A stretch of 64,000 nt of DNA, from positions 3,345,873 to 3,409,872 of the forward strand of contig NZ_CM001489.1 in NCBI RefSeq assembly GCF_000262465.1, written 5' to 3'. The position numbers and the translations under genes are program-made. The DNA comes from Frankia sp. QA3. GTDB taxonomy: Bacteria; Actinomycetota; Actinomycetes; Frankiales; Frankiaceae. The stretch's first letter is position 1. Every line of letters starts with the position of its first letter. Shown here piece after piece: positions 1-64,000 of the stretch. The notes beneath the pieces were generated by a model. The model had not been told where the DNA came from. It made no database searches and saw only the letters and a list, made by a program, of their open reading frames with translations.

Positions 1-1
1 G

Positions 2-2194
2 GCCCTGCACTCCGGCGCCCTGGCCCTTGCTCACGCCCTGGCGCAGGTCGGCGGGCCGGGTGGCTGGGCGGCCCGGCTCGCCCGGCTCGGCGACGAGCTC
101 GATGCCGACGCCGCGATGCTGCGCCGCCGGGTCGCGCTGGCGGAGGGTGCCGACGACGCGAGGCGATCACTCCTGCCGGCGGCGGCCGTCATCGCGCCGG
201 CTGTGCACCGTTCGGCGGCGCTCCTCGACACCCGGCCCGTCCTCGGCACCCGGGCCGTCCTCGACACCCGGGCCAGTCCCGACACCGAGGCCGTTCCTGA
301 CGCGGGCGGAGGACCGGCAGCGCACGCCGCGGGTGAGGCTGCGGGCCGGTCGCTGCTGCCCGGCGCCGTGTCGGGAGTCGAGGGCCTGGCCGGCCATCCC
401 ATCGGGTCGGCCGGGCGCCCGCCCGGCGCCACCGGTGCCCGAGCTGGGCGGCGGGTGGGATCACCGGGCGGCCACGAGCCGGGGGGCCTCGGCACGCCCA
501 CGGCCAGACTGCGCGAGGCGCTGGGCGGGCTGCGCGCGCGAGCCGGCGACCCCGACTTCGTCGCCGGCTTCTACGACGCGCTCGGTCCGGCCGGGCTCGC
601 GCACCTGCTCGCCAGGGTGGCGCAACGGGCCCGCGGGCCGATGGTCAACCGGGCGGCACCCCCGTCCGGTGTGGACCGGCGGGAGGCCGAGGAGATCCTC
701 GGCCGGACGTTCGCCGCCTACAGCCGCGGCCGGTCGCTCGACGACTCCTGGCTGGGCCGGTTCAACACCCGAGGACGCCACGACCACGCCGAGACCGTGC
801 TGCTGACACCCCTGCTGGGGGCCGACCGCGTCGACGGCGCGCTGCTCGACCGGCTGGGCCGACTGGCCTTCGGCCCCGGGTCCGGCCCGACGGCCCTCGG
901 GGCGCCGGCGCACGGTCAGATGGCGGGCGCGGTGCGCAGCGCTACGGCGGACCGCGGTTACCGGGTCGCGTTGCTGGCCGCGATCGCCGCCGAACCGGGG
1001 CTCGCGGCCCGGTTCGCCGCGCGGTACGTCGAGGCGGTTCTGGGTGGCGCCGCCGTCGCAGACTTGGACCTTCCGGTGGCGGTCGGCCTCGACGACGCGA
1101 CCGGGCGGGCCTGGTCCCGGCTGGTGGCCGCGGCCGGCGGCCCGGCGGCGCGGCGGGCGGATCCGCGCGGCTCGGCGGACTTCGTCGCCCGCCTCGCCGG
1201 GGCCGTGCGCGCCGCCGACGGGCCGGCGCTGCCGCTGCACCTGCACGCCGCCTTCGTCCCCGCGCTACGGACCTACCAGGAGGAGATGTACGACGCGGTG
1301 TCGGCCGTCGTTCCCGGGCCGGTCTCCCCGCCACCCGGGGCAGCAGCCGTCCGGGACGTCCCGGTCGCGGGGTGGCGGGCGCTGCTGCGGGAATGCCTGC
1401 GCGGCGGGGCGCTCGCCGGGCTGCTGGGTCGGGACGCCGCGGCCTACGCCAGCGGGCTCGACGAGCGGGTGGCGGGGCGCACGCGGGGCTGGAACGCCGG
1501 GGCCGGCGGCTACCCGTCGAGCCCGCGGGCACTGGGCTACCTGCGAGGTGCCCGGGCGCAGGCGTTCTTCACCGGCGCCCTCGGCGACGCCGCCGACGCG
1601 GTGCTGCGCGAGCATGCCGACGCCGGGTCCGCCCACCGTCGCCGGCAGGCGGTGATCCTCGACCTCCTCGGCACGGTGGCCACGTCGATCGACCCGACGA
1701 ACCCGGCCGCCACGTTTCTCCATCTCGGCGTGGGGATCACCGTGGACATGGTCGAGGCCCTCGTCCGGGAGCGCTACCGCGACGTGTCCACCACCCGGCC
1801 GGCGTGGATCCTCGCCCGGCTGCGAGAGGCCGCGCGGGTCGGCCCGCAATGGGCCGCCGCCTACGAGGCGAGCGCCCGCCTGCTCTGGGCCCGCCGCGGC
1901 GGCGACCCGCTGCGGCCGATCGCGGTGACCGGGAGCGACGGGCTGCGCCGCGTGTACACCGGGGATCCGCGCGGGGACGGATACATCACCGGTCCGGCGA
2001 CAGACTTCCTCGACGTCGCCGGCAATCCCCGACCGGCCGCGGCGATGACCCCGGCGCAACGGGGCGCGTACCTCGCCTGGCTGGAGAGCCCGGCGCTGGT
2101 CGCCAACAACGACCGGCTGCCCGTCCTGGCCGGGGCGGGCGCGCTCGGCGAGGCGCGGATCCCGCCGGACGAGGCGCTACGGCCGAGCGGATGA
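2..2194 (+). CDS. Large hypothetical protein, 5' end outside the window
   Basis: The reading frame is open to the left edge, so the true start lies upstream; the first in-frame ATG inside the window is at 116, but the coding pattern already runs before it. About 730 residues are visible. The first 40 look like an alpha-helical region. Residues about 75-170 are a low-complexity Pro/Ala/Gly/Arg linker that carries an 18-bp DNA repeat. From about residue 190 to the end is a folded, Ala-rich, mostly helical region without transmembrane segments, signal peptide or motifs I recognise. It could be the C-terminal part of a secreted or ESX-associated actinobacterial protein, but nothing in the sequence proves that. 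It converges with cysN. Function unknown. Confidence 0.75.
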   Translation, partial: ALHSGALALAHALAQVGGPGGWAARLARLGDELDADAAMLRRRVALAEGADDARRSLLPAAAVIAPAVHRSAALLDTRPVLGTRAVLDTRASPDTEAVPDAGGGPAAHAAGEAAGRSLLPGAVSGVEGLAGHPIGSAGRPPGATGARAGRRVGSPGGHEPGGLGTPTARLREALGGLRARAGDPDFVAGFYDALGPAGLAHLLARVAQRARGPMVNRAAPPSGVDRREAEEILGRTFAAYSRGRSLDDSWLGRFNTRGRHDHAETVLLTPLLGADRVDGALLDRLGRLAFGPGSGPTALGAPAHGQMAGAVRSATADRGYRVALLAAIAAEPGLAARFAARYVEAVLGGAAVADLDLPVAVGLDDATGRAWSRLVAAAGGPAARRADPRGSADFVARLAGAVRAADGPALPLHLHAAFVPALRTYQEEMYDAVSAVVPGPVSPPPGAAAVRDVPVAGWRALLRECLRGGALAGLLGRDAAAYASGLDERVAGRTRGWNAGAGGYPSSPRALGYLRGARAQAFFTGALGDAADAVLREHADAGSAHRRRQAVILDLLGTVATSIDPTNPAATFLHLGVGITVDMVEALVRERYRDVSTTRPAWILARLREAARVGPQWAAAYEASARLLWARRGGDPLRPIAVTGSDGLRRVYTGDPRGDGYITGPATDFLDVAGNPRPAAAMTPAQRGAYLAWLESPALVANNDRLPVLAGAGALGEARIPPDEALRPSG
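224..295 (+). repeat. 18-bp tandem repeat, 4 copies, inside a coding linker
   Basis: Four consecutive 18-bp units (224-241, 242-259, 260-277, 278-295) share the core CTCGACACCCGGGCC. They encode the hexapeptides LDTRPV, LGTRAV, LDTRAS and PDTEAV in the linker of the surrounding protein. The unit length is a multiple of three, so copy-number change would keep the frame. The last copy is the most diverged. Confidence 0.85.
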
Positions 2195-2327
2195 CGATCC
2201 GATCAGCCCAGCACGTCGGCCAGGTCGACGCGCACCGGCCGCTCGAGCTGGGCGAAGGTGCAGCTGCGCGGGGCGCGGTCCGCCCGGTGCCGCCACGGCC
2301 CGCGCAGCCGGGATGGACGGGACGCCG

Positions 2328-3572
2328 CTAGAGGATCATCCCGGCGCCGAGGGTGGCTCCGCTCGCCTCGTCGATGAGCAGCACGCTGCCCGTGTTGCGG
2401 TTACGGCGGTACGGGTCGTAGCACAGCGGCGAGGTCGTCCGCAGCGCGATCCGGCCGATGTCGTTGAGGCCCAGTGTCTCGACGGTCTCGTCGCGGTGCA
2501 GCGTGTCGATGTCGACGCGGTAGCAGATGTCGGTGACCATCGCCCGCACCGACCGGGTGGTGTGCTTGATCCCGACCCGGGCCCGGCGGCGCAGGGGGGC
2601 GTCGACCATCCAGGAGACCATGAGGTTGAGGTCCTGCCCGACGGTCGGCTGGTTGTTGGGCCGGGCGATCAGGTCCCCGCGGGAGACGTCGAGGTCGTCC
2701 TCCAGTCGGACGGTGACCGACATCGGGGGGAACGCCTCCTCGACCGGCCCGTCGTAGGTGTCGATCCCGGCGACCCGCGACGTCAGCCCGGACGGCAGCA
2801 CGATGACGTCGTCGCCGGGCTTGAGCACGCCGCCGGCGACCTGCCCGGCGTAGCCGCGGTAGTCGTGCAGCTCCTCGCTGCGCGGCCGGACCACCCACTG
2901 CACCGGGAACCGCACGTCGATCAGGTTGCGGTCGGAGGCGATGTGCAGCTCCTCCAGGTGGTGCAGCAGCGAGCTGCCGTCGTACCAGGGCGTGCTCGGC
3001 GAACGGGACACCACGTTGTCCCCGGTCAGCGCGGACACCGGGATCGTGGTGACGTCGACGATCTCCAGCTTCGCGGCGAAGTGCCGGAACTCCTCCTTGA
3101 TCTTCTCGAAGACCTCCGGGTCGAAGTCGACGAGGTCCATCTTGTTCACGCAGAGCACCAGATGGGGCACCCGCAGCAGGGAGGCCAGGAACGCGTGCCG
3201 GCGGGTCTGCTCGACGACGCCCTTGCGCGCGTCCACGAGCAGCAGCGCGAGGTCGGCGGTCGAGGCACCGGTGACCATGTTGCGGGTGTACTGCACGTGC
3301 CCCGGGGTGTCCGCGAGGATGAACGACCGCCGCGGGGTGGCGAAGTAGCGGTAGGCGACGTCGATGGTGATGCCCTGCTCCCGCTCGGCCCGCAGGCCGT
3401 CGGTGAGCAGCGCGAGGTCGACGTAGCCGTCGCCGCGCTCTCGGCTGGTCCGCTCGACCGCGGCCAGCTGGTCGGAGAACAGCGACTTCGTGTCGTAGAG
3501 GAGCCGGCCGATCAACGTCGACTTCCCGTCGTCGACCGACCCCGCGGTCGCCACGCGCAGCAGCTCGGCCAT
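2328..3572 (-). CDS. cysN: CysN, sulfate adenylyltransferase GTPase subunit
   Basis: This 414-residue protein is the GTPase subunit of ATP sulfurylase, which with CysD makes adenosine 5'-phosphosulfate from ATP and sulfate. The G1 motif GSVDDGKST is at residues 11-19, followed by the DTPGH (G3) and NKMD (G4) motifs and EF-Tu-like beta-barrel domains in the second half. The length fits a stand-alone CysN; there is no fused CysC domain. The ATG start is fixed by overlap with cysD: the A of its TGA stop is the A of the cysN ATG, so the two are translationally coupled. The APS kinase function is supplied by the separate cysC at 5533. Confidence 0.97.
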   Translation of the reverse strand: MAELLRVATAGSVDDGKSTLIGRLLYDTKSLFSDQLAAVERTSRERGDGYVDLALLTDGLRAEREQGITIDVAYRYFATPRRSFILADTPGHVQYTRNMVTGASTADLALLLVDARKGVVEQTRRHAFLASLLRVPHLVLCVNKMDLVDFDPEVFEKIKEEFRHFAAKLEIVDVTTIPVSALTGDNVVSRSPSTPWYDGSSLLHHLEELHIASDRNLIDVRFPVQWVVRPRSEELHDYRGYAGQVAGGVLKPGDDVIVLPSGLTSRVAGIDTYDGPVEEAFPPMSVTVRLEDDLDVSRGDLIARPNNQPTVGQDLNLMVSWMVDAPLRRRARVGIKHTTRSVRAMVTDICYRVDIDTLHRDETVETLGLNDIGRIALRTTSPLCYDPYRRNRNTGSVLLIDEASGATLGAGMIL

Positions 3573-4486
3573 CAGAAGTACCCCTCCCGCTTCCGGTCCT
3601 CCATCGCCGCCTCGCTGACCCGGTCGTCGGCCCGGGTCGCGCCCCGCTCGGTGATCCGCGTCGCCGCGACCTCGGCGATGACCTCGTCGACGGTCGCCGC
3701 GGTCGACTCGACCGCCCCGGTGCAGGTGATGTCCCCGACCGTGCGGTAGCGGACCTGGCGCGGCACCACGGCCTCGCCGGCGCGCGGCTGCGTCAGCGGG
3801 GTGACCGCGAGCAGCATGCCGTCGCGCTCGAAGGTCTCGCGGCTGTGCGCGTAGTAGATCGAGGGGATCTCCAGGCGCTCCTGGGCGATGTAGCGCCAGA
3901 TGTCCAGCTCGGTCCAGTTCGACAGCGGGAAGACCCGGATGTGCTCGCCGGGGCGGTGCCGGCCGTTGTAGAGCGACCACAGCTCGGGGCGCTGGTTCTT
4001 GGGGTCCCACTGGCCGAACTCGTCGCGGAAGGAGTACACCCGCTCCTTGGCCCGGGCCTTCTCCTCGTCGCGGCGGGCGCCGCCGAACACCGCGTCGAAC
4101 CGGTTGTCCGTGATCGAGTCGAGCAGCACCGGCGTCTGCAGCTGGTTGCGGGAGGCTCCGGGCCGGGTGTCCTCGGTGAGCTCACCGGCGTCGATCGCCG
4201 CCTGCACGGAGCCGACCACCAGGCGGGCGCCGAGCTCGGCCGCGCGACGGTCCCGGAACTCGAGGACCTCGTCGAAGTTGTGGCCGGTGTCGATGTGCAG
4301 CAGCGGGAAGGGCAGCTTCGCGGGCCAGAACGCCTTCTCGGCCACCCGCAGCATGACGATCGAGTCCTTCCCGCCGCTGAACAGCAGCGCGGGACGCTCG
4401 AACTCGGCCGCCACCTCACGGAAGATGTGGATGGCCTCGGCCTCGAGCATCTGCAGGTGGGTGAGCTCGTAACCCGCGACAGGCAC
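3572..4486 (-). CDS. cysD: CysD, sulfate adenylyltransferase catalytic subunit
   Basis: A 304-residue PP-loop ATP pyrophosphatase-family protein, the catalytic half of the CysDN ATP sulfurylase. The PP-loop motif FSGGKDS is near residue 36, and conserved blocks such as HIDTGHNF, FGGARRDEEKAR and FPLSNWTELDIW are present, as is the C-terminal MEDRKREGYF ending typical of CysD. The start is GTG with a GAGGGG Shine-Dalgarno sequence nine bases upstream. It is the first gene of a two-gene operon with cysN. cysQ lies 201 bases upstream on the same strand and could be co-transcribed. Confidence 0.97.
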   Translation of the reverse strand: MPVAGYELTHLQMLEAEAIHIFREVAAEFERPALLFSGGKDSIVMLRVAEKAFWPAKLPFPLLHIDTGHNFDEVLEFRDRRAAELGARLVVGSVQAAIDAGELTEDTRPGASRNQLQTPVLLDSITDNRFDAVFGGARRDEEKARAKERVYSFRDEFGQWDPKNQRPELWSLYNGRHRPGEHIRVFPLSNWTELDIWRYIAQERLEIPSIYYAHSRETFERDGMLLAVTPLTQPRAGEAVVPRQVRYRTVGDITCTGAVESTAATVDEVIAEVAATRITERGATRADDRVSEAAMEDRKREGYF

Positions 4487-4687
4487 GCGAAAACCCCTCG
4501 TCTCGCCGATGTATCAGTCCAAAGTAGCCGACCCGGCCGTCCCACCGGCGGTTTCGCCGACGTTAACCGGCTCACCTGCAACCCAATTCCTTCAGTGCAG
4601 CACATGCGCAACACGACGGACACCCGACGGTCGCGACCGGCACCCGCATGGACCACCTGCGGCACCGGGCGACCACCGAGCGTGGTC
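4487..4687 (-). promoter_or_regulatory. Leader region of cysDN
   Basis: This 201-base gap between cysQ and cysD holds the cysD Shine-Dalgarno sequence and probably a promoter. On the minus strand TACTTT (4526-4521) fits the actinobacterial -10 pattern TANNNT about 35 bases before the cysD start, but no convincing -35 is seen. No SAM-type riboswitch fold or closed cysteine-rich leader peptide was recognised. Confidence 0.35.
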
Positions 4688-5515
4688 TCACCGCTGCGGA
4701 CCGGCCGCCTGAATCGCCGCGAGCACCGCCGGGCCCAGGGCCGCATCGCAGATGACCAGGTCGGGCAGCAACGGGTCAGGTTGGTTGTACCGCAGCGGGG
4801 TGCTGTCGAGGCGGCTCGTGTGCAGCCCCGCCGCCCGCGCAACCGCCACCGGGGCCGCGGAGTCCCACTCGTACTGCCCGCCGGCATGCAGGTAGATCTC
4901 CGCCTGGCCGCGGATGACCGCGGCGGCCTTCGCGCCGGCCGACCCCATCGGGACGATGCTGGCGCCCAGGGCCTCGGCGACCTCCCCGACGATGCGGGGC
5001 GCCCGGGTACGGCTGGCGACGATCCGCGGCGGGCGCGCCGCGGCCGGCCGGGCCGGCGGATCGCCGCCGGCCGACAGCGTCACGTTCAGCGCCGGCAGGG
5101 CGACGGCCCCGGCGATGAGCTCGCCGGCGCGCCACAGCGCGACGTGCACCGCCCAGTCCGTCCGGCCGGGCTCGGCGAACTCGCGGGTGCCGTCGAGCGG
5201 GTCGACGATCCAGACCCGCTCGGCGGACAGCCTGGCCGGGTCGTCGACGCCCTCCTCGGACAGCACCGCGTCCTGCGGGCGGTGGCGGGCCAGAGCTCGG
5301 GCCAGGAGCTGATGGGAGCGCGCGTCGCCGGCGTCGCGCAGGGTGGCGGGCTCGGCGAACCCGACCTCCTCCCGGATCCTGAGCAGCAGTTTGCCGGCAT
5401 CCGTGGCCAGTCGCCGGGCCAGAACGTCGTCGTCGAGTTCGTCGGTCGCGATGTCGACGGGGACGGTGGCCGGCGGGCGGGTGTCGTCGGTGTTCATCGG
5501 GACGGAGTCTGTCAC
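4688..5515 (-). CDS. cysQ: CysQ-like 3'(2'),5'-bisphosphate nucleotidase
   Basis: This 275-residue protein belongs to the inositol monophosphatase/CysQ superfamily and probably removes 3'-phosphoadenosine 5'-phosphate, the by-product of PAPS use. The metal-binding signature is complete: EE at residues 87-88, WIVDPLDGTREF at 102-113 and a C-terminal WDSAAP near 216. Its place beside cysDN and cysC supports CysQ rather than inositol phosphatase. The first possible start, GTG at 5515, lies only 17 bases from the divergent cysC start; an ATG six codons in (5497) would leave more room for a promoter, so the start is uncertain. Confidence 0.9.
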   Translation of the reverse strand: MTDSVPMNTDDTRPPATVPVDIATDELDDDVLARRLATDAGKLLLRIREEVGFAEPATLRDAGDARSHQLLARALARHRPQDAVLSEEGVDDPARLSAERVWIVDPLDGTREFAEPGRTDWAVHVALWRAGELIAGAVALPALNVTLSAGGDPPARPAAARPPRIVASRTRAPRIVGEVAEALGASIVPMGSAGAKAAAVIRGQAEIYLHAGGQYEWDSAAPVAVARAAGLHTSRLDSTPLRYNQPDPLLPDLVICDAALGPAVLAAIQAAGPQR

Positions 5516-5519
5516 CCGC

Positions 5520-5525
5520 TACGGT
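5520..5525 (+). promoter_or_regulatory. Probable -10 box for a leaderless cysC transcript
   Basis: TACGGT matches the TANNNT -10 consensus and ends seven bases before the cysC GTG start, so transcription would begin at or next to the start codon. No Shine-Dalgarno sequence is present before cysC, which agrees with a leaderless mRNA. The gap to the divergent cysQ start is only 17 bases. Confidence 0.45.
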
Positions 5526-5532
5526 CGCGGGT

Positions 5533-7371
5533 GTGAGTGCCACCTCTCATCCGGATCCCGATCCCGACCGCGTCCCGAAGCCGGGCCCTGCGGGCGCCGC
5601 CGGCCCGGCAGGCGAACCCGCCGCCGACGATCCACTGCTCTCGCTGGTGACGCCGGACCGCGCCGCGGAGCTGACGACGGCCTCGCTCGGCTGGCCGTCG
5701 CTCACCCTGACGCCGCTGCAGCTCGCCGAGCTGGAGCTGCTGCTCGTCGGCGCCTTCGGCCCGAACCCCGGCTACCCGGCGCAGGAGGAGGTGGCCGGCG
5801 TGCCGGTCCCGACCCTCGCCGTCCCGGCCGCCGATGCCGAGCCGCTGGCGGCGGGCGCGACCGTCGCCCTGCGTGACCCGGAGGGGGTGATGATCGCCGC
5901 CCTGCACCTGAGCACGCCGCTCCCGTCCCCGGCCGGGTCCACCGTGCGCCTGGTCGGCACCCTGGAAGGGGTGCGCCTGCCGCACCACCCGGACCATCCC
6001 GCGCTGCGGCTGACCCCGGACCAGCTCCGCGCCGAGCTGCGCGCCCGGGGTTGGACCGGCCCGCAGGTGGGAGCGGGGGCGGTGTGGGCGGTCTGGGCCG
6101 ACGGCCTGCTGCACACCGCGGACGTGGGACGCATCCGGGCCCTGACCCGGCAGGGCAAGCGGTGCGTGGTGCTCGCCCCGGTGGGCGGCGCCGACCCGGC
6201 GGACGCCGGGCATCACCTGCGGGTCCGCTGCCTGCAGGCCGCGCTCGACGCCGTCGACGCGCCGCTGCGCCCGAGCGAGGCGACCCTGGCCTCCGAGTCG
6301 GTGGCCTCCGACGCGATCGCGGCGGGCGGCGCCGGCCGCTGGCATGAGCCGGCGCCCGACCCCTACCGCCGCCCGGGTGTCGGCGACCACCCGCCGCGCC
6401 ACCGCAGCCTGCTGGTCCTCGTCCCGGCCATCCCCTCGCCGCTGCTGGCCACCCCCCGGGAGCCCGGGATGAGCGCGACGGTCCTGCCACCCGCCGGCGG
6501 CGCGCGCCATCCGCTGGCCCCCGGACCGGCCGGCGTCGAACCGGCGGGCCTGTCACCGGCGGGCATTCCACTCGAGCCGGACGGCGGCGCGGCGGGCGGC
6601 GAGCCGCCGACGAACGGGGACACCGACGGCCTGGCCCGGCTCACCGCCCAGCGGGCGCACCTGGCCAGCAGCTACGGCCTGTCCGGCAGCCTGATCGGCC
6701 CGGCCATCGGCGCACCCGGCCGCCAGGAGCTGGCCTCACTGCTCGACGCCGGGGGTCCGATCCCCGCCGAGCTGACCCCGCCCGCGGTGGCCGCGGAGCT
6801 CGCCCGGGCGATCCCCCCGCGGTCCCAGCGCGGGCTGACCATCTTCTTCACGGGGCTGTCCGGCTCCGGGAAGTCGACCCTGGCCGGGCTGCTGGTCTGC
6901 CGGCTGCTCGAGCAGGGCGGGCGGCGGATCACCCTGCTCGACGGGGACGTCGTGCGCACCCATCTGTCCCAGGGTCTGGGCTTCTCCCGCGCCGACCGGG
7001 ACATCAACGTGCGCCGCATCGGGTTCGTCGCCGCCGCGGTGGCCGGGGCGGGCGGCACCGCGGTCTGCGCGCCGATCGCCCCCTACGCCGAGGTGCGCGC
7101 GCAGGTCCGCGAGATGGTCCACGCGGCCGGCGGTGGCTTCGTCCTGGTCCACGTCTCGACGCCGCTCGAGGTCTGCGAGGCGCGCGACCGCAAGGGCCTG
7201 TACGCCAAGGCCCGGGCCGGCGTCATCCCCGCGTTCACCGGCGTGTCGGACCCGTACGAGGAACCCGCCGACGCCGATGTCACGGTGAACACCGCGCAGC
7301 TGTCCGGTGACGAGGCCGTCGACCGCGTCCTCGATCACCTGCGCGTCGCCGGCTGGCTCGCCCCCGCGTAG
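5533..7371 (+). CDS. cysC: Adenylyl-sulfate kinase with a degenerate ATP-sulfurylase N-terminal domain
   Basis: A 612-residue two-part protein. The C-terminal part (about 430-612) is a complete APS kinase: P-loop GLSGSGKST at 441-449, DGD at 470-472, RADRDINVRRIGFV, and the KGLYAKARAG block; it phosphorylates APS to PAPS. The N-terminal part (about 33-240) resembles the PUA-like and catalytic domains of dimeric ATP sulfurylase, but the catalytic QTRNPxHRAH site is replaced by WADGLLHTAD (188-197), while the later HH.RVRC block (227-233) is kept. Residues 245-430 are a Pro/Gly/Ala-rich linker. I infer that sulfurylase activity is lost and supplied by CysDN. The N-terminal domain may be regulatory or structural. 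Confidence 0.92.
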   Translation: MSATSHPDPDPDRVPKPGPAGAAGPAGEPAADDPLLSLVTPDRAAELTTASLGWPSLTLTPLQLAELELLLVGAFGPNPGYPAQEEVAGVPVPTLAVPAADAEPLAAGATVALRDPEGVMIAALHLSTPLPSPAGSTVRLVGTLEGVRLPHHPDHPALRLTPDQLRAELRARGWTGPQVGAGAVWAVWADGLLHTADVGRIRALTRQGKRCVVLAPVGGADPADAGHHLRVRCLQAALDAVDAPLRPSEATLASESVASDAIAAGGAGRWHEPAPDPYRRPGVGDHPPRHRSLLVLVPAIPSPLLATPREPGMSATVLPPAGGARHPLAPGPAGVEPAGLSPAGIPLEPDGGAAGGEPPTNGDTDGLARLTAQRAHLASSYGLSGSLIGPAIGAPGRQELASLLDAGGPIPAELTPPAVAAELARAIPPRSQRGLTIFFTGLSGSGKSTLAGLLVCRLLEQGGRRITLLDGDVVRTHLSQGLGFSRADRDINVRRIGFVAAAVAGAGGTAVCAPIAPYAEVRAQVREMVHAAGGGFVLVHVSTPLEVCEARDRKGLYAKARAGVIPAFTGVSDPYEEPADADVTVNTAQLSGDEAVDRVLDHLRVAGWLAPA

Positions 7372-7379
7372 CCGGTCAG

Positions 7380-7431
7380 CCTTGCCTTTCTGCAGGACGA
7401 AACGGACACGTTGGGCTGCGGAAAGGCAAGG
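7380..7431. terminator. Hairpin between convergent cysC and sugar transferase genes
   Basis: The left arm CCTTGCCTTTCTGCAG (7380-7395) pairs with CTGCGGAAAGGCAAGG (7416-7431), 15 of 16 positions matching, around a 20-base loop. It lies 8 bases after the cysC stop and 53 bases after the stop of the minus-strand sugar transferase, so it can serve both as a bidirectional terminator. There is no T-tract, as is common in high-GC actinobacteria. Confidence 0.65.
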
Positions 7432-7484
7432 AAGCCGCGCCCCGGGGCGGGCACGGGGCGGGCACGGGGCGGGGTCGGCGAGGG

Positions 7485-9146
7485 TCAGTAGGCGCCTTCG
7501 CGGCGCAGGACGGCGAAGACGGTCCGCCAGAGGATGACGAAGTCCATCGCCAGCGACCAGTTCTCCACGTAGCGCAGGTCGAGGCGGACCGACTCGTCCC
7601 ACTCCAGGTCCGAGCGGCCGCTGATCTGCCACAGGCCGGTCAGGCCGGGCTTCACCATCAGCCGGCGGTGCACGTCGTCCTCGTAACGGGCGACCTCCGA
7701 GGGCAGCGGCGGGCGTGGCCCGACCAGTGACATGCTGCCGTTGAGCACATTGATCAGCTGCGGCAGCTCATCGAGGGACCACTTGCGCAGGAACTTCCCG
7801 ACGCGGGTGACCCGGGGGTCGTCGCGCATCTTGAACAGCAGGCCCTCGGCGCGCTCGTTGCGCGACTCCAGCTCCGCCTTGCGCGCCTCCGCGTCCACGT
7901 ACATGGAGCGGAACTTGAACATCGTGAAGTGCTCGCCACCCCGGCCGACCCGGGTCTGCTTGAACAGCGCCGGGCCGCGGCTGGTCAGCCGGACCGCGAT
8001 CCCGAGGCCGAGCAGGACCGGCAGGAACAGCAGGATCACCGTGCCGGCGACGCAGCGGTCGAACACGCCCTTCATGACCCGGCGGGTCCCGCTGAGCTCC
8101 GGCTCCTCGATGTGCAGCAGGGGCAGCCCGGCCACCGGGCGGATCGAGATGCGCGGGCCGGTCACGTCGGTCAGCGCCGAGGAGACCAGCACGTCGACGT
8201 CACTGCCCTCCAGCGTCCACAGCACCCGGCGCAGGGTCTCCCCGTCCATCTGCGGGCAGATCGCGACGGTGGTGGCGTGGGTGGCGGTGATGGCGGTGTG
8301 CAGGGTCTCCGAGGTGCCCACGATCGGCACACCCAGCAGGTCGAACCCGCTGATCTCGGGGCGGTCGTGGCTGTGCCGGCCGGGTGAGCGGTCGAGCACG
8401 ACGCCGACCACGGACCAGCCCGAGGTCGGGTCACGCTGAGCGAGGCGGACCAGGGTGGCGGCCGACTCGCCGGCGCCGACCACGAGGACCCGGTGCAGGC
8501 AGCGCCCGGCGCGGCGCATCCGATGCAGGATGCCGCGCCCGATGACCCGGCCGGCCACCGAGAGCAGGGTCGCCGCCGGGAACGCGATGAGGACGTAACT
8601 GCGGGCGATCTCCGCCTTGGTCGCGTAGGAGACGATGGCGAGCGTGGCCGTGAACCTGGCCGCGGCGTTGACCACCCGTCGGAACTCCTCCGACCCGCCG
8701 CCGAGGAACCTGGTCTCGTAGGCCCGGTTCAGCGACATGGCGAGCACCCACGCCAGCGGCAGCAGCACCGTGATGAGGATGTACGGCTTGACCGACACCG
8801 GCTCGGTGTCGAAGTCGACGATGTCGCCGAACCGCACGAAGAACGCAAGCCCCGCGGCGACCACGCAGGCCGCCGCGTCGAACAGGATCAGCAGCCGCAC
8901 GTAGCGGCGCTCCCAGGTGACCTGCGCGCGGTAGGCCACGGTTTCGAGTGCCGCGACCGAGTGCGCCCGGGCGACGCTGTGGCGGCCCCCGGTCCCGGTC
9001 CAGCCGGGCTGCCCGCCCGACGGGCCCGCGGGCCCGGACGTTCCGGGCTGGGTCTGCGGCGGGTACGGGGCCGGGCCGGGCCGGGACCGCGGGACGAAGT
9101 TCGACCCTGCGGAGGCGCGGGCGTCCCCCGACATCGTCTCCGTCAC
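7485..9146 (-). CDS. Exopolysaccharide sugar-1-phosphate transferase (WbaP/polyisoprenyl-phosphate hexose-1-P transferase family)
   Basis: From the GTG at 9146 this is a 553-residue inner-membrane protein. After a Pro/Gly-rich cytosolic N-terminus it has four or five membrane segments, a soluble Rossmann-like (CoA-binding-3 type) domain containing VLVVGAGESA, a further membrane segment, and the bacterial sugar transferase domain with KGVFDRCVAG, FKFRSMYVDAE, KWSLDELPQLINVL and VGPRPPLPSEV. Such enzymes load the first sugar-1-phosphate onto undecaprenyl phosphate and start polysaccharide repeat-unit assembly. The GTG was chosen because GGGGAGG lies about seven bases upstream; the frame stays open further upstream but runs into low-complexity repeat DNA. 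No other polysaccharide genes are adjacent; related genes lie at 52488 and 59281-64000. Confidence 0.9.
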   Translation of the reverse strand: MTETMSGDARASAGSNFVPRSRPGPAPYPPQTQPGTSGPAGPSGGQPGWTGTGGRHSVARAHSVAALETVAYRAQVTWERRYVRLLILFDAAACVVAAGLAFFVRFGDIVDFDTEPVSVKPYILITVLLPLAWVLAMSLNRAYETRFLGGGSEEFRRVVNAAARFTATLAIVSYATKAEIARSYVLIAFPAATLLSVAGRVIGRGILHRMRRAGRCLHRVLVVGAGESAATLVRLAQRDPTSGWSVVGVVLDRSPGRHSHDRPEISGFDLLGVPIVGTSETLHTAITATHATTVAICPQMDGETLRRVLWTLEGSDVDVLVSSALTDVTGPRISIRPVAGLPLLHIEEPELSGTRRVMKGVFDRCVAGTVILLFLPVLLGLGIAVRLTSRGPALFKQTRVGRGGEHFTMFKFRSMYVDAEARKAELESRNERAEGLLFKMRDDPRVTRVGKFLRKWSLDELPQLINVLNGSMSLVGPRPPLPSEVARYEDDVHRRLMVKPGLTGLWQISGRSDLEWDESVRLDLRYVENWSLAMDFVILWRTVFAVLRREGAY

Positions 9147-10115
9147 TCGTGGCCCTCCCCAGGAACGTGACCCGCGGGATGACGCCGCCTGGCCGGCCCT
9201 GGGCGCCGCGTCGTCGCCCACACCGTTTCGATCGACCGGACCGTACGGATCAACCGAAATGCACGGATCGCCCGAACTGTACGGGTCGTCCGCCCTGTTC
9301 GGATAGTGCCGGTCATGAAGATGCCCCGTACTGCGCCGATCGCCGGCCATGGCGCGCTCGCCACAACGCCTCGGATCTCGGGTGTGGTCCGGGTCGAGCG
9401 CATCCTGCCGCGGCTCGGGGTACGCCTTGTTCGGACGGTCGCGAGCTCAACCATCGGTGATGCATCGACCGGACCTCCAGCGATCTTCCCCCGCCACTGA
9501 CTGTGGGCCACCACGGACGGCGGGCCGGCTGCTCGCGCAGTGCCCGGATTCCACTGGGGTGCGCCACCACACACCGGAGCGATCCGGACCACCGGACACC
9601 GACGCGGCCGGCACGCCTGGTCGCGGGCAACGTTACCGGCTCTCCTCGGCCGATCTACCAGGGGCCCGGTGAAGCAGGTGCGGCCCGGCGCCGTGACCGC
9701 CGGCTGTTGCGGCGGCGTCATCCGTCCGTTTGTGGCGACTCAAGGTAGCAGAGATGGCGTCGACTGCTGGTAACCCGGCGTAGCGAAATTCCCGCGTTCA
9801 ATCGTGGATACCCATATGCCGGACAGCACACGCCGGCCGCACGCTGCGTATACAAGCGGCGGCTGGACTGCTACTTTACGTAATGGCTCTTCGGCTCCGG
9901 CCGGGGAGCCGTCGGCTGCCCGGCCCGTACGGGCGCCGTCGGGGTGAAAACTGTGCGGTCCGGCTCGCGCCTGCGCGACGCCGGAGGGCACGGTACGGGA
10001 CGGTCGGCGCCTGCCGGACGGGTGGGGGCGCCCAGGCAGGCGCCGGCTGCTGGTATTCAGTCGCGCGGCGGGCGCGCGCCGGGCCATGCCGGCGGCGACG
10101 CGCGTCCGCTACCGG
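9147..10115. other. 969-base region without a recognisable gene
   Basis: No reading frame here has a convincing protein pattern. The part next to the sugar transferase holds the degenerate 18-bp repeat at 9243-9305. Around 9770-9890 the DNA is less GC-rich than its surroundings and could hold promoters for the minus-strand sugar transferase or an untranslated RNA, but I see no defined structure. The right end is downstream of hemQ. Confidence 0.6.
9243..9305. repeat. Degenerate 18-bp tandem repeat upstream of the sugar transferase
   Basis: Three and a half units of 18 bp start at 9243, 9261, 9279 and 9297. Each begins with a G(T/C)ACGGATC-like nonamer followed by a (N)(N)CCGNNNT-like nonamer. 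The tract lies about 100 to 160 bases upstream of the chosen start of the minus-strand sugar transferase, so it would be in its leader or promoter region if that start is right. Confidence 0.7.
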
Positions 10116-10811
10116 TCAGGGCAGGGCGGCGACGATGTCGGCCAGGGACTTGCGGGCGCCGCTGTAGAACGGGGTCTCCAGCCGGGTGTGCCGACGGGTG
10201 GCGCTCCCCCGCAGATGGCGGATGCAGTCGACGATGCGGTGCAGCTGGTCGGCCTCGAACGCGAGCAGCCACTCGTAGTCGCCCAGGCCGAACGCGGCGA
10301 CCGTGTTGGCCCGGACGTCCTCGAACTCTCGACCCATGATCCCGTGCTCGGCGAGCAGCCCGCGCCGCTCGTAGTCCGGCAGCAGGTACCACTCCAGGGA
10401 CCGGTTGAACGGATAGACGCAGATGTACCCGCGCGGGTCCTCTCGGCGGACGAAGGCCGGGATGTGGTTGCGGTTGAACTCCGCCGGGCGGTGCAGCCCG
10501 ACCGCCGACCACACGGGACGCAGATGGCCGCCCAGCGCCGTCTGGCGGAACCGCTGGTAGGTCTCCTGCAGCAGGTCGGGATCCGGGCTGGTCCACCAGA
10601 CCATCAGGTCCGCGTCGGCCCGGTAGCCCGAGATCTCGTACGTTCCGCGGGTGTAGACGTCCTTCGCCAGGGCCCCCTCGAGCAGGGCGTCGGCCTCGTC
10701 GATCAGAGGAGTCCGATCGGCGGGCAGCGGGCGGTCGGCGGCGAAGACCGACCACCCGGTGTAGAGAAGCTCGGCGTTGAGCTCCTGAACGGACTTCGTG
10801 GACTCCGGCAT
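10116..10811 (-). CDS. hemQ: HemQ/ChdC, coproheme decarboxylase
   Basis: A 231-residue chlorite-dismutase-family protein that converts coproheme to heme b in the coproporphyrin-dependent heme pathway of Gram-positive bacteria. Tyr133 in YICVYPFNR is the likely catalytic tyrosine, and His156 in AEHGIMGREF the likely proximal heme ligand. The arginine of true chlorite dismutases is not evident, as expected for HemQ. The ATG start follows GAGGAGGAG by six bases. It is the last of three minus-strand genes, hemE-hemY-hemQ, with 51 bases between it and the oxidase gene, so the three are probably one operon. Confidence 0.95.
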   Translation of the reverse strand: MPESTKSVQELNAELLYTGWSVFAADRPLPADRTPLIDEADALLEGALAKDVYTRGTYEISGYRADADLMVWWTSPDPDLLQETYQRFRQTALGGHLRPVWSAVGLHRPAEFNRNHIPAFVRREDPRGYICVYPFNRSLEWYLLPDYERRGLLAEHGIMGREFEDVRANTVAAFGLGDYEWLLAFEADQLHRIVDCIRHLRGSATRRHTRLETPFYSGARKSLADIVAALP

Positions 10812-10862
10812 ACCCGTCTCCTCCTCACCCCGGCCGACCGGACCGGCCGGCCGGGTTGTTCC

Positions 10863-12278
10863 TCAGACCCCCGGACCCACCGGATCGGCCGGACTGCCCT
10901 GCGCCGTCCGGGCGGCGCGCAGCACCGCGGCGGCGGCGGCCTCCCCGGACCGGATGCAGGCCGGGATGCCGATGCCGTCGTAGCCGGCGCCGGCGAGCGC
11001 GAGGCCCGGCGGCAGCGCCCGGCGCACGCTGCCGATCCGGTTCAGATGGCCCGGAAGGTACTGCGGCAGCCCCCCGCCCCACCGGCTCACCCGGGTCGCG
11101 ATGGGGCGCCCCGACAGCCCCGCGATCTGGGCGATCTCCGCCGCCGCCACGCCGGCGAGCTCGGTGTCGCCGCGCTGCAGGTCGTGCTCGGCGCCGGCGC
11201 GGCCGATGCTGGCCCGCACGACCGTGAGCCGGCCGGCGCCGACGTGCGGCCACTTCGTGGTCAGGAAGGTGGCCGCCTTCACCGACGTACCCGCCCGCGC
11301 CGGCACCAGGAACCCGCTGCCCGGTGGGGGGGTGATGTCCCGGTAGACCAGCGTAACCAGACCGACCGAGGCGTAGGGGACACCGGCGAGCGGGGCGGCC
11401 GCGTGCGGGGCCAGCGGGCTCAGCAGCGCCCGCGCCACCCCGGCGGGCACGGCGAGGATCACCGCGTCGGCCGCCAGCGGCTCGGGTGCCTCCCCGCCGC
11501 CGACCCGGGCGCATACGACCCGCCAGCCCTGCGCGCTGCGTTCCACGGCCCGCACCAGCACGCCGGTGCGCACGGTCGCGCCGGACCGCTCGGCCAGCCG
11601 CGCCGCGAACGACCCCAGGCCGGCGCGCAGGCTGGCGAACAGCGGCGTCGTCGGCGCGGAGGCCGCCGGTGCGGTGCGGGCTCGCACCCGGTGGGCGCCG
11701 AGCAGCAACGACCGGTCCTCGGTCAGGATCGGGACGAGCTGCGGCACGGTCGCCCGCAGCGACAGCGCGTCGGCCCGCCCGGCATACACCCCGCCGAGCA
11801 GCGGATCGACCAGCAGGTCGACGACCTCGCGCCCGACCCGGGCGCCGACGAAACCGCCCACGGTCGGGTCGTCGGGGAAGCGCGTGCGCGGCAGGGCCAG
11901 GTCGGCTGCGGCCCGCAGCAGCCCCCAGGGCGACAGCACCCCGGAGCGGACCAGGCCGAGCGCGTCGGTGGGCACGCCGAGCATGGTGTTCGGCGGGATC
12001 GGCCGCAGCCGGCCCCGGATCCACAGCGACGCCGAGGTCGTCGCCGGATGCACGATGTCGTGGCCGAGGCCGATCTGCCTGGCCAGCCGCAGACCGTCCG
12101 GGACGCGGGCGAGGAAGGACTCGGCGCCCTCCTCGACGTTCATCCCCTCGATCGGGGTGGTGCGCAGCTTGCCGCCGACGCGCTCCCCCGCCTCCAGGAC
12201 GGTCACCTCGGCGTGGCCGGACAGGGCATGGGCCGCGGCGAGCCCGGCGACTCCCCCACCGACGATGACAACCCGCAC
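10863..12278 (-). CDS. hemY: HemY-type protoporphyrinogen/coproporphyrinogen III oxidase
   Basis: An FAD-dependent oxidase of about 471 residues. The N-terminus is the dinucleotide-binding motif VVIVGGGVAGLAAA followed by VLEAGERVGGKLRT. The C-terminus has the second FAD motif (GLALAGAGYDGIGIPACI). In Gram-positive bacteria this enzyme acts on coproporphyrinogen III and feeds HemH and HemQ, in agreement with the hemQ neighbour. I chose the GTG at 12278, which has GGCAGG four bases upstream and puts the FAD motif at the very N-terminus; an ATG at 12329 would add 17 residues. The ferrochelatase gene is not in this window. Confidence 0.93.
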   Translation of the reverse strand: MRVVIVGGGVAGLAAAHALSGHAEVTVLEAGERVGGKLRTTPIEGMNVEEGAESFLARVPDGLRLARQIGLGHDIVHPATTSASLWIRGRLRPIPPNTMLGVPTDALGLVRSGVLSPWGLLRAAADLALPRTRFPDDPTVGGFVGARVGREVVDLLVDPLLGGVYAGRADALSLRATVPQLVPILTEDRSLLLGAHRVRARTAPAASAPTTPLFASLRAGLGSFAARLAERSGATVRTGVLVRAVERSAQGWRVVCARVGGGEAPEPLAADAVILAVPAGVARALLSPLAPHAAAPLAGVPYASVGLVTLVYRDITPPPGSGFLVPARAGTSVKAATFLTTKWPHVGAGRLTVVRASIGRAGAEHDLQRGDTELAGVAAAEIAQIAGLSGRPIATRVSRWGGGLPQYLPGHLNRIGSVRRALPPGLALAGAGYDGIGIPACIRSGEAAAAAVLRAARTAQGSPADPVGPGV

Positions 12279-12465
12279 GTTCCTGCCGCCCTTCACGATG
12301 AGTGGTGCCGTCCCACCAGGATTCACCATCGCGTCGCGCCCGCCCGGAGGTGGGCCGCGCCCCGGCGGCGGATCGCGGTGCGGTGGTGGACCGGGCCCCC
12401 ATGGTGGACTGGGCCCCGATGGTGGTGGATCGGTAACCGGCGCTCGGCCGGCGGCCGCTGGTGGA

Positions 12466-13731
12466 TCAACCGGCGTGGACGAGGTCGACGATGTGCGCGA
12501 GCACTCCCGGGTCGGTCTCCGGCAGGACGCCGTGCCCGAGGTTGAACACGTGCCCCTCCGCCTTCGCGCCGCGGGCAAGGACGTCGCCGACCTTGGCGGC
12601 GAGCACGGGCTCGGGCGCGAACACCGCCGCCGGGTCGAGATTGCCCTGCAGGGCCCGGCCCGGGCCGACCCGGCGGGCGGCCTCGTCGAGCGGGACCCGC
12701 CAGTCGACCCCGACGACGTCCGCGCCCGCCTGGCCCATGGCGGCGAGCAGCTCGCCGGTGTTGACGCCGAAGTGGATGCGCGGCACCTCGTCGGCGAAGG
12801 CGCCCAGCACCCGCGCGCTGTGCGGCGCCACGTAGCGCCGGTAGTCGTCCTCGCTGAGCGCACCGGCCCAGGAGTCGAACAGCTGCACCGCGTCGACGCC
12901 GGCATCGACCTGGACGCGCAGGAAGGCGGTGGTGATGGTGGCCAGCCGGTCGAGCAGGTCGTGCCAGAGCTTCGGCTCGCCGTACATCATCGCCTTGGTG
13001 CGCAGGTGGTTGCGGCTCGGGCCGCCCTCGACGAGGTAGCTGGCGAGGGTGAACGGCGCGCCCGCGAACCCGATCAGCGGGGTGCCGCCGAGCTCGCCGA
13101 GCAGGCTGCGGATCGCCTGCGTGACGTAGGGGACGTCGTCCGGTTCCAGGGCGCGCAGCGCCGCGAGCCCGGCGGCGTCGCGCACCGGCTCCGCGACGAC
13201 CGGCCCCACCCCGGCGACGATGTCGATGTCGAGACCGATCGCCACCAGCGGCACGACGATGTCGGAGAAGAAGATCGCCGCGTCCGGCCGGAAGCGGCGC
13301 ACCGGCTGCATGGTGATCTCGGTGATCATCGCCGGGTCGCGGCACGAGTCGAGCATCGGCACGTCGGCGCGCAGCGCCCGGTACTCGGGCAGGACGCGAC
13401 CGGCCTGGCGCATGAACCAGACGGGGGTGGTCTCGGGCCGGTCCCGCCGGCAGGCCCGCAGGAACGGGGCGGTGGTGGCGAGGCCGGGCCGGCGGGCGGC
13501 GTCGCCAGGCCGGCGGAGGGCGTCACCAGGCCGGCGGAGGGCGTCACCGGAGCGCAGGGCGGCGCCGGCAGGCGGGAGGTCGGTCGCCGCGGCGGGCCGA
13601 CCGGGGCGATGGGGGGTGTCGCCGTCCCGCGAGGGCGCGACCCGCGCCGAGGCGACCGCGACGCCGCTCGGCGCGGTCTGGACGCTGGCCGGCCCGGACC
13701 CGGGCCCGGCGTCGATGTGGACGACAGACAT
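12466..13731 (-). CDS. hemE: HemE, uroporphyrinogen decarboxylase with a repeat-bearing N-terminus
   Basis: From the ATG at 13731 this is a 421-residue protein; the catalytic domain begins near residue 85. It decarboxylates uroporphyrinogen III to coproporphyrinogen III. Visible hallmarks are VWFMRQAGR at the start of the domain, [37 protein letters not shown] and GNLDP. The first 80 or so residues are a Pro/Arg/Ala-rich extension that contains three or four 7-residue repeats (LRRPGDA), which ordinary HemE proteins (about 350 residues) lack. An upstream GTG at 13794 is also in frame. No Shine-Dalgarno sequence clearly decides the start. Probably the first gene of hemE-hemY-hemQ. Confidence 0.94.
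13480..13560. repeat. 21-bp tandem repeat in the hemE N-terminal extension
   Basis: Units at 13480-13500, 13501-13521 and 13522-13542 plus a shortened fourth share a core CCAGGCCGGCGGAGGGCGTC. On the minus strand they encode the 7-residue unit LRRPGDA, so copy number could vary without shifting the frame and without touching the catalytic domain. Confidence 0.85.
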
Positions 13732-13860
13732 GCCTCGATCGTTGCATGCCCGCCGTACCTGTGCCGGTGCGACCAGGGTCACCCCGATCGGCACGGGCGG
13801 GTGATGACCGGCGTCGGCGTGGTCACGGTCCAGGCCGATCGGGGCATCCGGGGTCAGCTA

Positions 13861-13881
13861 TCTTCTACTTTCAGTAGAAGA
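13861..13881. promoter_or_regulatory. Perfect inverted repeat, candidate operator upstream of hemE
   Basis: TCTTCTAC (13861-13868) and GTAGAAGA (13874-13881) are exact reverse complements around the 5-base spacer TTTCA. The element is AT-rich in GC-rich surroundings and has the size of a dimeric repressor operator. It lies 130 bases upstream of the chosen hemE start and 335 bases before the divergent gene. A weak terminator hairpin is the alternative. Confidence 0.5.
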
Positions 13882-14133
13882 AGTTGCTGGTCCAGCCGGT
13901 GCCCGCCGACCTGGACCGCCCCGACCGGACCGTCCGGCCGGGTCGACCGCAGGCCGTCCAGGTGTGACGAATTCCGCTGTTCGCCCAGGTGAGCGGCCGG
14001 CGTGTCCGGACGGTGCACACCGCGCCGCCAAGGTGGGCTGGACCGGGCGGACCGCGCCCGCCAGCCAGCCCGAACCGGGGACCCGGCCGGGCCGGACCGG
14101 GTCCCGGCAACGTCTCGACCCGGCCACGAGTGT

Positions 14134-14199
<66 letters not shown>

Positions 14200-14215
14200 G
14201 ATTGAGGATTCACCG

Positions 14216-14602
14216 ATGATCGATAAGTCCCCGCACGGCGGCTCCCGGATCCTGACCGCGGCCCGCGCCGTCTCGTTCGCCGAGGCTACGTCGTTCCTCC
14301 TGCTGCTCATCGCCACGGGGATCAAGTACGGCGCCGACCATCCCCAGGGAGTGAAGATCCTCGGCCCGATCCACGGCACGCTCTTCCTCGCCTACTGCGC
14401 ACTCATCGGCTACCTGGCATTCGTCGGGCGCTGGCCACGCCGGCGCACCGTGCTGGCCCTGATCGCCTCGGTGCTGCCGGTGGCGCCGTTCTTCGTGGAG
14501 CGGCACTGGCTGCGGGGCGACGCCGGCACACCGGGCAGCGCGAGCGCGCCGACCAGCCCGGGCGCGCGGCCCGTCTCCCGGCCCACCGCCCGCCGGAGCT
14601 GA
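14216..14602 (+). CDS. DUF3817-family small membrane protein
   Basis: A 128-residue protein with three predicted membrane segments: about residues 20-38 (EATSFLLLLIATGIKYG), 48-67 (PIHGTLFLAYCALIGYLAF) and 75-92. The GP-IHG and W-P-R pattern is characteristic of DUF3817, found in many actinobacteria and of unknown function. The Ser/Pro/Ala-rich tail is variable. The ATG at 14216 is supported by GAGG eight bases upstream; longer readings run back through the microsatellite and are unlikely. It probably has its own promoter. Confidence 0.85.
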   Translation: MIDKSPHGGSRILTAARAVSFAEATSFLLLLIATGIKYGADHPQGVKILGPIHGTLFLAYCALIGYLAFVGRWPRRRTVLALIASVLPVAPFFVERHWLRGDAGTPGSASAPTSPGARPVSRPTARRS

Positions 14603-14895
14603 CGCCCCGCCCGGTCCGCATGCACGCCCCAGCGAAACGGGGCGAGCCCCTCGACCGGGGATCTCCCGCCCACACCGCATCGAGATGGGCTCACGCGACA
14701 CGCCGGAAGAGAATGCGCGGACATCTGTCCGTCCCGTGGCACCGTCAGTCCGGTCGGAATGAGGGCAGAGGGTGCGCGTTGTCCGCGTTCCCCCGTCGGC
14801 CGGCAGTCGCGGGGGCGCATGATCCGTGGTGCAAGCGCCCACCGCACCCGAGGGGACGCAACACGCAGCAACCGTGCGCGGGGAGTGGTGTTCGA

Positions 14896-15165
14896 GTGGA
14901 ACTGGTCCGGGTGGGCACCAACGATCACATCGTTCTCGCCTGCGCCGAATGCGGTGACGAGCGGCCGTTCGAGCAGCCGCCGTGCGCGGACGGACATGGG
15001 GCGGACTGCCCGGAGTGGGCCTGCACCGAGTGTGGTGCCGCGGTGCTCGTGGGACCGGTCCCGGCCGCCAGGCCGGCGGCGCACCCACGCCCGGCCCGGG
15101 AGGCTGCCGCCGCGGCGCGGGACCATCGCGGCCGCGAGCGCGCCGCCGCCCGGATCCCGGCGTGA
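14896..15165 (+). CDS. Small zinc-ribbon protein of unknown function
   Basis: An 89-residue protein with two Cys-x2-Cys pairs, CAECGDE and CTECGAA, plus Cys residues in PPCADGHGADCPEWAC, a typical pair of zinc knuckles. The first 15 residues form a beta strand (VELVRVGTNDHIVLAC) and the tail is Ala/Arg-rich. The start is GTG with GGGGAG about ten bases upstream. Similar short proteins next to the DUF3000 gene occur in other actinobacteria as far as I recall, but no function is known. It may bind nucleic acid or act as a protein-protein adaptor; that is a guess from the fold type. Confidence 0.7.
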   Translation: MELVRVGTNDHIVLACAECGDERPFEQPPCADGHGADCPEWACTECGAAVLVGPVPAARPAAHPRPAREAAAAARDHRGRERAAARIPA

Positions 15166-15394
15166 GCCTGCACAATCCCGCCCCGCGTCCCGATTACGGC
15201 GCCTCCCCGGGGCGTCCCGGGGCGTACGGCGAGCCCGCCGCGACGGAGGCAGCACCCGGGCCACGGGAGGTTCCGGTCCTGCGGGATCCGGCGGCACACC
15301 GCTCCAGCCATCGCCTCATCGGCGCCCGACCACACGCAACGGGGTCGAAGCCGCACGCTCCGGCGTCCGCCCAGCGCGATCAAGGTCGACGCCC

Positions 15395-15400
15395 TAACGT
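15395..15400 (+). promoter_or_regulatory. Probable -10 box for a leaderless DUF3000 transcript
   Basis: TAACGT fits TANNNT and ends seven bases before the ATG at 15408. There is no Shine-Dalgarno sequence before that ATG, so translation of a leaderless mRNA is the simplest reading. Confidence 0.5.
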
Positions 15401-15407
15401 TGCCGTC

Positions 15408-16067
15408 ATGGGGGCTGCGCAGTCGTACGAGGCGAGCCCGCCGATTTTTCTCGCGGTCACCGACGCCATGCGCGACGGGATGACGCGACTGCGTCCGGAG
15501 ATCAGCGTGCACGAGGTCGCGGCCCCGACCCGGCTCGCGCCGTACGCCTTCGCGCTTGCCGGCGGCCTGACCGGCGATGCCGCCGACGTCGCCGCCGGCC
15601 GGCTGATCGTCCTGATGGACCCGGACGGACAGCCGGCCTGGCAGGGCAGCGCCCGCATCGTCTGCTATGCCCGGGCGAGCGTCGATGCGGAGATCGCCAC
15701 CGATCCGCTGCTGGCCGAGGTGACCTGGTCGTGGCTGCGGGAGTCCCTCGACGCGCACGGCGCGCAGATCCGCGCGCTCGGCGGCGCGGTGACGACGACT
15801 TCGTCGCGGCGGTTCGGCGTCCTGCGGGCGGAGGGGGACAGCTTCGACGTCGAGCTGCGCTGTTCCTGGTCGCCCGACTGGGCGGAGACCGCGCTCGGCG
15901 CCGACCCGGTCGCCGCGGGCCCGGCCGGCTCCGAGCCGGCGCGGCCCGCGTGGAGTCCCGCCGGGGCAGCGGCCCATCTACTGGCCTTCGGTGACCTGCT
16001 GGCCGCCATGGCCGGCCTGCCACCGGCACTGTCCGGCGTCGTGCCGCTCCCCCAGCGCCGGGGCTGA
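15408..16067 (+). CDS. DUF3000 family protein
   Basis: A 219-residue protein without membrane segments or signal peptide. The N-terminal region PPIFLAVTDAMRDGM, the RPEI-VHEV-APTRLAPYAFAL block and GRLIVLMDPDGQPAW are typical of the actinobacterial DUF3000 family, whose function is not known. Its position between hemE and the RNase D gene is one I remember from streptomycetes. Coding before the ATG in this frame is low-complexity and lacks a ribosome site; a -10 box just before the ATG suggests a leaderless start. Confidence 0.85.
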   Translation: MGAAQSYEASPPIFLAVTDAMRDGMTRLRPEISVHEVAAPTRLAPYAFALAGGLTGDAADVAAGRLIVLMDPDGQPAWQGSARIVCYARASVDAEIATDPLLAEVTWSWLRESLDAHGAQIRALGGAVTTTSSRRFGVLRAEGDSFDVELRCSWSPDWAETALGADPVAAGPAGSEPARPAWSPAGAAAHLLAFGDLLAAMAGLPPALSGVVPLPQRRG

Positions 16068-16171
16068 AGCCGCAGGCCGCCGCCCCGGTTGCGGCATCAC
16101 ACCCAGCGGATCAGCCTACCCATCGGACTCACGAGCCGGCCACCGCACCCGGCAACGGTGTCACGATGCGT

Positions 16172-16177
16172 ATAATT
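16172..16177 (+). promoter_or_regulatory. Consensus TATAAT -10 box upstream of RNase D
   Basis: A perfect TATAAT, rare in this GC-rich DNA, lies 61 bases before the RNase D start. The expected -35 position is GC-rich and not a match to TTGACA. A second candidate -10, TACGAT (16225-16230), is eight bases before the GTG. Confidence 0.5.
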
Positions 16178-16225
16178 AGCGCGATTCGCTGTACAGCGCG
16201 GCTGCCTCCGCGAGGATTCAGACGT

Positions 16226-16240
16226 ACGATCGCCGATCGT
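16226..16240. promoter_or_regulatory. 15-bp perfect palindrome overlapping the RNase D start
   Basis: ACGATCG (16226-16232) and CGATCGT (16234-16240) are exact reverse complements around a single C. The right arm enters the GTG start codon (16239-16241) and the left arm overlaps the TACGAT -10 candidate. A protein bound here would block transcription, so it is a possible operator. Confidence 0.4.
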
Positions 16241-17858
16241 GACGTCGACGGTTCCTGAACCAACACAGCAGGTCAGCGGGGGTGTAAGCGCAAAGGTGGA
16301 GGGAGAGCCCAGCACCAGCGCCCGCGAGCCCATCCCGCTGCTCGCTCCTGTGGACGGCGTCCCTCCCGTGATCGTCGACGCCGCAGAGCTCGCCGCTGCG
16401 GCCGAGCGGCTGGCGGCCGGGACGGGCCCGGTCGCCTTCGACGCCGAGCGGGCGTCCGGGTACCGGTACAGCCAACGCGCCTACCTGGTCCAGATCCGGC
16501 GCCGGGGGGCCGGTTCGCTGCTCGTCGACCCGATCCCGCTGGGTGACCTCAGCGTCATCCAGGAAGCGGTGGGTGACGCCGAATGGGTACTGCACGCCGC
16601 CAGCCAGGACCTGCCCTGCCTGGCCGAGCTCGGGCTGCGGCCGAGCCTGCTGTTCGACACCGAGCTCGCCGGCCGGCTGCTGGGCTACGAGCGGGTCGGC
16701 CTCGGCATGATGGTCGAGCGGGTGCTCGGTTACGGCCTGGAGAAGGGCCACTCGGCGGCGGACTGGTCGACCCGGCCGCTGCCCGAGCCCTGGCTGCGTT
16801 ACGCGGCGCTCGACGTCGAGTTGCTGGTGGAGCTGCGCGACGCGCTCGAGGCCGAACTGATCGAGCAGGACAAGATCGAGTTTGCCCGGCAGGAGTTCGC
16901 CGCGATCGCGGCGGCGCCGCCCCGGGAGCCCCGCGCCGAGCCGTGGCGGCGGACCAGCGGCATCCACCGGGCGCGCTCCCGCCGCCAGCTCGCGGCGGTG
17001 CGGGCCATGTGGACCGCCCGGGACCGGATGGCCCGAGCCCGGGACGTGGCCCCCGGCCGGGTCCTGCCGGACAGCGCCATCATGGACGCGGTCCTCAACG
17101 CCCCCGCCGACACCGCGGCGCTGATCCGCCTGCCCATCTTCTCGGGGCCGCGGATCCGCCGGACCGCGAGCACCTGGCTGGATGCGCTGCGCAGCGCCGC
17201 GGCGCTGCCCGACGACGAGCTGCCGGCGCCGGCCGGTCCCAGCGGCGACGGCCTGCCACCGCCGAACCGGTGGGCCGAGCGCGACCCGGTGGCCGCCGCC
17301 CGGCTGGCCCGGGTGCGGGCGGAGCTGTCCGCGCTCGCCGCCGCCCGCACCATGCCGGTGGAGAATTTGCTCGAACCCGCGCTGTCCCGGCGGATCGCCT
17401 GGTCCCCGCCCGATCCGCTGACCGAGTCGGCGGTGGAGGAGACGCTGCGCGCCGGCGGCGCCCGCGCCTGGCAGCGGGAGCTGACCCGCACGGCCCTGAA
17501 ATCCGCGCTCGTCGACCCGGAACCCGACCCGGCCGACGAGATCGCCCCGACCGCCGCCGAACGCGCCGGCGGGCGGCGCGGGGGCCGCGGCGGTGGGGCC
17601 GGCGGAGTGGATCGGCCGCGCTCCCGCGGTGGGCGCGCCGGCGCCGGCCGGTCGGCGCGCGGGGCGGCCGGGCGGGCCACCGCCGGCTCTCCGGTCGGCG
17701 CGGCGTCGGCGGACGGCGGCGGCGCTTCCTCGGTCGGCGCGGCCCCGGCGTGCGGCGGCCCCACCGACCCGGCCACCGCGGGCGGCAGCGTGACGAAGCC
17801 GTCCGCGTCGGGCCCGGGCCCGACGGGTTCCGCCCCAGCCGGCCCCGGCCCGGCCTGA
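16239..17858 (+). CDS. rnd: Ribonuclease D (DEDD exonuclease with HRDC domain)
   Basis: A 539-residue 3'-5' exoribonuclease for tRNA 3'-end processing. The exonuclease domain (about 45-215) has the first acidic motif in FDAERASGYRYSQRAYL, the second in LHAASQDLPCL, and the third as YAALDVELL (Tyr-x3-Asp). An HRDC domain follows from about 240 to 330 (RQLAAVRAMWTARDRMAR through LPIFSGPRIRR). The last 90 residues are a low-complexity Gly/Ala/Arg/Pro tail not seen in short homologues. The start GTG has no strong Shine-Dalgarno sequence and may be leaderless. It stands alone on plus, ahead of the fad genes. Confidence 0.93.
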   Translation: MTSTVPEPTQQVSGGVSAKVEGEPSTSAREPIPLLAPVDGVPPVIVDAAELAAAAERLAAGTGPVAFDAERASGYRYSQRAYLVQIRRRGAGSLLVDPIPLGDLSVIQEAVGDAEWVLHAASQDLPCLAELGLRPSLLFDTELAGRLLGYERVGLGMMVERVLGYGLEKGHSAADWSTRPLPEPWLRYAALDVELLVELRDALEAELIEQDKIEFARQEFAAIAAAPPREPRAEPWRRTSGIHRARSRRQLAAVRAMWTARDRMARARDVAPGRVLPDSAIMDAVLNAPADTAALIRLPIFSGPRIRRTASTWLDALRSAAALPDDELPAPAGPSGDGLPPPNRWAERDPVAAARLARVRAELSALAAARTMPVENLLEPALSRRIAWSPPDPLTESAVEETLRAGGARAWQRELTRTALKSALVDPEPDPADEIAPTAAERAGGRRGGRGGGAGGVDRPRSRGGRAGAGRSARGAAGRATAGSPVGAASADGGGASSVGAAPACGGPTDPATAGGSVTKPSASGPGPTGSAPAGPGPA

Positions 17859-18245
17859 TCCATCCGCCCGGGTGGAGGAGGCTCTCACCCGCTCGGAGCG
17901 AGGCGACGTCCGCTATCGATGCGTGCTGGACCGCTCCGACCTCGGCTAGCCCCGACCCCAGCGATCATGGTGTTCCACGAAACCGGGCCCGTTCTGAAGA
18001 TCGGTACTGGCCCCAGGCGGGCCCGGGGCGATCTGCTGGCGCGGGGCGCCATCGGCCGTACCGCGACACCGGGGACAGACGACGCGAGTGGTCTACCGGC
18101 CGGTAACCGCTGCCGTAGGCTAGCCGGTGCCGGCGGTGTCCGCGCCGGTGCTGACCGCCCGCGCGGTCCCGTCGGGCCGGCGCGAGCGGGTCGGCGTCCC
18201 ACGGCGAGGTGCCGGCGGCCGAGAGCCGCCGGTGGGGAGGCCACC
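17859..18245. other. 387-base gap before fadA
   Basis: No gene is evident. The last 20 bases hold the fadA ribosome-binding site GGGGAGG. The remainder presumably contains the fadA-fadB promoter and the end of the RNase D transcript; I see no hairpin or repeat of note. Confidence 0.5.
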
Positions 18246-19466
18246 GTGTTCGGTTCAGCCCGCGGTTCGGTCCGCGACGTGGTCTTCGTCGACGGCGTGC
18301 GCACGCCGTTCGGCAAGGCCAAGGGCGTGTACGCCGAGACCCGGGCCGACGACCTGATCGTCCGGGTGATCCGGGAGCTGCTGCGCCGCAACCCGTCGCT
18401 GCCGCCCGAGCGCATCGACGAGGTGGCGGTCGCGGCCACCACCCAGATCGGCGACCAGGGCCTGACGATCGGCCGGATCGCCGGCGTGCTGGCGGGGCTG
18501 CCCGAGTCGGTGCCCGGCTACGCCGTCGACCGGATGTGCGCCGGGGCCGTGACGGCGGTGACCACGACGGCCTCGTCGATCGCCGTGGGCGCCTACGACG
18601 TCGCCGTAGCCGGCGGGGTGGAGCACATGGGCCGCCATCCCATGGGCGAGGGCGCCGACCTCAACCCGCGGTTCGTCGCCGAGCGGCTGGTCGACCCGTC
18701 CGCGCTGGTCATGGGGTCGACGGCGGAGAACGTGCACGACCGCTTCCCAGCGATCACCCGGGAGCGGGCGGACGCCTACGCCCTGGCCTCCCAGGAGAAG
18801 GTTGCCAAGGCCTACGCGAACGGCCAGATCCAGCCCGACCTGGTCCCGATGGCCGCCCGCCACGCCGACAGCGGCTGGGAGCTGGTCACCGCCGACGAGC
18901 CGCCGCGCCCGACGACGACCCTCGACGGGCTGGCGGGGCTGCGTACCCCGTTCCGGCCGCACGGCCGGGTCACGGCGGGCAACTCCGCCGGGATCAACGA
19001 CGGCGCCACCGGGTGCCTGCTCGCGGCCGCGGAGGTGGCCGCGGAGCTGGGGCTGCCGGCGCGGATGACGCTGGTCGGCTACGGGTTCGCCGGGGTCGCG
19101 CCGGAGGTCATGGGCGTCGGCCCCATCCCGTCGACGGAGAAGGCGCTCGCCCGCACCGGCCTGACGATCGACGACATCGGGCTGTTCGAGCTGAACGAGG
19201 CGTTCGCCGTGCAGGTGCTGGCCTTCCTCGACCATTTCGGCATCGCCGACGACGACCCCCGGGTCAACCAGTACGGCGGAGCGATCGCGCTGGGCCATCC
19301 GCTGGCCTCCAGCGGCGTGCGGCTGATGACCCAGCTGGCCCGGCAGTTCGCCGAGCATCCCGAGGTGCGCTACGGCATGACGGCGATGTGCGTGGGCCTC
19401 GGCATGGGGGCCACCACGATCTGGGAGAACCCCCACCACGGCGCCGCGACCACGGCGACGAGCTGA
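18246..19466 (+). CDS. fadA: Thiolase, acetyl-CoA acyltransferase (FadA)
   Basis: A 406-residue thiolase that cleaves 3-ketoacyl-CoA in fatty-acid beta-oxidation. The acyl-accepting cysteine is in DRMCAGAVTAV near residue 98. The other catalytic blocks are present: NEAFAVQ, GGAIALGHPLASSG and MCVGLGMGA. The start is GTG, chosen for the strong GGGGAGG five bases upstream and because the first strand VRDVVFVDGVRTPFG follows directly. It precedes fadB by 40 bases, and the pair encodes the two subunits of a trifunctional-type beta-oxidation complex. Confidence 0.95.
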   Translation: MFGSARGSVRDVVFVDGVRTPFGKAKGVYAETRADDLIVRVIRELLRRNPSLPPERIDEVAVAATTQIGDQGLTIGRIAGVLAGLPESVPGYAVDRMCAGAVTAVTTTASSIAVGAYDVAVAGGVEHMGRHPMGEGADLNPRFVAERLVDPSALVMGSTAENVHDRFPAITRERADAYALASQEKVAKAYANGQIQPDLVPMAARHADSGWELVTADEPPRPTTTLDGLAGLRTPFRPHGRVTAGNSAGINDGATGCLLAAAEVAAELGLPARMTLVGYGFAGVAPEVMGVGPIPSTEKALARTGLTIDDIGLFELNEAFAVQVLAFLDHFGIADDDPRVNQYGGAIALGHPLASSGVRLMTQLARQFAEHPEVRYGMTAMCVGLGMGATTIWENPHHGAATTATS

Positions 19467-19506
19467 CCGGGCCCTACGCGAGAACCCAGTCCCAGGAGAG
19501 GGCGGC

Positions 19507-21654
19507 ATGACGATCGACGAGGTGACCCTGGACTACCCGGACGAGGTCGTCACGGCCGCGCACGTCCGGTACGTGACACTGCCCGGGGTGGCCGGTCCGG
19601 TCGCCCTCGTCACCCTCGACAACGGCCACGACCACACCCGGCCGAGCACCTTCGGCCCGGCCGGGCTGCGCCGGCTGCTCGCCGCCGTCGACGAGATCTC
19701 CGCGCACGACCCCCCGGTCGCCGCGATCGCCGTGACCGGCAAGCCGTTCATCTTCAGCGTCGGGGCGGACCTGGGCTTCCGGTCGTCGATCACCGAGGCG
19801 GACCGGCTGCGCCCGTCGCTGGACGCGCTCGGCCGCCTCGGCCACGACGCCTTCGCCCGGCTCGGTTCCGGCCGCCTCGACGGACGCAAGGTCCCCACCT
19901 TCGCGCTGGTCAACGGGGCGGCGCTGGGCGGCGGCCTGGAGCTGGCGCTGCACTGCGACTACCGGGCGCTGTCCGCCGGGATTCCCGCGCTCGCCTTCCC
20001 GGAGGTGTTCCTCGGCCTGGTGCCGGCCTGGGGCGGCACCCAGCTGCTGCCGAACCTGATCGGCGCCGACCGGGCGGTGTCCGTCATCATCGACAACGCG
20101 CTCAGCCAGAACCGCACCCTGCGCGGGTCCACGGCGTTCGAGCTGGGCATCGGGGACGTGCTGCTGGAGCCGGCCGACTTCCTGGAGGAGGCGCTGGCCT
20201 GGGTGGGCCGGGTGCTGCGCGGGGAGATCGACCCGGTGGCCGAGCGCCGCCCGGTGGAGCGGGGCGCCGTCTGGGCCGAGGCCGTCGCCCGCGGCCGGAC
20301 GCTGGCCGACGCCAAGCTGCACGGCGCCGCGCCGGCCGCCTACCGGGCCCTCGATCTGATCGCGCTCGCCGAGACCGCCGATCGCGACACCGGCTTCGCC
20401 GCCGAGACCCAGGCGCTGGCCGACCTGTCGGTCAGCGGCGAGCTCGCCGCCGGGCTGTATGCCTTCGACCTGGTCCAGAAGCGGGCGAAGCGGCCGGTCG
20501 GCGGCCCGGATCCGGCGCTGGCCCGCCCGGTCACCAAGGTCGGGGTCGTCGGCGCCGGGCTGATGGCCGCCCAGCTCGCGCTCGTGTTCGCGCACCGGCT
20601 GGAGGTGCCGGTCGTGCTCACCGACATCGACGCCGAGCGTCTCGACGCCGGCGTCGCGAACGTCCACCGGGAGATCGACAACCTGCTGCTGCGCCACCGG
20701 ATCTCCCCCGACCAGGCCAACCGGTACAAGGCCAACGTCACCGGCTCGTTGACCAAAGACGCCTTCGCCGACGCCGACCTGGTCATCGAGGCGGTCTTCG
20801 AGGACCTGGCGGTCAAGCAGGCCGTGTTCGCCGAGCTGGAGGCCGTGGTGGCGCCCACCGCGGTGCTGCTGACGAACACCTCCGCGCTGTCGGTCACCGA
20901 GATGGCCGCGCGGCTGGCCCACCCCGAGCGGGTCGCCGGCCTGCACTTCTTCAACCCGGTGTCCGTGCTGCCGCTCGTCGAGGTGGTCCGCGCGAACCGC
21001 ACCGACGACGCGACGGTCGCCACGACCCTGGCCGTCGCCAGGACGTTGAAGAAGGACGCCGTGCTCGTCGCGGACGCGCCGGCGTTCGTCGTGAACCGCC
21101 TGCTCACCCGCTTCCTCGGTGAGGTGCTGGGCGCCGCGGAGCAGGGCGCGCCGATCGAGCAGGTCGACCACGCCCTGGATCCCCTGGGGCTGCCGATGTC
21201 GCCGCTCGTCCTGCTGTCGCTGGTCGGCCCGGCGGTGGCGCTGCACGTCGCCGAGGCGCTGCACGCCACCTTCCCGGACCGCTTCCGGGCGCCCGCGAGC
21301 CTGGCTCGGCTGGTCGAGGCGGGCCGGGGCTCGGTCTACACCACCGGTCCGGACGGCGCCCAGATCGTCGACCCCGAGGCCGCCGCGGCGCTGCGGTCGG
21401 CTGCGCAACCGCAGCCGCCCACGGCCGCCGAGGTGCGCGAGGCCGCCCTGCGGGCGCTCGCCGAGGAGATCCACCTCATGCTCGCCGAGAAGGTCGTCGC
21501 CGAGGCCGCCGACATCGACCTGTGCATGATCCTCGGCGCCGGCTGGCCGTTCCACCTCGGCGGGATCACCCCCTACCTGGACCGCACCGGCATCAGCGAG
21601 ATCGTCACCGGCGAACGCTTCGCCCCGCCCGGCGTCGCCACCCCGCCCCGCTGA
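19507..21654 (+). CDS. fadB: FadB, enoyl-CoA hydratase/3-hydroxyacyl-CoA dehydrogenase
   Basis: A 715-residue bifunctional beta-oxidation enzyme. Residues about 20-330 form the crotonase domain, with the CoA/oxyanion segments GKPFIFSVGADL and NGAALGGGLELALHCD and the catalytic-glutamate region FPEVFLGLVPAWGGTQLLP. The NAD-binding domain starts at about 343 with KVGVVGAGLMAAQ, followed by HFFNPVSVLPLVEVV, which holds the dehydrogenase histidine, and the C-terminal helical domains. The ATG is preceded by GGAGAGG. It is co-transcribed with fadA. It converges with the HipA-like gene, only nine bases separating the stops. Confidence 0.95.
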   Translation: MTIDEVTLDYPDEVVTAAHVRYVTLPGVAGPVALVTLDNGHDHTRPSTFGPAGLRRLLAAVDEISAHDPPVAAIAVTGKPFIFSVGADLGFRSSITEADRLRPSLDALGRLGHDAFARLGSGRLDGRKVPTFALVNGAALGGGLELALHCDYRALSAGIPALAFPEVFLGLVPAWGGTQLLPNLIGADRAVSVIIDNALSQNRTLRGSTAFELGIGDVLLEPADFLEEALAWVGRVLRGEIDPVAERRPVERGAVWAEAVARGRTLADAKLHGAAPAAYRALDLIALAETADRDTGFAAETQALADLSVSGELAAGLYAFDLVQKRAKRPVGGPDPALARPVTKVGVVGAGLMAAQLALVFAHRLEVPVVLTDIDAERLDAGVANVHREIDNLLLRHRISPDQANRYKANVTGSLTKDAFADADLVIEAVFEDLAVKQAVFAELEAVVAPTAVLLTNTSALSVTEMAARLAHPERVAGLHFFNPVSVLPLVEVVRANRTDDATVATTLAVARTLKKDAVLVADAPAFVVNRLLTRFLGEVLGAAEQGAPIEQVDHALDPLGLPMSPLVLLSLVGPAVALHVAEALHATFPDRFRAPASLARLVEAGRGSVYTTGPDGAQIVDPEAAAALRSAAQPQPPTAAEVREAALRALAEEIHLMLAEKVVAEAADIDLCMILGAGWPFHLGGITPYLDRTGISEIVTGERFAPPGVATPPR

Positions 21655-21663
21655 CCCCAGCGG

Positions 21664-22926
21664 CTACCGGGCCGAGGTCAGCGCCGTTCGCATCCGATCG
21701 ATCCAGTTCCCGATGTCACCGCCGAGCGCGGAACTGCGGGCGAAGGCATCCCGGTGGCGCTCCCACGCCGCCGGGAGCCTCTCGCACACCGCGGACGCGA
21801 CTGCGTGCAGATCCGCCCCGGTCACCCCGAAACGGCGATCGAGCCGCGCTTCGAGCCGCGCGAACGAGGAGAGTCGGACCGAGTCGAACCGCTTGCTGCC
21901 CCCGAGTTTGAGCCCGAGATCGTCGAGGTGCCCGCCCTGTCTGCCGTACACGACGGTCGAAACCAGATCGTAGGCCGGTGAGAGAGTCGGCCGACGCTCG
22001 TCGAGGTAGATCAGCGACCAGTTCTTCAGGTGGGCGTCCCCGTTACCGATCAGCACGTTGAAGGCCAGCCGGCGAGCCATCTCCTGGAGTGCCCGCAGGT
22101 CACGGCCGCGATAGGCCAGCGCCGCCACCGTCTCGAACGTGCCCTCGTACTTCGAGTCCGGATACTTGTCTCGGACCTGGGCGAAGTCCTCAATGTGAAT
22201 CGCCGTCCGATCTCCTTCGCCGCGTCGGTCGAAACGGCGAACCGCATACGCCCATTCCTCGGAGTTCGGCCACATCCGGGACGGCAGGCCCTGAAGCTCG
22301 TCGCGGTGGACGAGCCGGACCTCGGGTACGTCGAGCCCCACCTCGGCGGCGAGCGACATCATCACGAACTCGTTCAGCGGGACCTCGCCGAACCGCTGAT
22401 CAGGAAACTTGACCAACCAGTCACCGTGCTCACCCAGGGCGGGAACGGTAAGACGATCACCAGCGGCCAGCATCGAGAACTTCAGCGCAACCCCAGCCAG
22501 CGAGAATCGCCACGGCGACGCTGTGGCCTCGGAAGAGGCTCCGATCGATCTGTTTAGGCGCTCAGCAGGCCACTCCAAGGCCTCCGCGGCGACCTCCATC
22601 GGGAGAACCTGGACGGCGCCGGGGAGATCATGCCCGACCTGGGCGAGCAGTTCCATCTCCCGGTCGAGCGCGACATCCCGGTCCGCCGCGATCCACTCGC
22701 GTAGCGGCCCCTCAGGCAGCAGGTTCGAGAACCAGCGCGGCAGGCGCAGTGCGGCCGAATACCGACCGCGAAGATCCTCCTCGAATCGCAGACCGAGGAC
22801 GGGACGAGACTCGTCGTTCAGATACTCCTCGGTGAAGGTGAACATCGTGTGGTCTCCGCGCTGCCGCAGAACCCCGACGTGCCGTCCGTGCAGCAGTACC
22901 GCATAGTGATGCTCAGTCGGAGTCAC
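21664..22926 (-). CDS. HipA-family serine/threonine kinase without a HipB partner
   Basis: A 420-residue HipA-type kinase. Residues 8-110 are the N-terminal subdomain (LLHGRHVGVL, FSNLLPEGPLREW). The catalytic core has a P-loop-like SLAGVALKFSM at 142-152, in which the usual Gln-Pro is Ala-Leu; LVKFPDQRFGEVPLNEF; the catalytic loop NVLIGNGDAHLKNW at 290-303 with Asp297; and the metal-binding LSPAYDLVS with Asp320. HipA kinases inhibit growth by phosphorylating translation factors and are normally held by a small DNA-binding HipB encoded just upstream. None exists here: the gene begins with GTG four bases after a DUF262 gene, which I infer to be its functional partner. GC content is lower than in neighbours. 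Confidence 0.9.
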   Translation of the reverse strand: MTPTEHHYAVLLHGRHVGVLRQRGDHTMFTFTEEYLNDESRPVLGLRFEEDLRGRYSAALRLPRWFSNLLPEGPLREWIAADRDVALDREMELLAQVGHDLPGAVQVLPMEVAAEALEWPAERLNRSIGASSEATASPWRFSLAGVALKFSMLAAGDRLTVPALGEHGDWLVKFPDQRFGEVPLNEFVMMSLAAEVGLDVPEVRLVHRDELQGLPSRMWPNSEEWAYAVRRFDRRGEGDRTAIHIEDFAQVRDKYPDSKYEGTFETVAALAYRGRDLRALQEMARRLAFNVLIGNGDAHLKNWSLIYLDERRPTLSPAYDLVSTVVYGRQGGHLDDLGLKLGGSKRFDSVRLSSFARLEARLDRRFGVTGADLHAVASAVCERLPAAWERHRDAFARSSALGGDIGNWIDRMRTALTSAR

Positions 22927-22930
22927 CGCA

Positions 22931-24628
22931 CTACTCGCCCGACTCGGTCAACTCGTCCATATCGAAAGAGTCAAGCGGCGCGGTGTCCTCAAACTTCCAC
23001 TCCGTCATTCGATTAAGAAATACATCAAGATTATTCTCTATGATTTCCTGCCGAGCGCGCAGAAAATCGTCGCGCTGGCCAAGGTCGAGAAGGGAGACGA
23101 CGTTTTCGTCAAGACAGTAGGAAGTGAGCACGTCAGCCCATTCCTGACCGTTCAGGTAAACGGATGGACGGGTCACCGCCTCCAGGAAGCTTTCGAGGGA
23201 CTCCGTCGGGCTCGGAATGAAGAGCCGGGCCGCAGCCCATAGCTGCTGGACGTCCCGGGCTCCGCGCGGGAAAAGACGGTGCACCGCGAGCGCCGCCGTC
23301 GACTGTTCGACGAGCAGCTCCGAAAGATCGTTTTGCCCGTACCGTTCACCAGTAAGCGGAGATCTGGGCTGTAGCCACCACCAGGAGCATAGAATGATCT
23401 TCCCGACCGCCTCGTTCGTGCGGAATCGCACGGCGCTCGGAATCTCCCTCACCGATCGATCCATCGACTTGACAAGTTCCTGCACCGACGTTTCTTCATG
23501 ACCCGGCCGGACCAGAGCACAGAGAATGCGGCTCATCTGGGTGAAGCTGCCCTTGAACACCGTTGGACCACCCACAGCCGCACGCCAGTAGAAACGGCGG
23601 AGCAGGATCCGATTCCGTTCGGTAGGTTCGGGAAAGTGCGCAAAGAATCGAACAAGTACGACGAGCAAGGCCTTGTATGTCAGCAGGGAGAGATGCGGCA
23701 CACCGGCGTCCCGCTGCAAAAATGCGACAGCTCGCACAAGCGCCGCCTCGCTCTCGGCATAAGCCGATTCCTGCGACTCGCCAGGGAAATCCGATGTAAC
23801 CCGCCGGTCACCATCAGCAAACTCGCCACGTATATCACGCATAGGATCAGGGCCACGCCTGGCGAGTATCGAGTGCAGTACCGTGTTTGCATCAATTAGG
23901 CCGAACCCGGTCTGCGCGTCAACGCGCTCAGCGATCCGCGACAGCGAGAGGCGTTGGGCCGAGCCCTCTTCTGGACCGGCAAACAGAGCGGAGAATATCT
24001 CGGCCCGACTCAACCTTTTGCCGAAGTTGTTCATTCGGTCAAAGATGTCGGTAAGGACTTCCTCGTCGTCCTGGCGGACCAGATAGGCTGGGATCTTGTA
24101 CTGGCGAAGCATCTTTGCAATACGTTGCGCCACAGGAAAATACTCTCGGGCACCCCGACCCGAATCAGAGAACCAGTCAATCAGCTCTACGAGATCAAAC
24201 AAAATCGGTAGGGGTATGTAATAATCGTCCATCACCCTGGGGCGATCAACAAATTTCTGAGCCTTGAGATCGTAGTGCACAGAGAACGGGCTGTGCCTGT
24301 TCCCCTCGGGATGCAGCGCGTTGGCAATACTCGTGATGCGCTGCTGACCATCGACGACCCAGAAGGTGTTTTCACCTTCTGGGGCTGCAATCCGCAACTC
24401 CCCCAGCGTGACAGACTCGGCGCCAGAATGCCGAACCCAAAGCAGCAAGCTGCCGATTGGATATCCCTTGATGATGCTGTCGAAAAGCCGGACGACATCC
24501 TGGCTTCCCCAGCGGAAGTCACGCTGGAAATGAGGGACCCGGACCCGACCCTGCCAGGCCTGGGCGACGAGATCCTCCAACTCGTACGTCGTAGCACTGG
24601 GTTGGGTGCCGAGTCCGTCGGTCGACAT
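22931..24628 (-). CDS. DUF262 (GmrS/ParB-like) protein in operon with HipA kinase
   Basis: A 565-residue protein. The N-terminal 250 residues are a DUF262 domain with VPHFQRDFRW at 31-40, KGYPIGSLLLW near 54-64, VVDGQQRITSI at 91-101 and IFDRMNNFGKRLSRAEIFSA. DUF262 domains occur in GmrSD-type modification-dependent restriction enzymes and SspE. I see no C-terminal DUF1524 HNH nuclease signature. The rest is helical and unrecognised. The ATG at 24628 has GAAGG nine bases upstream; an ATG three codons earlier is less well placed. Codon use and base composition are clearly more AT-rich than the surrounding genes, suggesting horizontal transfer. It is the first gene of a two-gene unit with the HipA kinase. 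Confidence 0.88.
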   Translation of the reverse strand: MSTDGLGTQPSATTYELEDLVAQAWQGRVRVPHFQRDFRWGSQDVVRLFDSIIKGYPIGSLLLWVRHSGAESVTLGELRIAAPEGENTFWVVDGQQRITSIANALHPEGNRHSPFSVHYDLKAQKFVDRPRVMDDYYIPLPILFDLVELIDWFSDSGRGAREYFPVAQRIAKMLRQYKIPAYLVRQDDEEVLTDIFDRMNNFGKRLSRAEIFSALFAGPEEGSAQRLSLSRIAERVDAQTGFGLIDANTVLHSILARRGPDPMRDIRGEFADGDRRVTSDFPGESQESAYAESEAALVRAVAFLQRDAGVPHLSLLTYKALLVVLVRFFAHFPEPTERNRILLRRFYWRAAVGGPTVFKGSFTQMSRILCALVRPGHEETSVQELVKSMDRSVREIPSAVRFRTNEAVGKIILCSWWWLQPRSPLTGERYGQNDLSELLVEQSTAALAVHRLFPRGARDVQQLWAAARLFIPSPTESLESFLEAVTRPSVYLNGQEWADVLTSYCLDENVVSLLDLGQRDDFLRARQEIIENNLDVFLNRMTEWKFEDTAPLDSFDMDELTESGE

Positions 24629-24801
24629 GGCAACCATCCTTCACGTTACGAGCGAACGGCCGCCCCGCGCCCGACACTGCCCTACGAGGACTCGTCTCGA
24701 CCCAACGACGCAGCGAGTGATGACCACCTTACTGGCCTGCCGAGACGCCGAGGCCCGGGCCGATGCTGTGGGCCAACGACGAGTGGCTCATGCTAGACAA
24801 A

Positions 24802-24820
24802 GTAGTGAGTGGCCACTACC
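24802..24820. promoter_or_regulatory. TetR operator before the tetR gene
   Basis: GTAGTGAGTGGCCACTACC contains the inverted half-sites GTAGTG and CACTAC. It ends eight bases before the chosen TetR start. A closely matching copy, 16 of 19 bases identical, lies before the exporter gene at 25525-25543. This strongly suggests autoregulation by the encoded TetR protein. Confidence 0.8.
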
Positions 24821-24828
24821 TTAGGGGC

Positions 24829-25464
24829 GTGGCTACACGGACAGGGGGCAGTGGGCGGATGAGCGCCGAGCAGCGGCGGGCGAGCGTGCTCGCCGCGGCC
24901 GTCGTGGAGTTCGCCCACGGCGGGTTGACCGGCACGTCGACGGAGTCGATCGCCGAGCGGGCCGGCATCTCCCAGCCGTACCTGTTCCGGCTGTACCCGA
25001 CGAAGAAGGCGCTGTTCCTCGCCGTCATCGAGGACACCTTCCGCCGGACCGCGACCCACTTCGAGCGGGCCGCCGGCGAGCTGACCGGCGAGGCCGCGCT
25101 GGACGCGATGAAGGAGTCCTACCAGGAGCTGCTGGCAGACCCGACGTATCTGCTGAACCAGCTGCAGGCCTACTCCGGCTGCTACGACCCGGACGTCCAG
25201 GTCACGACCCGTGCCGGATTCCACCGGCTGTGGGACACCGTGAGCCGCGTGACCGGCCTGCCGATCGACGAGATCCGGCTGTTCTTCGCCTACGGCATGC
25301 TTTTCAACATCATCGCGGCGATGGACCTCGCCGTCCTCGACGAACAGTGGGCGCAGCTGATCTGCCTTGCGGCACCGCCGGGCTCGGCCGCCAGCGTCCT
25401 GAGACCCGACGCGCCGAGCCCCGACCTTCCGGGGCCCGGCGCCCTGGAGCCCCACACCACCTGA
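24829..25464 (+). CDS. TetR-family transcriptional regulator
   Basis: A 211-residue repressor. The N-terminal helix-turn-helix is evident: VLAAAVVEFAHGGLTGTST, then SIAERAGISQPYLFRLYPTKKALF at about residues 39-62. The remaining helical domain is the ligand-binding part and does not reveal the ligand; the tail is Pro-rich. I chose GTG at 24829, so that the operator at 24802-24820 lies outside the gene; an ATG at 24763 would place the operator inside the coding region. It is followed on the same strand by a DHA2 exporter that carries the same operator, so it very probably represses both. Confidence 0.92.
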   Translation: MATRTGGSGRMSAEQRRASVLAAAVVEFAHGGLTGTSTESIAERAGISQPYLFRLYPTKKALFLAVIEDTFRRTATHFERAAGELTGEAALDAMKESYQELLADPTYLLNQLQAYSGCYDPDVQVTTRAGFHRLWDTVSRVTGLPIDEIRLFFAYGMLFNIIAAMDLAVLDEQWAQLICLAAPPGSAASVLRPDAPSPDLPGPGALEPHTT

Positions 25465-25524
25465 TCCGGGTCGACCGCGGCACGCCGGCTTCCGGCGGGC
25501 CGTAGCCCGTCACGCACGTCCAAG

Positions 25525-25566
25525 GTAGTGACTGGTTACTACCTGCCAAAGATAGTGATTACTCAC
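25525..25566. promoter_or_regulatory. TetR operator and second half-sites before the exporter
   Basis: GTAGTGACTGGTTACTACC (25525-25543) differs from the operator before tetR at three of 19 positions. The wider arms AGGTAGT (25523-25529) and ACTACCT (25538-25544) are perfect complements. A partial second site, AGTGATTACT within 25555-25564, follows. Both lie between tetR and the GTG of the exporter, where they would cover its promoter. Confidence 0.8.
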
Positions 25567-25589
25567 AAGAGACGGGAAGGAGAACTGCC

Positions 25590-27179
25590 GTGTCTCGACG
25601 CCCCAGCACCGCCTGGACCCTCGTCGTCACCTCGCTGGCCGCGTTCATGGTGTCCCTGGACAACCTGGTGGTCACCACGGCGCTCCCGCAGATCCGCGAG
25701 GATCTCGGCGCCGGCCTGGAAGGCCTGGAATGGACGGTGAACGCCTACACCCTGCCGTTCGCCGTCCTGCTGCTCACCGGGGCGGCGCTGGGCGACCGGC
25801 TCGGGCGTCGCCGGGTGTTCCTCACCGGTCTCGCGGTGTTCACCCTGGGCAGCGCGGGTGCGGCGCTCGCCCCGTCCATCGGCGTTCTCATCACCGCCCG
25901 CGCCGTACAGGGCATCGGCGCCGCCTTCGTGCTGCCGCTGACCCTCACGCTGCTCGCCGCGGCCGTGCCCGAGGAGCGCCGGGGTGCCGCCCTCGGCATC
26001 TGGGGGGCGATGACGGGGCTGGCCGTCGCGGTCGGGCCGCTCATCGGCGGCGCGGTCACCGAGGGCGCGAGCTGGCAGTGGATCTTCTGGGTCAACGTAC
26101 CGATCGGCCTCGTCGCGCTGCCCGTCGGGCTGCGCGCGCTCGCCGAGTCGCGGGTCCGCTCGTCCCGGCTCGACCTCACCGGCGCCGCGCTGATCAGCGC
26201 CGGGCTGTTGGGCGTCACGTTCGGCCTCGTCCGCGGGGAGGGGCACGGCTGGACGAGCACCCCAGTGCTCGGCGCCCTGGTGCTCGGCGGCCTCGGGATC
26301 GGGGCGTTCGTCGCCTGGGAGCTGCGGGTGGCCCGCCGGGGCGGGGCGCCGATGCTGCCGATGGGGCTGTTCCGCATCCGCGGCTTCGCGGCCGTGAACG
26401 CCACCGCGCTGCTGTTCTCGATGGGCATGTTCGGCTCGATCTTCCTGCTGGCCCAGGCGCTGCAGAACGTCTACGGCTACTCGCCGCTGCAGGCCGGCGT
26501 GCGGACCCTGCCGTGGACGGCGATGCCCCTGCTCATCGCGCCGATCGCCGGGCCGGTGTCGGACCGCATCGGTGGCCGGCCGCTGCTGGTCAGCGGGCTG
26601 ACGCTCAACGCCGCCGGGCTCGCCTGGATCGCGCTGGTGCTGACGACGCACATGCCGTACTCGGCGCTGATCGGCCCGTTCATCCTCTCCGGCGTCGGCA
26701 TGGCGCTGTTCTTCGTGCCGATCGCAACCGTCGCGCTCGGGGTCGTGCCGGCCCGGCTGCAGGGCATCGCGTCGGGCACCAACAACGCCCTGCGCGAGCT
26801 CGGCGGGGTGCTCGGCATCGCGGTGCTGTCGTCGGTCTTCGCGGCCCGCGGCGGCTATGACACGCCGGCGGCGTTCGTCGACGGGACGCGGCCCGCGCTG
26901 TGGCTGGGCGTGATCGCCCTCGCACTCGCCCTGCTCTGCGCCCTGACCCTCCCGCGGCGTGGCGGCCTCGCCGCCGGGACCGCCGACCAGGCGTCCGGCG
27001 ACTCGGGCCCGGCCGAGCCGGCGCGGCCGGCCGCAGGGGTCGGCGCCGGGGCCACGATCAGCGCCACGGACGTCCCCGCGTCGGCGGAAGGCGGATCAGG
27101 CGGCGCGGGCCGGTGGGTCGCCGTCGCCCAGGCCACCGCGGCCGAAGCCACCGCCACCGGAGCCACCGCCACCACCTGA
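25590..27179 (+). CDS. DHA2-family MFS drug exporter (EmrB/QacA type)
   Basis: A 529-residue, 14-helix proton-driven exporter. Motif C-like and motif A-like segments are visible: ALGDRLGRRRVFL after helix 2, and helices starting SLAAFMVSLDNLVVTTALP, with D41-region acidic residue typical of the family. The last 60 or so residues are a hydrophilic Ala/Gly-rich tail. The start is GTG with GGAAGGAG eight bases upstream. It is controlled by the upstream TetR regulator through shared operators. The substrate is unknown; the family exports antibiotics, dyes and siderophores. The last 84 bases overlap the 3' end of the opposing gene. Confidence 0.93.
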   Translation: MSRRPSTAWTLVVTSLAAFMVSLDNLVVTTALPQIREDLGAGLEGLEWTVNAYTLPFAVLLLTGAALGDRLGRRRVFLTGLAVFTLGSAGAALAPSIGVLITARAVQGIGAAFVLPLTLTLLAAAVPEERRGAALGIWGAMTGLAVAVGPLIGGAVTEGASWQWIFWVNVPIGLVALPVGLRALAESRVRSSRLDLTGAALISAGLLGVTFGLVRGEGHGWTSTPVLGALVLGGLGIGAFVAWELRVARRGGAPMLPMGLFRIRGFAAVNATALLFSMGMFGSIFLLAQALQNVYGYSPLQAGVRTLPWTAMPLLIAPIAGPVSDRIGGRPLLVSGLTLNAAGLAWIALVLTTHMPYSALIGPFILSGVGMALFFVPIATVALGVVPARLQGIASGTNNALRELGGVLGIAVLSSVFAARGGYDTPAAFVDGTRPALWLGVIALALALLCALTLPRRGGLAAGTADQASGDSGPAEPARPAAGVGAGATISATDVPASAEGGSGGAGRWVAVAQATAAEATATGATATT

Positions 27180-28121
27180 GCCGCCGCCAGGGGTGTCCGG
27201 CAGTCCGCCGAACGGTCCCGGCGGCTGCACGCCGGGGGTGCCGCCGCCGGCACCGGCGGTGAAGGGCGCGCCCGGGGTGAGCAGACAGTAGTCGCCGGAC
27301 TCCTTGCCCACCTGGTAGGACTCCCGCCTGGCCGGGTCGTCGCCGCGCTGGATGTCGACCTGCACCTCCCGGACCGTCTGGGCGGCGATGGGATGGCGGG
27401 TCTGCACGCCACGCACGGCGAACAAGGCGATACCCCCGCGGATCCCGTCGAGCGCCCGCATGATGATCGTGTATTCGATGGCCGACCGGTTGTCCCGGAC
27501 CGAGCTGCAGAGCCGGTCGTAGGCGGCGTCGTAGTGGCCGGCGCGGACGTCGGTGAGGTAGGAGCGCACGGCGTTGGCGGGGCCGTCGTCGGACCGGGCG
27601 AGCAGGAAGATGCCGGTGCCGCCCGCGCCGGCGGCCATGGCGAGCACGAGGACGAGCGGGATGAGCCAGCGGGCCGGGCCGCGGCGCGGCGGCCCGGTCG
27701 GCGGCCCGCCCAGCCACACCGGGCCGCCCCAGCCCTGGGGCGGGGACGCCGGCCCGCCGGGACCGGGCCGGCCGTACGGCCCGGCGGGAGCCACCGGGAC
27801 CGGCGGGCCGCCCACGCCGACGGGAATCGGTCGCCTGGCCGGGCCGACGGGGACGGACGGTGCCGAGGACCAGACGGCCCCGGCACCGCGCCCGGGGCCC
27901 GGCCACGGCGGCGCCGGCTGCGCGCGGGGGGTCTGCGCAGCCGGGAGCGGGGGTGGGCCGGCCGGCCCACCGGCGGGCCCGGGTGCACTCCTGGAGGTCG
28001 GGGAGACGGGCGGCACGGGCGGCGCCCAAGAGCCCAGCGGCCCGGTCACGTCCGCCGGGTCGGCGTCCTCGGCGCCCGGCTCCCGCCGACCGGACGGATT
28101 CTCGCTGCCCTGGCCGTTCAT
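27096..28121 (-). CDS. Proline-rich single-pass membrane protein, function unknown
   Basis: A 341-residue protein with a Pro/Gly-rich cytosolic N-terminus of about 150 residues, one membrane helix (WLIPLVLVLAMAAGAGGTGIF, about 153-173), and an extracellular domain of about 110 residues that resembles small NTF2-like/DUF4878 folds (NAVRSYLTDVRAGHYDAAYDRLCSSVR). It ends in a Gly/Pro-rich tail. This layout is common for actinobacterial envelope proteins of unknown function. The final 84 bases overlap the exporter's 3' end on the other strand; both tails are low-complexity, which makes such an overlap possible. A perfect 13-bp inverted repeat lies upstream. Confidence 0.8.
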   Translation of the reverse strand: MNGQGSENPSGRREPGAEDADPADVTGPLGSWAPPVPPVSPTSRSAPGPAGGPAGPPPLPAAQTPRAQPAPPWPGPGRGAGAVWSSAPSVPVGPARRPIPVGVGGPPVPVAPAGPYGRPGPGGPASPPQGWGGPVWLGGPPTGPPRRGPARWLIPLVLVLAMAAGAGGTGIFLLARSDDGPANAVRSYLTDVRAGHYDAAYDRLCSSVRDNRSAIEYTIIMRALDGIRGGIALFAVRGVQTRHPIAAQTVREVQVDIQRGDDPARRESYQVGKESGDYCLLTPGAPFTAGAGGGTPGVQPPGPFGGLPDTPGGGSGGGGGSGGGGFGRGGLGDGDPPARAA

Positions 28122-28216
28122 GCGTCTCCCTCGTGGCCGGTCGAACCGTCGGTTCTCGATTCGGTCGCCCGGCCGCCCATCACATCATCCTGCCCGCATC
28201 GGCAGCGCGGGCGCCC

Positions 28217-28256
28217 GATCGGTCGGGTACCCAACCAGGCGGATACCCGACCGATC
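28217..28256. terminator. Perfect 13-bp inverted repeat, probable terminator
   Basis: GATCGGTCGGGTA (28217-28229) and TACCCGACCGATC (28244-28256) are exact reverse complements around a 14-base loop. The hairpin lies 88 bases after the stop of the minus-strand membrane protein (28344) and 95 bases before the start of the next minus-strand gene. No T-tract follows. It could instead be a regulatory site for the downstream gene. Confidence 0.6.
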
Positions 28257-28343
28257 ACGGAAGGACGCCGACAGTCCGCGATGCCGGAACCGGTGAGCTG
28301 CGGGCCGCGAACTGCCGGCCGGCTGAAGGTGGGACCGACTCGT

Positions 28344-29402
28344 CTAGCGGCGCGTCGCCGTGTCCGGCAGGTGGCCGGGGGGGCGCTCCCCCGGCGCCCC
28401 GGGCCCCGTCCCGGAATCCGGCTCGGGCGCGGCGGCGATCAGTACGGCACCCCGCCTGCGCAGGGCCACGCCGACGCCAGCCCAGACCAGGTCGGCGATC
28501 GTGGCCAGCAGCCGCGCCACCAGGGCGACGAGCGTGGCGGGACCGCCCGCGACGGCGGGAGCGAGCGCGAGCACGAGCACCGCCTCGCGGACCCCCGCGC
28601 CGGCCGGTACCACCAGCACCAGGAAGCCGGCGGTCCAGGCCAGGGCATAGGCGCCGACCGAGAGCAGCAGCAGCCGCCCCCCGCCGACGTCGGGGTCGAG
28701 ATCGCGCACGAGCAGCCAGGTCGCCAGGCCGTACCAGCAGAAGCTCACCAGCAGCCAGCCGGCGCCGGCGGCGATCGGGCGCAGCGTCAGCGGCTCGTCG
28801 AGCGGCGCCCGGCGCAGCAGCCGGAACGCCAGCCCCAGCAGGCGGGACAGCACCGACGGGTAGAGCACGACGGCGAACAGCGGGACGGCGGCCAGCGCCC
28901 ACCAGTAGCTCGCGAGCGCGTCGGCGGAGACGAACGGAAGGGTGACCGCGGCGGCGAGGCCTCCGCTTGGCACGGCGAGCGCCAGCACGACCAGGCTCGC
29001 CGAGGCCGCCTTCGGGCGGGAGACGCCGTAGTCGCGGGAGAGCTCCATCTGTGCGAGGACCGGCCACACGCTGCCGGGGATGTACTTGCCGATCTGACCC
29101 ACGAAGAAGATCCGTACCGCCGCCCGCAGCGGCAGCTCGGCGCCGAGCCCGGCCAGCAGCGCCCGCCAGGACAGCACCGTGGTCCCGACGGCGAGGACGG
29201 TCGCGATCCCCGAGGCGACGACGCTGCCGACCGTGAGCAGGCGGAACGAGTCCCGGACGTCGTTCCACTGGCTGAGCAGGGCCAGCACCAGCAGGCCGAG
29301 GGCCACCAGGAGCGCGCCGCGCACGAGCCACCAGCGCGGGCCGCGCCCGGACCGGCGCGCGGAGGCGGCCGCCGGCGCGGCCGACTCGGTGTGCTGACCC
29401 AA
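28344..29402 (-). CDS. Flippase-like integral membrane protein (LPG synthase TM/UPF0104 family)
   Basis: A 352-residue protein with about eight membrane segments. Conserved features of the lysylphosphatidylglycerol-synthase transmembrane family are visible: FFVGQIGKYIPGSVWPVLAQ, the hallmark G-K-x-P-G region, and the later VVPAGAGVREAVLVL. Family members take part in lipid modification or flipping, and some help glycosylation; the substrate here cannot be told. It is 141 bases downstream of dxs on the same strand, but a strong hairpin between them suggests separate transcription. The tail is Pro/Gly-rich. Confidence 0.85.
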   Translation of the reverse strand: MGQHTESAAPAAASARRSGRGPRWWLVRGALLVALGLLVLALLSQWNDVRDSFRLLTVGSVVASGIATVLAVGTTVLSWRALLAGLGAELPLRAAVRIFFVGQIGKYIPGSVWPVLAQMELSRDYGVSRPKAASASLVVLALAVPSGGLAAAVTLPFVSADALASYWWALAAVPLFAVVLYPSVLSRLLGLAFRLLRRAPLDEPLTLRPIAAGAGWLLVSFCWYGLATWLLVRDLDPDVGGGRLLLLSVGAYALAWTAGFLVLVVPAGAGVREAVLVLALAPAVAGGPATLVALVARLLATIADLVWAGVGVALRRRGAVLIAAAPEPDSGTGPGAPGERPPGHLPDTATRR

Positions 29403-29477
29403 CCCGGCCAGCCTAGGCCGGGGTCCCCGCCGCCGACGCGCCGGCCCCCGGGACCGGCCCCGTCGGGCCGCCGCGAC

Positions 29478-29514
29478 GGCGCCCCGCCGCCGGTAGTACC
29501 GGTGGCGGGGCGCC
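29478..29514 (-). terminator. Strong hairpin after dxs
   Basis: GGCGCCCCGCCGCCGG (29478-29493) and CCGGTGGCGGGGCGCC (29499-29514) match at 15 of 16 positions around the 5-base loop TAGTA. The hairpin begins 29 bases after the dxs stop codon on the minus strand. It is extremely GC-rich and has no T-tract, the usual form of terminator in high-GC actinobacteria. Confidence 0.75.
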
Positions 29515-29543
29515 GAATGCGCGAGTCGCGCAGGAGAGCGGGA

Positions 29544-31514
29544 TCAGTGCTGGTCGGCGACCTGCTCGCCGGTGCGCTGCGCGCCCGGGGACGCCTGGCC
29601 GGCGACCGCGGCCGGGTCGTCCTCCAGCGCGGGCTGGCGCTTCGCGATGGCCTCGACGACCTTGCGGGCGAGGTCCTGCGGGGCAAGGCCGACCTCGGCG
29701 ATGACCTCGTCGCGCTTGCCGTGGTCGAGGAAGCGCTGGGCGATGCCGAAGTCGCGCAGCGGCACGTCGACATCGGCGTCGCGCAGCAGCTGGGCCAGCG
29801 ACGCCCCGACCCCGCCGACCCGGCCGTTGTCCTCGACGGTGACGATGAGGTCGTGGTCGCGGGCCAGGTCCACCAGCACGGTGGGCAGCGGCTTGACCCA
29901 GCGGGGATCGACGACGGTGATGCCGATGCCCTGGCTGGCGACCAGTCGCGCCACCTCCAGGCAGGTGGTGGCCATCGCACCCACGGCGACGAGCAGCACC
30001 TCGCGGCGCTGGGCCACCGCCGGCGAGCGGAACAGCACGTCCACCCCGCCGATGGTGTCGATCGCCGGCACGTCCGCGGCGACCTTGCCCTTGGGGAAGC
30101 GCACCACGGTCGGCTTGTCCGTGGTCTCGACGGCCTCCCGCAGCTCGGCGCGCAGGGTCGGCGCGTCCCGCGGGGCCGCGATCGCGAGGCCGGGGACGAC
30201 CTGCAGGAACGACATGTCCCACATGCCGTTGTGCGACGCGCCGTCCTCCCCGGTCACCCCGGCGCGGTCGAGCACGAACGTCACCGGCTGGTTGTGCAGG
30301 GCGACGTCCATGAGGACCTGGTCGAAGGCACGGTTGAGAAAGGTGGCGTACAGGCACACGACCGGCTTGAGCCCGCCCATGGCGAGCCCGGCGGCCGAGG
30401 TGACGGCGTGCTGCTCGGCGATGCCCACGTCGAACACCCGGTCGGGGTACGCCTTGGCGAACGGGCCGAGGCCGACCGGCTGGAGCATCGCGGCCGTCAT
30501 GGTGACCACGTCGGGCCGCTCGGCGCCGATCTGGACGATCTCCTCGGAGAAGATGTTCGTCCAGCTCGTGGTCTTCGACGTGGACACCGGCTTGCCGGTG
30601 GCCGGGTTGATGACGCCGACGCCGTGGAAGTTGTCGGCGTCGTCCTGCTCGGCCGGCGGGTAGCCGAAGCCCTTGCGGGTGACGCAGTGGACGATGACCG
30701 GCCCGCCGAAGTCGCGGGCGCGGCGCAGGGCGGACTCGACCGCGACGACGTCGTGACCGTCGACCGGGCCGACGTACTTCAGCCCGAGGTCCTCGAACAT
30801 CCCCTGCGGCTGGACGACGTCCTTGATGCCCTTCTTGATGCCGTGCAGCGCGTCGAACAGCGGCGCGCCGACCAGCGGCGTGCGGCCGAGGACCTGCTTG
30901 ACGACGTCGAGGACCTGCTCGTACTCGGGGGCGAGGCGCAGGGCGGCCAGATGGTCGGCGAGGCCGCCGATCGTCGGCGCGTAGGACCGACCGTTGTCGT
31001 TGACGACCACGACGACGGGGCGGTCATCCGCCGCGATGTTGTTCAGGGCCTCCCAGCACATGCCGCCGGTCAGCGCGCCGTCACCGACGACCGCGACGAC
31101 GGCTCGGTCCTCCCCGCGCAGCGCATAGGCGCGGGAGAGCCCGTCGGCGTAGGACAGGGCGGTCGAGGCGTGCGAATTCTCGACGATGTCGTGCTCGGAC
31201 TCGGCCCGGCTGGGGTAGCCCGAAAGACCACCCCGCTGGCGCAGCCCATCGAAATCGCCTGAGCGACCGGTGAGAATCTTGTGGACATAGGACTGGTGTC
31301 CGGTGTCCCAAAGGATGCGGTCGAACGGCGAATCAAACACTCGGTGTATCGCCAGCGTCAGCTCGACGGCACCGAGATTGGGTCCGAGGTGGCCTCCGGT
31401 ACGCGCGACGGCGTGAATGAGGAAATCACGGATCTCGGCCGCCAGGGTGCCGAGCTCCTCATGGTCGAGGCGCTTGACGTCCTGGGGACAGCTGATCGTG
31501 GACAGAAGCGACAC
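29544..31514 (-). CDS. dxs: 1-deoxy-D-xylulose-5-phosphate synthase
   Basis: A 656-residue thiamine-diphosphate enzyme that makes DXP from pyruvate and glyceraldehyde 3-phosphate, the first step of the non-mevalonate isoprenoid pathway. The ThDP motif [18 protein letters not shown] is near residues 150-170. Conserved blocks include [40 protein letters not shown] and [18 protein letters not shown]. Length and ends match the family. The ATG start is preceded by a short AGGGAG-type site. The next upstream gene is the RNA methyltransferase, 157 bases away. A strong hairpin ends the unit. Confidence 0.97.
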
Positions 31515-31671
31515 GGCGTGAACTCCCTCTCCCGAAAGGGGATCGGTCCGGGTCCGGCAAAGTCTACGCAGGTCGCCTGCGCGCCCGCAGACAGGCTGGC
31601 GACATGTGAGTTCCTCGTGGATAGGGAGGCAATAGACCTGCTCGCGGTAAAATCCACCCCCGGCTTGCGCA

Positions 31672-33465
31672 CTATTGGTCGGGATGCGGGCACGCAGACG
31701 TACCCTGCGCCCCGGCGTGGCGCGCGGACGACACGCCGGGGCGACCGGGCGGCGGCGGAACCGATCGATCGGGCCCTGCGGCGGCCCCGCATCCCACCTG
31801 CCGTACGGCCTCGGTCACTGCGGGTTCGGTGACGCGCGGCTCCAACAGTGCCACGCATTCAACATGGGCGGTCATCGGGAACAGATCGAACGCACGCAGC
31901 GAGACCAGCTCGTAACCGGCGGCGGAGGCGGCCGCCAGGTCCCGGCCCAGAGCCACCGGGTCGCATGCGACGTAAGCGACGGCACGCGGGTGGTGGGCCA
32001 GCAGCGCGGCCATCACGGCGGGCCCCGCCCCGGTGCGCGGCGGGTCCAGCACGGCGATGTCGACGCGGCCGGCCGTCGGCCCGCTGCCGACCACCCCGCG
32101 CACCGTCGCCGGGGTCACCCGCACCGAGCGCAGCGACACCTGAGGCAGGTCGGCGAGGCTACGGGCGGCGGCGGCCACCGCCGCGGCGTCGGACTCCATC
32201 GCGACGACGCGGCCGCCGGGGCCGACATCGACGGCGAGGAACGCGGCGAACAGGCCCGCCCCCGAGTACAGGTCGAGCGCGGTCTCCCCGAGGCGGGGGC
32301 GCAACGCGTCGCGGACGGCGGCGACCAGCACCTCCGGGGCACCCGGATGGACCTGCCAGAACACATCCGGCCCGAGTTGGAACCGCCGCTGTCCCACCGT
32401 CTCGACGACCTCGCCGGGCGCCGCCGCGCCGGGCGCCGCCGCGGCGGGATGCACGGCGAGGGCCACCTGCCCGGTGGAGGGGCTCGCGGCGACCTCGACC
32501 GCCTCGGCGCCGGGAAACCGGCGCCCGGCCAGCGCCGCGGCCACGAGCGGGTGGGCGATGCGGCAGTCCGGGGTGGCCACCACCTCGTGGGAACGGCTGG
32601 CTCGCAGTCCGATCTCGCCCTGTGCGGTGACGGCGAAGCGCATCCGGGTCCGCCAGCCCAGGCCCTCGTCCGCGCCGCCGCCCGGCTGGTCGCCCCGGCC
32701 ACCGACGGGCACCGCCTCGACGACCACCCGCACGGGCCGGCGCCGGGTACCGGCCTCCCCCGGCCGGCCGGCGGACACGGCGGACGCAGGGGACACGGCA
32801 GGCGCAGGGGACACGGCAGGCGCAGGGGACACGGCAGGCGCAGGGGACACGGCAGGTACAGGGGACACGGCAGGTGCAGCGGGCGCACCGGGCAGGACGG
32901 GCGCAGGGTGGGCCTCGGGGTCGGCCTCGGCGTCCAGCCCGCCGAAGCGGCGCAGGGCTTCCGCGATCACCTCGGCCTTGCCCCGACGTTGCGCCGCGAG
33001 GTCGGCGTGCTGCCAGTCGCAGCCCCCGCAGGCGCCGGGGCCGGCGTGCGGGCAGGCAGCCGCCACCCGTTGCGGCGCGGGGGCGAGGATGTCGACGGCG
33101 TCGGCGCGCCAGTACCGGTCGTGGGAGTCGTCGGTGACCCGGGCCCGGACCCGTTCCCCGGGCAGGGCGTGCCGGACGAACACGACCCGCCCGCCCGCGC
33201 GCGCCACGCAGAACCCGCCGTGGGCCACCTGCCCTACCACCAGCTCGATGAGCGACCCCACCGCGGTCGCGGCCGGATCCCCCACGGTCGAGCCGGCGAC
33301 CGCACCGGCGGGGGGGCCGGTGGCAGCGGAGACGGAGCCCGGGGCGGGAGCGGCGGCGGGCCCGGTGGCCGTGGTGGTGCCGGCGTCGGGCGATCCACCC
33401 GCCGGCGGCCGGCCGGCCGTCCCCTCCGGGCGGCGGGCCGGCCGCCGGCGGCGAGCGGGGCTCAC
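31672..33465 (-). CDS. TrmA/RlmCD-type 5-methyluridine RNA methyltransferase
   Basis: A 597-residue SAM-dependent methyltransferase of the RumA/TrmA class, which methylates uridine in rRNA or tRNA. A TRAM domain (about 70-130) is followed by the Fe-S ligand cluster [14 protein letters not shown] and a later cysteine in TPDCRIAHP. The catalytic domain contains [23 protein letters not shown] and the nucleophile cysteine in [10 protein letters not shown] repetitive insertion of (PAVSPA)n lies between the Fe-S region and the catalytic core. The GTG start overlaps the TGA of the transporter gene upstream (GTGA), with GGCGGAG in front, so the two are coupled. Target nucleotide unknown. Confidence 0.9.
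32774..32881. repeat. 18-bp tandem repeat, 6 copies, inside the RNA methyltransferase gene
   Basis: Six units of 18 bp start at 32774, 32792, 32810, 32828, 32846 and 32864, with the form GACACGGCAGGCGCAGGG. Two internal copies are identical. On the minus strand they encode the hexapeptide PAVSPA, forming a flexible insertion between domains. Confidence 0.9.
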
Positions 33466-35633
33466 TCCCGCTCCGCCGATCTCAACCCGGAACCAGACTG
33501 GCCGGCGGCGCCCGTGGAGCCCGTGGAGCCCGTGGAGCCCGTGGAGCCCGCCGACGCTGGCACGCCCGCGGAGGAGGTCGTCCCACCGGCGCCGCCGGGG
33601 CCCGCGCCGGAGCGGGTCCCGTCCAGGATGGCGGGGCCGCCGGAGGGTCCAGGCAGGGCGGCCCGGCCGCGGCGCACCGCGCCCGCGCCGGTCCGCTCCA
33701 CCCGCCGCTCCGCACCGCTGGACGAGGCGAGTTGCCAGGGCACGCTGGTGACCATCACGCCGGGTTGGAACAGCAGCCGGGCCTTGAGCCGCAGCGCGCT
33801 CTGGTTGTGCAGCAGGTGCTCCCACCAGTGGCCGACGACGTACTCCGGGACGTAGACGGCCACGACGTCGCGGGGGCTCTCCCGCCGGATCCGGGCGACG
33901 TAGTCCAGCACCGGCCGGGTCACCTCCCGATACGGCGACGCGAGCACCACGAGGTCGATGCTGATCCCGCGTTCCGCCCAGGCGGCGCGCAGCCGGTCGG
34001 CGTCGGCCTGGTCCACGGCCACGGTCAGCGCGACGAGGCTGTGCGGCCGGGAGGCCTTGGCGTAGGCCAGTGCCCGCAGCGTCGGCGCGTGGATCTTGCT
34101 GACGAGCACGACGCCCCGGATGCGCGAGGGCAGGGTCGGAGGCCCCGGCTCCGGGGTGAGCTCGATGGCGACTCGGTCGTAGTGCCCCCGGATCCCCCGC
34201 ATGCCGAGGAAGATGATCGGAATGGCCAGGCAGACGATCCAGGCGCCGTGGGTGAACTTCGTGATGAGCACGAGGACCAGCACGGTGCCGGTGAGGCAGG
34301 CACCGATGAAGTTGATCGTCTGCGAGCGGCGGATCCGCCGGCGGGCGGCGGGGTCGGGCGCGGTCGGACCGGTCGAGCGCAGGATGCGCGCCCAGTGCCG
34401 CACCATCCCGATCTGACTCAGGGTGAACGAGATGAACACCCCGAGGATGTAGAGCTGGATCAGGGCGGTGACCTGCGCGTCGAACGCGACGATCAGCAGG
34501 ATCGCGAAGCCGGCCAGCAGGACGATCCCGTTGGAGTAGGCCAGCCGGTCGCCGCGGGTGTGCAGCTGGCGAGGCAGGTAACCGTCGCGGGCGAGGATCG
34601 AGCCCAGCACCGGGAAGCCGTTGAAGGCGGTGTTCGCGGCCAGCATGAGGATGAGCGTGGTGACCGTGGCGATGTAGACGAAGCCGGCCGAGCCGTCGCC
34701 GAACACGGCGGCGGCGACCTGGGCGATGACCGTCGGCTGCTCGCCGCTGGCCCCGACCAGGTCCGACGTGTGCTCGGCGACGTGCACGTCCGAGATGAGG
34801 GCCAGGGCGGTGACGCCGGCGAACATGATGACCGCGATGACGCCCATGAGCAGCAGGGTGGTCGCGGCGTTGCGGCTTTTGGGCTTCTGGAAGGCGGGCA
34901 CGCCGTTGCTGATCGCCTCGACCCCGGTGAGCGCGGTGCAGCCCGAGGCGAACGCCCGCAGGACCAGGAACGCCAGGGCCAGCCCGGCGTAGTCGTGCTC
35001 GGCGACCACGTGGTAGCCCGCGCTCTCCGCCCGCGGGGTGTGGCCGACAGCCGTCTTGACCAGGCCGGTCACGATCATCACGGCGATGCCGGCGATGAAG
35101 CCGTAGGTCGGGATGGCGAAGGCCGTCCCGGATTCGCGCACACCGCGCAGGTTCATCATCGTCAGCAGGATGACGATCACGATGGCGATGGCGACCTTGT
35201 GCTCGGCCAGCCCGGTGACCGCGGAGGTCAGGTTCGCGACACCCGCCGACACCGACACGGCGACCGTCAGGACGTAGTCGACGAGCAGGGCGCTGCCGAC
35301 GAGCAGGCCGGCGCGGGGGCCGAGGTTGGTCGAGACGACCTCGTAGTCGCCGCCACCGCTCGGGTAGGCGTGCACGTTCTGCCGGTAGGAGGCGACCACC
35401 GTCAGCATCAGCACGATGACGGCGCCGGCCAGCCAGGGCGAAATGTGGTAGAAAGCCAGTCCGCCCAGTGACAGGACGAGCAGGATCTCTTCCGTTGCGT
35501 AGGAGACCGACGACAATGCGTCACTGGCGAAGACGGGCAATGCAACCCGTTTGGGGAGCAGTGTCTCCCCGAGCCGGTCGCTCCCGATCGGTCGACCGAC
35601 GAAACCGCGCTTCAGGCGGTCCGTGAGCGCCAC
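33462..35633 (-). CDS. APC-family transporter, KimA-like potassium importer candidate
   Basis: A 723-residue protein with 12 membrane helices (about residues 30-480), a cytosolic domain of about 150 residues, and a repetitive Ser/Thr/Gly tail. The start (LKRGFVGRPIGSDRLGETLL, then ASDALSSVSYATEEILL) closely follows the pattern I know from Bacillus KimA/YdaO, a high-affinity proton-potassium symporter controlled by c-di-AMP. Its gene is divergent from two TrkA potassium-channel regulatory genes, which supports potassium rather than amino acids. Annotation pipelines usually call it an amino acid permease. Start GTG at 35633; its stop overlaps the next gene by four bases. Confidence 0.8.
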   Translation of the reverse strand: MALTDRLKRGFVGRPIGSDRLGETLLPKRVALPVFASDALSSVSYATEEILLVLSLGGLAFYHISPWLAGAVIVLMLTVVASYRQNVHAYPSGGGDYEVVSTNLGPRAGLLVGSALLVDYVLTVAVSVSAGVANLTSAVTGLAEHKVAIAIVIVILLTMMNLRGVRESGTAFAIPTYGFIAGIAVMIVTGLVKTAVGHTPRAESAGYHVVAEHDYAGLALAFLVLRAFASGCTALTGVEAISNGVPAFQKPKSRNAATTLLLMGVIAVIMFAGVTALALISDVHVAEHTSDLVGASGEQPTVIAQVAAAVFGDGSAGFVYIATVTTLILMLAANTAFNGFPVLGSILARDGYLPRQLHTRGDRLAYSNGIVLLAGFAILLIVAFDAQVTALIQLYILGVFISFTLSQIGMVRHWARILRSTGPTAPDPAARRRIRRSQTINFIGACLTGTVLVLVLITKFTHGAWIVCLAIPIIFLGMRGIRGHYDRVAIELTPEPGPPTLPSRIRGVVLVSKIHAPTLRALAYAKASRPHSLVALTVAVDQADADRLRAAWAERGISIDLVVLASPYREVTRPVLDYVARIRRESPRDVVAVYVPEYVVGHWWEHLLHNQSALRLKARLLFQPGVMVTSVPWQLASSSGAERRVERTGAGAVRRGRAALPGPSGGPAILDGTRSGAGPGGAGGTTSSAGVPASAGSTGSTGSTGSTGAAGQSGSGLRSAERE
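33510..33545. repeat. 9-bp tandem repeat in the transporter tail
   Basis: Four perfect GCCCGTGGA units encode Gly-Ser-Thr tripeptides on the minus strand in the C-terminal tail of the KimA-like transporter, just before its stop codon. Confidence 0.85.
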
Positions 35634-35785
35634 GCGGCGATGCTACCGACGCCGGGTACCGCTATTCGCAAGTGTGACGTGGCACACACAAACCCGCGTT
35701 GGTCGGGGTCACGCGCCCGGCGGCGGCAGATCGCCGTATACAGAGCACTCCGGTGACGATCCGCGCCGGTGAGACCGGATCCGAC

Positions 35786-35791
35786 TACGCT
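35786..35791 (+). promoter_or_regulatory. Probable -10 box for leaderless trkA pair
   Basis: TACGCT fits TANNNT and ends six bases before the GTG of the first TrkA gene. There is no Shine-Dalgarno sequence, in agreement with a leaderless mRNA. The 164-base gap to the divergent transporter start holds both promoters. Confidence 0.5.
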
Positions 35792-35797
35792 CCCCTC

Positions 35798-36460
35798 GTG
35801 CATGTCGTGATCCTCGGTTGTGGCCGGGTCGGCTCCGCCCTCGCCCGCGGCGTCGAGCGGCTCGGCCACTCGGTGGCGATCATCGACCAGAACGCGGCCG
35901 CGTTCGGCCGGCTGGACGCGAACTTCGGCGGCCAGCGCGTCACCGGGATGGGTTTCGACCGCGACACCCTCGTCGAGGCGGGCATCGAGCGGGCCGCCGC
36001 GTTCGCCGCCGTGTCCAGCGGGGACAACTCGAACATCATCGCGGCCCGGGTCGCCCGGGAGATGTTCGGAGTCGAGCGGGTCGTGGCGCGGATCTACGAC
36101 CCCCGCCGCGCCGAGGTCTACGAGCGGCTCGGCATCCCCACCGTCGCGACCGTGCGCTGGACCCGCGACCAGATCCTCGGCCGGCTGCTCCCGGACGCCG
36201 TCACCCCGCAGTGGTCCGATCCGTCCGGCTCGGTGCTGCTGACCGCGATCCCGCCCGGAGCCGCCTGGGTGGGGCGCAAGCTGCGCGAGCTGGAGGAGGC
36301 GGCCGGGGTGCGGGTCGTCTGCGTCACCCGGTTCGGCGAGGGCGTGCTGCCCGACGCCCGCACCCTCGTCCAGGACGGCGACGTGCTGCACGTGGCCGTG
36401 ACGAAGGCCCATGCCACCGAGGCCGACACGGTGCTGCGCACCGGTCCGGAGGAAAGCTGA
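35798..36460 (+). CDS. TrkA-family potassium uptake regulatory protein (CeoB-like)
   Basis: A 220-residue cytosolic RCK protein. The N-terminal Rossmann fold begins at once (VHVVILGCGRVGSALARGVE) with the acidic residue at the end of the second strand in VAIIDQN. The C-terminal TrkA_C domain follows from about 140 (LLTAIPPGAAWVGRKLREL through GDVLHVAV). It binds NAD(H) or ATP and gates a potassium channel or symporter. The next gene is its paralogue two bases downstream. The arrangement matches the ceoB-ceoC pair of mycobacteria. No TrkH/KtrB channel gene is in the window. Confidence 0.93.
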   Translation: MHVVILGCGRVGSALARGVERLGHSVAIIDQNAAAFGRLDANFGGQRVTGMGFDRDTLVEAGIERAAAFAAVSSGDNSNIIAARVAREMFGVERVVARIYDPRRAEVYERLGIPTVATVRWTRDQILGRLLPDAVTPQWSDPSGSVLLTAIPPGAAWVGRKLRELEEAAGVRVVCVTRFGEGVLPDARTLVQDGDVLHVAVTKAHATEADTVLRTGPEES

Positions 36461-36462
36461 CG

Positions 36463-37161
36463 ATGAGCGTGCGCCAGGTGGTGATCGCGGGGGCCGGCAA
36501 GGTCGGCCGCTCCATCGCCGCCGAACTGCTGGAGAACGGCTCCGAGGTGCTCATCATCGAGCGGGACCCACAGAAGATCCGCACGGACGCGCTGCCCGAC
36601 GCCCGGTGGCTGCTCGCCGACGCCTGCGAGCTGTCCCAGCTCGACGCCGCCGGGCTGAACGAATGCACCGTCCTGGTGGCCGCGACCGGCGACGACAAGG
36701 TCAACCTCGTCGTGTCGCTGCTGGCGAAGACGGAGTTCGGCGTGCCGCGGGTGGTCGCCCGGGTCAACCATCCCAAGAACGAGTGGCTGTTCACCGAGTC
36801 GTGGGGGGTGGACGTCGCGGTCTCCGCGCCGCGGCTGCTCACCGCGCTGGTCGAGGAGGCCGTCAGCGTCGGCGACCTGGTGCGGCTCATGCGCTTCCGG
36901 CAGAGCGACGCCTCCCTCGTCGAGCTCACCCTCGCCGAGGACGCCCCCGTCGTCGGTCGGCGGATCAGCGAGATCACCCTGCCGTCGGACACCGCACTCG
37001 TAGTGATCCTGCGCGACGGGCGGGCGGTCATCCCCTCGCCGGACGCGACGCTGGAGCACGGCGACGAGGTGCTCGCGGTCGCGACCAGCTCGGAGGCCGA
37101 GGAGGAACTCGCCGCCCTGCTCGGCCCGGTGCCGCAGCAGACCCTCACCTCCGGGGGCTGA
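36463..37161 (+). CDS. TrkA-family potassium uptake regulatory protein (CeoC-like)
   Basis: A 232-residue second RCK protein. VVIAGAGKVGRSIAAELLENG is the nucleotide-binding motif, with EVLIIERD ending the second strand. The TrkA_C domain spans about 145-215 (SLVELTLAEDAPVVGRRISEI through GDEVLAVA). The ATG lies two bases after the stop of the first trkA gene, with GGAGGAAAG upstream inside that gene, so translation is coupled. The two proteins probably form a hetero-oligomeric ring. Confidence 0.93.
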   Translation: MSVRQVVIAGAGKVGRSIAAELLENGSEVLIIERDPQKIRTDALPDARWLLADACELSQLDAAGLNECTVLVAATGDDKVNLVVSLLAKTEFGVPRVVARVNHPKNEWLFTESWGVDVAVSAPRLLTALVEEAVSVGDLVRLMRFRQSDASLVELTLAEDAPVVGRRISEITLPSDTALVVILRDGRAVIPSPDATLEHGDEVLAVATSSEAEEELAALLGPVPQQTLTSGG

Positions 37162-37221
37162 CCCGCCCGAAGAGCCCACGGCCCGCCCGAAGAGCCCACG
37201 GCCCGCCCGAAGAGCCCACGG
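37162..37221. repeat. 20-bp tandem repeat, 3 perfect copies, after trkA
   Basis: Three identical copies of CCCGCCCGAAGAGCCCACGG follow the stop codon of the second trkA gene directly (37162-37181, 37182-37201, 37202-37221). The tract is between convergent genes and non-coding; the unit length is not a multiple of three. Confidence 0.95.
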
Positions 37222-37247
37222 CCCGCGCGGGGCGGTCCGCGCCCGGC

Positions 37248-37967
37248 TCAGCGCGGCGGGCGGAACGGATCGACCGGCGCCTCGGGGGCCGCCGCGTCGG
37301 CCCGCACCACCTCGCCCTCGACCACGGCCGCGCCCGACGCGGCGGGCGGGTCCGGCGGCAGCGGGGCGAGCCGGCGCACGATGGCGAAGCTGGCGAGGAC
37401 GGCGAGGCCGAACAGCGGCAGGCCGAGCGCGATGTTCGCCGCCGCCAGCCAGCCGGACTCGTCGGCGAGGTAGAGCACGCCCTGCACGCCGAAGCGCAGG
37501 GCGAACACGACGACCCAGACCAGCGTCGCCCACACCGCGGCCCGCCGCTGACGGAGATCGTCCTTCCAGCCGACGTAGCGAGCGTCCAGGCCGGCCATGA
37601 GATAGCCGGCGATCGGCCGGCGCAGCACCACGGACAGCAGCGCCACGACCACGCCGAGCGCGTTCTTCGCGATGCCGGGGAGGAAGAACCCCTTCGCGTC
37701 GCCGGTGCGCGAGGCGACGAACGCGGCGACCGCGACGGCGAACAGGCCGGAGAACGTCTGCTGCGTCGGCTCGCGCCGCACGATGCGCAGGACGAGCAGG
37801 CCGAGCGCGGCGGCGATGGCGACGGCGATGCCGGCGGTCAGCCCGGCCTCGGCGTTCACCGTCACGAACGCCACGGTCGGGATGGAGCTGTCGATGATCC
37901 CCCGGGGCCCGCCGATGGCCTCGGACATCGTCATCGGCGGTGTGTCGGGGGTGGGCAGTCGTGGCAT
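37248..37967 (-). CDS. DUF3159 membrane protein
   Basis: A 239-residue protein with five or six membrane segments: FVTVNAEAGLTAGIAVAIAAA, FSGLFAVAVAAFVASRTG, a KNALGVVVALLSVVLRRPI segment, AAVWATLVWVVVFALRFGVQ and the last near 175-195. The GDAKGFFLPGI and GWKDD blocks are typical of DUF3159, a conserved actinobacterial family of unknown function. It lies 46 bases after the OB-fold gene on the same strand, in an order I remember from mycobacteria and streptomycetes (DUF3710, OB-fold, DUF3159). The start may be the given ATG or an internal one at residue 12 or 14. Confidence 0.88.
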   Translation of the reverse strand: MPRLPTPDTPPMTMSEAIGGPRGIIDSSIPTVAFVTVNAEAGLTAGIAVAIAAALGLLVLRIVRREPTQQTFSGLFAVAVAAFVASRTGDAKGFFLPGIAKNALGVVVALLSVVLRRPIAGYLMAGLDARYVGWKDDLRQRRAAVWATLVWVVVFALRFGVQGVLYLADESGWLAAANIALGLPLFGLAVLASFAIVRRLAPLPPDPPAASGAAVVEGEVVRADAAAPEAPVDPFRPPR

Positions 37968-38013
37968 CGTCGGTGGGGATCCTGTCGGTGAGGGGCCGGT
38001 TCCCCGCCCGAAC

Positions 38014-38400
38014 CTAGGCGCTCGCGGAGGGGACCGGAAGAAGTTCGTAGCGCGGGTTGAAGATGCTCGGGCGGCCCTCCTGCACGGTGACCCGACCGGA
38101 CGCCTTCACCGAGGCACCGGCCCGCAGGCCCGGGATGTCCCGGCGGCCCAGGAACACCAGCGTCACGGTGCCGCTGCCGTCGTAGATGTCGACCTCCAGG
38201 GTCGGCGCGCCGGAACGCGCGCGCACCGTCACCGCCTGGATGGTACCCGCGACGCAGGTCTCGTCCCGGTCACGACAACCGCTCATCGGGACGGCGCCCG
38301 CCGCCGCGGAGGCTGCCTGGAGATCCTCGGCGTCGAGTTCGTTCGTTCCTGCCGTCAGCCTGTGGAGCTTGCGCCCCCACCAACCGTGTGGCTCGCCCAC
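38014..38400 (-). CDS. OB-fold nucleic acid-binding protein
   Basis: A 128-residue protein. Its second half is an OB fold: CVAGTIQAVTVRARSGAPTL, VDIYDGSGTVTLVFLGRR and ASVKASGRVTVQEGRPSIF, resembling the RecG/aspRS-type wedge OB. A short helical N-terminus (WGRKLHRLTAGTNELDAEDL) precedes it. The start is GTG at 38400 with a perfect GGAGGA five bases upstream. It is encoded between DUF3710 and DUF3159. Similar proteins are found in this position across actinobacteria; the ligand is unknown, presumably single-stranded nucleic acid. Confidence 0.87.
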   Translation of the reverse strand: MGEPHGWWGRKLHRLTAGTNELDAEDLQAASAAAGAVPMSGCRDRDETCVAGTIQAVTVRARSGAPTLEVDIYDGSGTVTLVFLGRRDIPGLRAGASVKASGRVTVQEGRPSIFNPRYELLPVPSASA

Positions 38401-38548
38401 GGCTCCTCCGTTCCCGCGCGAGCAACCCTGCCCGAACACGTCTGATGCAACGAATGACCGAGGCTCAGTGTGCCCGCGGCAAGCCGCACGATCGAGCGAT
38501 CCACGTGCGCATACGCACGGTATGCGGTACAGGGCGGCGCGTCGCGGT

Positions 38549-39265
38549 TCAGCGAAGCTCGGCGGTGCGGACGCCGGGCGCCGGCATCTGGGGCCGCCCG
38601 CTCGTCGCCGCGGTCGCGGAGCCGCCGGGGCCCTCTGGGTGGTCCGCGACCTCGCGGGGCAGGGTGAGCGGCAGGGGATCCCGCACCGGCATCGCACCGT
38701 CGCCACGGGCCACCACGAGCTGGCGCAGCGTCTCGTCGAGCAGTGGGGCGGCCCCCGGGTCGCCCCCGGCCACGCCGGTCACCACGGCCCGCAGGAACCA
38801 GCGCGGGCCGTCGACGCCGATCATCCGGCCGGGGACCGTCTCGCCCGGGCGGCCGGTGGGCAGCAGCATCCGCAACTCCGGCCCGAACGCGCCGTTCGCC
38901 TCGCGGCCGCCGGCCGCCTCGATCGTGTCAAGGATCTCGGTGCGCACCTCGTCCCACAGGCCGCGGCTCTTGGGAGCGGCGAAGACCGACAGCTCCATCG
39001 CGCTGCGCCCGTCGGTGACGAGAACCGTCAGCGGCTGGCCGGTCGCCTCCTCCACCTGGAACTGCACCTGCACGCCCGGCAGCGCCGGGATCCTCAACGC
39101 GCCGAGGTCGAGCCGGTGGAGGTCGTCCTGCGGCGCCTCGGTGAGGTCGTACGGGCCGTCCAACACCACCGACGCCGCCGGGGCGGCCGGCGCGCGTCGC
39201 TCGGGCGCCTCGGGCCGGGATGCCCCGCGCTGGTCGGATTCCCTACGCCCGCGGCCGAACACCAC
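38549..39265 (-). CDS. DUF3710 family protein
   Basis: A 238-residue soluble protein of the actinobacterial DUF3710 family. Conserved features are [61 protein letters not shown] and the [16 protein letters not shown] block. Function unknown. The start is GTG at 39265, chosen for AAGGGAG five bases upstream, and overlaps the 3' end of dut by 23 bases, so the two are coupled. The C-terminal 30 residues are Pro/Gly-rich. Confidence 0.88.
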
Positions 39266-39902
39266 CGGACTCCCTTCCCGCCCCCCCGGGCGTCCCCGCG
39301 CCGACCCCGGCGCCGGGACCCTCCGTCGAGCCGAAGCCACCCGTCGAACCGAACCCACCGCTGCCGCGCACCGAGGCGGGCAACTCGTCCACGTCGCGAA
39401 AGACGGCATGCTCCACACGCTGCACGACGAGCTGGGCGATCCGGTCGCCCCTACGCAACGTGATCGGATCGGATCGATCGGTATTGATGAGAACTACCTT
39501 GATTTCACCACGGTAACCGGCGTCGACCGTGCCGGGCGCGTTGACCACCGTCACGCCGTGCCGGGCGGCCAGGCCGCTGCGCGGGTGCACGAAGGCCGCG
39601 TAGCCCGCCGGCAGGGCGATCGCCAGGCCGGTGCCGACCACGGCGCGCTCTCCCGGCGCGAGGGTCACGTCCTGCGCGGTCACCAGGTCCGCGCCCGCAT
39701 CCGACGGCCGAGCGTACTCCGGCGGCGCCAGCTCGCGGTCCAGCCGCCGCACGAGAACGTCCACCCGGCCCGGCGCCTCGGTCCCGGTGTCCGACGCCAC
39801 GGCCTCGGTGGCCGCCACCACGGTCCCGGCCACCGTTTCGGGCGCGGCCGGTCCAACCGGTGCCTCAGGGGCAGCGGGGATCGTCTGATCGGGGGCGGTC
39901 AT
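39243..39902 (-). CDS. dut: Deoxyuridine 5'-triphosphate nucleotidohydrolase
   Basis: A 219-residue trimeric dUTPase that hydrolyses dUTP to dUMP, keeping uracil out of DNA. All five motifs are visible: SDAGADL (67-73), HPRSGLA (106-112), [14 protein letters not shown] (121-134), RGDRIAQLV (151-159) and the Gly-rich motif 5 GSGGFGSTG (180-188). The first 45 residues are a Pro/Ala/Thr-rich extension not needed for the fold, and the tail beyond motif 5 is also extended. The ATG follows AGGAG by nine bases; a GTG at residue 47 is possible. It heads a run of dut, DUF3710, OB-fold and DUF3159. Confidence 0.96.
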
Positions 39903-40194
39903 GGGTCTGGTCTCCTGCCTGGCCGGGCCGAACGGGGAGGTGGATGGTCGCCGCCGACGGCCGTCGCCGGCGCCCGCCGCGCCGCGCCGGATGTCCGCGA
40001 TCCGCGAGATGAACCTTAGGCCATCCCCGGCGCGCCATCCGCGGTGCGCCCCGCGTGCCGGCGGGACCGCCCGGTCGTGATCGGATAGGGACCACCGGCG
40101 GCCCACCCAGGTCGGCTGGGGGTAACCGGGGCCACCGGGGTAAGGACAACACGGCGGGCCAGCGCGGCCCGCGGCGCAGAACGAGAGGTGTGGG

Positions 40195-40503
40195 GTGGCG
40201 AAAGCGGCATCGAAGCTGGGATGGAAGGTCGTCGGCGGGGCGGCGACGGCGCTCGCGGGCACGGCCGCCAGCCGCGGGGTCACGGCCGTGTACCGCAAGG
40301 TGCGCAAGTCCGACCCGCCGGTCAACCCGGCCGACCCGGACACCGCCTGGGCGGAGGCGATCGCGTGGGCGGCGATCTCAGGCCTGGCGATCGGGCTCGG
40401 CCGGCTCGCGGCGGAGCGGACGGTGGCCCGCGGCTGGGTCAGGGCGACGGGCTCCCCGCCGCCCGGCATGGTCCGCCCGGAGGTCGCCACCTCGGCGGAC
40501 TGA
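40195..40503 (+). CDS. DUF4235 small membrane protein
   Basis: A 102-residue protein with one or two hydrophobic segments, [21 protein letters not shown] and [20 protein letters not shown], separated by a basic stretch (YRKVRK). The WKVVGG...W..A..WAAISG...G..R..A pattern is typical of DUF4235, common in actinobacteria and of unknown role. GTG start with GAGAGGTG upstream. It is divergent from dut, with 292 bases between that contain nothing else I recognise. Confidence 0.85.
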
Positions 40504-40709
40504 GCCCCACACGGTAGGCGGCGAGCGGCACGGGCCGACCGGAGCCGCACCGGACACCTGACAAGCCAGACCCCGACGGGCGGCGCACCCCCGGTGGTGT
40601 GCCGCCCGTCGGCGTACCCCCGGCCGTCACCCCCCGATCGGCGACGCCCGGTCGTCGCGGCGGGCACGATGAATGCCACTGCTTCGCACGACGACCCGCG
40701 GGAGCCCGG

Positions 40710-41228
40710 ATGGCCGTGTACGCCCTGGGGGACTCCGTCCCCGTCATCGACCCGACGGCCTACGTCCACCCGGACGCCACCGTCATCGGTGCCGTGACCA
40801 TCGGCCCCGAGTCGACCGTGTGGCCGGCAGCGGTGCTGCGGGGCGACTACGGGTCGATCGTCATCGGCGCGCGCACCTCCGTCCAGGACGGCACCGTGAT
40901 CCACGCGACCGAGGAGCTGGCGACCGTCGTCGGCGACGACTGCACCGTCGGGCACCTCGCGCACCTGGAGGGCTGCGTCGTCGAGGACGGATCGCTGATC
41001 GGGTCCGGCTCGGTGGTCCTGCACCGGGTCCGGATCGGGCGCGGCGGGCTGGTCGGGGCCGGGGCCGTCGTCGTGGGCGACACGGTCGTGCCGCCGGGCG
41101 GGCGGGCGCTCGGGGTCCCGGCCAAGGTACTGCCCGGCGGCGCGGACCAGGCCGGTCTCGCCGCGGGCGCCGCCGTCTACGTGGCGAACGGCAAACGCTA
41201 CCGCGAGCAGCTACGCCGAATCGACTGA
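40710..41228 (+). CDS. Gamma-carbonic anhydrase-like hexapeptide protein
   Basis: A 172-residue left-handed beta-helix protein of the YrdA/PaaY/gamma-carbonic anhydrase type. Hexapeptide turns run from [23 protein letters not shown] onward. The zinc-binding histidines are in [14 protein letters not shown] (two histidines), in the family pattern H...H-x4-H. The ATG was chosen because the conserved start ([18 protein letters not shown]) follows and GGGAG precedes. The reaction may be carbonic anhydrase or an acyl-CoA-related function; the family is often inactive in vitro. The stop overlaps the 3' end of the opposing sigma factor gene by 18 bases. Confidence 0.88.
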
Positions 41229-42431
41229 GCTCGCCGGCGCCGCCCCGCCTGCCGGCGGCGCCCCGCCCGTCAGAGCCGCGTCGCCCACCGCAACCGCGTC
41301 GCGAGCCGGAGCCGCGTCCGGCAGGTGCCGCATCTTCTCCGGGTTCGCCACGATGTCGATCTCGACGACCCGGCCGCCCGCGACGTGCAGGCCGGCGATG
41401 TAGCGCAGGACGTCGCCCTCGAAGCTCGCGAAGCCGGGTTCGCCGTTGACAACGATCGGCTGGATCCGCACCGGCCCGCCGGCCCGCCGGGTCGCCTTGG
41501 CGAGGATGCCGAGCACGAACCGGGCGACCCGGTCGGCGCCCGCCACCGGCCGGCGGGCGGCCTGCGCGAGTCCCCCGCCGTCGCTGCGGAGGACGGCGTT
41601 CGGATCGAGCAGGGCCAGCAGCCCGTCGAGGTCGTCACCGGCGGCGGCGGCGAGGAAGGCGTCGGCGACGCGGCGGCGCGACGCCGGATCCGGGTCGAAG
41701 CGGACCGACCGGCCGCGGACGTGGCGCCGAGCCCGGCTGGCGAGCTGGCGGGCGGCGGCCGGGGTGCGCCCGGTGGCGGCGGCGATCTCGGTGAAGTCGT
41801 AGCCGAACACGTCGTGGAGGATGAGGGCGGTGCGCTCGGCCGGGCTGAGCGTCTCGAGCACGACCATCATGGCCATGCTCACCGACTCGGCGAGCGTCAC
41901 CCGGTCGGCCGGGTCGGGCGCCCGGCCCCCGCTCGCGGGATCGGGACCGACCGGCACCGCCGCACCGGCGAGGAACGCCGCGTCCACCACGGGCGAGCCG
42001 GCATCGGCGCCGCCCCTGGTGCCGTCGCCGCCGGCGAGCCCGTCGACGAACGGTTCGGGCAGCCAGGGCCCGACGTACCCCTCCCGGCGCCCGCGGGCCG
42101 AGCGGAGCTGGTCCAGGCACAGCCGGCTGACCACCACGGTCAGCCAGGCGCGCAGGTCCTCGATCCGATCGGCGTCGACCCGGCCCAGGCGCAGCCAGGC
42201 CTCCTGCACCACATCCTCGGCGTCGGCGAAGGAGCCGAGCAGGCGGTAGGCCACCCCCCGCAGGTGGGGACGCTCGGCCTCGAACGCCGCGGCCAGCGCC
42301 GGCGGGTCGGCCGGGCCGGGCACCTCGGCCGGGTCAGCGCCGGGACGCGCCGCGGCGTGAGTCGGAACTGCGGCATGGGTCGGAACTGCGGCGTGAGTCG
42401 GAACTGCGGTATGAGTCGGAACTGTCGTCAA
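41211..42431 (-). CDS. ECF41-type RNA polymerase sigma factor with SnoaL-like C-terminus
   Basis: A sigma factor of 406 residues from the TTG at 42431, which has GGAGGA five bases upstream; a GTG at 42461 is the alternative. After a repeat-bearing N-terminus, region 2 (FEAERPHLRGVAYRLLGSFADAEDVVQEAWLR) and region 4 (TALILHDVFGYDFTEIAAATGRTPAAARQLASRARR) are clear. The WLPEP motif between them and the NPEKMRHLP motif at the end identify group ECF41, in which a fused SnoaL-like domain replaces an anti-sigma factor. ECF41 genes are usually next to a carboxymuconolactone decarboxylase or oxidoreductase gene; none is adjacent here. Confidence 0.9.
   Translation of the reverse strand: MTTVPTHTAVPTHAAVPTHAAVPTHAAARPGADPAEVPGPADPPALAAAFEAERPHLRGVAYRLLGSFADAEDVVQEAWLRLGRVDADRIEDLRAWLTVVVSRLCLDQLRSARGRREGYVGPWLPEPFVDGLAGGDGTRGGADAGSPVVDAAFLAGAAVPVGPDPASGGRAPDPADRVTLAESVSMAMMVVLETLSPAERTALILHDVFGYDFTEIAAATGRTPAAARQLASRARRHVRGRSVRFDPDPASRRRVADAFLAAAAGDDLDGLLALLDPNAVLRSDGGGLAQAARRPVAGADRVARFVLGILAKATRRAGGPVRIQPIVVNGEPGFASFEGDVLRYIAGLHVAGGRVVEIDIVANPEKMRHLPDAAPARDAVAVGDAALTGGAPPAGGAAPASSVDSA
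42357..42428. repeat. 18-bp tandem repeat, 4 copies, at the sigma factor N-terminus
   Basis: Units 42357-42374, 42375-42392, 42393-42410 and 42411-42428 have the form (G/A)TG(A/G)GTCGGAACTGCGGC. On the minus strand they encode the hexapeptide VPTHAA at the very start of the sigma factor, directly after the proposed TTG start. Confidence 0.9.
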
Positions 42432-42678
42432 CGGGTCCTCCGCTGGCTCCGGGGACGCCACCGAGCGGGCGTCGCGGGCTCCGGGCGAATGGGAGTGGAA
42501 CGATCCCCCTCCACCTGGACGGGATACCCGGCCCCGGCGTGACATCCTCGGCCGAACCTGCCGGGCCAGGACGCGGCGCAGCGGCTCGGCGGGCGGCGAT
42601 CTCACGGGCGGCCGGTGGCCCGCGGCCGCACGTCTCACCGCGCGGCTGCCGGCGGGGTGAGCGGATGTCTCTGAGAGT

Positions 42679-42716
42679 GTCACAGCTCGCGCGTCGCCGT
42701 GTAACGGTCCGTTCCT
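42679..42716 (+). promoter_or_regulatory. Possible GlnR-type site upstream of narK
   Basis: GTCAC (42679-42683) and GTAAC (42701-42705) are exactly 22 bases apart, the spacing of the two GTNAC boxes in the actinobacterial GlnR consensus (GTNAC-n6-GAAAC repeated). The companion GAAAC positions are poorly matched (CGCGT and TTCCT). It lies 39 bases before the narK start. Confidence 0.4.
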
Positions 42717-42754
42717 ACGGTCGTGGCATCGCCCGCACCCCGGAGGATCATCAT

Positions 42755-44137
42755 ATGAGCGCCACGCTGGAAGGCGTCCCGACCACCGACCTAGCCCCGG
42801 CCCCGACCCGCCGGGGCCGCTGGATCGACGACTGGCGGCCCGACGACCCGACGTTCTGGCAGAACGGCGGGTCCCGCATCGCCCGCCGCAATCTGATCTT
42901 CTCGATCCTGGCCGAGCACGTCGGCTTCTCGATCTGGACGCTGTGGTCGGTCATGGTCCTGTTCCTCGGGCCGTCTTACCACATCGACCCCGCTGGGAAG
43001 TTCCTGCTGACGTCGGTGCCGGCGCTGGTCGGCAGCGTGCTGCGCATCCCCTACACCTTCGCCGTCGCCCGCTTCGGCGGGCGCAACTGGACGATCTTCA
43101 GTGCGCTGCTGCTGCTCGTCCCCACGATCCTCGCCGCGATCGTCGTCGAACCCGGCGTCTCGTACACCACCCTGCTGATCGTCGCCGCGGTCGCGGGCGT
43201 CGGCGGCGGCAACTTCGCCTCGTCGATGACGAACATCAACGCCTACTACCCGGACCGGCTCAAGGGCTGGGCGCTCGGGCTCAACGCCGGCGGCGGGAAC
43301 CTGGGCGTGGCCGCGATCCAGCTCGTCGCCCTGCTCGTGCTCGCCACGGCGGGCAAGGGCCACCCACGGGTGATCCTGGCGATCTACATCCCGCTGATCG
43401 TGCTGGTCTCGCTCGGCGCGGCGCTGTTCATGGACAACCTCTCCTCGGCGCGCAACGACCGGGGCGCGATGCGCGAGGTCACCCGCGACGGCCACACCTG
43501 GGTGATGTCGCTGCTCTACATCGGCACGTTCGGCTCGTTCATCGGCTTCGGCTTCGCCTTCGGGCAGGTGCTGCAGGTGCAGTTCGCCGACCGGTTCGAC
43601 ACCCCGATCAAGGCCGCCTACCTGACGTTCCTCGGGCCGCTGCTCGGGTCGCTGATCCGTCCGCTGGGCGGCATCATGGCCGACCGGTTCGGCGGCGCCC
43701 GCATCACGTTCGCGAACTTCGTGGCGATGGCCGCGGCGGCCTCGGTCGTGCTCGTCGCCTCGCTGACGGACTCGCTGGCCGGCTTCCTCGTCGGGTTCAT
43801 CGCCCTGTTCGTCTTCAGCGGCGTCGGCAACGGGTCGACGTACAAGATGATCCCGGCGATCTTCCGGGCGAAGTCGCGCCTCGCCGTCGACGCCGGCGCC
43901 GACCCGCTGGCGGCCCAGCGCGCCGCACGGCGCCGCTCCGGCGCGCTGATCGGCCTGGCCGGCGCGATCGGCGCGTTCGGCGGGGTGCTGGTGAACCTGG
44001 CCTTCCGGCAGTCGTTCCTGAGCTACAAGTCCGGCGACGCGGCGTACATCTCCTTCATCGCCTACTACGCGCTGTGCTTCGTCGTCACCTGGTTCGTCTA
44101 CCTTCGGCCCTCGGCCCGGCGGCTGAGCGGCATCTGA
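42755..44137 (+). CDS. narK: NarK/NasA-family nitrate/nitrite transporter
   Basis: A 460-residue, 12-helix MFS protein. The N-terminal block DWRPDDPTFWQNGG and the nitrate-transporter signature GGGNFASSMTNINAYYPDRLKGWALG are clear, as is the second signature GVGNGSTYKMIPAIF in the C-terminal half. These helices hold the paired Gly-rich motifs and Arg residues that bind nitrate. The ATG at 42755 has GGAGG eight bases upstream. No nitrate reductase genes are nearby, so its role (assimilation, or nitrite export) is open. It is divergent from the sigma factor gene; a possible nitrogen-control site lies upstream. Confidence 0.94.
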   Translation: MSATLEGVPTTDLAPAPTRRGRWIDDWRPDDPTFWQNGGSRIARRNLIFSILAEHVGFSIWTLWSVMVLFLGPSYHIDPAGKFLLTSVPALVGSVLRIPYTFAVARFGGRNWTIFSALLLLVPTILAAIVVEPGVSYTTLLIVAAVAGVGGGNFASSMTNINAYYPDRLKGWALGLNAGGGNLGVAAIQLVALLVLATAGKGHPRVILAIYIPLIVLVSLGAALFMDNLSSARNDRGAMREVTRDGHTWVMSLLYIGTFGSFIGFGFAFGQVLQVQFADRFDTPIKAAYLTFLGPLLGSLIRPLGGIMADRFGGARITFANFVAMAAAASVVLVASLTDSLAGFLVGFIALFVFSGVGNGSTYKMIPAIFRAKSRLAVDAGADPLAAQRAARRRSGALIGLAGAIGAFGGVLVNLAFRQSFLSYKSGDAAYISFIAYYALCFVVTWFVYLRPSARRLSGI

Positions 44138-44166
44138 CCCCCACCTGACCTGACCGGCCCCCAGGA

Positions 44167-46830
44167 TCAGGCGAGGTCGACGGCGACGGCGATCTCACCG
44201 CCGGCCGGGCTGAACGCGAGCTCCCGGATGCTGCCGGCGCTGCGCAGGTCGGCGGCCGCCGCTTCGACGAGGGCGACGAGGTCGGCGTCTCCGCTGATCC
44301 GGGCGCTCGCGACCTCGGCCTTCATCGACGCCTTCGCCGCGGACTTGGCGCGGCGCACGCCGGTCAGCGCCGCGCCGACGGCGTCGAGCAGCTCCGGGCG
44401 CCCGCCGTCGGCGAGCTTGCGGATCTCCGCCGCGTCCGGCCAGCTCGCCCGGTGCACCGAGCCCGGCCGCCACCAGGACCAGACCTCCTCGGTGACGAAC
44501 GGCAGGACCGGGGCGAACAGCCGCAGCAGCACGGACAGCGCCACCGCGAGGGTGGTGTGGGCGGAGGCGGCACCGGCGGGTCCGAACGAGCCGTAGGCGC
44601 GGCCCTTGACCAGCTCGACGTAGTCGTCGCAGAACCGCCAGAAGAACGACTCGGTGACCTCCAGGGCCCGCGCGTAGTCGTAGGTGTCGAGCGCCGCGGT
44701 CGCGGCGTCGACGACGTCGGCGAGCGCGGCGAGCAGCGCCCGGTCCAGCGGCTCGCCGACCGGGACGGCACCACCGGCCACGCCCACCGCCGCCGCCTCG
44801 CCAGCCACCGCCTCGCCCGGCGCGGGTGTGCCCGCGGGGGTCGCGTCGGCGGCGAGGCCCAGCGCGAAGCGGCTGGCATTGAGGATCTTGATGGCGAGCC
44901 GGCGGCCGTTCTTCATCTGGCCGACGTCGAAGGCCGTGTCGGTGCCCGGCCGCCCGGATGCCGCCCAGTAGCGGACCGCATCCGAACCGTGCTCCTCCAG
45001 CAGGCCCATCGGGGTGACGACGTTCCCCTTGGACTTCGACATCTTCTTGCGGTCCGGGTCGAGGATCCAGCCGGAGATCGCGGCGTTCGACCAGGGCAGC
45101 ACACCGAACTCGGCGTGCGTGCGGACCACGGTGGAGAACAGCCAGGTCCGGATGATCTCGTGCGCCTGGGGCCGCAGATCCATCGGGAACACCCGGGCGA
45201 ACAGATCGGCGTCGCGCTCCCAGCCGCTGGCGATCAGCGGGGTGAGCGAGGACGTCGCCCAGGTGTCCATCACGTCCGGGTCGGCGGCAAACCCGCCGGG
45301 CACCCCGCGCTGGGAGCCGGTGTAGCCCGGCGGCACGTCGCTGGACGGGTCGACGGGCAGGGCCGCCTCGGCCGGCACGATCGGTGCGTCGTAGCGCGGC
45401 GCGCCGGTGTCGTCGAGGGGATACCACACCGGGAACGGCACGCCGAAGAACCGCTGCCGGCTGATCAGCCAGTCCCCGTTGAGGCCGTCGACCCAGTTCT
45501 CGTAGCGGACCTTCATGTACTCCGGGTGCCAGCGCAGCTCCTGGCCGCGGGCCCGCAGCGCGGCGCGCAGCGACTCGTCGCGACCGCCGTTGCGGAGGTA
45601 CCACTGGCGGGTGGTGACGATCTCCAGCGGCCGGTCGCCCTTCTCGTAGAACTTGACCGGATGGGCGATCGGCCGCGGCTCGCCGAGCAGCGCACCGGAC
45701 CCGGTGAGCAGCTCCACGATGCGCGTGCGGGCGCTGTGGACGGTCTTGCCGGCGAGCTCGGCGTAGTGCGCCCGGCCCGCCGGCGAGGTGATCGCGGCCG
45801 GCGGCTCCGCGACGAGCCGGCCGTCGCGCCCGATCACGGCACGCGCCGGCAGGCGCAGTTCCCGCCACCAGATGACGTCGGTCAGGTCACCGAAGGTACA
45901 GATCATCGCGATGCCGGATCCCTTCTCGGGATCGGCGAGCCGGTGGGCGAGGACCGGGACCTCGACGTCGAACAGCGGGGTGCGCACGGTGGACCCGAAC
46001 AGCGGCTGGTAGCGCGGGTCGTCGGGGTGGGCGACCAGGGCCACGCAGGCGGGCAGCAGCTCCGGGCGGGTCGTCTCGATCACCACCGGCTCCGCGGCCG
46101 CCGGCCCGGCCGGGTCGGCCTCGGCGGAGCGGGGGAAGGCGAGGGTGTGGAAGGCGCCGGGACGCTCCCGGTCCTCCAGCTCCGCCTGGGCGACCGCGGT
46201 GCGGAAGGTGACGTCCCACAGCGTCGGCGCCTCGGCGAGGTACGCCTCGCCGCGGGCGAGGTTGCGCAGGAACGCCCGCTGGGCGACCGCGCGCGAGCGG
46301 CCGTCGATGGTGGCGTAGGTGTGCGACCAGTCGACGGACAACCCGAGACGCCGCCAGAGCTCCTCGAAGCCCTTCTCGTCGGTCAGCGTCAGCCGCTCGC
46401 ACAGCTCGACGAAGTTGCGCCGCGAGATCGGCACCTGTTCCTTGCCCGGCTTCGCCGGCGGGGTGAAATCCGGGTCGTAGGGCAGCGACGGGTCGCAGCG
46501 CACGCCGAAGTAGTTCTGCACCCGGCGCTCGGTGGGCAGCCCGTTGTCGTCGAAGCCCATCGGGTAGAACACTTCACGGCCGCGCATCCGCTGGTAGCGG
46601 GCGATGAGGTCGGTGTGCGTGTAGGAGAAGACGTGGCCGACGTGCAACGAGCCGCTTACGGTCGGTGGCGGGGTGTCGATGGAATACACCCGCCCCCGGT
46701 CGACCGTGCGGTCGAAGGTGTAGGTGCCCTCGTCCTGCCATGCCGCCGACCACCGCGCCTCGATGCCGTCGAGACTGGGCTTCGCGGGGACCGCGCGTGC
46801 GGATCGATCAGTGCCGTCTGTGCCAACCAC
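44167..46830 (-). CDS. valS: Valyl-tRNA synthetase
   Basis: An 887-residue class I synthetase. The HIGH motif is in PPPTVSGSLHVGHVFSYTHTD, and KMSKS in DRKKMSKSKGNVVTP. The editing domain (about 190-380) lies between, followed by the anticodon-binding helices and a short C-terminal region without the long coiled coil of standard ValS. The wording GFDDNGLPTERRVQNYFGVRC and the length suggest the archaeal-like ValS lineage found in some bacteria; that is a judgement from memory. The GTG at 46830 is preceded at seven bases by TAGGAT, so the mRNA may be leaderless; AGGA in the same hexamer could alternatively serve the ribosome. Confidence 0.94.
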   Translation of the reverse strand: MVGTDGTDRSARAVPAKPSLDGIEARWSAAWQDEGTYTFDRTVDRGRVYSIDTPPPTVSGSLHVGHVFSYTHTDLIARYQRMRGREVFYPMGFDDNGLPTERRVQNYFGVRCDPSLPYDPDFTPPAKPGKEQVPISRRNFVELCERLTLTDEKGFEELWRRLGLSVDWSHTYATIDGRSRAVAQRAFLRNLARGEAYLAEAPTLWDVTFRTAVAQAELEDRERPGAFHTLAFPRSAEADPAGPAAAEPVVIETTRPELLPACVALVAHPDDPRYQPLFGSTVRTPLFDVEVPVLAHRLADPEKGSGIAMICTFGDLTDVIWWRELRLPARAVIGRDGRLVAEPPAAITSPAGRAHYAELAGKTVHSARTRIVELLTGSGALLGEPRPIAHPVKFYEKGDRPLEIVTTRQWYLRNGGRDESLRAALRARGQELRWHPEYMKVRYENWVDGLNGDWLISRQRFFGVPFPVWYPLDDTGAPRYDAPIVPAEAALPVDPSSDVPPGYTGSQRGVPGGFAADPDVMDTWATSSLTPLIASGWERDADLFARVFPMDLRPQAHEIIRTWLFSTVVRTHAEFGVLPWSNAAISGWILDPDRKKMSKSKGNVVTPMGLLEEHGSDAVRYWAASGRPGTDTAFDVGQMKNGRRLAIKILNASRFALGLAADATPAGTPAPGEAVAGEAAAVGVAGGAVPVGEPLDRALLAALADVVDAATAALDTYDYARALEVTESFFWRFCDDYVELVKGRAYGSFGPAGAASAHTTLAVALSVLLRLFAPVLPFVTEEVWSWWRPGSVHRASWPDAAEIRKLADGGRPELLDAVGAALTGVRRAKSAAKASMKAEVASARISGDADLVALVEAAAADLRSAGSIRELAFSPAGGEIAVAVDLA

Positions 46831-46837
46831 AGCGACG

Positions 46838-46843
46838 ATCCTA
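46838..46843 (-). promoter_or_regulatory. Probable -10 box for valS
   Basis: On the minus strand TAGGAT (46843-46838) fits TANNNT and ends seven bases before the valS GTG. This is the same geometry as before cysC, DUF3000 and trkA. No T-box leader was recognised. Confidence 0.4.
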
Positions 46844-46961
46844 CGGGCGCGCCGATCGTGGCCGCGGCGCCCGGCCCCCCGACGCCCCGCGCGTCCGCCC
46901 CCGTGACGGCTTTCGCCCGCCGGAATGCTCGCGTGCGGCGCCACCTTGGCAGGATGAGCCC

Positions 46962-47117
46962 GTGAGCGGACCGTCCTGCCCTGCCGATGCCGGCCGCAGT
47001 CCCGAAGCCGGCCGCAGTCCCGAAGCCGGCCGCAGTCCAGATGCCGGCCGCAGTCCAGATGCCGGCCGCAGTCCCGAAGCCGAACCAGAGCCCGAGCCCC
47101 GGAGCGCCGACCGATGA
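46962..47117 (+). CDS. Short repeat peptide translationally coupled to the inositol monophosphatase gene
   Basis: A GTG with AGGA eight bases upstream opens a 51-residue frame whose TGA (47115-47117) overlaps the ATG of the next gene as ATGA. The peptide starts VSGPSCPAD and then consists of hexapeptide repeats AGRSPE and AGRSPD, ending in a Glu/Pro-rich tail. It comes entirely from the 18-bp DNA repeat. It may be a leader that couples translation rather than a functional protein. The frame is real in the sequence; its expression is inference. Confidence 0.45.
   Translation: MSGPSCPADAGRSPEAGRSPEAGRSPDAGRSPDAGRSPEAEPEPEPRSADR
46986..47093. repeat. 18-bp tandem repeat, 6 copies, before the inositol monophosphatase gene
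   Basis: Six 18-bp units start at 46986, 47004, 47022, 47040, 47058 and 47076, with the form GA(T/A)GCCGGCCGCAGTCC(C/A). The sixth is diverged. The tract ends 20 bases before the ATG of the monophosphatase and after the divergent valS promoter. Confidence 0.95.
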
Positions 47118-47920
47118 GCGACCTGCCAGACCCGGACATCCTGCTCGACGTCGCGCTGACGATCGCCCGCGAGGCCGGCGAGCTGCTCGCGCGGGGCCGC
47201 GAGGGCGCGGTCGCCGCGGAGACCACGAAGTCCTCCCCCACCGACGTGGTCACCGCCCTGGACCGCGCCTCCGAGGCGCTGGTGGCCCGCCGGCTCGCCG
47301 AGCTGCGTCCGGGCGACGGCCTGCTCGGCGAGGAGGGGTCGGACTCCGCCGGGTCGACCGGCGTGCGCTGGATCGTCGATCCGCTCGACGGCACCGTGAA
47401 CTTCCTCTACCGGCTGCCGAACTGGGCGGTGTCGATCGCCGCCGAGGTCGACGGCGAGGTCGTCGCCGGGGTGGTGCACGCCCCGGCGCTGGGCACGACC
47501 TACACCGCCGTCCGCGGCGGCGGTGCCTTCCGCGACGGCACGCCGCTGACCGGGTCGGAGGTGACGACACTCGCCGGCGCCCTCGTCGCGACCGGTTTCG
47601 GCTACCTGGAGTCCCGCCGCGCCGCCCAGGCCGCCGTGCTCACCCGGGTGGTACCCCGGGTGCGCGACATCCGCCGGATGGGCGCGGCGTCGCTGGACCT
47701 GTGCGCCGCCGCCGGCGGCCTCGTCGACGCGTACTACGAGCGTGGCCTCAAGCCCTGGGACCACGCCGCCGGTGGGCTGGTGGCGGCCGAGGCGGGCCTG
47801 CGGGTCGGCGGGCTGCACGGCCGGCCGGCGAGCGAGGACCTCACCGTCGCCGCCCCGCCGGCGCTGTTCGGCCCGCTCACGGACCTGCTCGCCGAGGACC
47901 CCCCCGCCGACCGCGACTGA
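47114..47920 (+). CDS. Inositol monophosphatase family protein (SuhB-like)
   Basis: A 268-residue magnesium-dependent phosphatase. The signature residues are present: EE in LLGEEGSD (residue about 74), WIVDPLDGTVNFLYRLPNW (about 93-111), GAASLDLCAAAGGLVDAYYE and the C-terminal KPWDHAAGGLVAAEAG. The D-G-T-V-N-F wording favours inositol or histidinol phosphate over PAP, unlike the CysQ at 4688. The ATG overlaps the stop of the short repeat frame. A SuhB gene lies near dut in mycobacteria too, as I recall. It converges with the LuxR-type regulator. Confidence 0.92.
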   Translation: MSDLPDPDILLDVALTIAREAGELLARGREGAVAAETTKSSPTDVVTALDRASEALVARRLAELRPGDGLLGEEGSDSAGSTGVRWIVDPLDGTVNFLYRLPNWAVSIAAEVDGEVVAGVVHAPALGTTYTAVRGGGAFRDGTPLTGSEVTTLAGALVATGFGYLESRRAAQAAVLTRVVPRVRDIRRMGAASLDLCAAAGGLVDAYYERGLKPWDHAAGGLVAAEAGLRVGGLHGRPASEDLTVAAPPALFGPLTDLLAEDPPADRD

Positions 47921-47946
47921 CGCGGGCGGCGGGGGACTCGGTCTGG

Positions 47947-50853
47947 TCACGCCCCCGGCAGCCCGTCGTCGATGCCCGCGGCGACGAGCGCGCGGGCCAG
48001 CTCGCTGCGGGAACGGATCCCGAGCTTGCGGTACACCCGGGTCAGGTGGGTCTCGACCGTCTTGCGGGAGACGAACAGGGCGGCTGCGGCCTCGACGTTG
48101 TTCATCCCCGCGCCGATCGCCCGAGCGACCTGAAGCTCGGCCGGGGTCAGTCCCTCCAGCCGGGCGGGCGCCGGCACCGCGCGATCGGCCCGGCTGGCGC
48201 GGTCCCCGGTCGCGATGAGCTCGGCGGTGGCACGCCGCGCCCAGGGGCGCGCCCCCAGCGACTCGAAGGCCACCCGCGCTTCCCGCAGCGGCAGCCGGGC
48301 CGCGGCGGGCCGGCGCAGGCGGCGCAGCACCTCACCGCGGCACAGCCGGGTGCGGGCCTGCTCGAACGGCATCCGCCGGCGGCGGTGCGCCTGCTCGGCA
48401 GCGGCGAACGCCGTCTCGGCCGCCGGCAGCTCCTCGGCCATCAGGCCCTGGCACCGGGCGGCGACCGCGGCCGGCCAGGCGAGTCCGGTCGTCCGCGCCC
48501 GTTCGGCGAGCCAGGCCACGACCGCGGCGGCCCGCTCGTGCTCCCCGGCGCGGATGTGTGCCTCGGCGAGGTCGCCGGCGATCGGGATCGCGTTCGGGTT
48601 GCCGAGTCCCCGCTCGCGCGCCCGGTCCCAGGCCTCGGCGAGGGTCAACGCGGCCACGTCGTACTCGCCGTGACCGACCGCGGCCAGGCCGAGAGCCCCG
48701 TCGGCGTGCAGGTCGAGCATGCCGATCCCGTACGGCCCGATCTCGGCGCGCAGCCGGTCGATGCGCTGTTCGCACAGCGCGCGGTCCCCGCGAGCGGCGT
48801 CGATCCGGGCGAGCATCACCAGGCTGAAACCCAGCGCGCCCACCTGGCCGGACTCCTCGGCCCACCGCACGGCCTCGACCCCGTCGGCGTAGCCGGCCGC
48901 CCACAGGCCGCGCCAGCCCTCCAGCTCGCAGCGCACCGCGAGCGCGTAGGGCAACATCGCCGGGGCCTCGGCGCGCCGGGCGGCGTCCACCACCGTGGAC
49001 AGCAGCCGCACGGCGCTGCGGTCCTCCTCGACGTCGAGCAGCGTCTGTCCGGCGAGGGTCAGCGCCTGCTGATCCGTCACGTCGTCGGCGGCGACGAGCT
49101 GCCCGGCGGCGGCCTCCAGGCAGGCGTTCGCCTCGCCGATCAGCCCGGCGAGGGCGAGGGCGCGCCCGCGGTGCACCGACCGGGGCAGGGCGTGCCCGGA
49201 CCGGCCGGTCCCGAGCAGGCGGCTGCGCTGGGCGGCACGCAGCGCGACCGTGATCCGGCCGTCCATCAGGGCGGGCAGGACGGCCTCGGCGAGCAGCGCG
49301 CCCGCCCGGTCGGGGTCGACGCCGACCACCGACTCGGCCGCCTGGACAAGCTGCTCATGCGCTCGGGTGGGGTGACCGGACCAGGTCAGGACCCGCCCGC
49401 GCAGCAGCTCCACGTCGGCCCGCAGGACGGAATCGCCGGCGAGCCGGGCCGCCTCGTCGGCCCAGGAGCCGGCCTCCCGCGCCAGGCCGCCGAGGTGCGC
49501 GTCGGCGGCCGCGTGCAGGAGCCGGTCGACGCGGACCTCGCGGGGGTGGGTCAGCTCGGCGGCGCGGTGCCAGGCTCGGGCCGACGCCCCGTAGCCGGCG
49601 CGGCGCCGCGTGCGGACCGCGACGTCGGCGAGCGCGGTGGCGACCCGGTCGTCCGGACCGCCGGCCCCCGCGGCGGCGTACCACACGGCCGCGTCGCCGT
49701 CGCAGACCTCGGCCAGCGCCTGGTAGGCCCGCAGCCGGGCCGAGGGGGCGGCTCGGCGTAGCACCACCGCGCGCAGCAGCGGATGGGCGAAGGCCAGCCC
49801 TTGCCCGGCGCCCGCGGACGGGACGTCCGCCGCTGCCTGCGGGAAACGGCACGTCGCGTCGCCGGCCGCGATGTCCAAAGCCCGGACCAGGCCCGCGTCG
49901 TGCGCCGCGTCCAGGTCGGCCAGCGAACCGGACACGGCGGTCAGGGCGCGCCCCAGCGTCGCGACCGGGACCGTGTTGCCGGCCGCCAGGACCACCAGGG
50001 CGGCCCGGGTCGCCTCGGGCAGGTCGTCGAGCCGCTCCGACCAGGCCCGCTCCCAGCTTCGTCCGGGCAGGGGCAGCTCGCCGACGGGCTCGTGGCCGCC
50101 GAGCTGGGCCTCGCGCAGGGACGCCACCGCCTCGAGCAACGCCGACGGGTTGCCACCGACCCGGCGGACCAGGTCGGCGAGCACGTGCGGGGCGGCCCGC
50201 ACGCCGCGCGCGGCGAGCAGGTCGGCGCAGTCCGGGCTCGACAGCCCGGTGACCTCCACGCCGGGCAGGCCGGCACCCTCCCACACCGAGGCGGCCTGCG
50301 AGCGGACGGCCAGCAGCATCGCCACCCGTTCCGCGGCGAGCCGGCGGGCCACGAACAGCAACGCCTGCCGCGACGGCGGGTCGACCCACTGCAGGTCGTC
50401 GACGAGCAGCACCAGCGGGCGGTCCTCCCCCGCCGCGGCCAGCAGGCTCAGCGCCCCCGCGCACGTCGCGTACGGGCTGGCCAGGGAACCCTCGCTGAGC
50501 GCGACGCTTATCTCCAGCGCGGCCCGCTGCGCGTCGGGGAGTTCCCGCAGATACTCCCGCAGCGGCAGCACGAGATCGGCCAGCGTGGCGAACGGGAGCA
50601 CGGACTCCGACTCGACCCCGCGCAGCCACAGCACGCGGGCGGAGGACGTCCGCTCGGCGTAGCGCAGCAGCGCGCTCTTGCCCACCCCGGGCTCGCCGCG
50701 CAGGACGAGCGCGCCACAGCGCTGCGTCACCGCCGCCAGCAGGCCGTCGATGAGGCGGCGTTCCCTGTCCCGACCGACCAGCAGGTTCCTGCCGGAGATA
50801 TCCCCGGCCACGGTCTCCACGCCCTCCAAAACGGTCACCCTCCCCCGCGACAT
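47947..50853 (-). CDS. LAL-type (MalT-like) LuxR transcriptional regulator
   Basis: A 968-residue regulator. The N-terminal STAND-type ATPase has Walker A GEPGVGKSALL (about 56-66) and Walker B LVLLVDDLQWVD (about 146-157). A long region of TPR-like helices follows. The C-terminal LuxR helix-turn-helix is complete: LTPAELQVARAIGAGMNNVEAAAALFVSRKTVETHLTRVYRKLGI. Such proteins sense a small molecule or sugar and activate nearby genes; the target is not evident, since neighbours are housekeeping or orphan genes. The GTG or ATG start near 50853 is preceded by GGGAGGG-type sequence. It stands alone on minus. Confidence 0.92.
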   Translation of the reverse strand: MSRGRVTVLEGVETVAGDISGRNLLVGRDRERRLIDGLLAAVTQRCGALVLRGEPGVGKSALLRYAERTSSARVLWLRGVESESVLPFATLADLVLPLREYLRELPDAQRAALEISVALSEGSLASPYATCAGALSLLAAAGEDRPLVLLVDDLQWVDPPSRQALLFVARRLAAERVAMLLAVRSQAASVWEGAGLPGVEVTGLSSPDCADLLAARGVRAAPHVLADLVRRVGGNPSALLEAVASLREAQLGGHEPVGELPLPGRSWERAWSERLDDLPEATRAALVVLAAGNTVPVATLGRALTAVSGSLADLDAAHDAGLVRALDIAAGDATCRFPQAAADVPSAGAGQGLAFAHPLLRAVVLRRAAPSARLRAYQALAEVCDGDAAVWYAAAGAGGPDDRVATALADVAVRTRRRAGYGASARAWHRAAELTHPREVRVDRLLHAAADAHLGGLAREAGSWADEAARLAGDSVLRADVELLRGRVLTWSGHPTRAHEQLVQAAESVVGVDPDRAGALLAEAVLPALMDGRITVALRAAQRSRLLGTGRSGHALPRSVHRGRALALAGLIGEANACLEAAAGQLVAADDVTDQQALTLAGQTLLDVEEDRSAVRLLSTVVDAARRAEAPAMLPYALAVRCELEGWRGLWAAGYADGVEAVRWAEESGQVGALGFSLVMLARIDAARGDRALCEQRIDRLRAEIGPYGIGMLDLHADGALGLAAVGHGEYDVAALTLAEAWDRARERGLGNPNAIPIAGDLAEAHIRAGEHERAAAVVAWLAERARTTGLAWPAAVAARCQGLMAEELPAAETAFAAAEQAHRRRRMPFEQARTRLCRGEVLRRLRRPAAARLPLREARVAFESLGARPWARRATAELIATGDRASRADRAVPAPARLEGLTPAELQVARAIGAGMNNVEAAAALFVSRKTVETHLTRVYRKLGIRSRSELARALVAAGIDDGLPGA

Positions 50854-51121
50854 CTTTGCCCGCAGCCACTATCCTGCCGCGCCCGGGAATGCCAGAAAGG
50901 GTTTTTCGGGTAGGCGCGGACGGCCATCCGTTCGATGTTCCGGAAATTCCCCGACGCGCACCCGGGAGGTCGGGTGTTGACCTGGGAAGAAGGGGTAGCA
51001 GCGAAAGAGCACGCCTGCCGACCTCAGCCGGCACGGGCGCGGGGAGTTCTTCTCCTGTGTTGCCCGCAGATGACCGCGGCCGCGGCCGACGACCGCGGCC
51101 GACGACCCGTCGAGAGCAGTG

Positions 51122-51874
51122 ATGGATACTCGCCGCCGCCTGGACCGCATCCAGATCAAGGTGACCCTGAGCGGGTCACGGGCTGCCGCCGCCCGGCGGG
51201 CGCTGACCCTGAGTACCGCATCGGGCGCACGGCACCGGGTTTTCTTCTGCGTGGATCCCGTCGCCACCACGGAATACGGCGGAATAGCACCGTTCGACGA
51301 CGGCATCATCCTGCGACTGCGCCAGTATGACGACTCTGGGGCAGGGCGCAGCGATTCGACGGTCAAACTGCGGCCAGCCCGCAGGTCCCGGTTGAGTCCG
51401 GAATGGCTCGGCACCCACGGCGATGGCGTGGAAACGTTCCGGCTGGAGGCCGACTGGGCGGGGGAACGGCGGGTTCTCGCCGCCTCCCTCACCGCCGAAC
51501 TCGGCTACCGGCAGGTCAGCGACGTCCTCGCCGGCCGGGTCCCGCTGCGCGCCATGTTCTCGCCGGCGCAGGCGCGTTTCCTGCGGGAGTGCGGGGACCG
51601 ACCCGTAGAGCTGGATCGTCTGCGGGTCCTCGGCCCGATCGACGCCGTCCGCTGGCACCCGCGGCTGCCCGTGGCCGGCTTCGCGGTGACGGCGGAGCAG
51701 TGGACCCTCGACGAGTCCGAGCTGTTGGAACTGTCCATCCGGGTCGAGCCGGACGGCGCCGAGATCGCCCAGATCGCCTTCGAGGCGGCCCTGCACGCAC
51801 TCGGCCTGGACGCCGAGGCGGAACCCGGCACGAAGACGCACCGGGCGCTCGCCCGGCTGCTGGAGAAGTCCTGA
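51122..51874 (+). CDS. CYTH-like hypothetical protein
   Basis: A 250-residue soluble protein of unknown function. The order of strands and their charged residues resembles a CYTH/triphosphate tunnel domain: RIQIKVTLSG at the start, HRVFFCVD, GIILRLRQYDD, STVKLRPARRS, FRLEADW, and ELSIRVEPDG near the end with a final helix. The usual first motif ExExK is not exact (IQIKV), so catalysis is doubtful. An ATG preceded by a GTG codon is used; no strong ribosome site is seen. It may be an orphan of this lineage. The resemblance is judged by eye only. Confidence 0.6.
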   Translation: MDTRRRLDRIQIKVTLSGSRAAAARRALTLSTASGARHRVFFCVDPVATTEYGGIAPFDDGIILRLRQYDDSGAGRSDSTVKLRPARRSRLSPEWLGTHGDGVETFRLEADWAGERRVLAASLTAELGYRQVSDVLAGRVPLRAMFSPAQARFLRECGDRPVELDRLRVLGPIDAVRWHPRLPVAGFAVTAEQWTLDESELLELSIRVEPDGAEIAQIAFEAALHALGLDAEAEPGTKTHRALARLLEKS

Positions 51875-51969
51875 CGCACCACGATGGCCCCGGCGGGATC
51901 ACCCGCCGGGGCCACCGGGCGGCGCCTAGCGCACCCCCGCCTCGGCTCGGGGCGGGCAGCGGCGGCGCG

Positions 51970-52380
51970 TCAGGTCGCGCTGAGGAACTGCGAACCCGTG
52001 GTCGTCGTGGTGTTGACGAAGTTCCCCGACGAGACCTTGAAGGACGCGAGGACGTCGAGCACGTCCCCGTCCTCGGCGGCCCACGTGGCCGGGACCTGCA
52101 ACCGCAGTTGCTTGTTGACCGTGGGCGACGTCTCGCCCCCCTCCTCGGCCGGCAGCGGGTCGGACTGGCTGCCGGCGAACACCACCGTCAGCTTGGACTG
52201 GTTGCGGATGACCACGTTCAGCCGGTACTTCGCCCCGCCAAACGAGATGATGCCGCCGCCGACCTCGATGTCGGCGACGACGTCGAACGCCTTCCCGCTC
52301 TTGATGACGTCGATGGTGTTGCTGGTGCCGCTGTCGGCGGCGTAGACGGCCTTGATGGTGGCGTCCCAGAATCCGGGCAT
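51970..52380 (-). CDS. Hypothetical beta-rich protein
   Basis: A 136-residue protein starting MPGFWDATIKAVY, with GGGAGG ten bases upstream of the ATG. It is predicted to be mostly beta strands (FDVVADIEVGGGIISFGG, YRLNVVIRNQSKL, LRLQVPATW, VLDVLASFKV) and ends in a Thr-rich segment. No signal peptide, membrane segment or known motif is seen. Codon use is normal for the region. It may be co-oriented with, but 107 bases from, the epimerase gene upstream. Function unknown. Confidence 0.7.
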   Translation of the reverse strand: MPGFWDATIKAVYAADSGTSNTIDVIKSGKAFDVVADIEVGGGIISFGGAKYRLNVVIRNQSKLTVVFAGSQSDPLPAEEGGETSPTVNKQLRLQVPATWAAEDGDVLDVLASFKVSSGNFVNTTTTTGSQFLSAT

Positions 52381-52487
52381 GCCGGTCGACCTCCCGATCG
52401 GTTCCAGTAGCTGCGCCTCGCAGTCTGCGAACCGGTGGCCGGCCGGCGCGTCGGGGAGATCCCCGACGATGTTCCCTGATCTGTGGG

Positions 52488-53861
52488 TCAGCGGCTGTCC
52501 GCGGTCGCGGCGGGGGAGGCGGGGCTGGGCCCGGTGCTGGGGCCGACGTCGCCGTACCAGACGGTCCGCCGGACGTGGTCGATGTAGCTGACGATGATGT
52601 GCACCACCCGGCGGGAGACGTCGTCGGCGTCGTAGTCGGGGACGACCCGCGCCCGGCGGTCGCTTTCGGCCTCCCGCACGATCAGCTCGACGGCGTCGAG
52701 GATCCGGTCCGGGCGCAGCACGCTGGCGACGAGCACCCCGCGGTCCATGCCCTCCGGCCGTTCGTGCGCCTCGCGGACGAGCACGGCCGGGAAGCCGACG
52801 AGCGAGGCCTCCTCCGTCAGGGTGGCGCTGTCGGAGAGCACGCACAGCGCGGCCCGCTGCAACGCGATGTAGTCGCAGAAACCGAACGGCCGGCAGAAGC
52901 GGACCCGCTCGTCGAGCAGGGGCGCCCGCCCGGAGCGGCGCAGCGCGCCGAGGCGGTCCCGGGTCCGCGGATGGGTCGACACGATCACCGGCAGCCGGTA
53001 GCGGGCCGCCAGCCGGTTGAGGGTCTCCAGCAGGGCCGACAGCGCCTCGGGCCGGTCGACGTTCTCCTCACGGTGGACGCTGGCGAGCAGGTAGCGTCCC
53101 GCCTGCACGCCGAGGGTGGTCAGCACCGACGAGGTGTCGATGAGCGGGGCGTAGTGGGTGAGCACCTCCTTGACCGGGGAACCGACGACGAAGATCCGCT
53201 GGGTGGGCAGTCCCTCGGCGAGCAGGTGCCCGCGGGCCCGTTCGGTCAGGGCCAGGTGGACGTCGCTGAGCTGGTCGGCGACCCGCCGGTTGATCTCCTC
53301 CGGGACGCGCTGGTCGAAGCAGCGGTTGCCGGCCTCCAGGTGGAACACGGCGATCCGGCGGCGCTTGGCGGCGATCGCGGCGTAGCAGGTGTTCGTGTCG
53401 CCGTAGATGAGCACGGCGTCGGGGGCCTCGGCGGCGAGGATCGGGTCCAGCCGGGAGATCAGCCGGCTGATCGTCTCGACGGGGGTGGGTCCGGCGGCGT
53501 CGAGGACATGGTCCGGGCGGCGGATGCCGAGCTCGTCGAAGAAGACCTGGTTGAGCTCGTGGTCGTAGTTCTGCCCGGTGTGGACCAGGCGCAGGTCGAC
53601 GGCCCGGTCGAGGGCGGCGACGACCCGGCTGAGCTTGACCACCTCCGGCCGGGTGCCCACGACCACCAGCACCCGCAGGCGGCGCTCGGCCGGGCCGGCC
53701 GCTCGCGACACGGCGGACGCCGCCCGGGAGGCGGTCAGCGTCAGGCGGCGGGGCTGCGGCCCGCTGGGCTGCGGGACCAGCGGTTTGACCCGTTCGCCGG
53801 GCAGCCCCGACGGAACCGTCGGTACGGAGGGCCCGCTCTGCTCCGGAGTACCACGCGGCAT
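52488..53861 (-). CDS. wecB: UDP-N-acetylglucosamine 2-epimerase (non-hydrolysing)
   Basis: A 457-residue enzyme that interconverts UDP-GlcNAc and UDP-ManNAc for cell-surface polymers. The Rossmann start VLVVVGTRPEVVKLSRVV is at about residue 63, followed by HTGQNYDHELNQVFF, YGDTNTCYAA, HLEAGNRCFDQRVPEEINRR, SVHREENVD, STHPRTRDRL, and DSATLTEEASLVGFPAVLVR. All catalytic-site segments are present. The first 60 residues and the last 25 are Pro/Ser/Ala-rich and probably unstructured. It is isolated but probably supplies the polysaccharide locus at 59281-64000. Confidence 0.93.
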   Translation of the reverse strand: MPRGTPEQSGPSVPTVPSGLPGERVKPLVPQPSGPQPRRLTLTASRAASAVSRAAGPAERRLRVLVVVGTRPEVVKLSRVVAALDRAVDLRLVHTGQNYDHELNQVFFDELGIRRPDHVLDAAGPTPVETISRLISRLDPILAAEAPDAVLIYGDTNTCYAAIAAKRRRIAVFHLEAGNRCFDQRVPEEINRRVADQLSDVHLALTERARGHLLAEGLPTQRIFVVGSPVKEVLTHYAPLIDTSSVLTTLGVQAGRYLLASVHREENVDRPEALSALLETLNRLAARYRLPVIVSTHPRTRDRLGALRRSGRAPLLDERVRFCRPFGFCDYIALQRAALCVLSDSATLTEEASLVGFPAVLVREAHERPEGMDRGVLVASVLRPDRILDAVELIVREAESDRRARVVPDYDADDVSRRVVHIIVSYIDHVRRTVWYGDVGPSTGPSPASPAATADSR

Positions 53862-54086
53862 TCGGACTCCCCCTGGCGCAACGCGTCGTCACCAGCGGCC
53901 GGGGGCCACCCGCACGATCGCCGGGCGGCCCGGGGCTGCCTCACAGGGAGAAGGTATCACTGTCTGTAGTTTTCAGATAACCCAACGGCACCTTGCGGAC
54001 CGGGCCCCGGGCAGAGGAGCCCGTCCCCGCCCCGGCCGCCAGAGACGGGCGCGATGCACGCATCCGGGCTCAGGGCCGGCCTGCCC

Positions 54087-55007
54087 TCACGCGTGGCGCA
54101 GCGCCGGCGCGAGCTCGCGCCATTGGTGATCCGGTAGCGCTGTGGGGTCCGCGGTGAGGACCTGGAGGCAGACATGGTTCGCGCCGGCGTCGAGGTGTTG
54201 GCGTACCCGGTCGCGGATCGCCTGGGTGTCCCCGTACGCGACGATGGCGTCGACGAGGCGGCGGCTCGGGCCGCCGAGGATGTCCTCATCACCGAAGCCG
54301 AGCCGCCGCAGGTTCGCCGTCTGGTGCGACGCCGTGGCGACATAGGCGGCGACGTGCGCGGTCGCGACCTCGCGGGCCCGGTCGACGTTGGAGTCCAGGA
54401 CGGCGGCCTGCTCCACACCGAGAAACGCCTGCGGGCCCATGATCTCGCGGGCCCGCCGGGTGTGTTCGACGGGCACGAAGTACGGGTGCGCCCCCCACGT
54501 CCGTTCGGCCGCCAACGACAGCATCTTCGGGCCGAGTGCGGCCAGCACGCGGCGCACGGCCACCCGCGGCGACGGGCTGTGGGCGGGGACGGCGTCCATG
54601 GCCGCCAGGTAGGCGTCCATCGTCGAGACCGCCCTGCCCAGGGCCGGCACGGGATAGCCGTCCAGCAGGTGGACGGTGTCGTCGACCCGGTGCCCACCGA
54701 GGCCGAGAAGGTAGTGCCCCGGGAACGCCTCCCCCAGCGTGCGGACCGCGGTCGCCGTGGCGATCGGGTCGCGAAACGCGATGTTCGCGATGCCGGACGC
54801 GACAGCGATGTTCCGGGTGGCCGACAGCAGCAGCCACGCCTGGCCCACCGTGTCCCGGCCGAACGCCTCCCCGTACCAGAGGGCGCCGTAGCCCAGCTCC
54901 TCGATCTCCGCTGCGGCCTCCCGCACCCGGTTGGCGGGCTGGCCGTCGAAGGCGAAGGTCCAGACGCCGACGCGGCCGAGTTCGTGTCCTGGGTCCGTTG
55001 CCACCAT
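54087..55007 (-). CDS. F420-dependent LLM-class oxidoreductase (TIGR03620-like)
   Basis: A 306-residue TIM-barrel flavin/F420 oxidoreductase. Typical elements are VGVWTFAFDGQPANRVREAAAEIEELGYGALWYGE at the N-terminus, the ATRNIAVASGIANI strand, HYLLGLGGHRVD and AALGPKMLSLAAERTWGAHPYF. Coenzyme F420 is known from actinobacteria, and the family acts on many substrates, so the reaction is open. The ATG at 55007 was preferred since the barrel begins soon after. A 225-base gap downstream, before the epimerase, holds nothing I recognise. Confidence 0.88.
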   Translation of the reverse strand: MVATDPGHELGRVGVWTFAFDGQPANRVREAAAEIEELGYGALWYGEAFGRDTVGQAWLLLSATRNIAVASGIANIAFRDPIATATAVRTLGEAFPGHYLLGLGGHRVDDTVHLLDGYPVPALGRAVSTMDAYLAAMDAVPAHSPSPRVAVRRVLAALGPKMLSLAAERTWGAHPYFVPVEHTRRAREIMGPQAFLGVEQAAVLDSNVDRAREVATAHVAAYVATASHQTANLRRLGFGDEDILGGPSRRLVDAIVAYGDTQAIRDRVRQHLDAGANHVCLQVLTADPTALPDHQWRELAPALRHA

Positions 55008-55251
55008 CGAACCGGCCGACGACGCGCTAGCGGCCTGGTTGCGTCTGTTTCTCGCCCATGTACATGTCAACCAGGGCCTCGCCGGCGCTTTCATGGTCGA
55101 GGAAACCGAGGCGTCCGTCGTGAACTGCCACCGCATAAGCATGGAGGCCGCGGCCGGCTACTCACGCTGGCCCTCGACGCCGTCCACCGGAACCCGGTGC
55201 GCGGCAGCGGATGACCGCGGTCGTCGACGCGCCCGCCAGGAAGCCACCGGC
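55008..55251. other. Non-coding stretch downstream of the decayed methyltransferase
   Basis: No gene is visible. It contains the promoter region of the LLM oxidoreductase on the minus strand, and possibly eroded sequence that once belonged to the methyltransferase pseudogene. Confidence 0.4.
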
Positions 55252-55796
55252 TTATGTCGTATTGATCGTCGGCGAGGCTCGGTCTTTAATGCGCGATGCC
55301 GGCCGATGGATCATGATGACGGCTCCACGGTCGGTCCGGTGGCGGCGAAGTACCCCTCGGGCAGATCGGAACGGTGTCGGACCGGCCAGGCCGCGGACCT
55401 GCGTCGCGTCGCCATCGAAGGTGAGCACCACGACGGGACCACGGCTCACCCGCCGCAGCTCGCGCAGCCCACGCTGGACGTCGGACCACTGGTGCACGGT
55501 CACCAGGGCCATCGCGGCGTCGAACGAGTTGTCATCGAACGGGAGGTCCTGGGCGGCCGCGTTCACCGCCGGCGCCAGGCCGCTGGGGCGTTGGGCGCGC
55601 ATGGCGGCCGACGGTTCGACGGGACCACGTACCGATCCGTCGGCTCGTACGATCCGGCACCCGCACCAACGTTGAGCACGGTGCGCGCGTCCCCGAGGGC
55701 GGCATGTACCCGAGCTTCGATCCGGGGGCCCGCCCGCCGTTGCGTCGCGTAGCCGCTGCCGTGCCGGTCGTAGTCGAAGTCACCAGCCCTGATCAC
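55252..55796 (-). pseudogene. Frameshifted, truncated class I SAM methyltransferase
   Basis: Read from 55796, one frame gives the start of a methyltransferase: VIRAGDFDYDRHGSGYATQR, then LNVGAGAGSYEPTDRYVV, a SAM-binding motif. Near 55630 the homology jumps to another frame, VEPSAAMRAQRPSGLAP, then AAQDLPFDDNSFDAAMALV and QWSDVQRGLRELRRVSRG. One missing base between CC and GTC at the join explains the switch. After VVVLTFDGDA the sequence no longer resembles a methyltransferase, so the C-terminal third is lost. It cannot make an intact enzyme. Confidence 0.75.
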
Positions 55797-56190
55797 TGTC
55801 CACCGCCCACGTCGACGAAACCGACCTCGGGCCCAGACCGGGACGGGTCTCCCTGACCACCAGTCCGCAAGCCGTGACCCATCCGTCACGACCATGAACC
55901 ATACGGGCGTCAGGGACCAGCTGCGGTGCGGCACGCCGCCGTCTGGGAGCGGTCCGCCCTTCCTGACGCGGGGATCTCGTAGATCAGCTCAGAGCGGTCG
56001 CCTACGGGGTCGTCCGGTCGAGTTCGACTGGCCGGTCGCCGGCTCGATGAGCAATCTCGACGTCGACGTGGGGACGGCGTGCACAACCGTCGCGTCGGCC
56101 CAGGTCCGGCCGGGGTCGAGCGGGACGAGCCCCTCGACCCCGACCGGAGCGCTCCGGTCGGGACGGTCCCCGGCCGGGCCGGTTGCTCGG
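55797..56190. other. 394-base gap between the pseudogene and aconitase
   Basis: No reading frame with a convincing pattern is present. It lies downstream of the aconitase stop and upstream of the pseudogene on the same strand. No clear terminator hairpin was found. Confidence 0.5.
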
Positions 56191-58974
<2,784 letters not shown>

Positions 58975-59280
58975 CGTTCTCCTCCTCGTCACCCGCCGTC
59001 CGTCACCCGCGGACAGCGGGGCTTGCCACCATGGTCGCGCCCCTGCGGCTACGCCATGGCGACGCCGCCGACGGCGGCTGGCGTAGGCGCAGAGCCGCCC
59101 GCGGCGTCGGCCATCCTCGGCCGGCTCGTGTCCATCCTGGCATTTCCCACCTTGCGGGATCGCGCCCGAGGGGTTGTGACACAGCCGACGCAGCCGCAGC
59201 CGCGAGGGCTCGACCGGTCCCGCCGCCGCAACGGCGACGCCGGATCCCACCGTACGGCGACCCGGGGGACGTGCGACCAT
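58975..59280. other. 306-base gap between aconitase and the glycosyltransferase fusion
   Basis: It holds the aconitase ribosome-binding site and probably its promoter on the minus strand. The right end, just after the fusion gene's stop, is a short AT-rich patch. No hairpin, repeat or small gene was recognised. Confidence 0.45.
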
Positions 59281-61128
59281 TTAATTAGCGACGCTAACAA
59301 TATCAGACGGATCTGCCGCGAGCTCCGCCGCGAACCGGTCGAGGAACACCTCCCGCTTGCGCTGCGGGCTCATCGCGCCGGTGCCCACCGACCGGGCGAG
59401 CATCCGCCGCTCCCATTGCTCGATGTCGGTCACCACCCGGGCCGGCGCCCCGGCGACCAGGGACCGCGCCGGGACGTCGCGCATCACCACGGAGCCGGCG
59501 GCGATCACCACGTCGGAACCGATCGTGACGCCCGGCATGATGATCGCGTTCAGCCCGATCATCGTGTCGTTGCCGACCCTGATGGGCGCGACCACGTCGA
59601 TGTCGGGATGCTCCCGGCGCATCCGGGTGACCGCGCCGTCGTGCGTGATGAACCGGACGCCGCCCGCGATGGCCACCCGGTCGCCCAGCCTGATCAGGTA
59701 GGGCTCGCTGCCGAACGTGGCGGCGCTGATCTCGATGAACCGGCAGTCCGCGCCGAGCCGCACCCCGATGCTGCGGGCATAGCCCACCGGATCGGTCCGC
59801 AGCAGGTAGGTGCGCCGGGCCGCCCGCAGCGCCCGGCCGGGCAGCGCGGCCAGCGGCGACGAGCGGACCCGGCCGGCCAGCCCGCGCCCGTCCGACCGGG
59901 CCGGCGAGGACGGCTGGGCCGACGGGGACGGAGCCCGGCGCCGCCCCCTTCTCGCCGCGCGGCGCACGCGGGCGGCATCGTGCAGCGCCGCGACCACATC
60001 GTGGCTGAGCGCCCGGCGGTCGAGCAGCTTCTCCGCGCGCATCCGTGCGGCGGCGGCGCGCCGGCGGGCCGCGGGCATGCGCCGGCCGGCCGCCGCCTCC
60101 TGCAGGGCGACGGCCATCGCCGCGGCGTCGCCCAGCCCGACGAGCCAGCCGGTCTCGTCGTCGACCAGTTCCGGCAGCCCGCCGGCCGCGGTGGCGATTG
60201 TGGGCACCCCGCAGGCGGACGCCTCGCCCCCGGCGCCGTAGCTCTCCGACCACGACGACACGACGTTGACGTCCGCGGCGGCGTAGAACGGCCGCACGTC
60301 GGTGACGCTGTCGACCCAGCGGACCCGGTCGGCGCCGGGCAGCCGGGCCGCCCACGCCCGGACCCGCTCGCGGTAGCTCTCGCCGGCCTCGCCGTAGCCC
60401 CCGCCGAGCAGGATCAGCGTGCCTCGGCCGCCCCGCTCGGCGAAGCGGGCCCAGGCCGCGAGGAGCACCTCGTGCCCCTTGACCCCCTGGCCCGGATGGA
60501 CCAGCCGCTTCGGTGGGTAGAAGTAGGCGACGCAGACCGCGACGAACTCGTCCTCGGCGAGGCCGAGCTCCGCCCGCGCCGCCCGCCGCCGCTCGTCGTC
60601 AGCGGGGGTGAAGCGCTCCAGGTCGACGCCGTAGGACAGCGTGCGCATCCGGTGCGCCGGCAGGCCCAGGGCGGCATACCGCTGGCGGATGTCCGCGCTG
60701 GACGCGATGAGCAGGTGGTCGAGCCGGCACAGCACCCGCTCGACCCGCCGGATCAGCGTGTTGTCCAGGTAGAGGGGGCCCGCGACCATGTGCACCCGGG
60801 TGATCCGGGTGCCCAGGGTGGCGAGCCGGGCCGCCAGCGCCGAGGCGTACAGGTGGTAGTGCACGACGTCGACGCCGAGCTCGCGCAGCCTCGCCCGCAG
60901 CCGGACGATCCCGACGAGCTGCCCGGCCGGCGACGCGCCGCGCCGGGGGGCCGGGCTTTCGACGACCTCGATCCCGAGCGCCGTCAGCTCCCGCGCCACC
61001 CGGCTGTCGGTGTGATCGGGCGCGGGCAGCAGCACGACCACCTGGTCGCCGGACTCCTGGGCGGCGAGCACGTGCGGAATGATCCACAACGGCCCGTCGC
61101 CGGTCTTGACCAACGTGGCGATCTTCAT
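59281..61128 (-). CDS. Glycosyltransferase (GT4) fused to a hexapeptide-repeat acyltransferase
   Basis: A 615-residue fusion. Residues 1-390 form a GT-B glycosyltransferase of family GT4: MKIATLVKTGDGPLW, VHMVAGPLYLDNTLIRRVE, LSYGVDLERFTP, and the donor-site block SSWSESYGAGGEASACGVPTIATAAGGLPELVDD, which has the expected E-x7-E-like pattern. A basic Pro/Ser/Arg linker (about 400-440) leads to a left-handed beta-helix acetyltransferase (about 450-580): RVAIAGGVRFITHDGAV, IGLNAIIMPGVTIGSDVVIAAGSVV. The product probably adds a sugar and an acetyl group to a polysaccharide unit. The ATG at 61128 begins the glycosyltransferase fold exactly. Confidence 0.88.
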   Translation of the reverse strand: MKIATLVKTGDGPLWIIPHVLAAQESGDQVVVLLPAPDHTDSRVARELTALGIEVVESPAPRRGASPAGQLVGIVRLRARLRELGVDVVHYHLYASALAARLATLGTRITRVHMVAGPLYLDNTLIRRVERVLCRLDHLLIASSADIRQRYAALGLPAHRMRTLSYGVDLERFTPADDERRRAARAELGLAEDEFVAVCVAYFYPPKRLVHPGQGVKGHEVLLAAWARFAERGGRGTLILLGGGYGEAGESYRERVRAWAARLPGADRVRWVDSVTDVRPFYAAADVNVVSSWSESYGAGGEASACGVPTIATAAGGLPELVDDETGWLVGLGDAAAMAVALQEAAAGRRMPAARRRAAAARMRAEKLLDRRALSHDVVAALHDAARVRRAARRGRRRAPSPSAQPSSPARSDGRGLAGRVRSSPLAALPGRALRAARRTYLLRTDPVGYARSIGVRLGADCRFIEISAATFGSEPYLIRLGDRVAIAGGVRFITHDGAVTRMRREHPDIDVVAPIRVGNDTMIGLNAIIMPGVTIGSDVVIAAGSVVMRDVPARSLVAGAPARVVTDIEQWERRMLARSVGTGAMSPQRKREVFLDRFAAELAADPSDIVSVAN

Positions 61129-61600
61129 TCGGAACGGTCCTCCCGGGTCGTGGACGGGCGGGCTGCGGGCGCCGCCGCGGGTCGCGGGACGCGGGGCGCC
61201 GCCGGCGGGTGCAGCGGCCGGCGGGCCACCCACAGGCAGGCCCGCCCGGACAGGTGGGCCGCGCCGAGCAGGTCGAGAGCGGCCTCCAGCGGCCGCAGGC
61301 GCGGGCGGGGAGGCGGGCGGCCAGGGCCCGGCCGGGACCGGTGAACTCCAGCACGGTGGCGATCGCGCCGTACGGATGCGCCCGCACCCGCTCGAAGCCG
61401 ACGGCGCGCAGCACCGCGGACAGCTCCGCCGGGGTGAAGGCGTACTGGTAGAACTCCCCCGCGCGCGGCCGCGGCAGCCAGACCGCCCCCTCGCCGCGGC
61501 CCGCGCCGCCCACCCGGGCGCCGTGGCCCAGGGCGCGCAGCAGCGGGCTGAAGCACGGCGTGGAGACCAGCGCGACGCCGCCCGTGGGCGGTCGGCTGGA
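61125..61600 (-). pseudogene. Remnant of a SAM methyltransferase C-terminus, frameshifted
   Basis: From about 61590 one minus-strand frame reads GGVALVSTPCFSPLLRALG, then GEFYQYAFTPAELSAVLRAVGF, a pattern typical of the C-terminal half of methyltransferases acting in sugar or ubiquinone pathways. Near 61310, in a CCCGCC-rich stretch, it shifts to another frame reading RPLEAALDLLGAAHLSG and ACLWVARRPL. The SAM-binding N-terminal half is absent; the upstream end abuts the flippase gene. It seems to be a decayed member of the polysaccharide locus. A sequencing error cannot be excluded for the single shift, but the missing N-terminus can not be explained that way. Confidence 0.6.
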
Positions 61601-61633
61601 CGGCGAGGGTGTCGCGCGGGGGGTGTGGCGCCA

Positions 61634-64000
61634 TCAGGGCATCCCCTTTCCGAGGGCGGGCAGCGGCTCGTCACCGCCCGGCTCGTGCGGATGGACTGGT
61701 CCGGACGGGCGGGGCGAGGTCGAGGACGCGGCCGGCTGCGGGGCGGGGGTGGCGCGCGGGGCATCGAGCTCCCCGCGCAGCGCTCGGCGGGCCAGCGCCG
61801 TCATGAGCGCGTAGGCGAGCATGCTGCCCACCGCGGCGCCGGAGGGTCCCTGCCAGGGCACGAGCACCGGGTAGGTCAGCAGCGACACGGCCAGGCCGAG
61901 CAGCCCGACGCCGCCGGCCGCGCCGGTGCGGCCGAGGCCGGTCAGCGCCCGGCACTCGACCAGGAACGGGGCCAGCAGGAGCTCGGCGACCAGCAGCAGG
62001 CGCATCGGGGTGACCGCCGAGGCGTAGCCCGGCCCGAACAGGATCCGCACCAGCCACGGCGCGGCGAGCGCGAGGACGCCCGCGGCGACCAGCAGGACGG
62101 CGACCAGGCCGCGGGTCACCGTCCGCAGCGCCGGGTGGGACAGGCCGCCCCGCGCGGTGCGGTGGAAGACCACCTGGCCCACCGACCCCGGCACGAGGCG
62201 CAGCGCCTCGCCGGTCGCGGCGGCGATCGAGTACACCGCGGCGGCGCCGGCGCCGGCGAAGGCCGCGACCAGCACCCGGTCGAAGCGGAACGCCATCGTC
62301 GCGCCCACGTTGAGGCCAAGCGCGGGCACGCCCTTGGCGACCAGCAGCCGCCAGGCCCGCCGGTCGGCCCGCGGCCGCACGGACAGCCCCGACCGGGCCA
62401 GCGCCGCCACGCCCGTCGCCGCCTGCGCGGCCCAGCACAGCGCGAGGACCACCAGGATGTGGGGCAGTGACGGATGGCGCGGGCCGGCCAGCAGCAGCCC
62501 GAGCTGGACGAGCCCCGTGGCGGCGACGAGCCCGGCGGCGAGGACGATCGAACCGGCGGCGTTGAGCGCGTCGAGCACCTGCACGGCGAGCAGGTTCGCG
62601 GCGGCGAGGACGGCGATCGCGAGCACCAGGCCGGCGTCCACCCGCGCCCCGCCGGACAGCCAGAGCACCTGCAGCGACGCCGCGATGATCAGCCCGACGG
62701 CGGGCAGGGTCGCGGCGAGGGACAGGCCCAGGTAGTCACCGAGGGACACCCGGGGATCGGCGCGGCCGAAGTAGTACCGGAACGCGACGTTCGTGCCGAG
62801 CCCGCCGACGAGCGAGCCCAGCGCGGAGACGGTCAGCAGGACCACCAGCGCCCCGCGCCCGCCCAGGGGCAGCATCCGCGCGGTCACCATCGCCTGGCCC
62901 AGGCTGGCGACGGCGGACAGCCCCAACCACCCGGTGACCACCGTGCCGACCCGGCCGATCCCGCGGTAGGGGCTCGCCACACCCACCCCCCGACCCGGCG
63001 GGGGCAGCGTGGGGGCCGCCGCCCACGACCCCCCGGCCTGCGGATCCAGCGCCACCGCCGGCTCGGACCACGCCGGCACGGACTGCCGCCCTGCCCGCAC
63101 TGGCTGCCGCCCGGCCCAGATGGGCTGCCGCCCGGCCCGGATGGGCTGCTGCCCTGCCCGCACGAGCTGGCGGGCCGGGTGAGGCCGCGGCAGGGCCGGA
63201 CGGAGCGGCAGTGCGGTGCGTCCGGGCGCGGCCCCGGCGCCGAGCGTGACCGCCACGGGACCGGTGGCGGCGAGCCGTGGGAGGGCGCGCGGATCCCGCC
63301 GCGGACGGGCGGGGGCGGTGCGGACGGGGACGGTGCGGGCGGCCGCCGTCTCCACCAACCGGATCAGGCCGAGCACGCCCAGCCCGAGCAGCGCCTGGAC
63401 CGGGACCGCCGCGAAGGCGTTGCGCACCTCGGTGATCAAGGGGACGAGCAGGACGAGGCAGGCCGTGTCCGTCTTGCGCACGGACCGGCCATGGTCCATC
63501 CAGGCCACGAGGAGGCCGGTCAGCAGCAGGAAGCCGACCACGCCGCGGGCGCCGAAATTGTAGTAGGCCTCGGCGATCGGCGACCCCCCGATCGGGCCCT
63601 CCCGGTCGAGCATCAGCACGTTGAACAGCCGCTCGTCGCTGAACTGGGAGGGCTGGGGACGGCCGAGCAGCCGCCCGGACACCAGCCGGTCGAGCTGGCC
63701 GTAGAAGGTCGCCCCGGCGGGCGGGCGTTCGCCGAACTCGTCGCGCCATTCGAGCACGGAGCCGATCGGGCGGATCGAGGCCCCGAGCTCGGCGATCCCG
63801 TCGACGGGGCTGAAGGTGATGGCGCTGAGCCGGGTGGCGGCGAGGCCGGACTGGCGGATCTCCCGCAACCCGCCGATCAACGCCAGCAGGACGACCGCGC
63901 CGAGCAGGACGACGACCCCGCGCACCACGATGCGCCGCCGGGCGGCCACCGCCGCCGCCGCGACCGCCGGGAACATCACCTCGCCACGCAGCCCGAGCGG
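61634..64000 (-). CDS. O-antigen polymerase (Wzy)-Wzx flippase fusion, 5' end outside the window
   Basis: The frame is open to the right edge, so the protein starts beyond it; at least 788 residues are present. The first 210 (GLRGEVMFPAV at the edge, then FYGQLDRLVSGRLLGR and AEAYYNFGARGVVGFLLLTG) look like the C-terminal part of a Wzy-type polysaccharide polymerase. A Pro/Arg/Ala linker of about 120 residues with 7-residue repeats follows. From about residue 340 a Wzx/MATE-like flippase with about 12 membrane helices begins (SLGQAMVTARMLPLGGRGALVVLL, LLVAKGVPALGLNVGATMAFRFDRVLVAAFAG). Fusing polymerase to flippase is unusual. It precedes the methyltransferase remnant and the glycosyltransferase fusion on the same strand. 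Confidence 0.78.
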   Translation of the reverse strand, partial: PLGLRGEVMFPAVAAAAVAARRRIVVRGVVVLLGAVVLLALIGGLREIRQSGLAATRLSAITFSPVDGIAELGASIRPIGSVLEWRDEFGERPPAGATFYGQLDRLVSGRLLGRPQPSQFSDERLFNVLMLDREGPIGGSPIAEAYYNFGARGVVGFLLLTGLLVAWMDHGRSVRKTDTACLVLLVPLITEVRNAFAAVPVQALLGLGVLGLIRLVETAAARTVPVRTAPARPRRDPRALPRLAATGPVAVTLGAGAAPGRTALPLRPALPRPHPARQLVRAGQQPIRAGRQPIWAGRQPVRAGRQSVPAWSEPAVALDPQAGGSWAAAPTLPPPGRGVGVASPYRGIGRVGTVVTGWLGLSAVASLGQAMVTARMLPLGGRGALVVLLTVSALGSLVGGLGTNVAFRYYFGRADPRVSLGDYLGLSLAATLPAVGLIIAASLQVLWLSGGARVDAGLVLAIAVLAAANLLAVQVLDALNAAGSIVLAAGLVAATGLVQLGLLLAGPRHPSLPHILVVLALCWAAQAATGVAALARSGLSVRPRADRRAWRLLVAKGVPALGLNVGATMAFRFDRVLVAAFAGAGAAAVYSIAAATGEALRLVPGSVGQVVFHRTARGGLSHPALRTVTRGLVAVLLVAAGVLALAAPWLVRILFGPGYASAVTPMRLLLVAELLLAPFLVECRALTGLGRTGAAGGVGLLGLAVSLLTYPVLVPWQGPSGAAVGSMLAYALMTALARRALRGELDAPRATPAPQPAASSTSPRPSGPVHPHEPGGDEPLPALGKGMP
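63083..63166. repeat. 21-bp tandem repeat, 4 copies, in the Wzy-Wzx linker
   Basis: Units 63083-63103, 63104-63124, 63125-63145 and 63146-63166 share CTGCCGCCCGGCCC as a core. On the minus strand they encode the 7-residue unit Arg-Ala-Gly-(Arg/Gln)-Gln-Pro-(Ile/Val) in the linker between the polymerase and flippase domains. Confidence 0.85.

Follow-up and report, generated by a model that had tools for sequence, protein, structure and literature searches.

An antiphage HipA-family kinase with a partner other than HipB has already been published: HipA-DUF3037 (DS-6 / HipAD; PADLOC PDC-M66) acts against phage, removal of the partner being toxic and the kinase being required against phage Bas51 (PMC12548924), and it is also reported as antiphage in PMC13092281. 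In hipBA, the gene for the HTH protein HipB lies upstream of a full HipA with Couple_hipA and the kinase core, overlapping it or close to it. DUF262 proteins are known from other systems. SspE couples recognition of a DNA mark by its DUF262 NTPase to the switching of a nuclease in the same polypeptide (PMC9646914), and Menshen, Dazbog and PD-T4-2 (PMC10952713, which states their DUF262 proteins to be without DUF1524) as well as ptuXYZ (PMC11980606) have DUF262 proteins in defence operons; the effectors described there differ from HipA, being a BECR RNase in ptuXYZ (ptuZ) and a predicted OLD nuclease in Menshen. The locus studied here resembles hipBA in the form of its HipA and in gene order, but a DUF262 protein occupies the slot of HipB. 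The initial annotation suggested that this pair might be a new toxin-antitoxin or abortive-infection module. No description of a DUF262-HipA pair was found in the accessible open-licence PMC literature, preprints being outside the scope of the search; the novelty is nevertheless smaller than first thought, in view of the HipA-DUF3037 precedent.

The pair lies in a 64-kb stretch of Frankia sp. QA3 DNA, hereafter called the window, among genes for a fadB-like protein, a thiolase, a TetR regulator and an MFS transporter (Table 1). As annotated initially, a complete HipA kinase gene follows the DUF262 gene on the same strand after four bases: both ORFs were recovered with their Pfam domains, the kinase exceeding the cut-offs of HipA_C (2.7e-46) and Couple_hipA (2.9e-22) and its neighbour that of GmrSD_N only (1.2e-30). 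Both genes are also AT-richer than those around them, with a GC content of 66% (HipA) and 58% (DUF262) against 74.5% for the fadB-like, 69% for the TetR and 75% for the MFS gene, and a GC3 of 0.80 and 0.67 against 0.97, 0.92 and 0.95, respectively. Taken together, the two genes reach 61.6% GC, whereas the window as a whole stands at 73.8%, and every lowest-GC 3-kb segment of the 64 kb overlaps the pair. In the 7.59-Mb one-contig genome, the HipA of the window is the sole HipA_C match and the DUF262 query finds only itself; Frankia sp. AiPs1 and F. torreyi CpI1 encode DUF262 proteins 96-99% identical to it. The absence of any HTH antitoxin gene around the pair was confirmed as regards HipB, none adjoining the window's HipA and the upstream DUF262 ORF matching GmrSD_N alone over the Pfam cut-off, but an HTH gene of the TetR family does lie nearby. 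This TetR gene belongs to the site and not to the pair, since it still adjoins the fadB-like gene in Frankia genomes that lack the pair.

Table 1. Features of the DUF262-HipA locus (positions in the window)
Feature	Position	Strand	Remarks
DUF262 gene	22931..24637	(-)	first gene of the pair; 568 aa; BrxU/SspE-like, nuclease motif lost
DUF262/GmrSD_N NTPase domain	23981..24580	(-)	residues 20-219; Pfam match
DGQQR NTP-pocket motif	24338..24352	(-)	residues 96-100; alignment
C-terminal half	22991..23980	(-)	residues about 220-549; fold comparison with BrxU and SspE points to a DUF1524-like fold
HRLFP	23267..23281	(-)	residues 453-457; stands where the (D/H)HxxP nuclease motif would be; alignment
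C-terminal tail W547-D561 (WKFEDTAPLDSFDMD)	22955..22999	(-)	conserved; low pLDDT; might contact the kinase or act as its pseudosubstrate or substrate
HipA kinase gene	21664..22926	(-)	second gene of the pair; 420 aa; GTG start; complete HipA-family Ser/Thr kinase
Ser142, Gly-rich loop	22501..22503	(-)	34/34 in alignment
Asp297, catalytic loop	22036..22038	(-)	alignment
Asp320, metal site	21967..21969	(-)	alignment
TetR-family HTH gene	24763..25464	(+)	not HipB-like

The flanking genes were then searched for in 13 Frankia genomes, three of which (G003, G004 and G010) stand outside the count at the site. The pair is found between the flanking genes in G000 and likewise in G001, where HipA is disrupted, and in G007, where it has an inner stop. 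G009, on a contig that breaks off within the fadB-like gene, also has it at the site, as does G011, in which it is divided between two contigs and the reading frame of DUF262 shifts close to a contig end. F. torreyi CpI1 shows the reverse of a broken HipA, with a DUF262 frame that changes near a contig end and an open HipA, and G006 retains a C-terminal HipA remnant without DUF262; both cases count against the explanation favoured below. No trace of the pair was found at the site in G002, G005 and G008. G012 has another HipA-like gene in the slot (a 627-codon frame matching the HipA profile at E 6.9e-10, nearest solved structure HipT at 1.2e-5) with an ORF, XRE-like by reading, just upstream on the same strand. 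Presence and absence at a single site together with the low GC would fit a lateral gain followed by losses, and finding a hipBA-like unit in that slot would agree with the two kinds being functionally equivalent.

Ser142, Lys173, Asp297, Asn302 and Asp320 of the kinase are invariant in 34 aligned intact HipAs, which bears out the catalytic-loop and metal-site aspartates named in the initial annotation; Ser142 is presumably the equivalent of Ser150 of E. coli HipA. Couple_hipA is fused to the kinase in all 34, with no split-off HipS as in hipBST. Compared with the PADLOC models, the HipA of the window matches only PDC-M03A, weakly.

The DUF262 protein carries the DGQQR motif, whose role as NTP pocket is described in PMC8565348 and PMC9646914 and which is invariant in the 39 sequences of the main DUF262 alignment and present in five of seven extra divergent rows. 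A fold comparison covering BrxU, SspE and DndI indicates that its C-terminal half has the DUF1524 fold by which GmrSD, BrxU and SspE are recognised, so that it resembles the BrxU/GmrSD/SspE/DndI proteins in combining a DUF262 NTPase with a DUF1524-like fold. Unlike them, it has lost the HNH motif, and its proposed effector, a kinase, is encoded by a gene of its own. The column of the catalytic His holds Arg454 in the window's protein, and an intact (D/H)HxxP motif occurs in none of the 58 DUF262 rows of the HipA clade versus 17 of 19 other DUF262 rows. DNA cutting by the DUF262 proteins of this clade is therefore unlikely. The partner also differs from that of HipA-DUF3037, a DUF3037/DUF1829 protein: the partners of HipA match GmrSD_N in 39/39 cases, and DUF3037 is not among the eight families found at E values up to 0.1. 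The DUF262 protein gave a full-length match (5.2e-57) to PDC-M55C, the DUF262 component of PDC-M55 in PADLOC 2.0.0, whose best match L151/L116 is likewise without an intact HxxP. The partners of L151, however, are PDC-M55A (AAA ATPase-like) and PDC-M55B and not HipA, no PDC-M55 match was obtained in the six window neighbours scanned, and assignment of the pair to PDC-M55 was ruled out by these different partners, HipA and TetR adjoining the window's DUF262.

A pattern scan of 84,980 species with one genome each, which picks up close relatives only, confirmed 54 DUF262 relatives; in 49 of them the next gene downstream, in the same orientation, is a HipA ORF or what is left of one. These 49 HipAs comprise 43 intact, one cut by a contig end (L050) and five broken copies (L014, L021, L030, L046 and L049); three relatives lack HipA (L016, L033 and L039), and two at contig ends were not scored (L004 and L056). 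Genome decay or faulty assembly could account for three of the five broken HipAs, two from Thiosymbion and the third from a Candidatus Frankia, and L049 combines a broken HipA with a shortened DUF262; these observations too weigh against the favoured explanation. The two frames overlap in 26 of the 43 intact pairs, including L053 with its doubtful start, and at most 10 bases separate the genes in 31 of the 43, L053 excluded, the widest gap being 129 bases. Among the hosts are numerous Actinobacteria, MAGs of Methylococcaceae and Chromatiaceae, Leptolyngbya and a MAG of the Polyangiaceae; the pair is also carried by two plasmids of Azospirillum, of which one is conjugative.

The reverse search, in which HipA was the query against 35 genomes from the order and 396 from the phylum, gave 13 matches above 200 bits besides the window's own (40-95% identity, three broken), the next match reaching 100 bits. 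DUF262 lies directly upstream of 12 of the 13, and the 13th (L059) starts at a contig end. A HipA fragment without DUF262 (residues 334-420, 97 bits) was seen in L076, and no DUF262 was found within about 1.5 kb on each side, less at contig ends, of 43 loci with weaker HipA matches. As a control, 26 ORFs directly upstream of 25 of the weaker-match HipAs were analysed: 21 matched HTH_3 (HipB) and four Couple_hipA (HipS), indicating that HipB is detectable by the same method where present. The DUF262-HipA pairing is thus far beyond chance, recurring as the initial annotation had asked (49/54 forward, 12/13 reverse), and as far as gene order shows no HipB stands at the slot as the true partner.

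To find what occupies this slot in related kinases, we turned to plasmids, where 667 records have a HipA match; nine non-Azospirillum records, taken from 40 listed, were opened. Their HipAs, from alphaproteobacteria and one acidobacterium, are 36-47% identical to that of the window. The gene directly upstream is annotated as HTH/XRE in eight of the nine and is an HTH_3-matching ORF in the unannotated ninth. In terms of gene order only, DUF262 does take HipB's place, standing in the slot held by an HTH gene in all nine close plasmid HipAs opened, and this argues that the partner of HipA was exchanged between an HTH gene and DUF262. In the HipA tree (87 rows), 53 DUF262-linked and the nine HTH-linked plasmid HipAs form one clade (100/99), within which we recognised a DUF262 group of 46 rows (99/94), a DUF262 group of seven rows with Azospirillum (96/92) and the HTH group (100/97). 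The tree does not fix the branching order of these three groups; a single clade uniting every DUF262-linked HipA withstands the AU test (p-AU 0.354) but is recovered in only 26% of bootstraps. In the DUF262 tree, the 58 proteins of the HipA clade form one clade (100/99) versus 19 other DUF262s, the latter hand-picked from 30 actinobacterial loci of which the rest were HipA pairs, fragments or unpicked. The three HipA-less DUF262s fall in three places of this tree, and the starred branches force at least two.

The DUF262 and HipA trees are congruent: their distances correlate at r 0.93 over 51 pairs and at r 0.82 over the 46 of the large group, with 0/2000 permutations as high in either, so that DUF262 and HipA appear to have long been inherited together. 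Most simply, the pair would go back to one pairing, by exchange with HipB. That two independent genes merely travel together without functional contact is very improbable given these congruent trees, the linkage from both search directions, the overlapping frames in 26/43 intact pairs (one with a doubtful start) and the spread over several phyla.

The last two blocks of the window's DUF262 protein have a pLDDT of 54 and 48 in the predicted structure, and in the DUF262 alignment E550, T552 and L555 are nearly invariant. The motif E[DN][TS] lies within the last 75 residues in 50/50 group-1 HipA-linked rows, four of which have a broken HipA, and in 0/5 group-2, 0/3 HipA-less and 0/19 other DUF262 rows; group-2 tails carry variants such as RPPL/RPSI in its place. 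The tail patterns were picked after viewing the alignment and then counted, near-identical rows being kept: the first was found in 41/48 main, 6/7 extra, 1/3 HipA-less and 0/19 other rows, and the second in 48/48, 2/7, 0/3 and 0/19. Two HipA-less copies, L033 and L039, have no tail motif, while the third, L016, has ADTPPL, caught by the looser pattern; this and the failure of the tail pattern in the five group-2 proteins count against the favoured explanation. The tail is probably flexible and marks the HipA-linked DUF262 copies, which suggests a kinase-binding or kinase-modified peptide. The latter possibility could mean that the roles are reversed, HipA being a regulatory kinase that phosphorylates the tail at Thr552 and DUF262 the real effector so switched. 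Thr552 is indeed nearly invariant in a low-pLDDT segment that mostly tracks the presence of the kinase; since the nuclease motif is lost throughout the clade, though, no effector activity is evident in DUF262, and the part usually lost is HipA and not DUF262, which leaves such a reversal distinctly unlikely.

The explanation that we favour, and hold to be probable on balance, is that a BrxU/SspE-like DUF262 NTPase with a dead nuclease part has taken over from HipB in this module, acting as both its restraint and its sensor, and that the effector role has passed from the nuclease to the kinase. With DUF262 in HipB's slot, it would be the natural restraint; with the nuclease motif lost and a kinase as the linked gene, the latter would be the natural effector. 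At rest, the DUF262 protein would bind HipA, probably via the conserved C-terminal tail, and hold the kinase inactive. On contact with its ligand, by analogy DNA that is modified or foreign, the DUF262 domain would change shape through NTP hydrolysis and free HipA, which could phosphorylate a host target, by analogy an aminoacyl-tRNA synthetase, leading to growth arrest and abortion of the infection. HipA would thereby do the job of the HNH nuclease fused in BrxU/SspE. In a more tentative form, which we regard as possible with somewhat less than even confidence, the pair could be a type IV restriction-like DNA sensor turned kinase switch, in which DUF262 responds to a chemical mark or to foreign DNA not by cutting but by releasing a translation-halting HipA, the system having arisen by the exchange of HipB for DUF262 and the job of the dead HNH having been outsourced. 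If true, type IV immunity would have a branch that works through a kinase.

The pair represents a way of organising Hip genes that recurs and yet has no place in the published Hip tree, DUF262 not being among the ten organisations set out in the accessible part of PMC8262856. It connects kinases of the persistence type with the sensor proteins used in modification-dependent restriction, gives a direct test of the coupling of HipA kinases to infection sensing, and allows one to ask whether DUF262 domains are general NTP-driven switches with interchangeable effectors (nuclease, ATPase, RNase, kinase).

The surroundings bear on a simpler reading, that of a plain toxin-antitoxin unit kept by addiction, in which DUF262 merely neutralises HipA and senses nothing. 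From 171 selected neighbour proteins, 12 loci being left out (near-duplicates, contig edges and the shared Frankia site), 98 were scanned, and few of them match defence models among the families listed (25/40 PADLOC and 25/112 Pfam). The matches listed comprise one protein each for pPIWI_RE, JetC and JetD (Wadjet), DrmMI, PDC-S48, a type IIG enzyme and a RecD-like model; two SspA/DndA matches were read as ordinary cysteine desulfurases and set aside. The expectation that the pair would recur in defence islands without hipB thus holds for the absence of hipB, but the defence-island context is weak among the neighbours scanned. The largely housekeeping surroundings in the part scanned suit a toxin-antitoxin unit, as do the two plasmid copies, the relative in which the site of the pair carries a HipA-like kinase and an XRE-like gene, and the eight loci where HipA is lost or broken and DUF262 kept, as expected if an antitoxin outlives its toxin. 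We still consider this reading unlikely, because a 568-aa protein with an invariant NTP-binding motif seems costly for a mere antitoxin and other DUF262 proteins serve phage defence (PMC10952713).

No relative was confirmed in viral contigs, where eight and five stretches fit a pattern in the scans from the two alignments, and phage records gave only four weak matches (23-34% identity), on which grounds a phage origin of the pair was rejected. The lack of a viral-contig relative, the weakness of the four phage-record matches and the small number of defence matches among the 98 neighbours also count against the sensor-kinase module. Among the six window neighbours compared with PADLOC, five had no match and the sixth, an ORF that by reading is ribonuclease D-like, matched BrxH weakly.

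At the Frankia site, the slot between a fadB-like gene and a TetR-family gene that the DUF262-HipA pair fills in the window, genome G012 carries a HipA-like kinase frame distinct from that of the window, and upstream of it lies an XRE-like ORF. In genome G006, the same site retains a C-terminal HipA remnant (residues 335-420) without DUF262. Relatives of the pair's Frankia neighbours, thiolase and enoyl-CoA hydratase genes, were observed about 4 kb from the pair in Saccharomonospora, and this proximity in both genera may reflect a common site or a repeatedly used insertion place.

A second, deeper-branching group of DUF262-HipA pairs was found in hosts of the same family, and the conserved C-terminal stretch of its DUF262 proteins is divergent. 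Beyond HipA partners, the DUF262 protein of locus L151 (L116), which is associated with the PDC-M55A ATPase and PDC-M55B, likewise lacks the HxxP nuclease motif, hinting that a nuclease-dead DUF262 with an outsourced effector is a general pattern. At L016, where DUF262 stands without HipA, the gene immediately upstream is the defence gene pPIWI_RE.

Locations of the genes and loci described
Feature	Location	Strand	Genome
HipA-like kinase frame	L201:2727-4607	-	G012:C20
XRE-like ORF	L201:3881-4210	-	G012:C20
HipA C-terminal remnant	L198:1338-1595		G006:C23
Frankia thiolase/enoyl-CoA hydratase genes beside the pair	window 17919-21654		
Saccharomonospora loci with thiolase/enoyl-CoA hydratase near the pair	L041, L042, L043 (9.9-15.6 kb)		
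Second, deeper DUF262-HipA group	L064-L067, L154, L159		G006, G010, G031, G032
pPIWI_RE, adjoining HipA-less DUF262	L016:3642-6704
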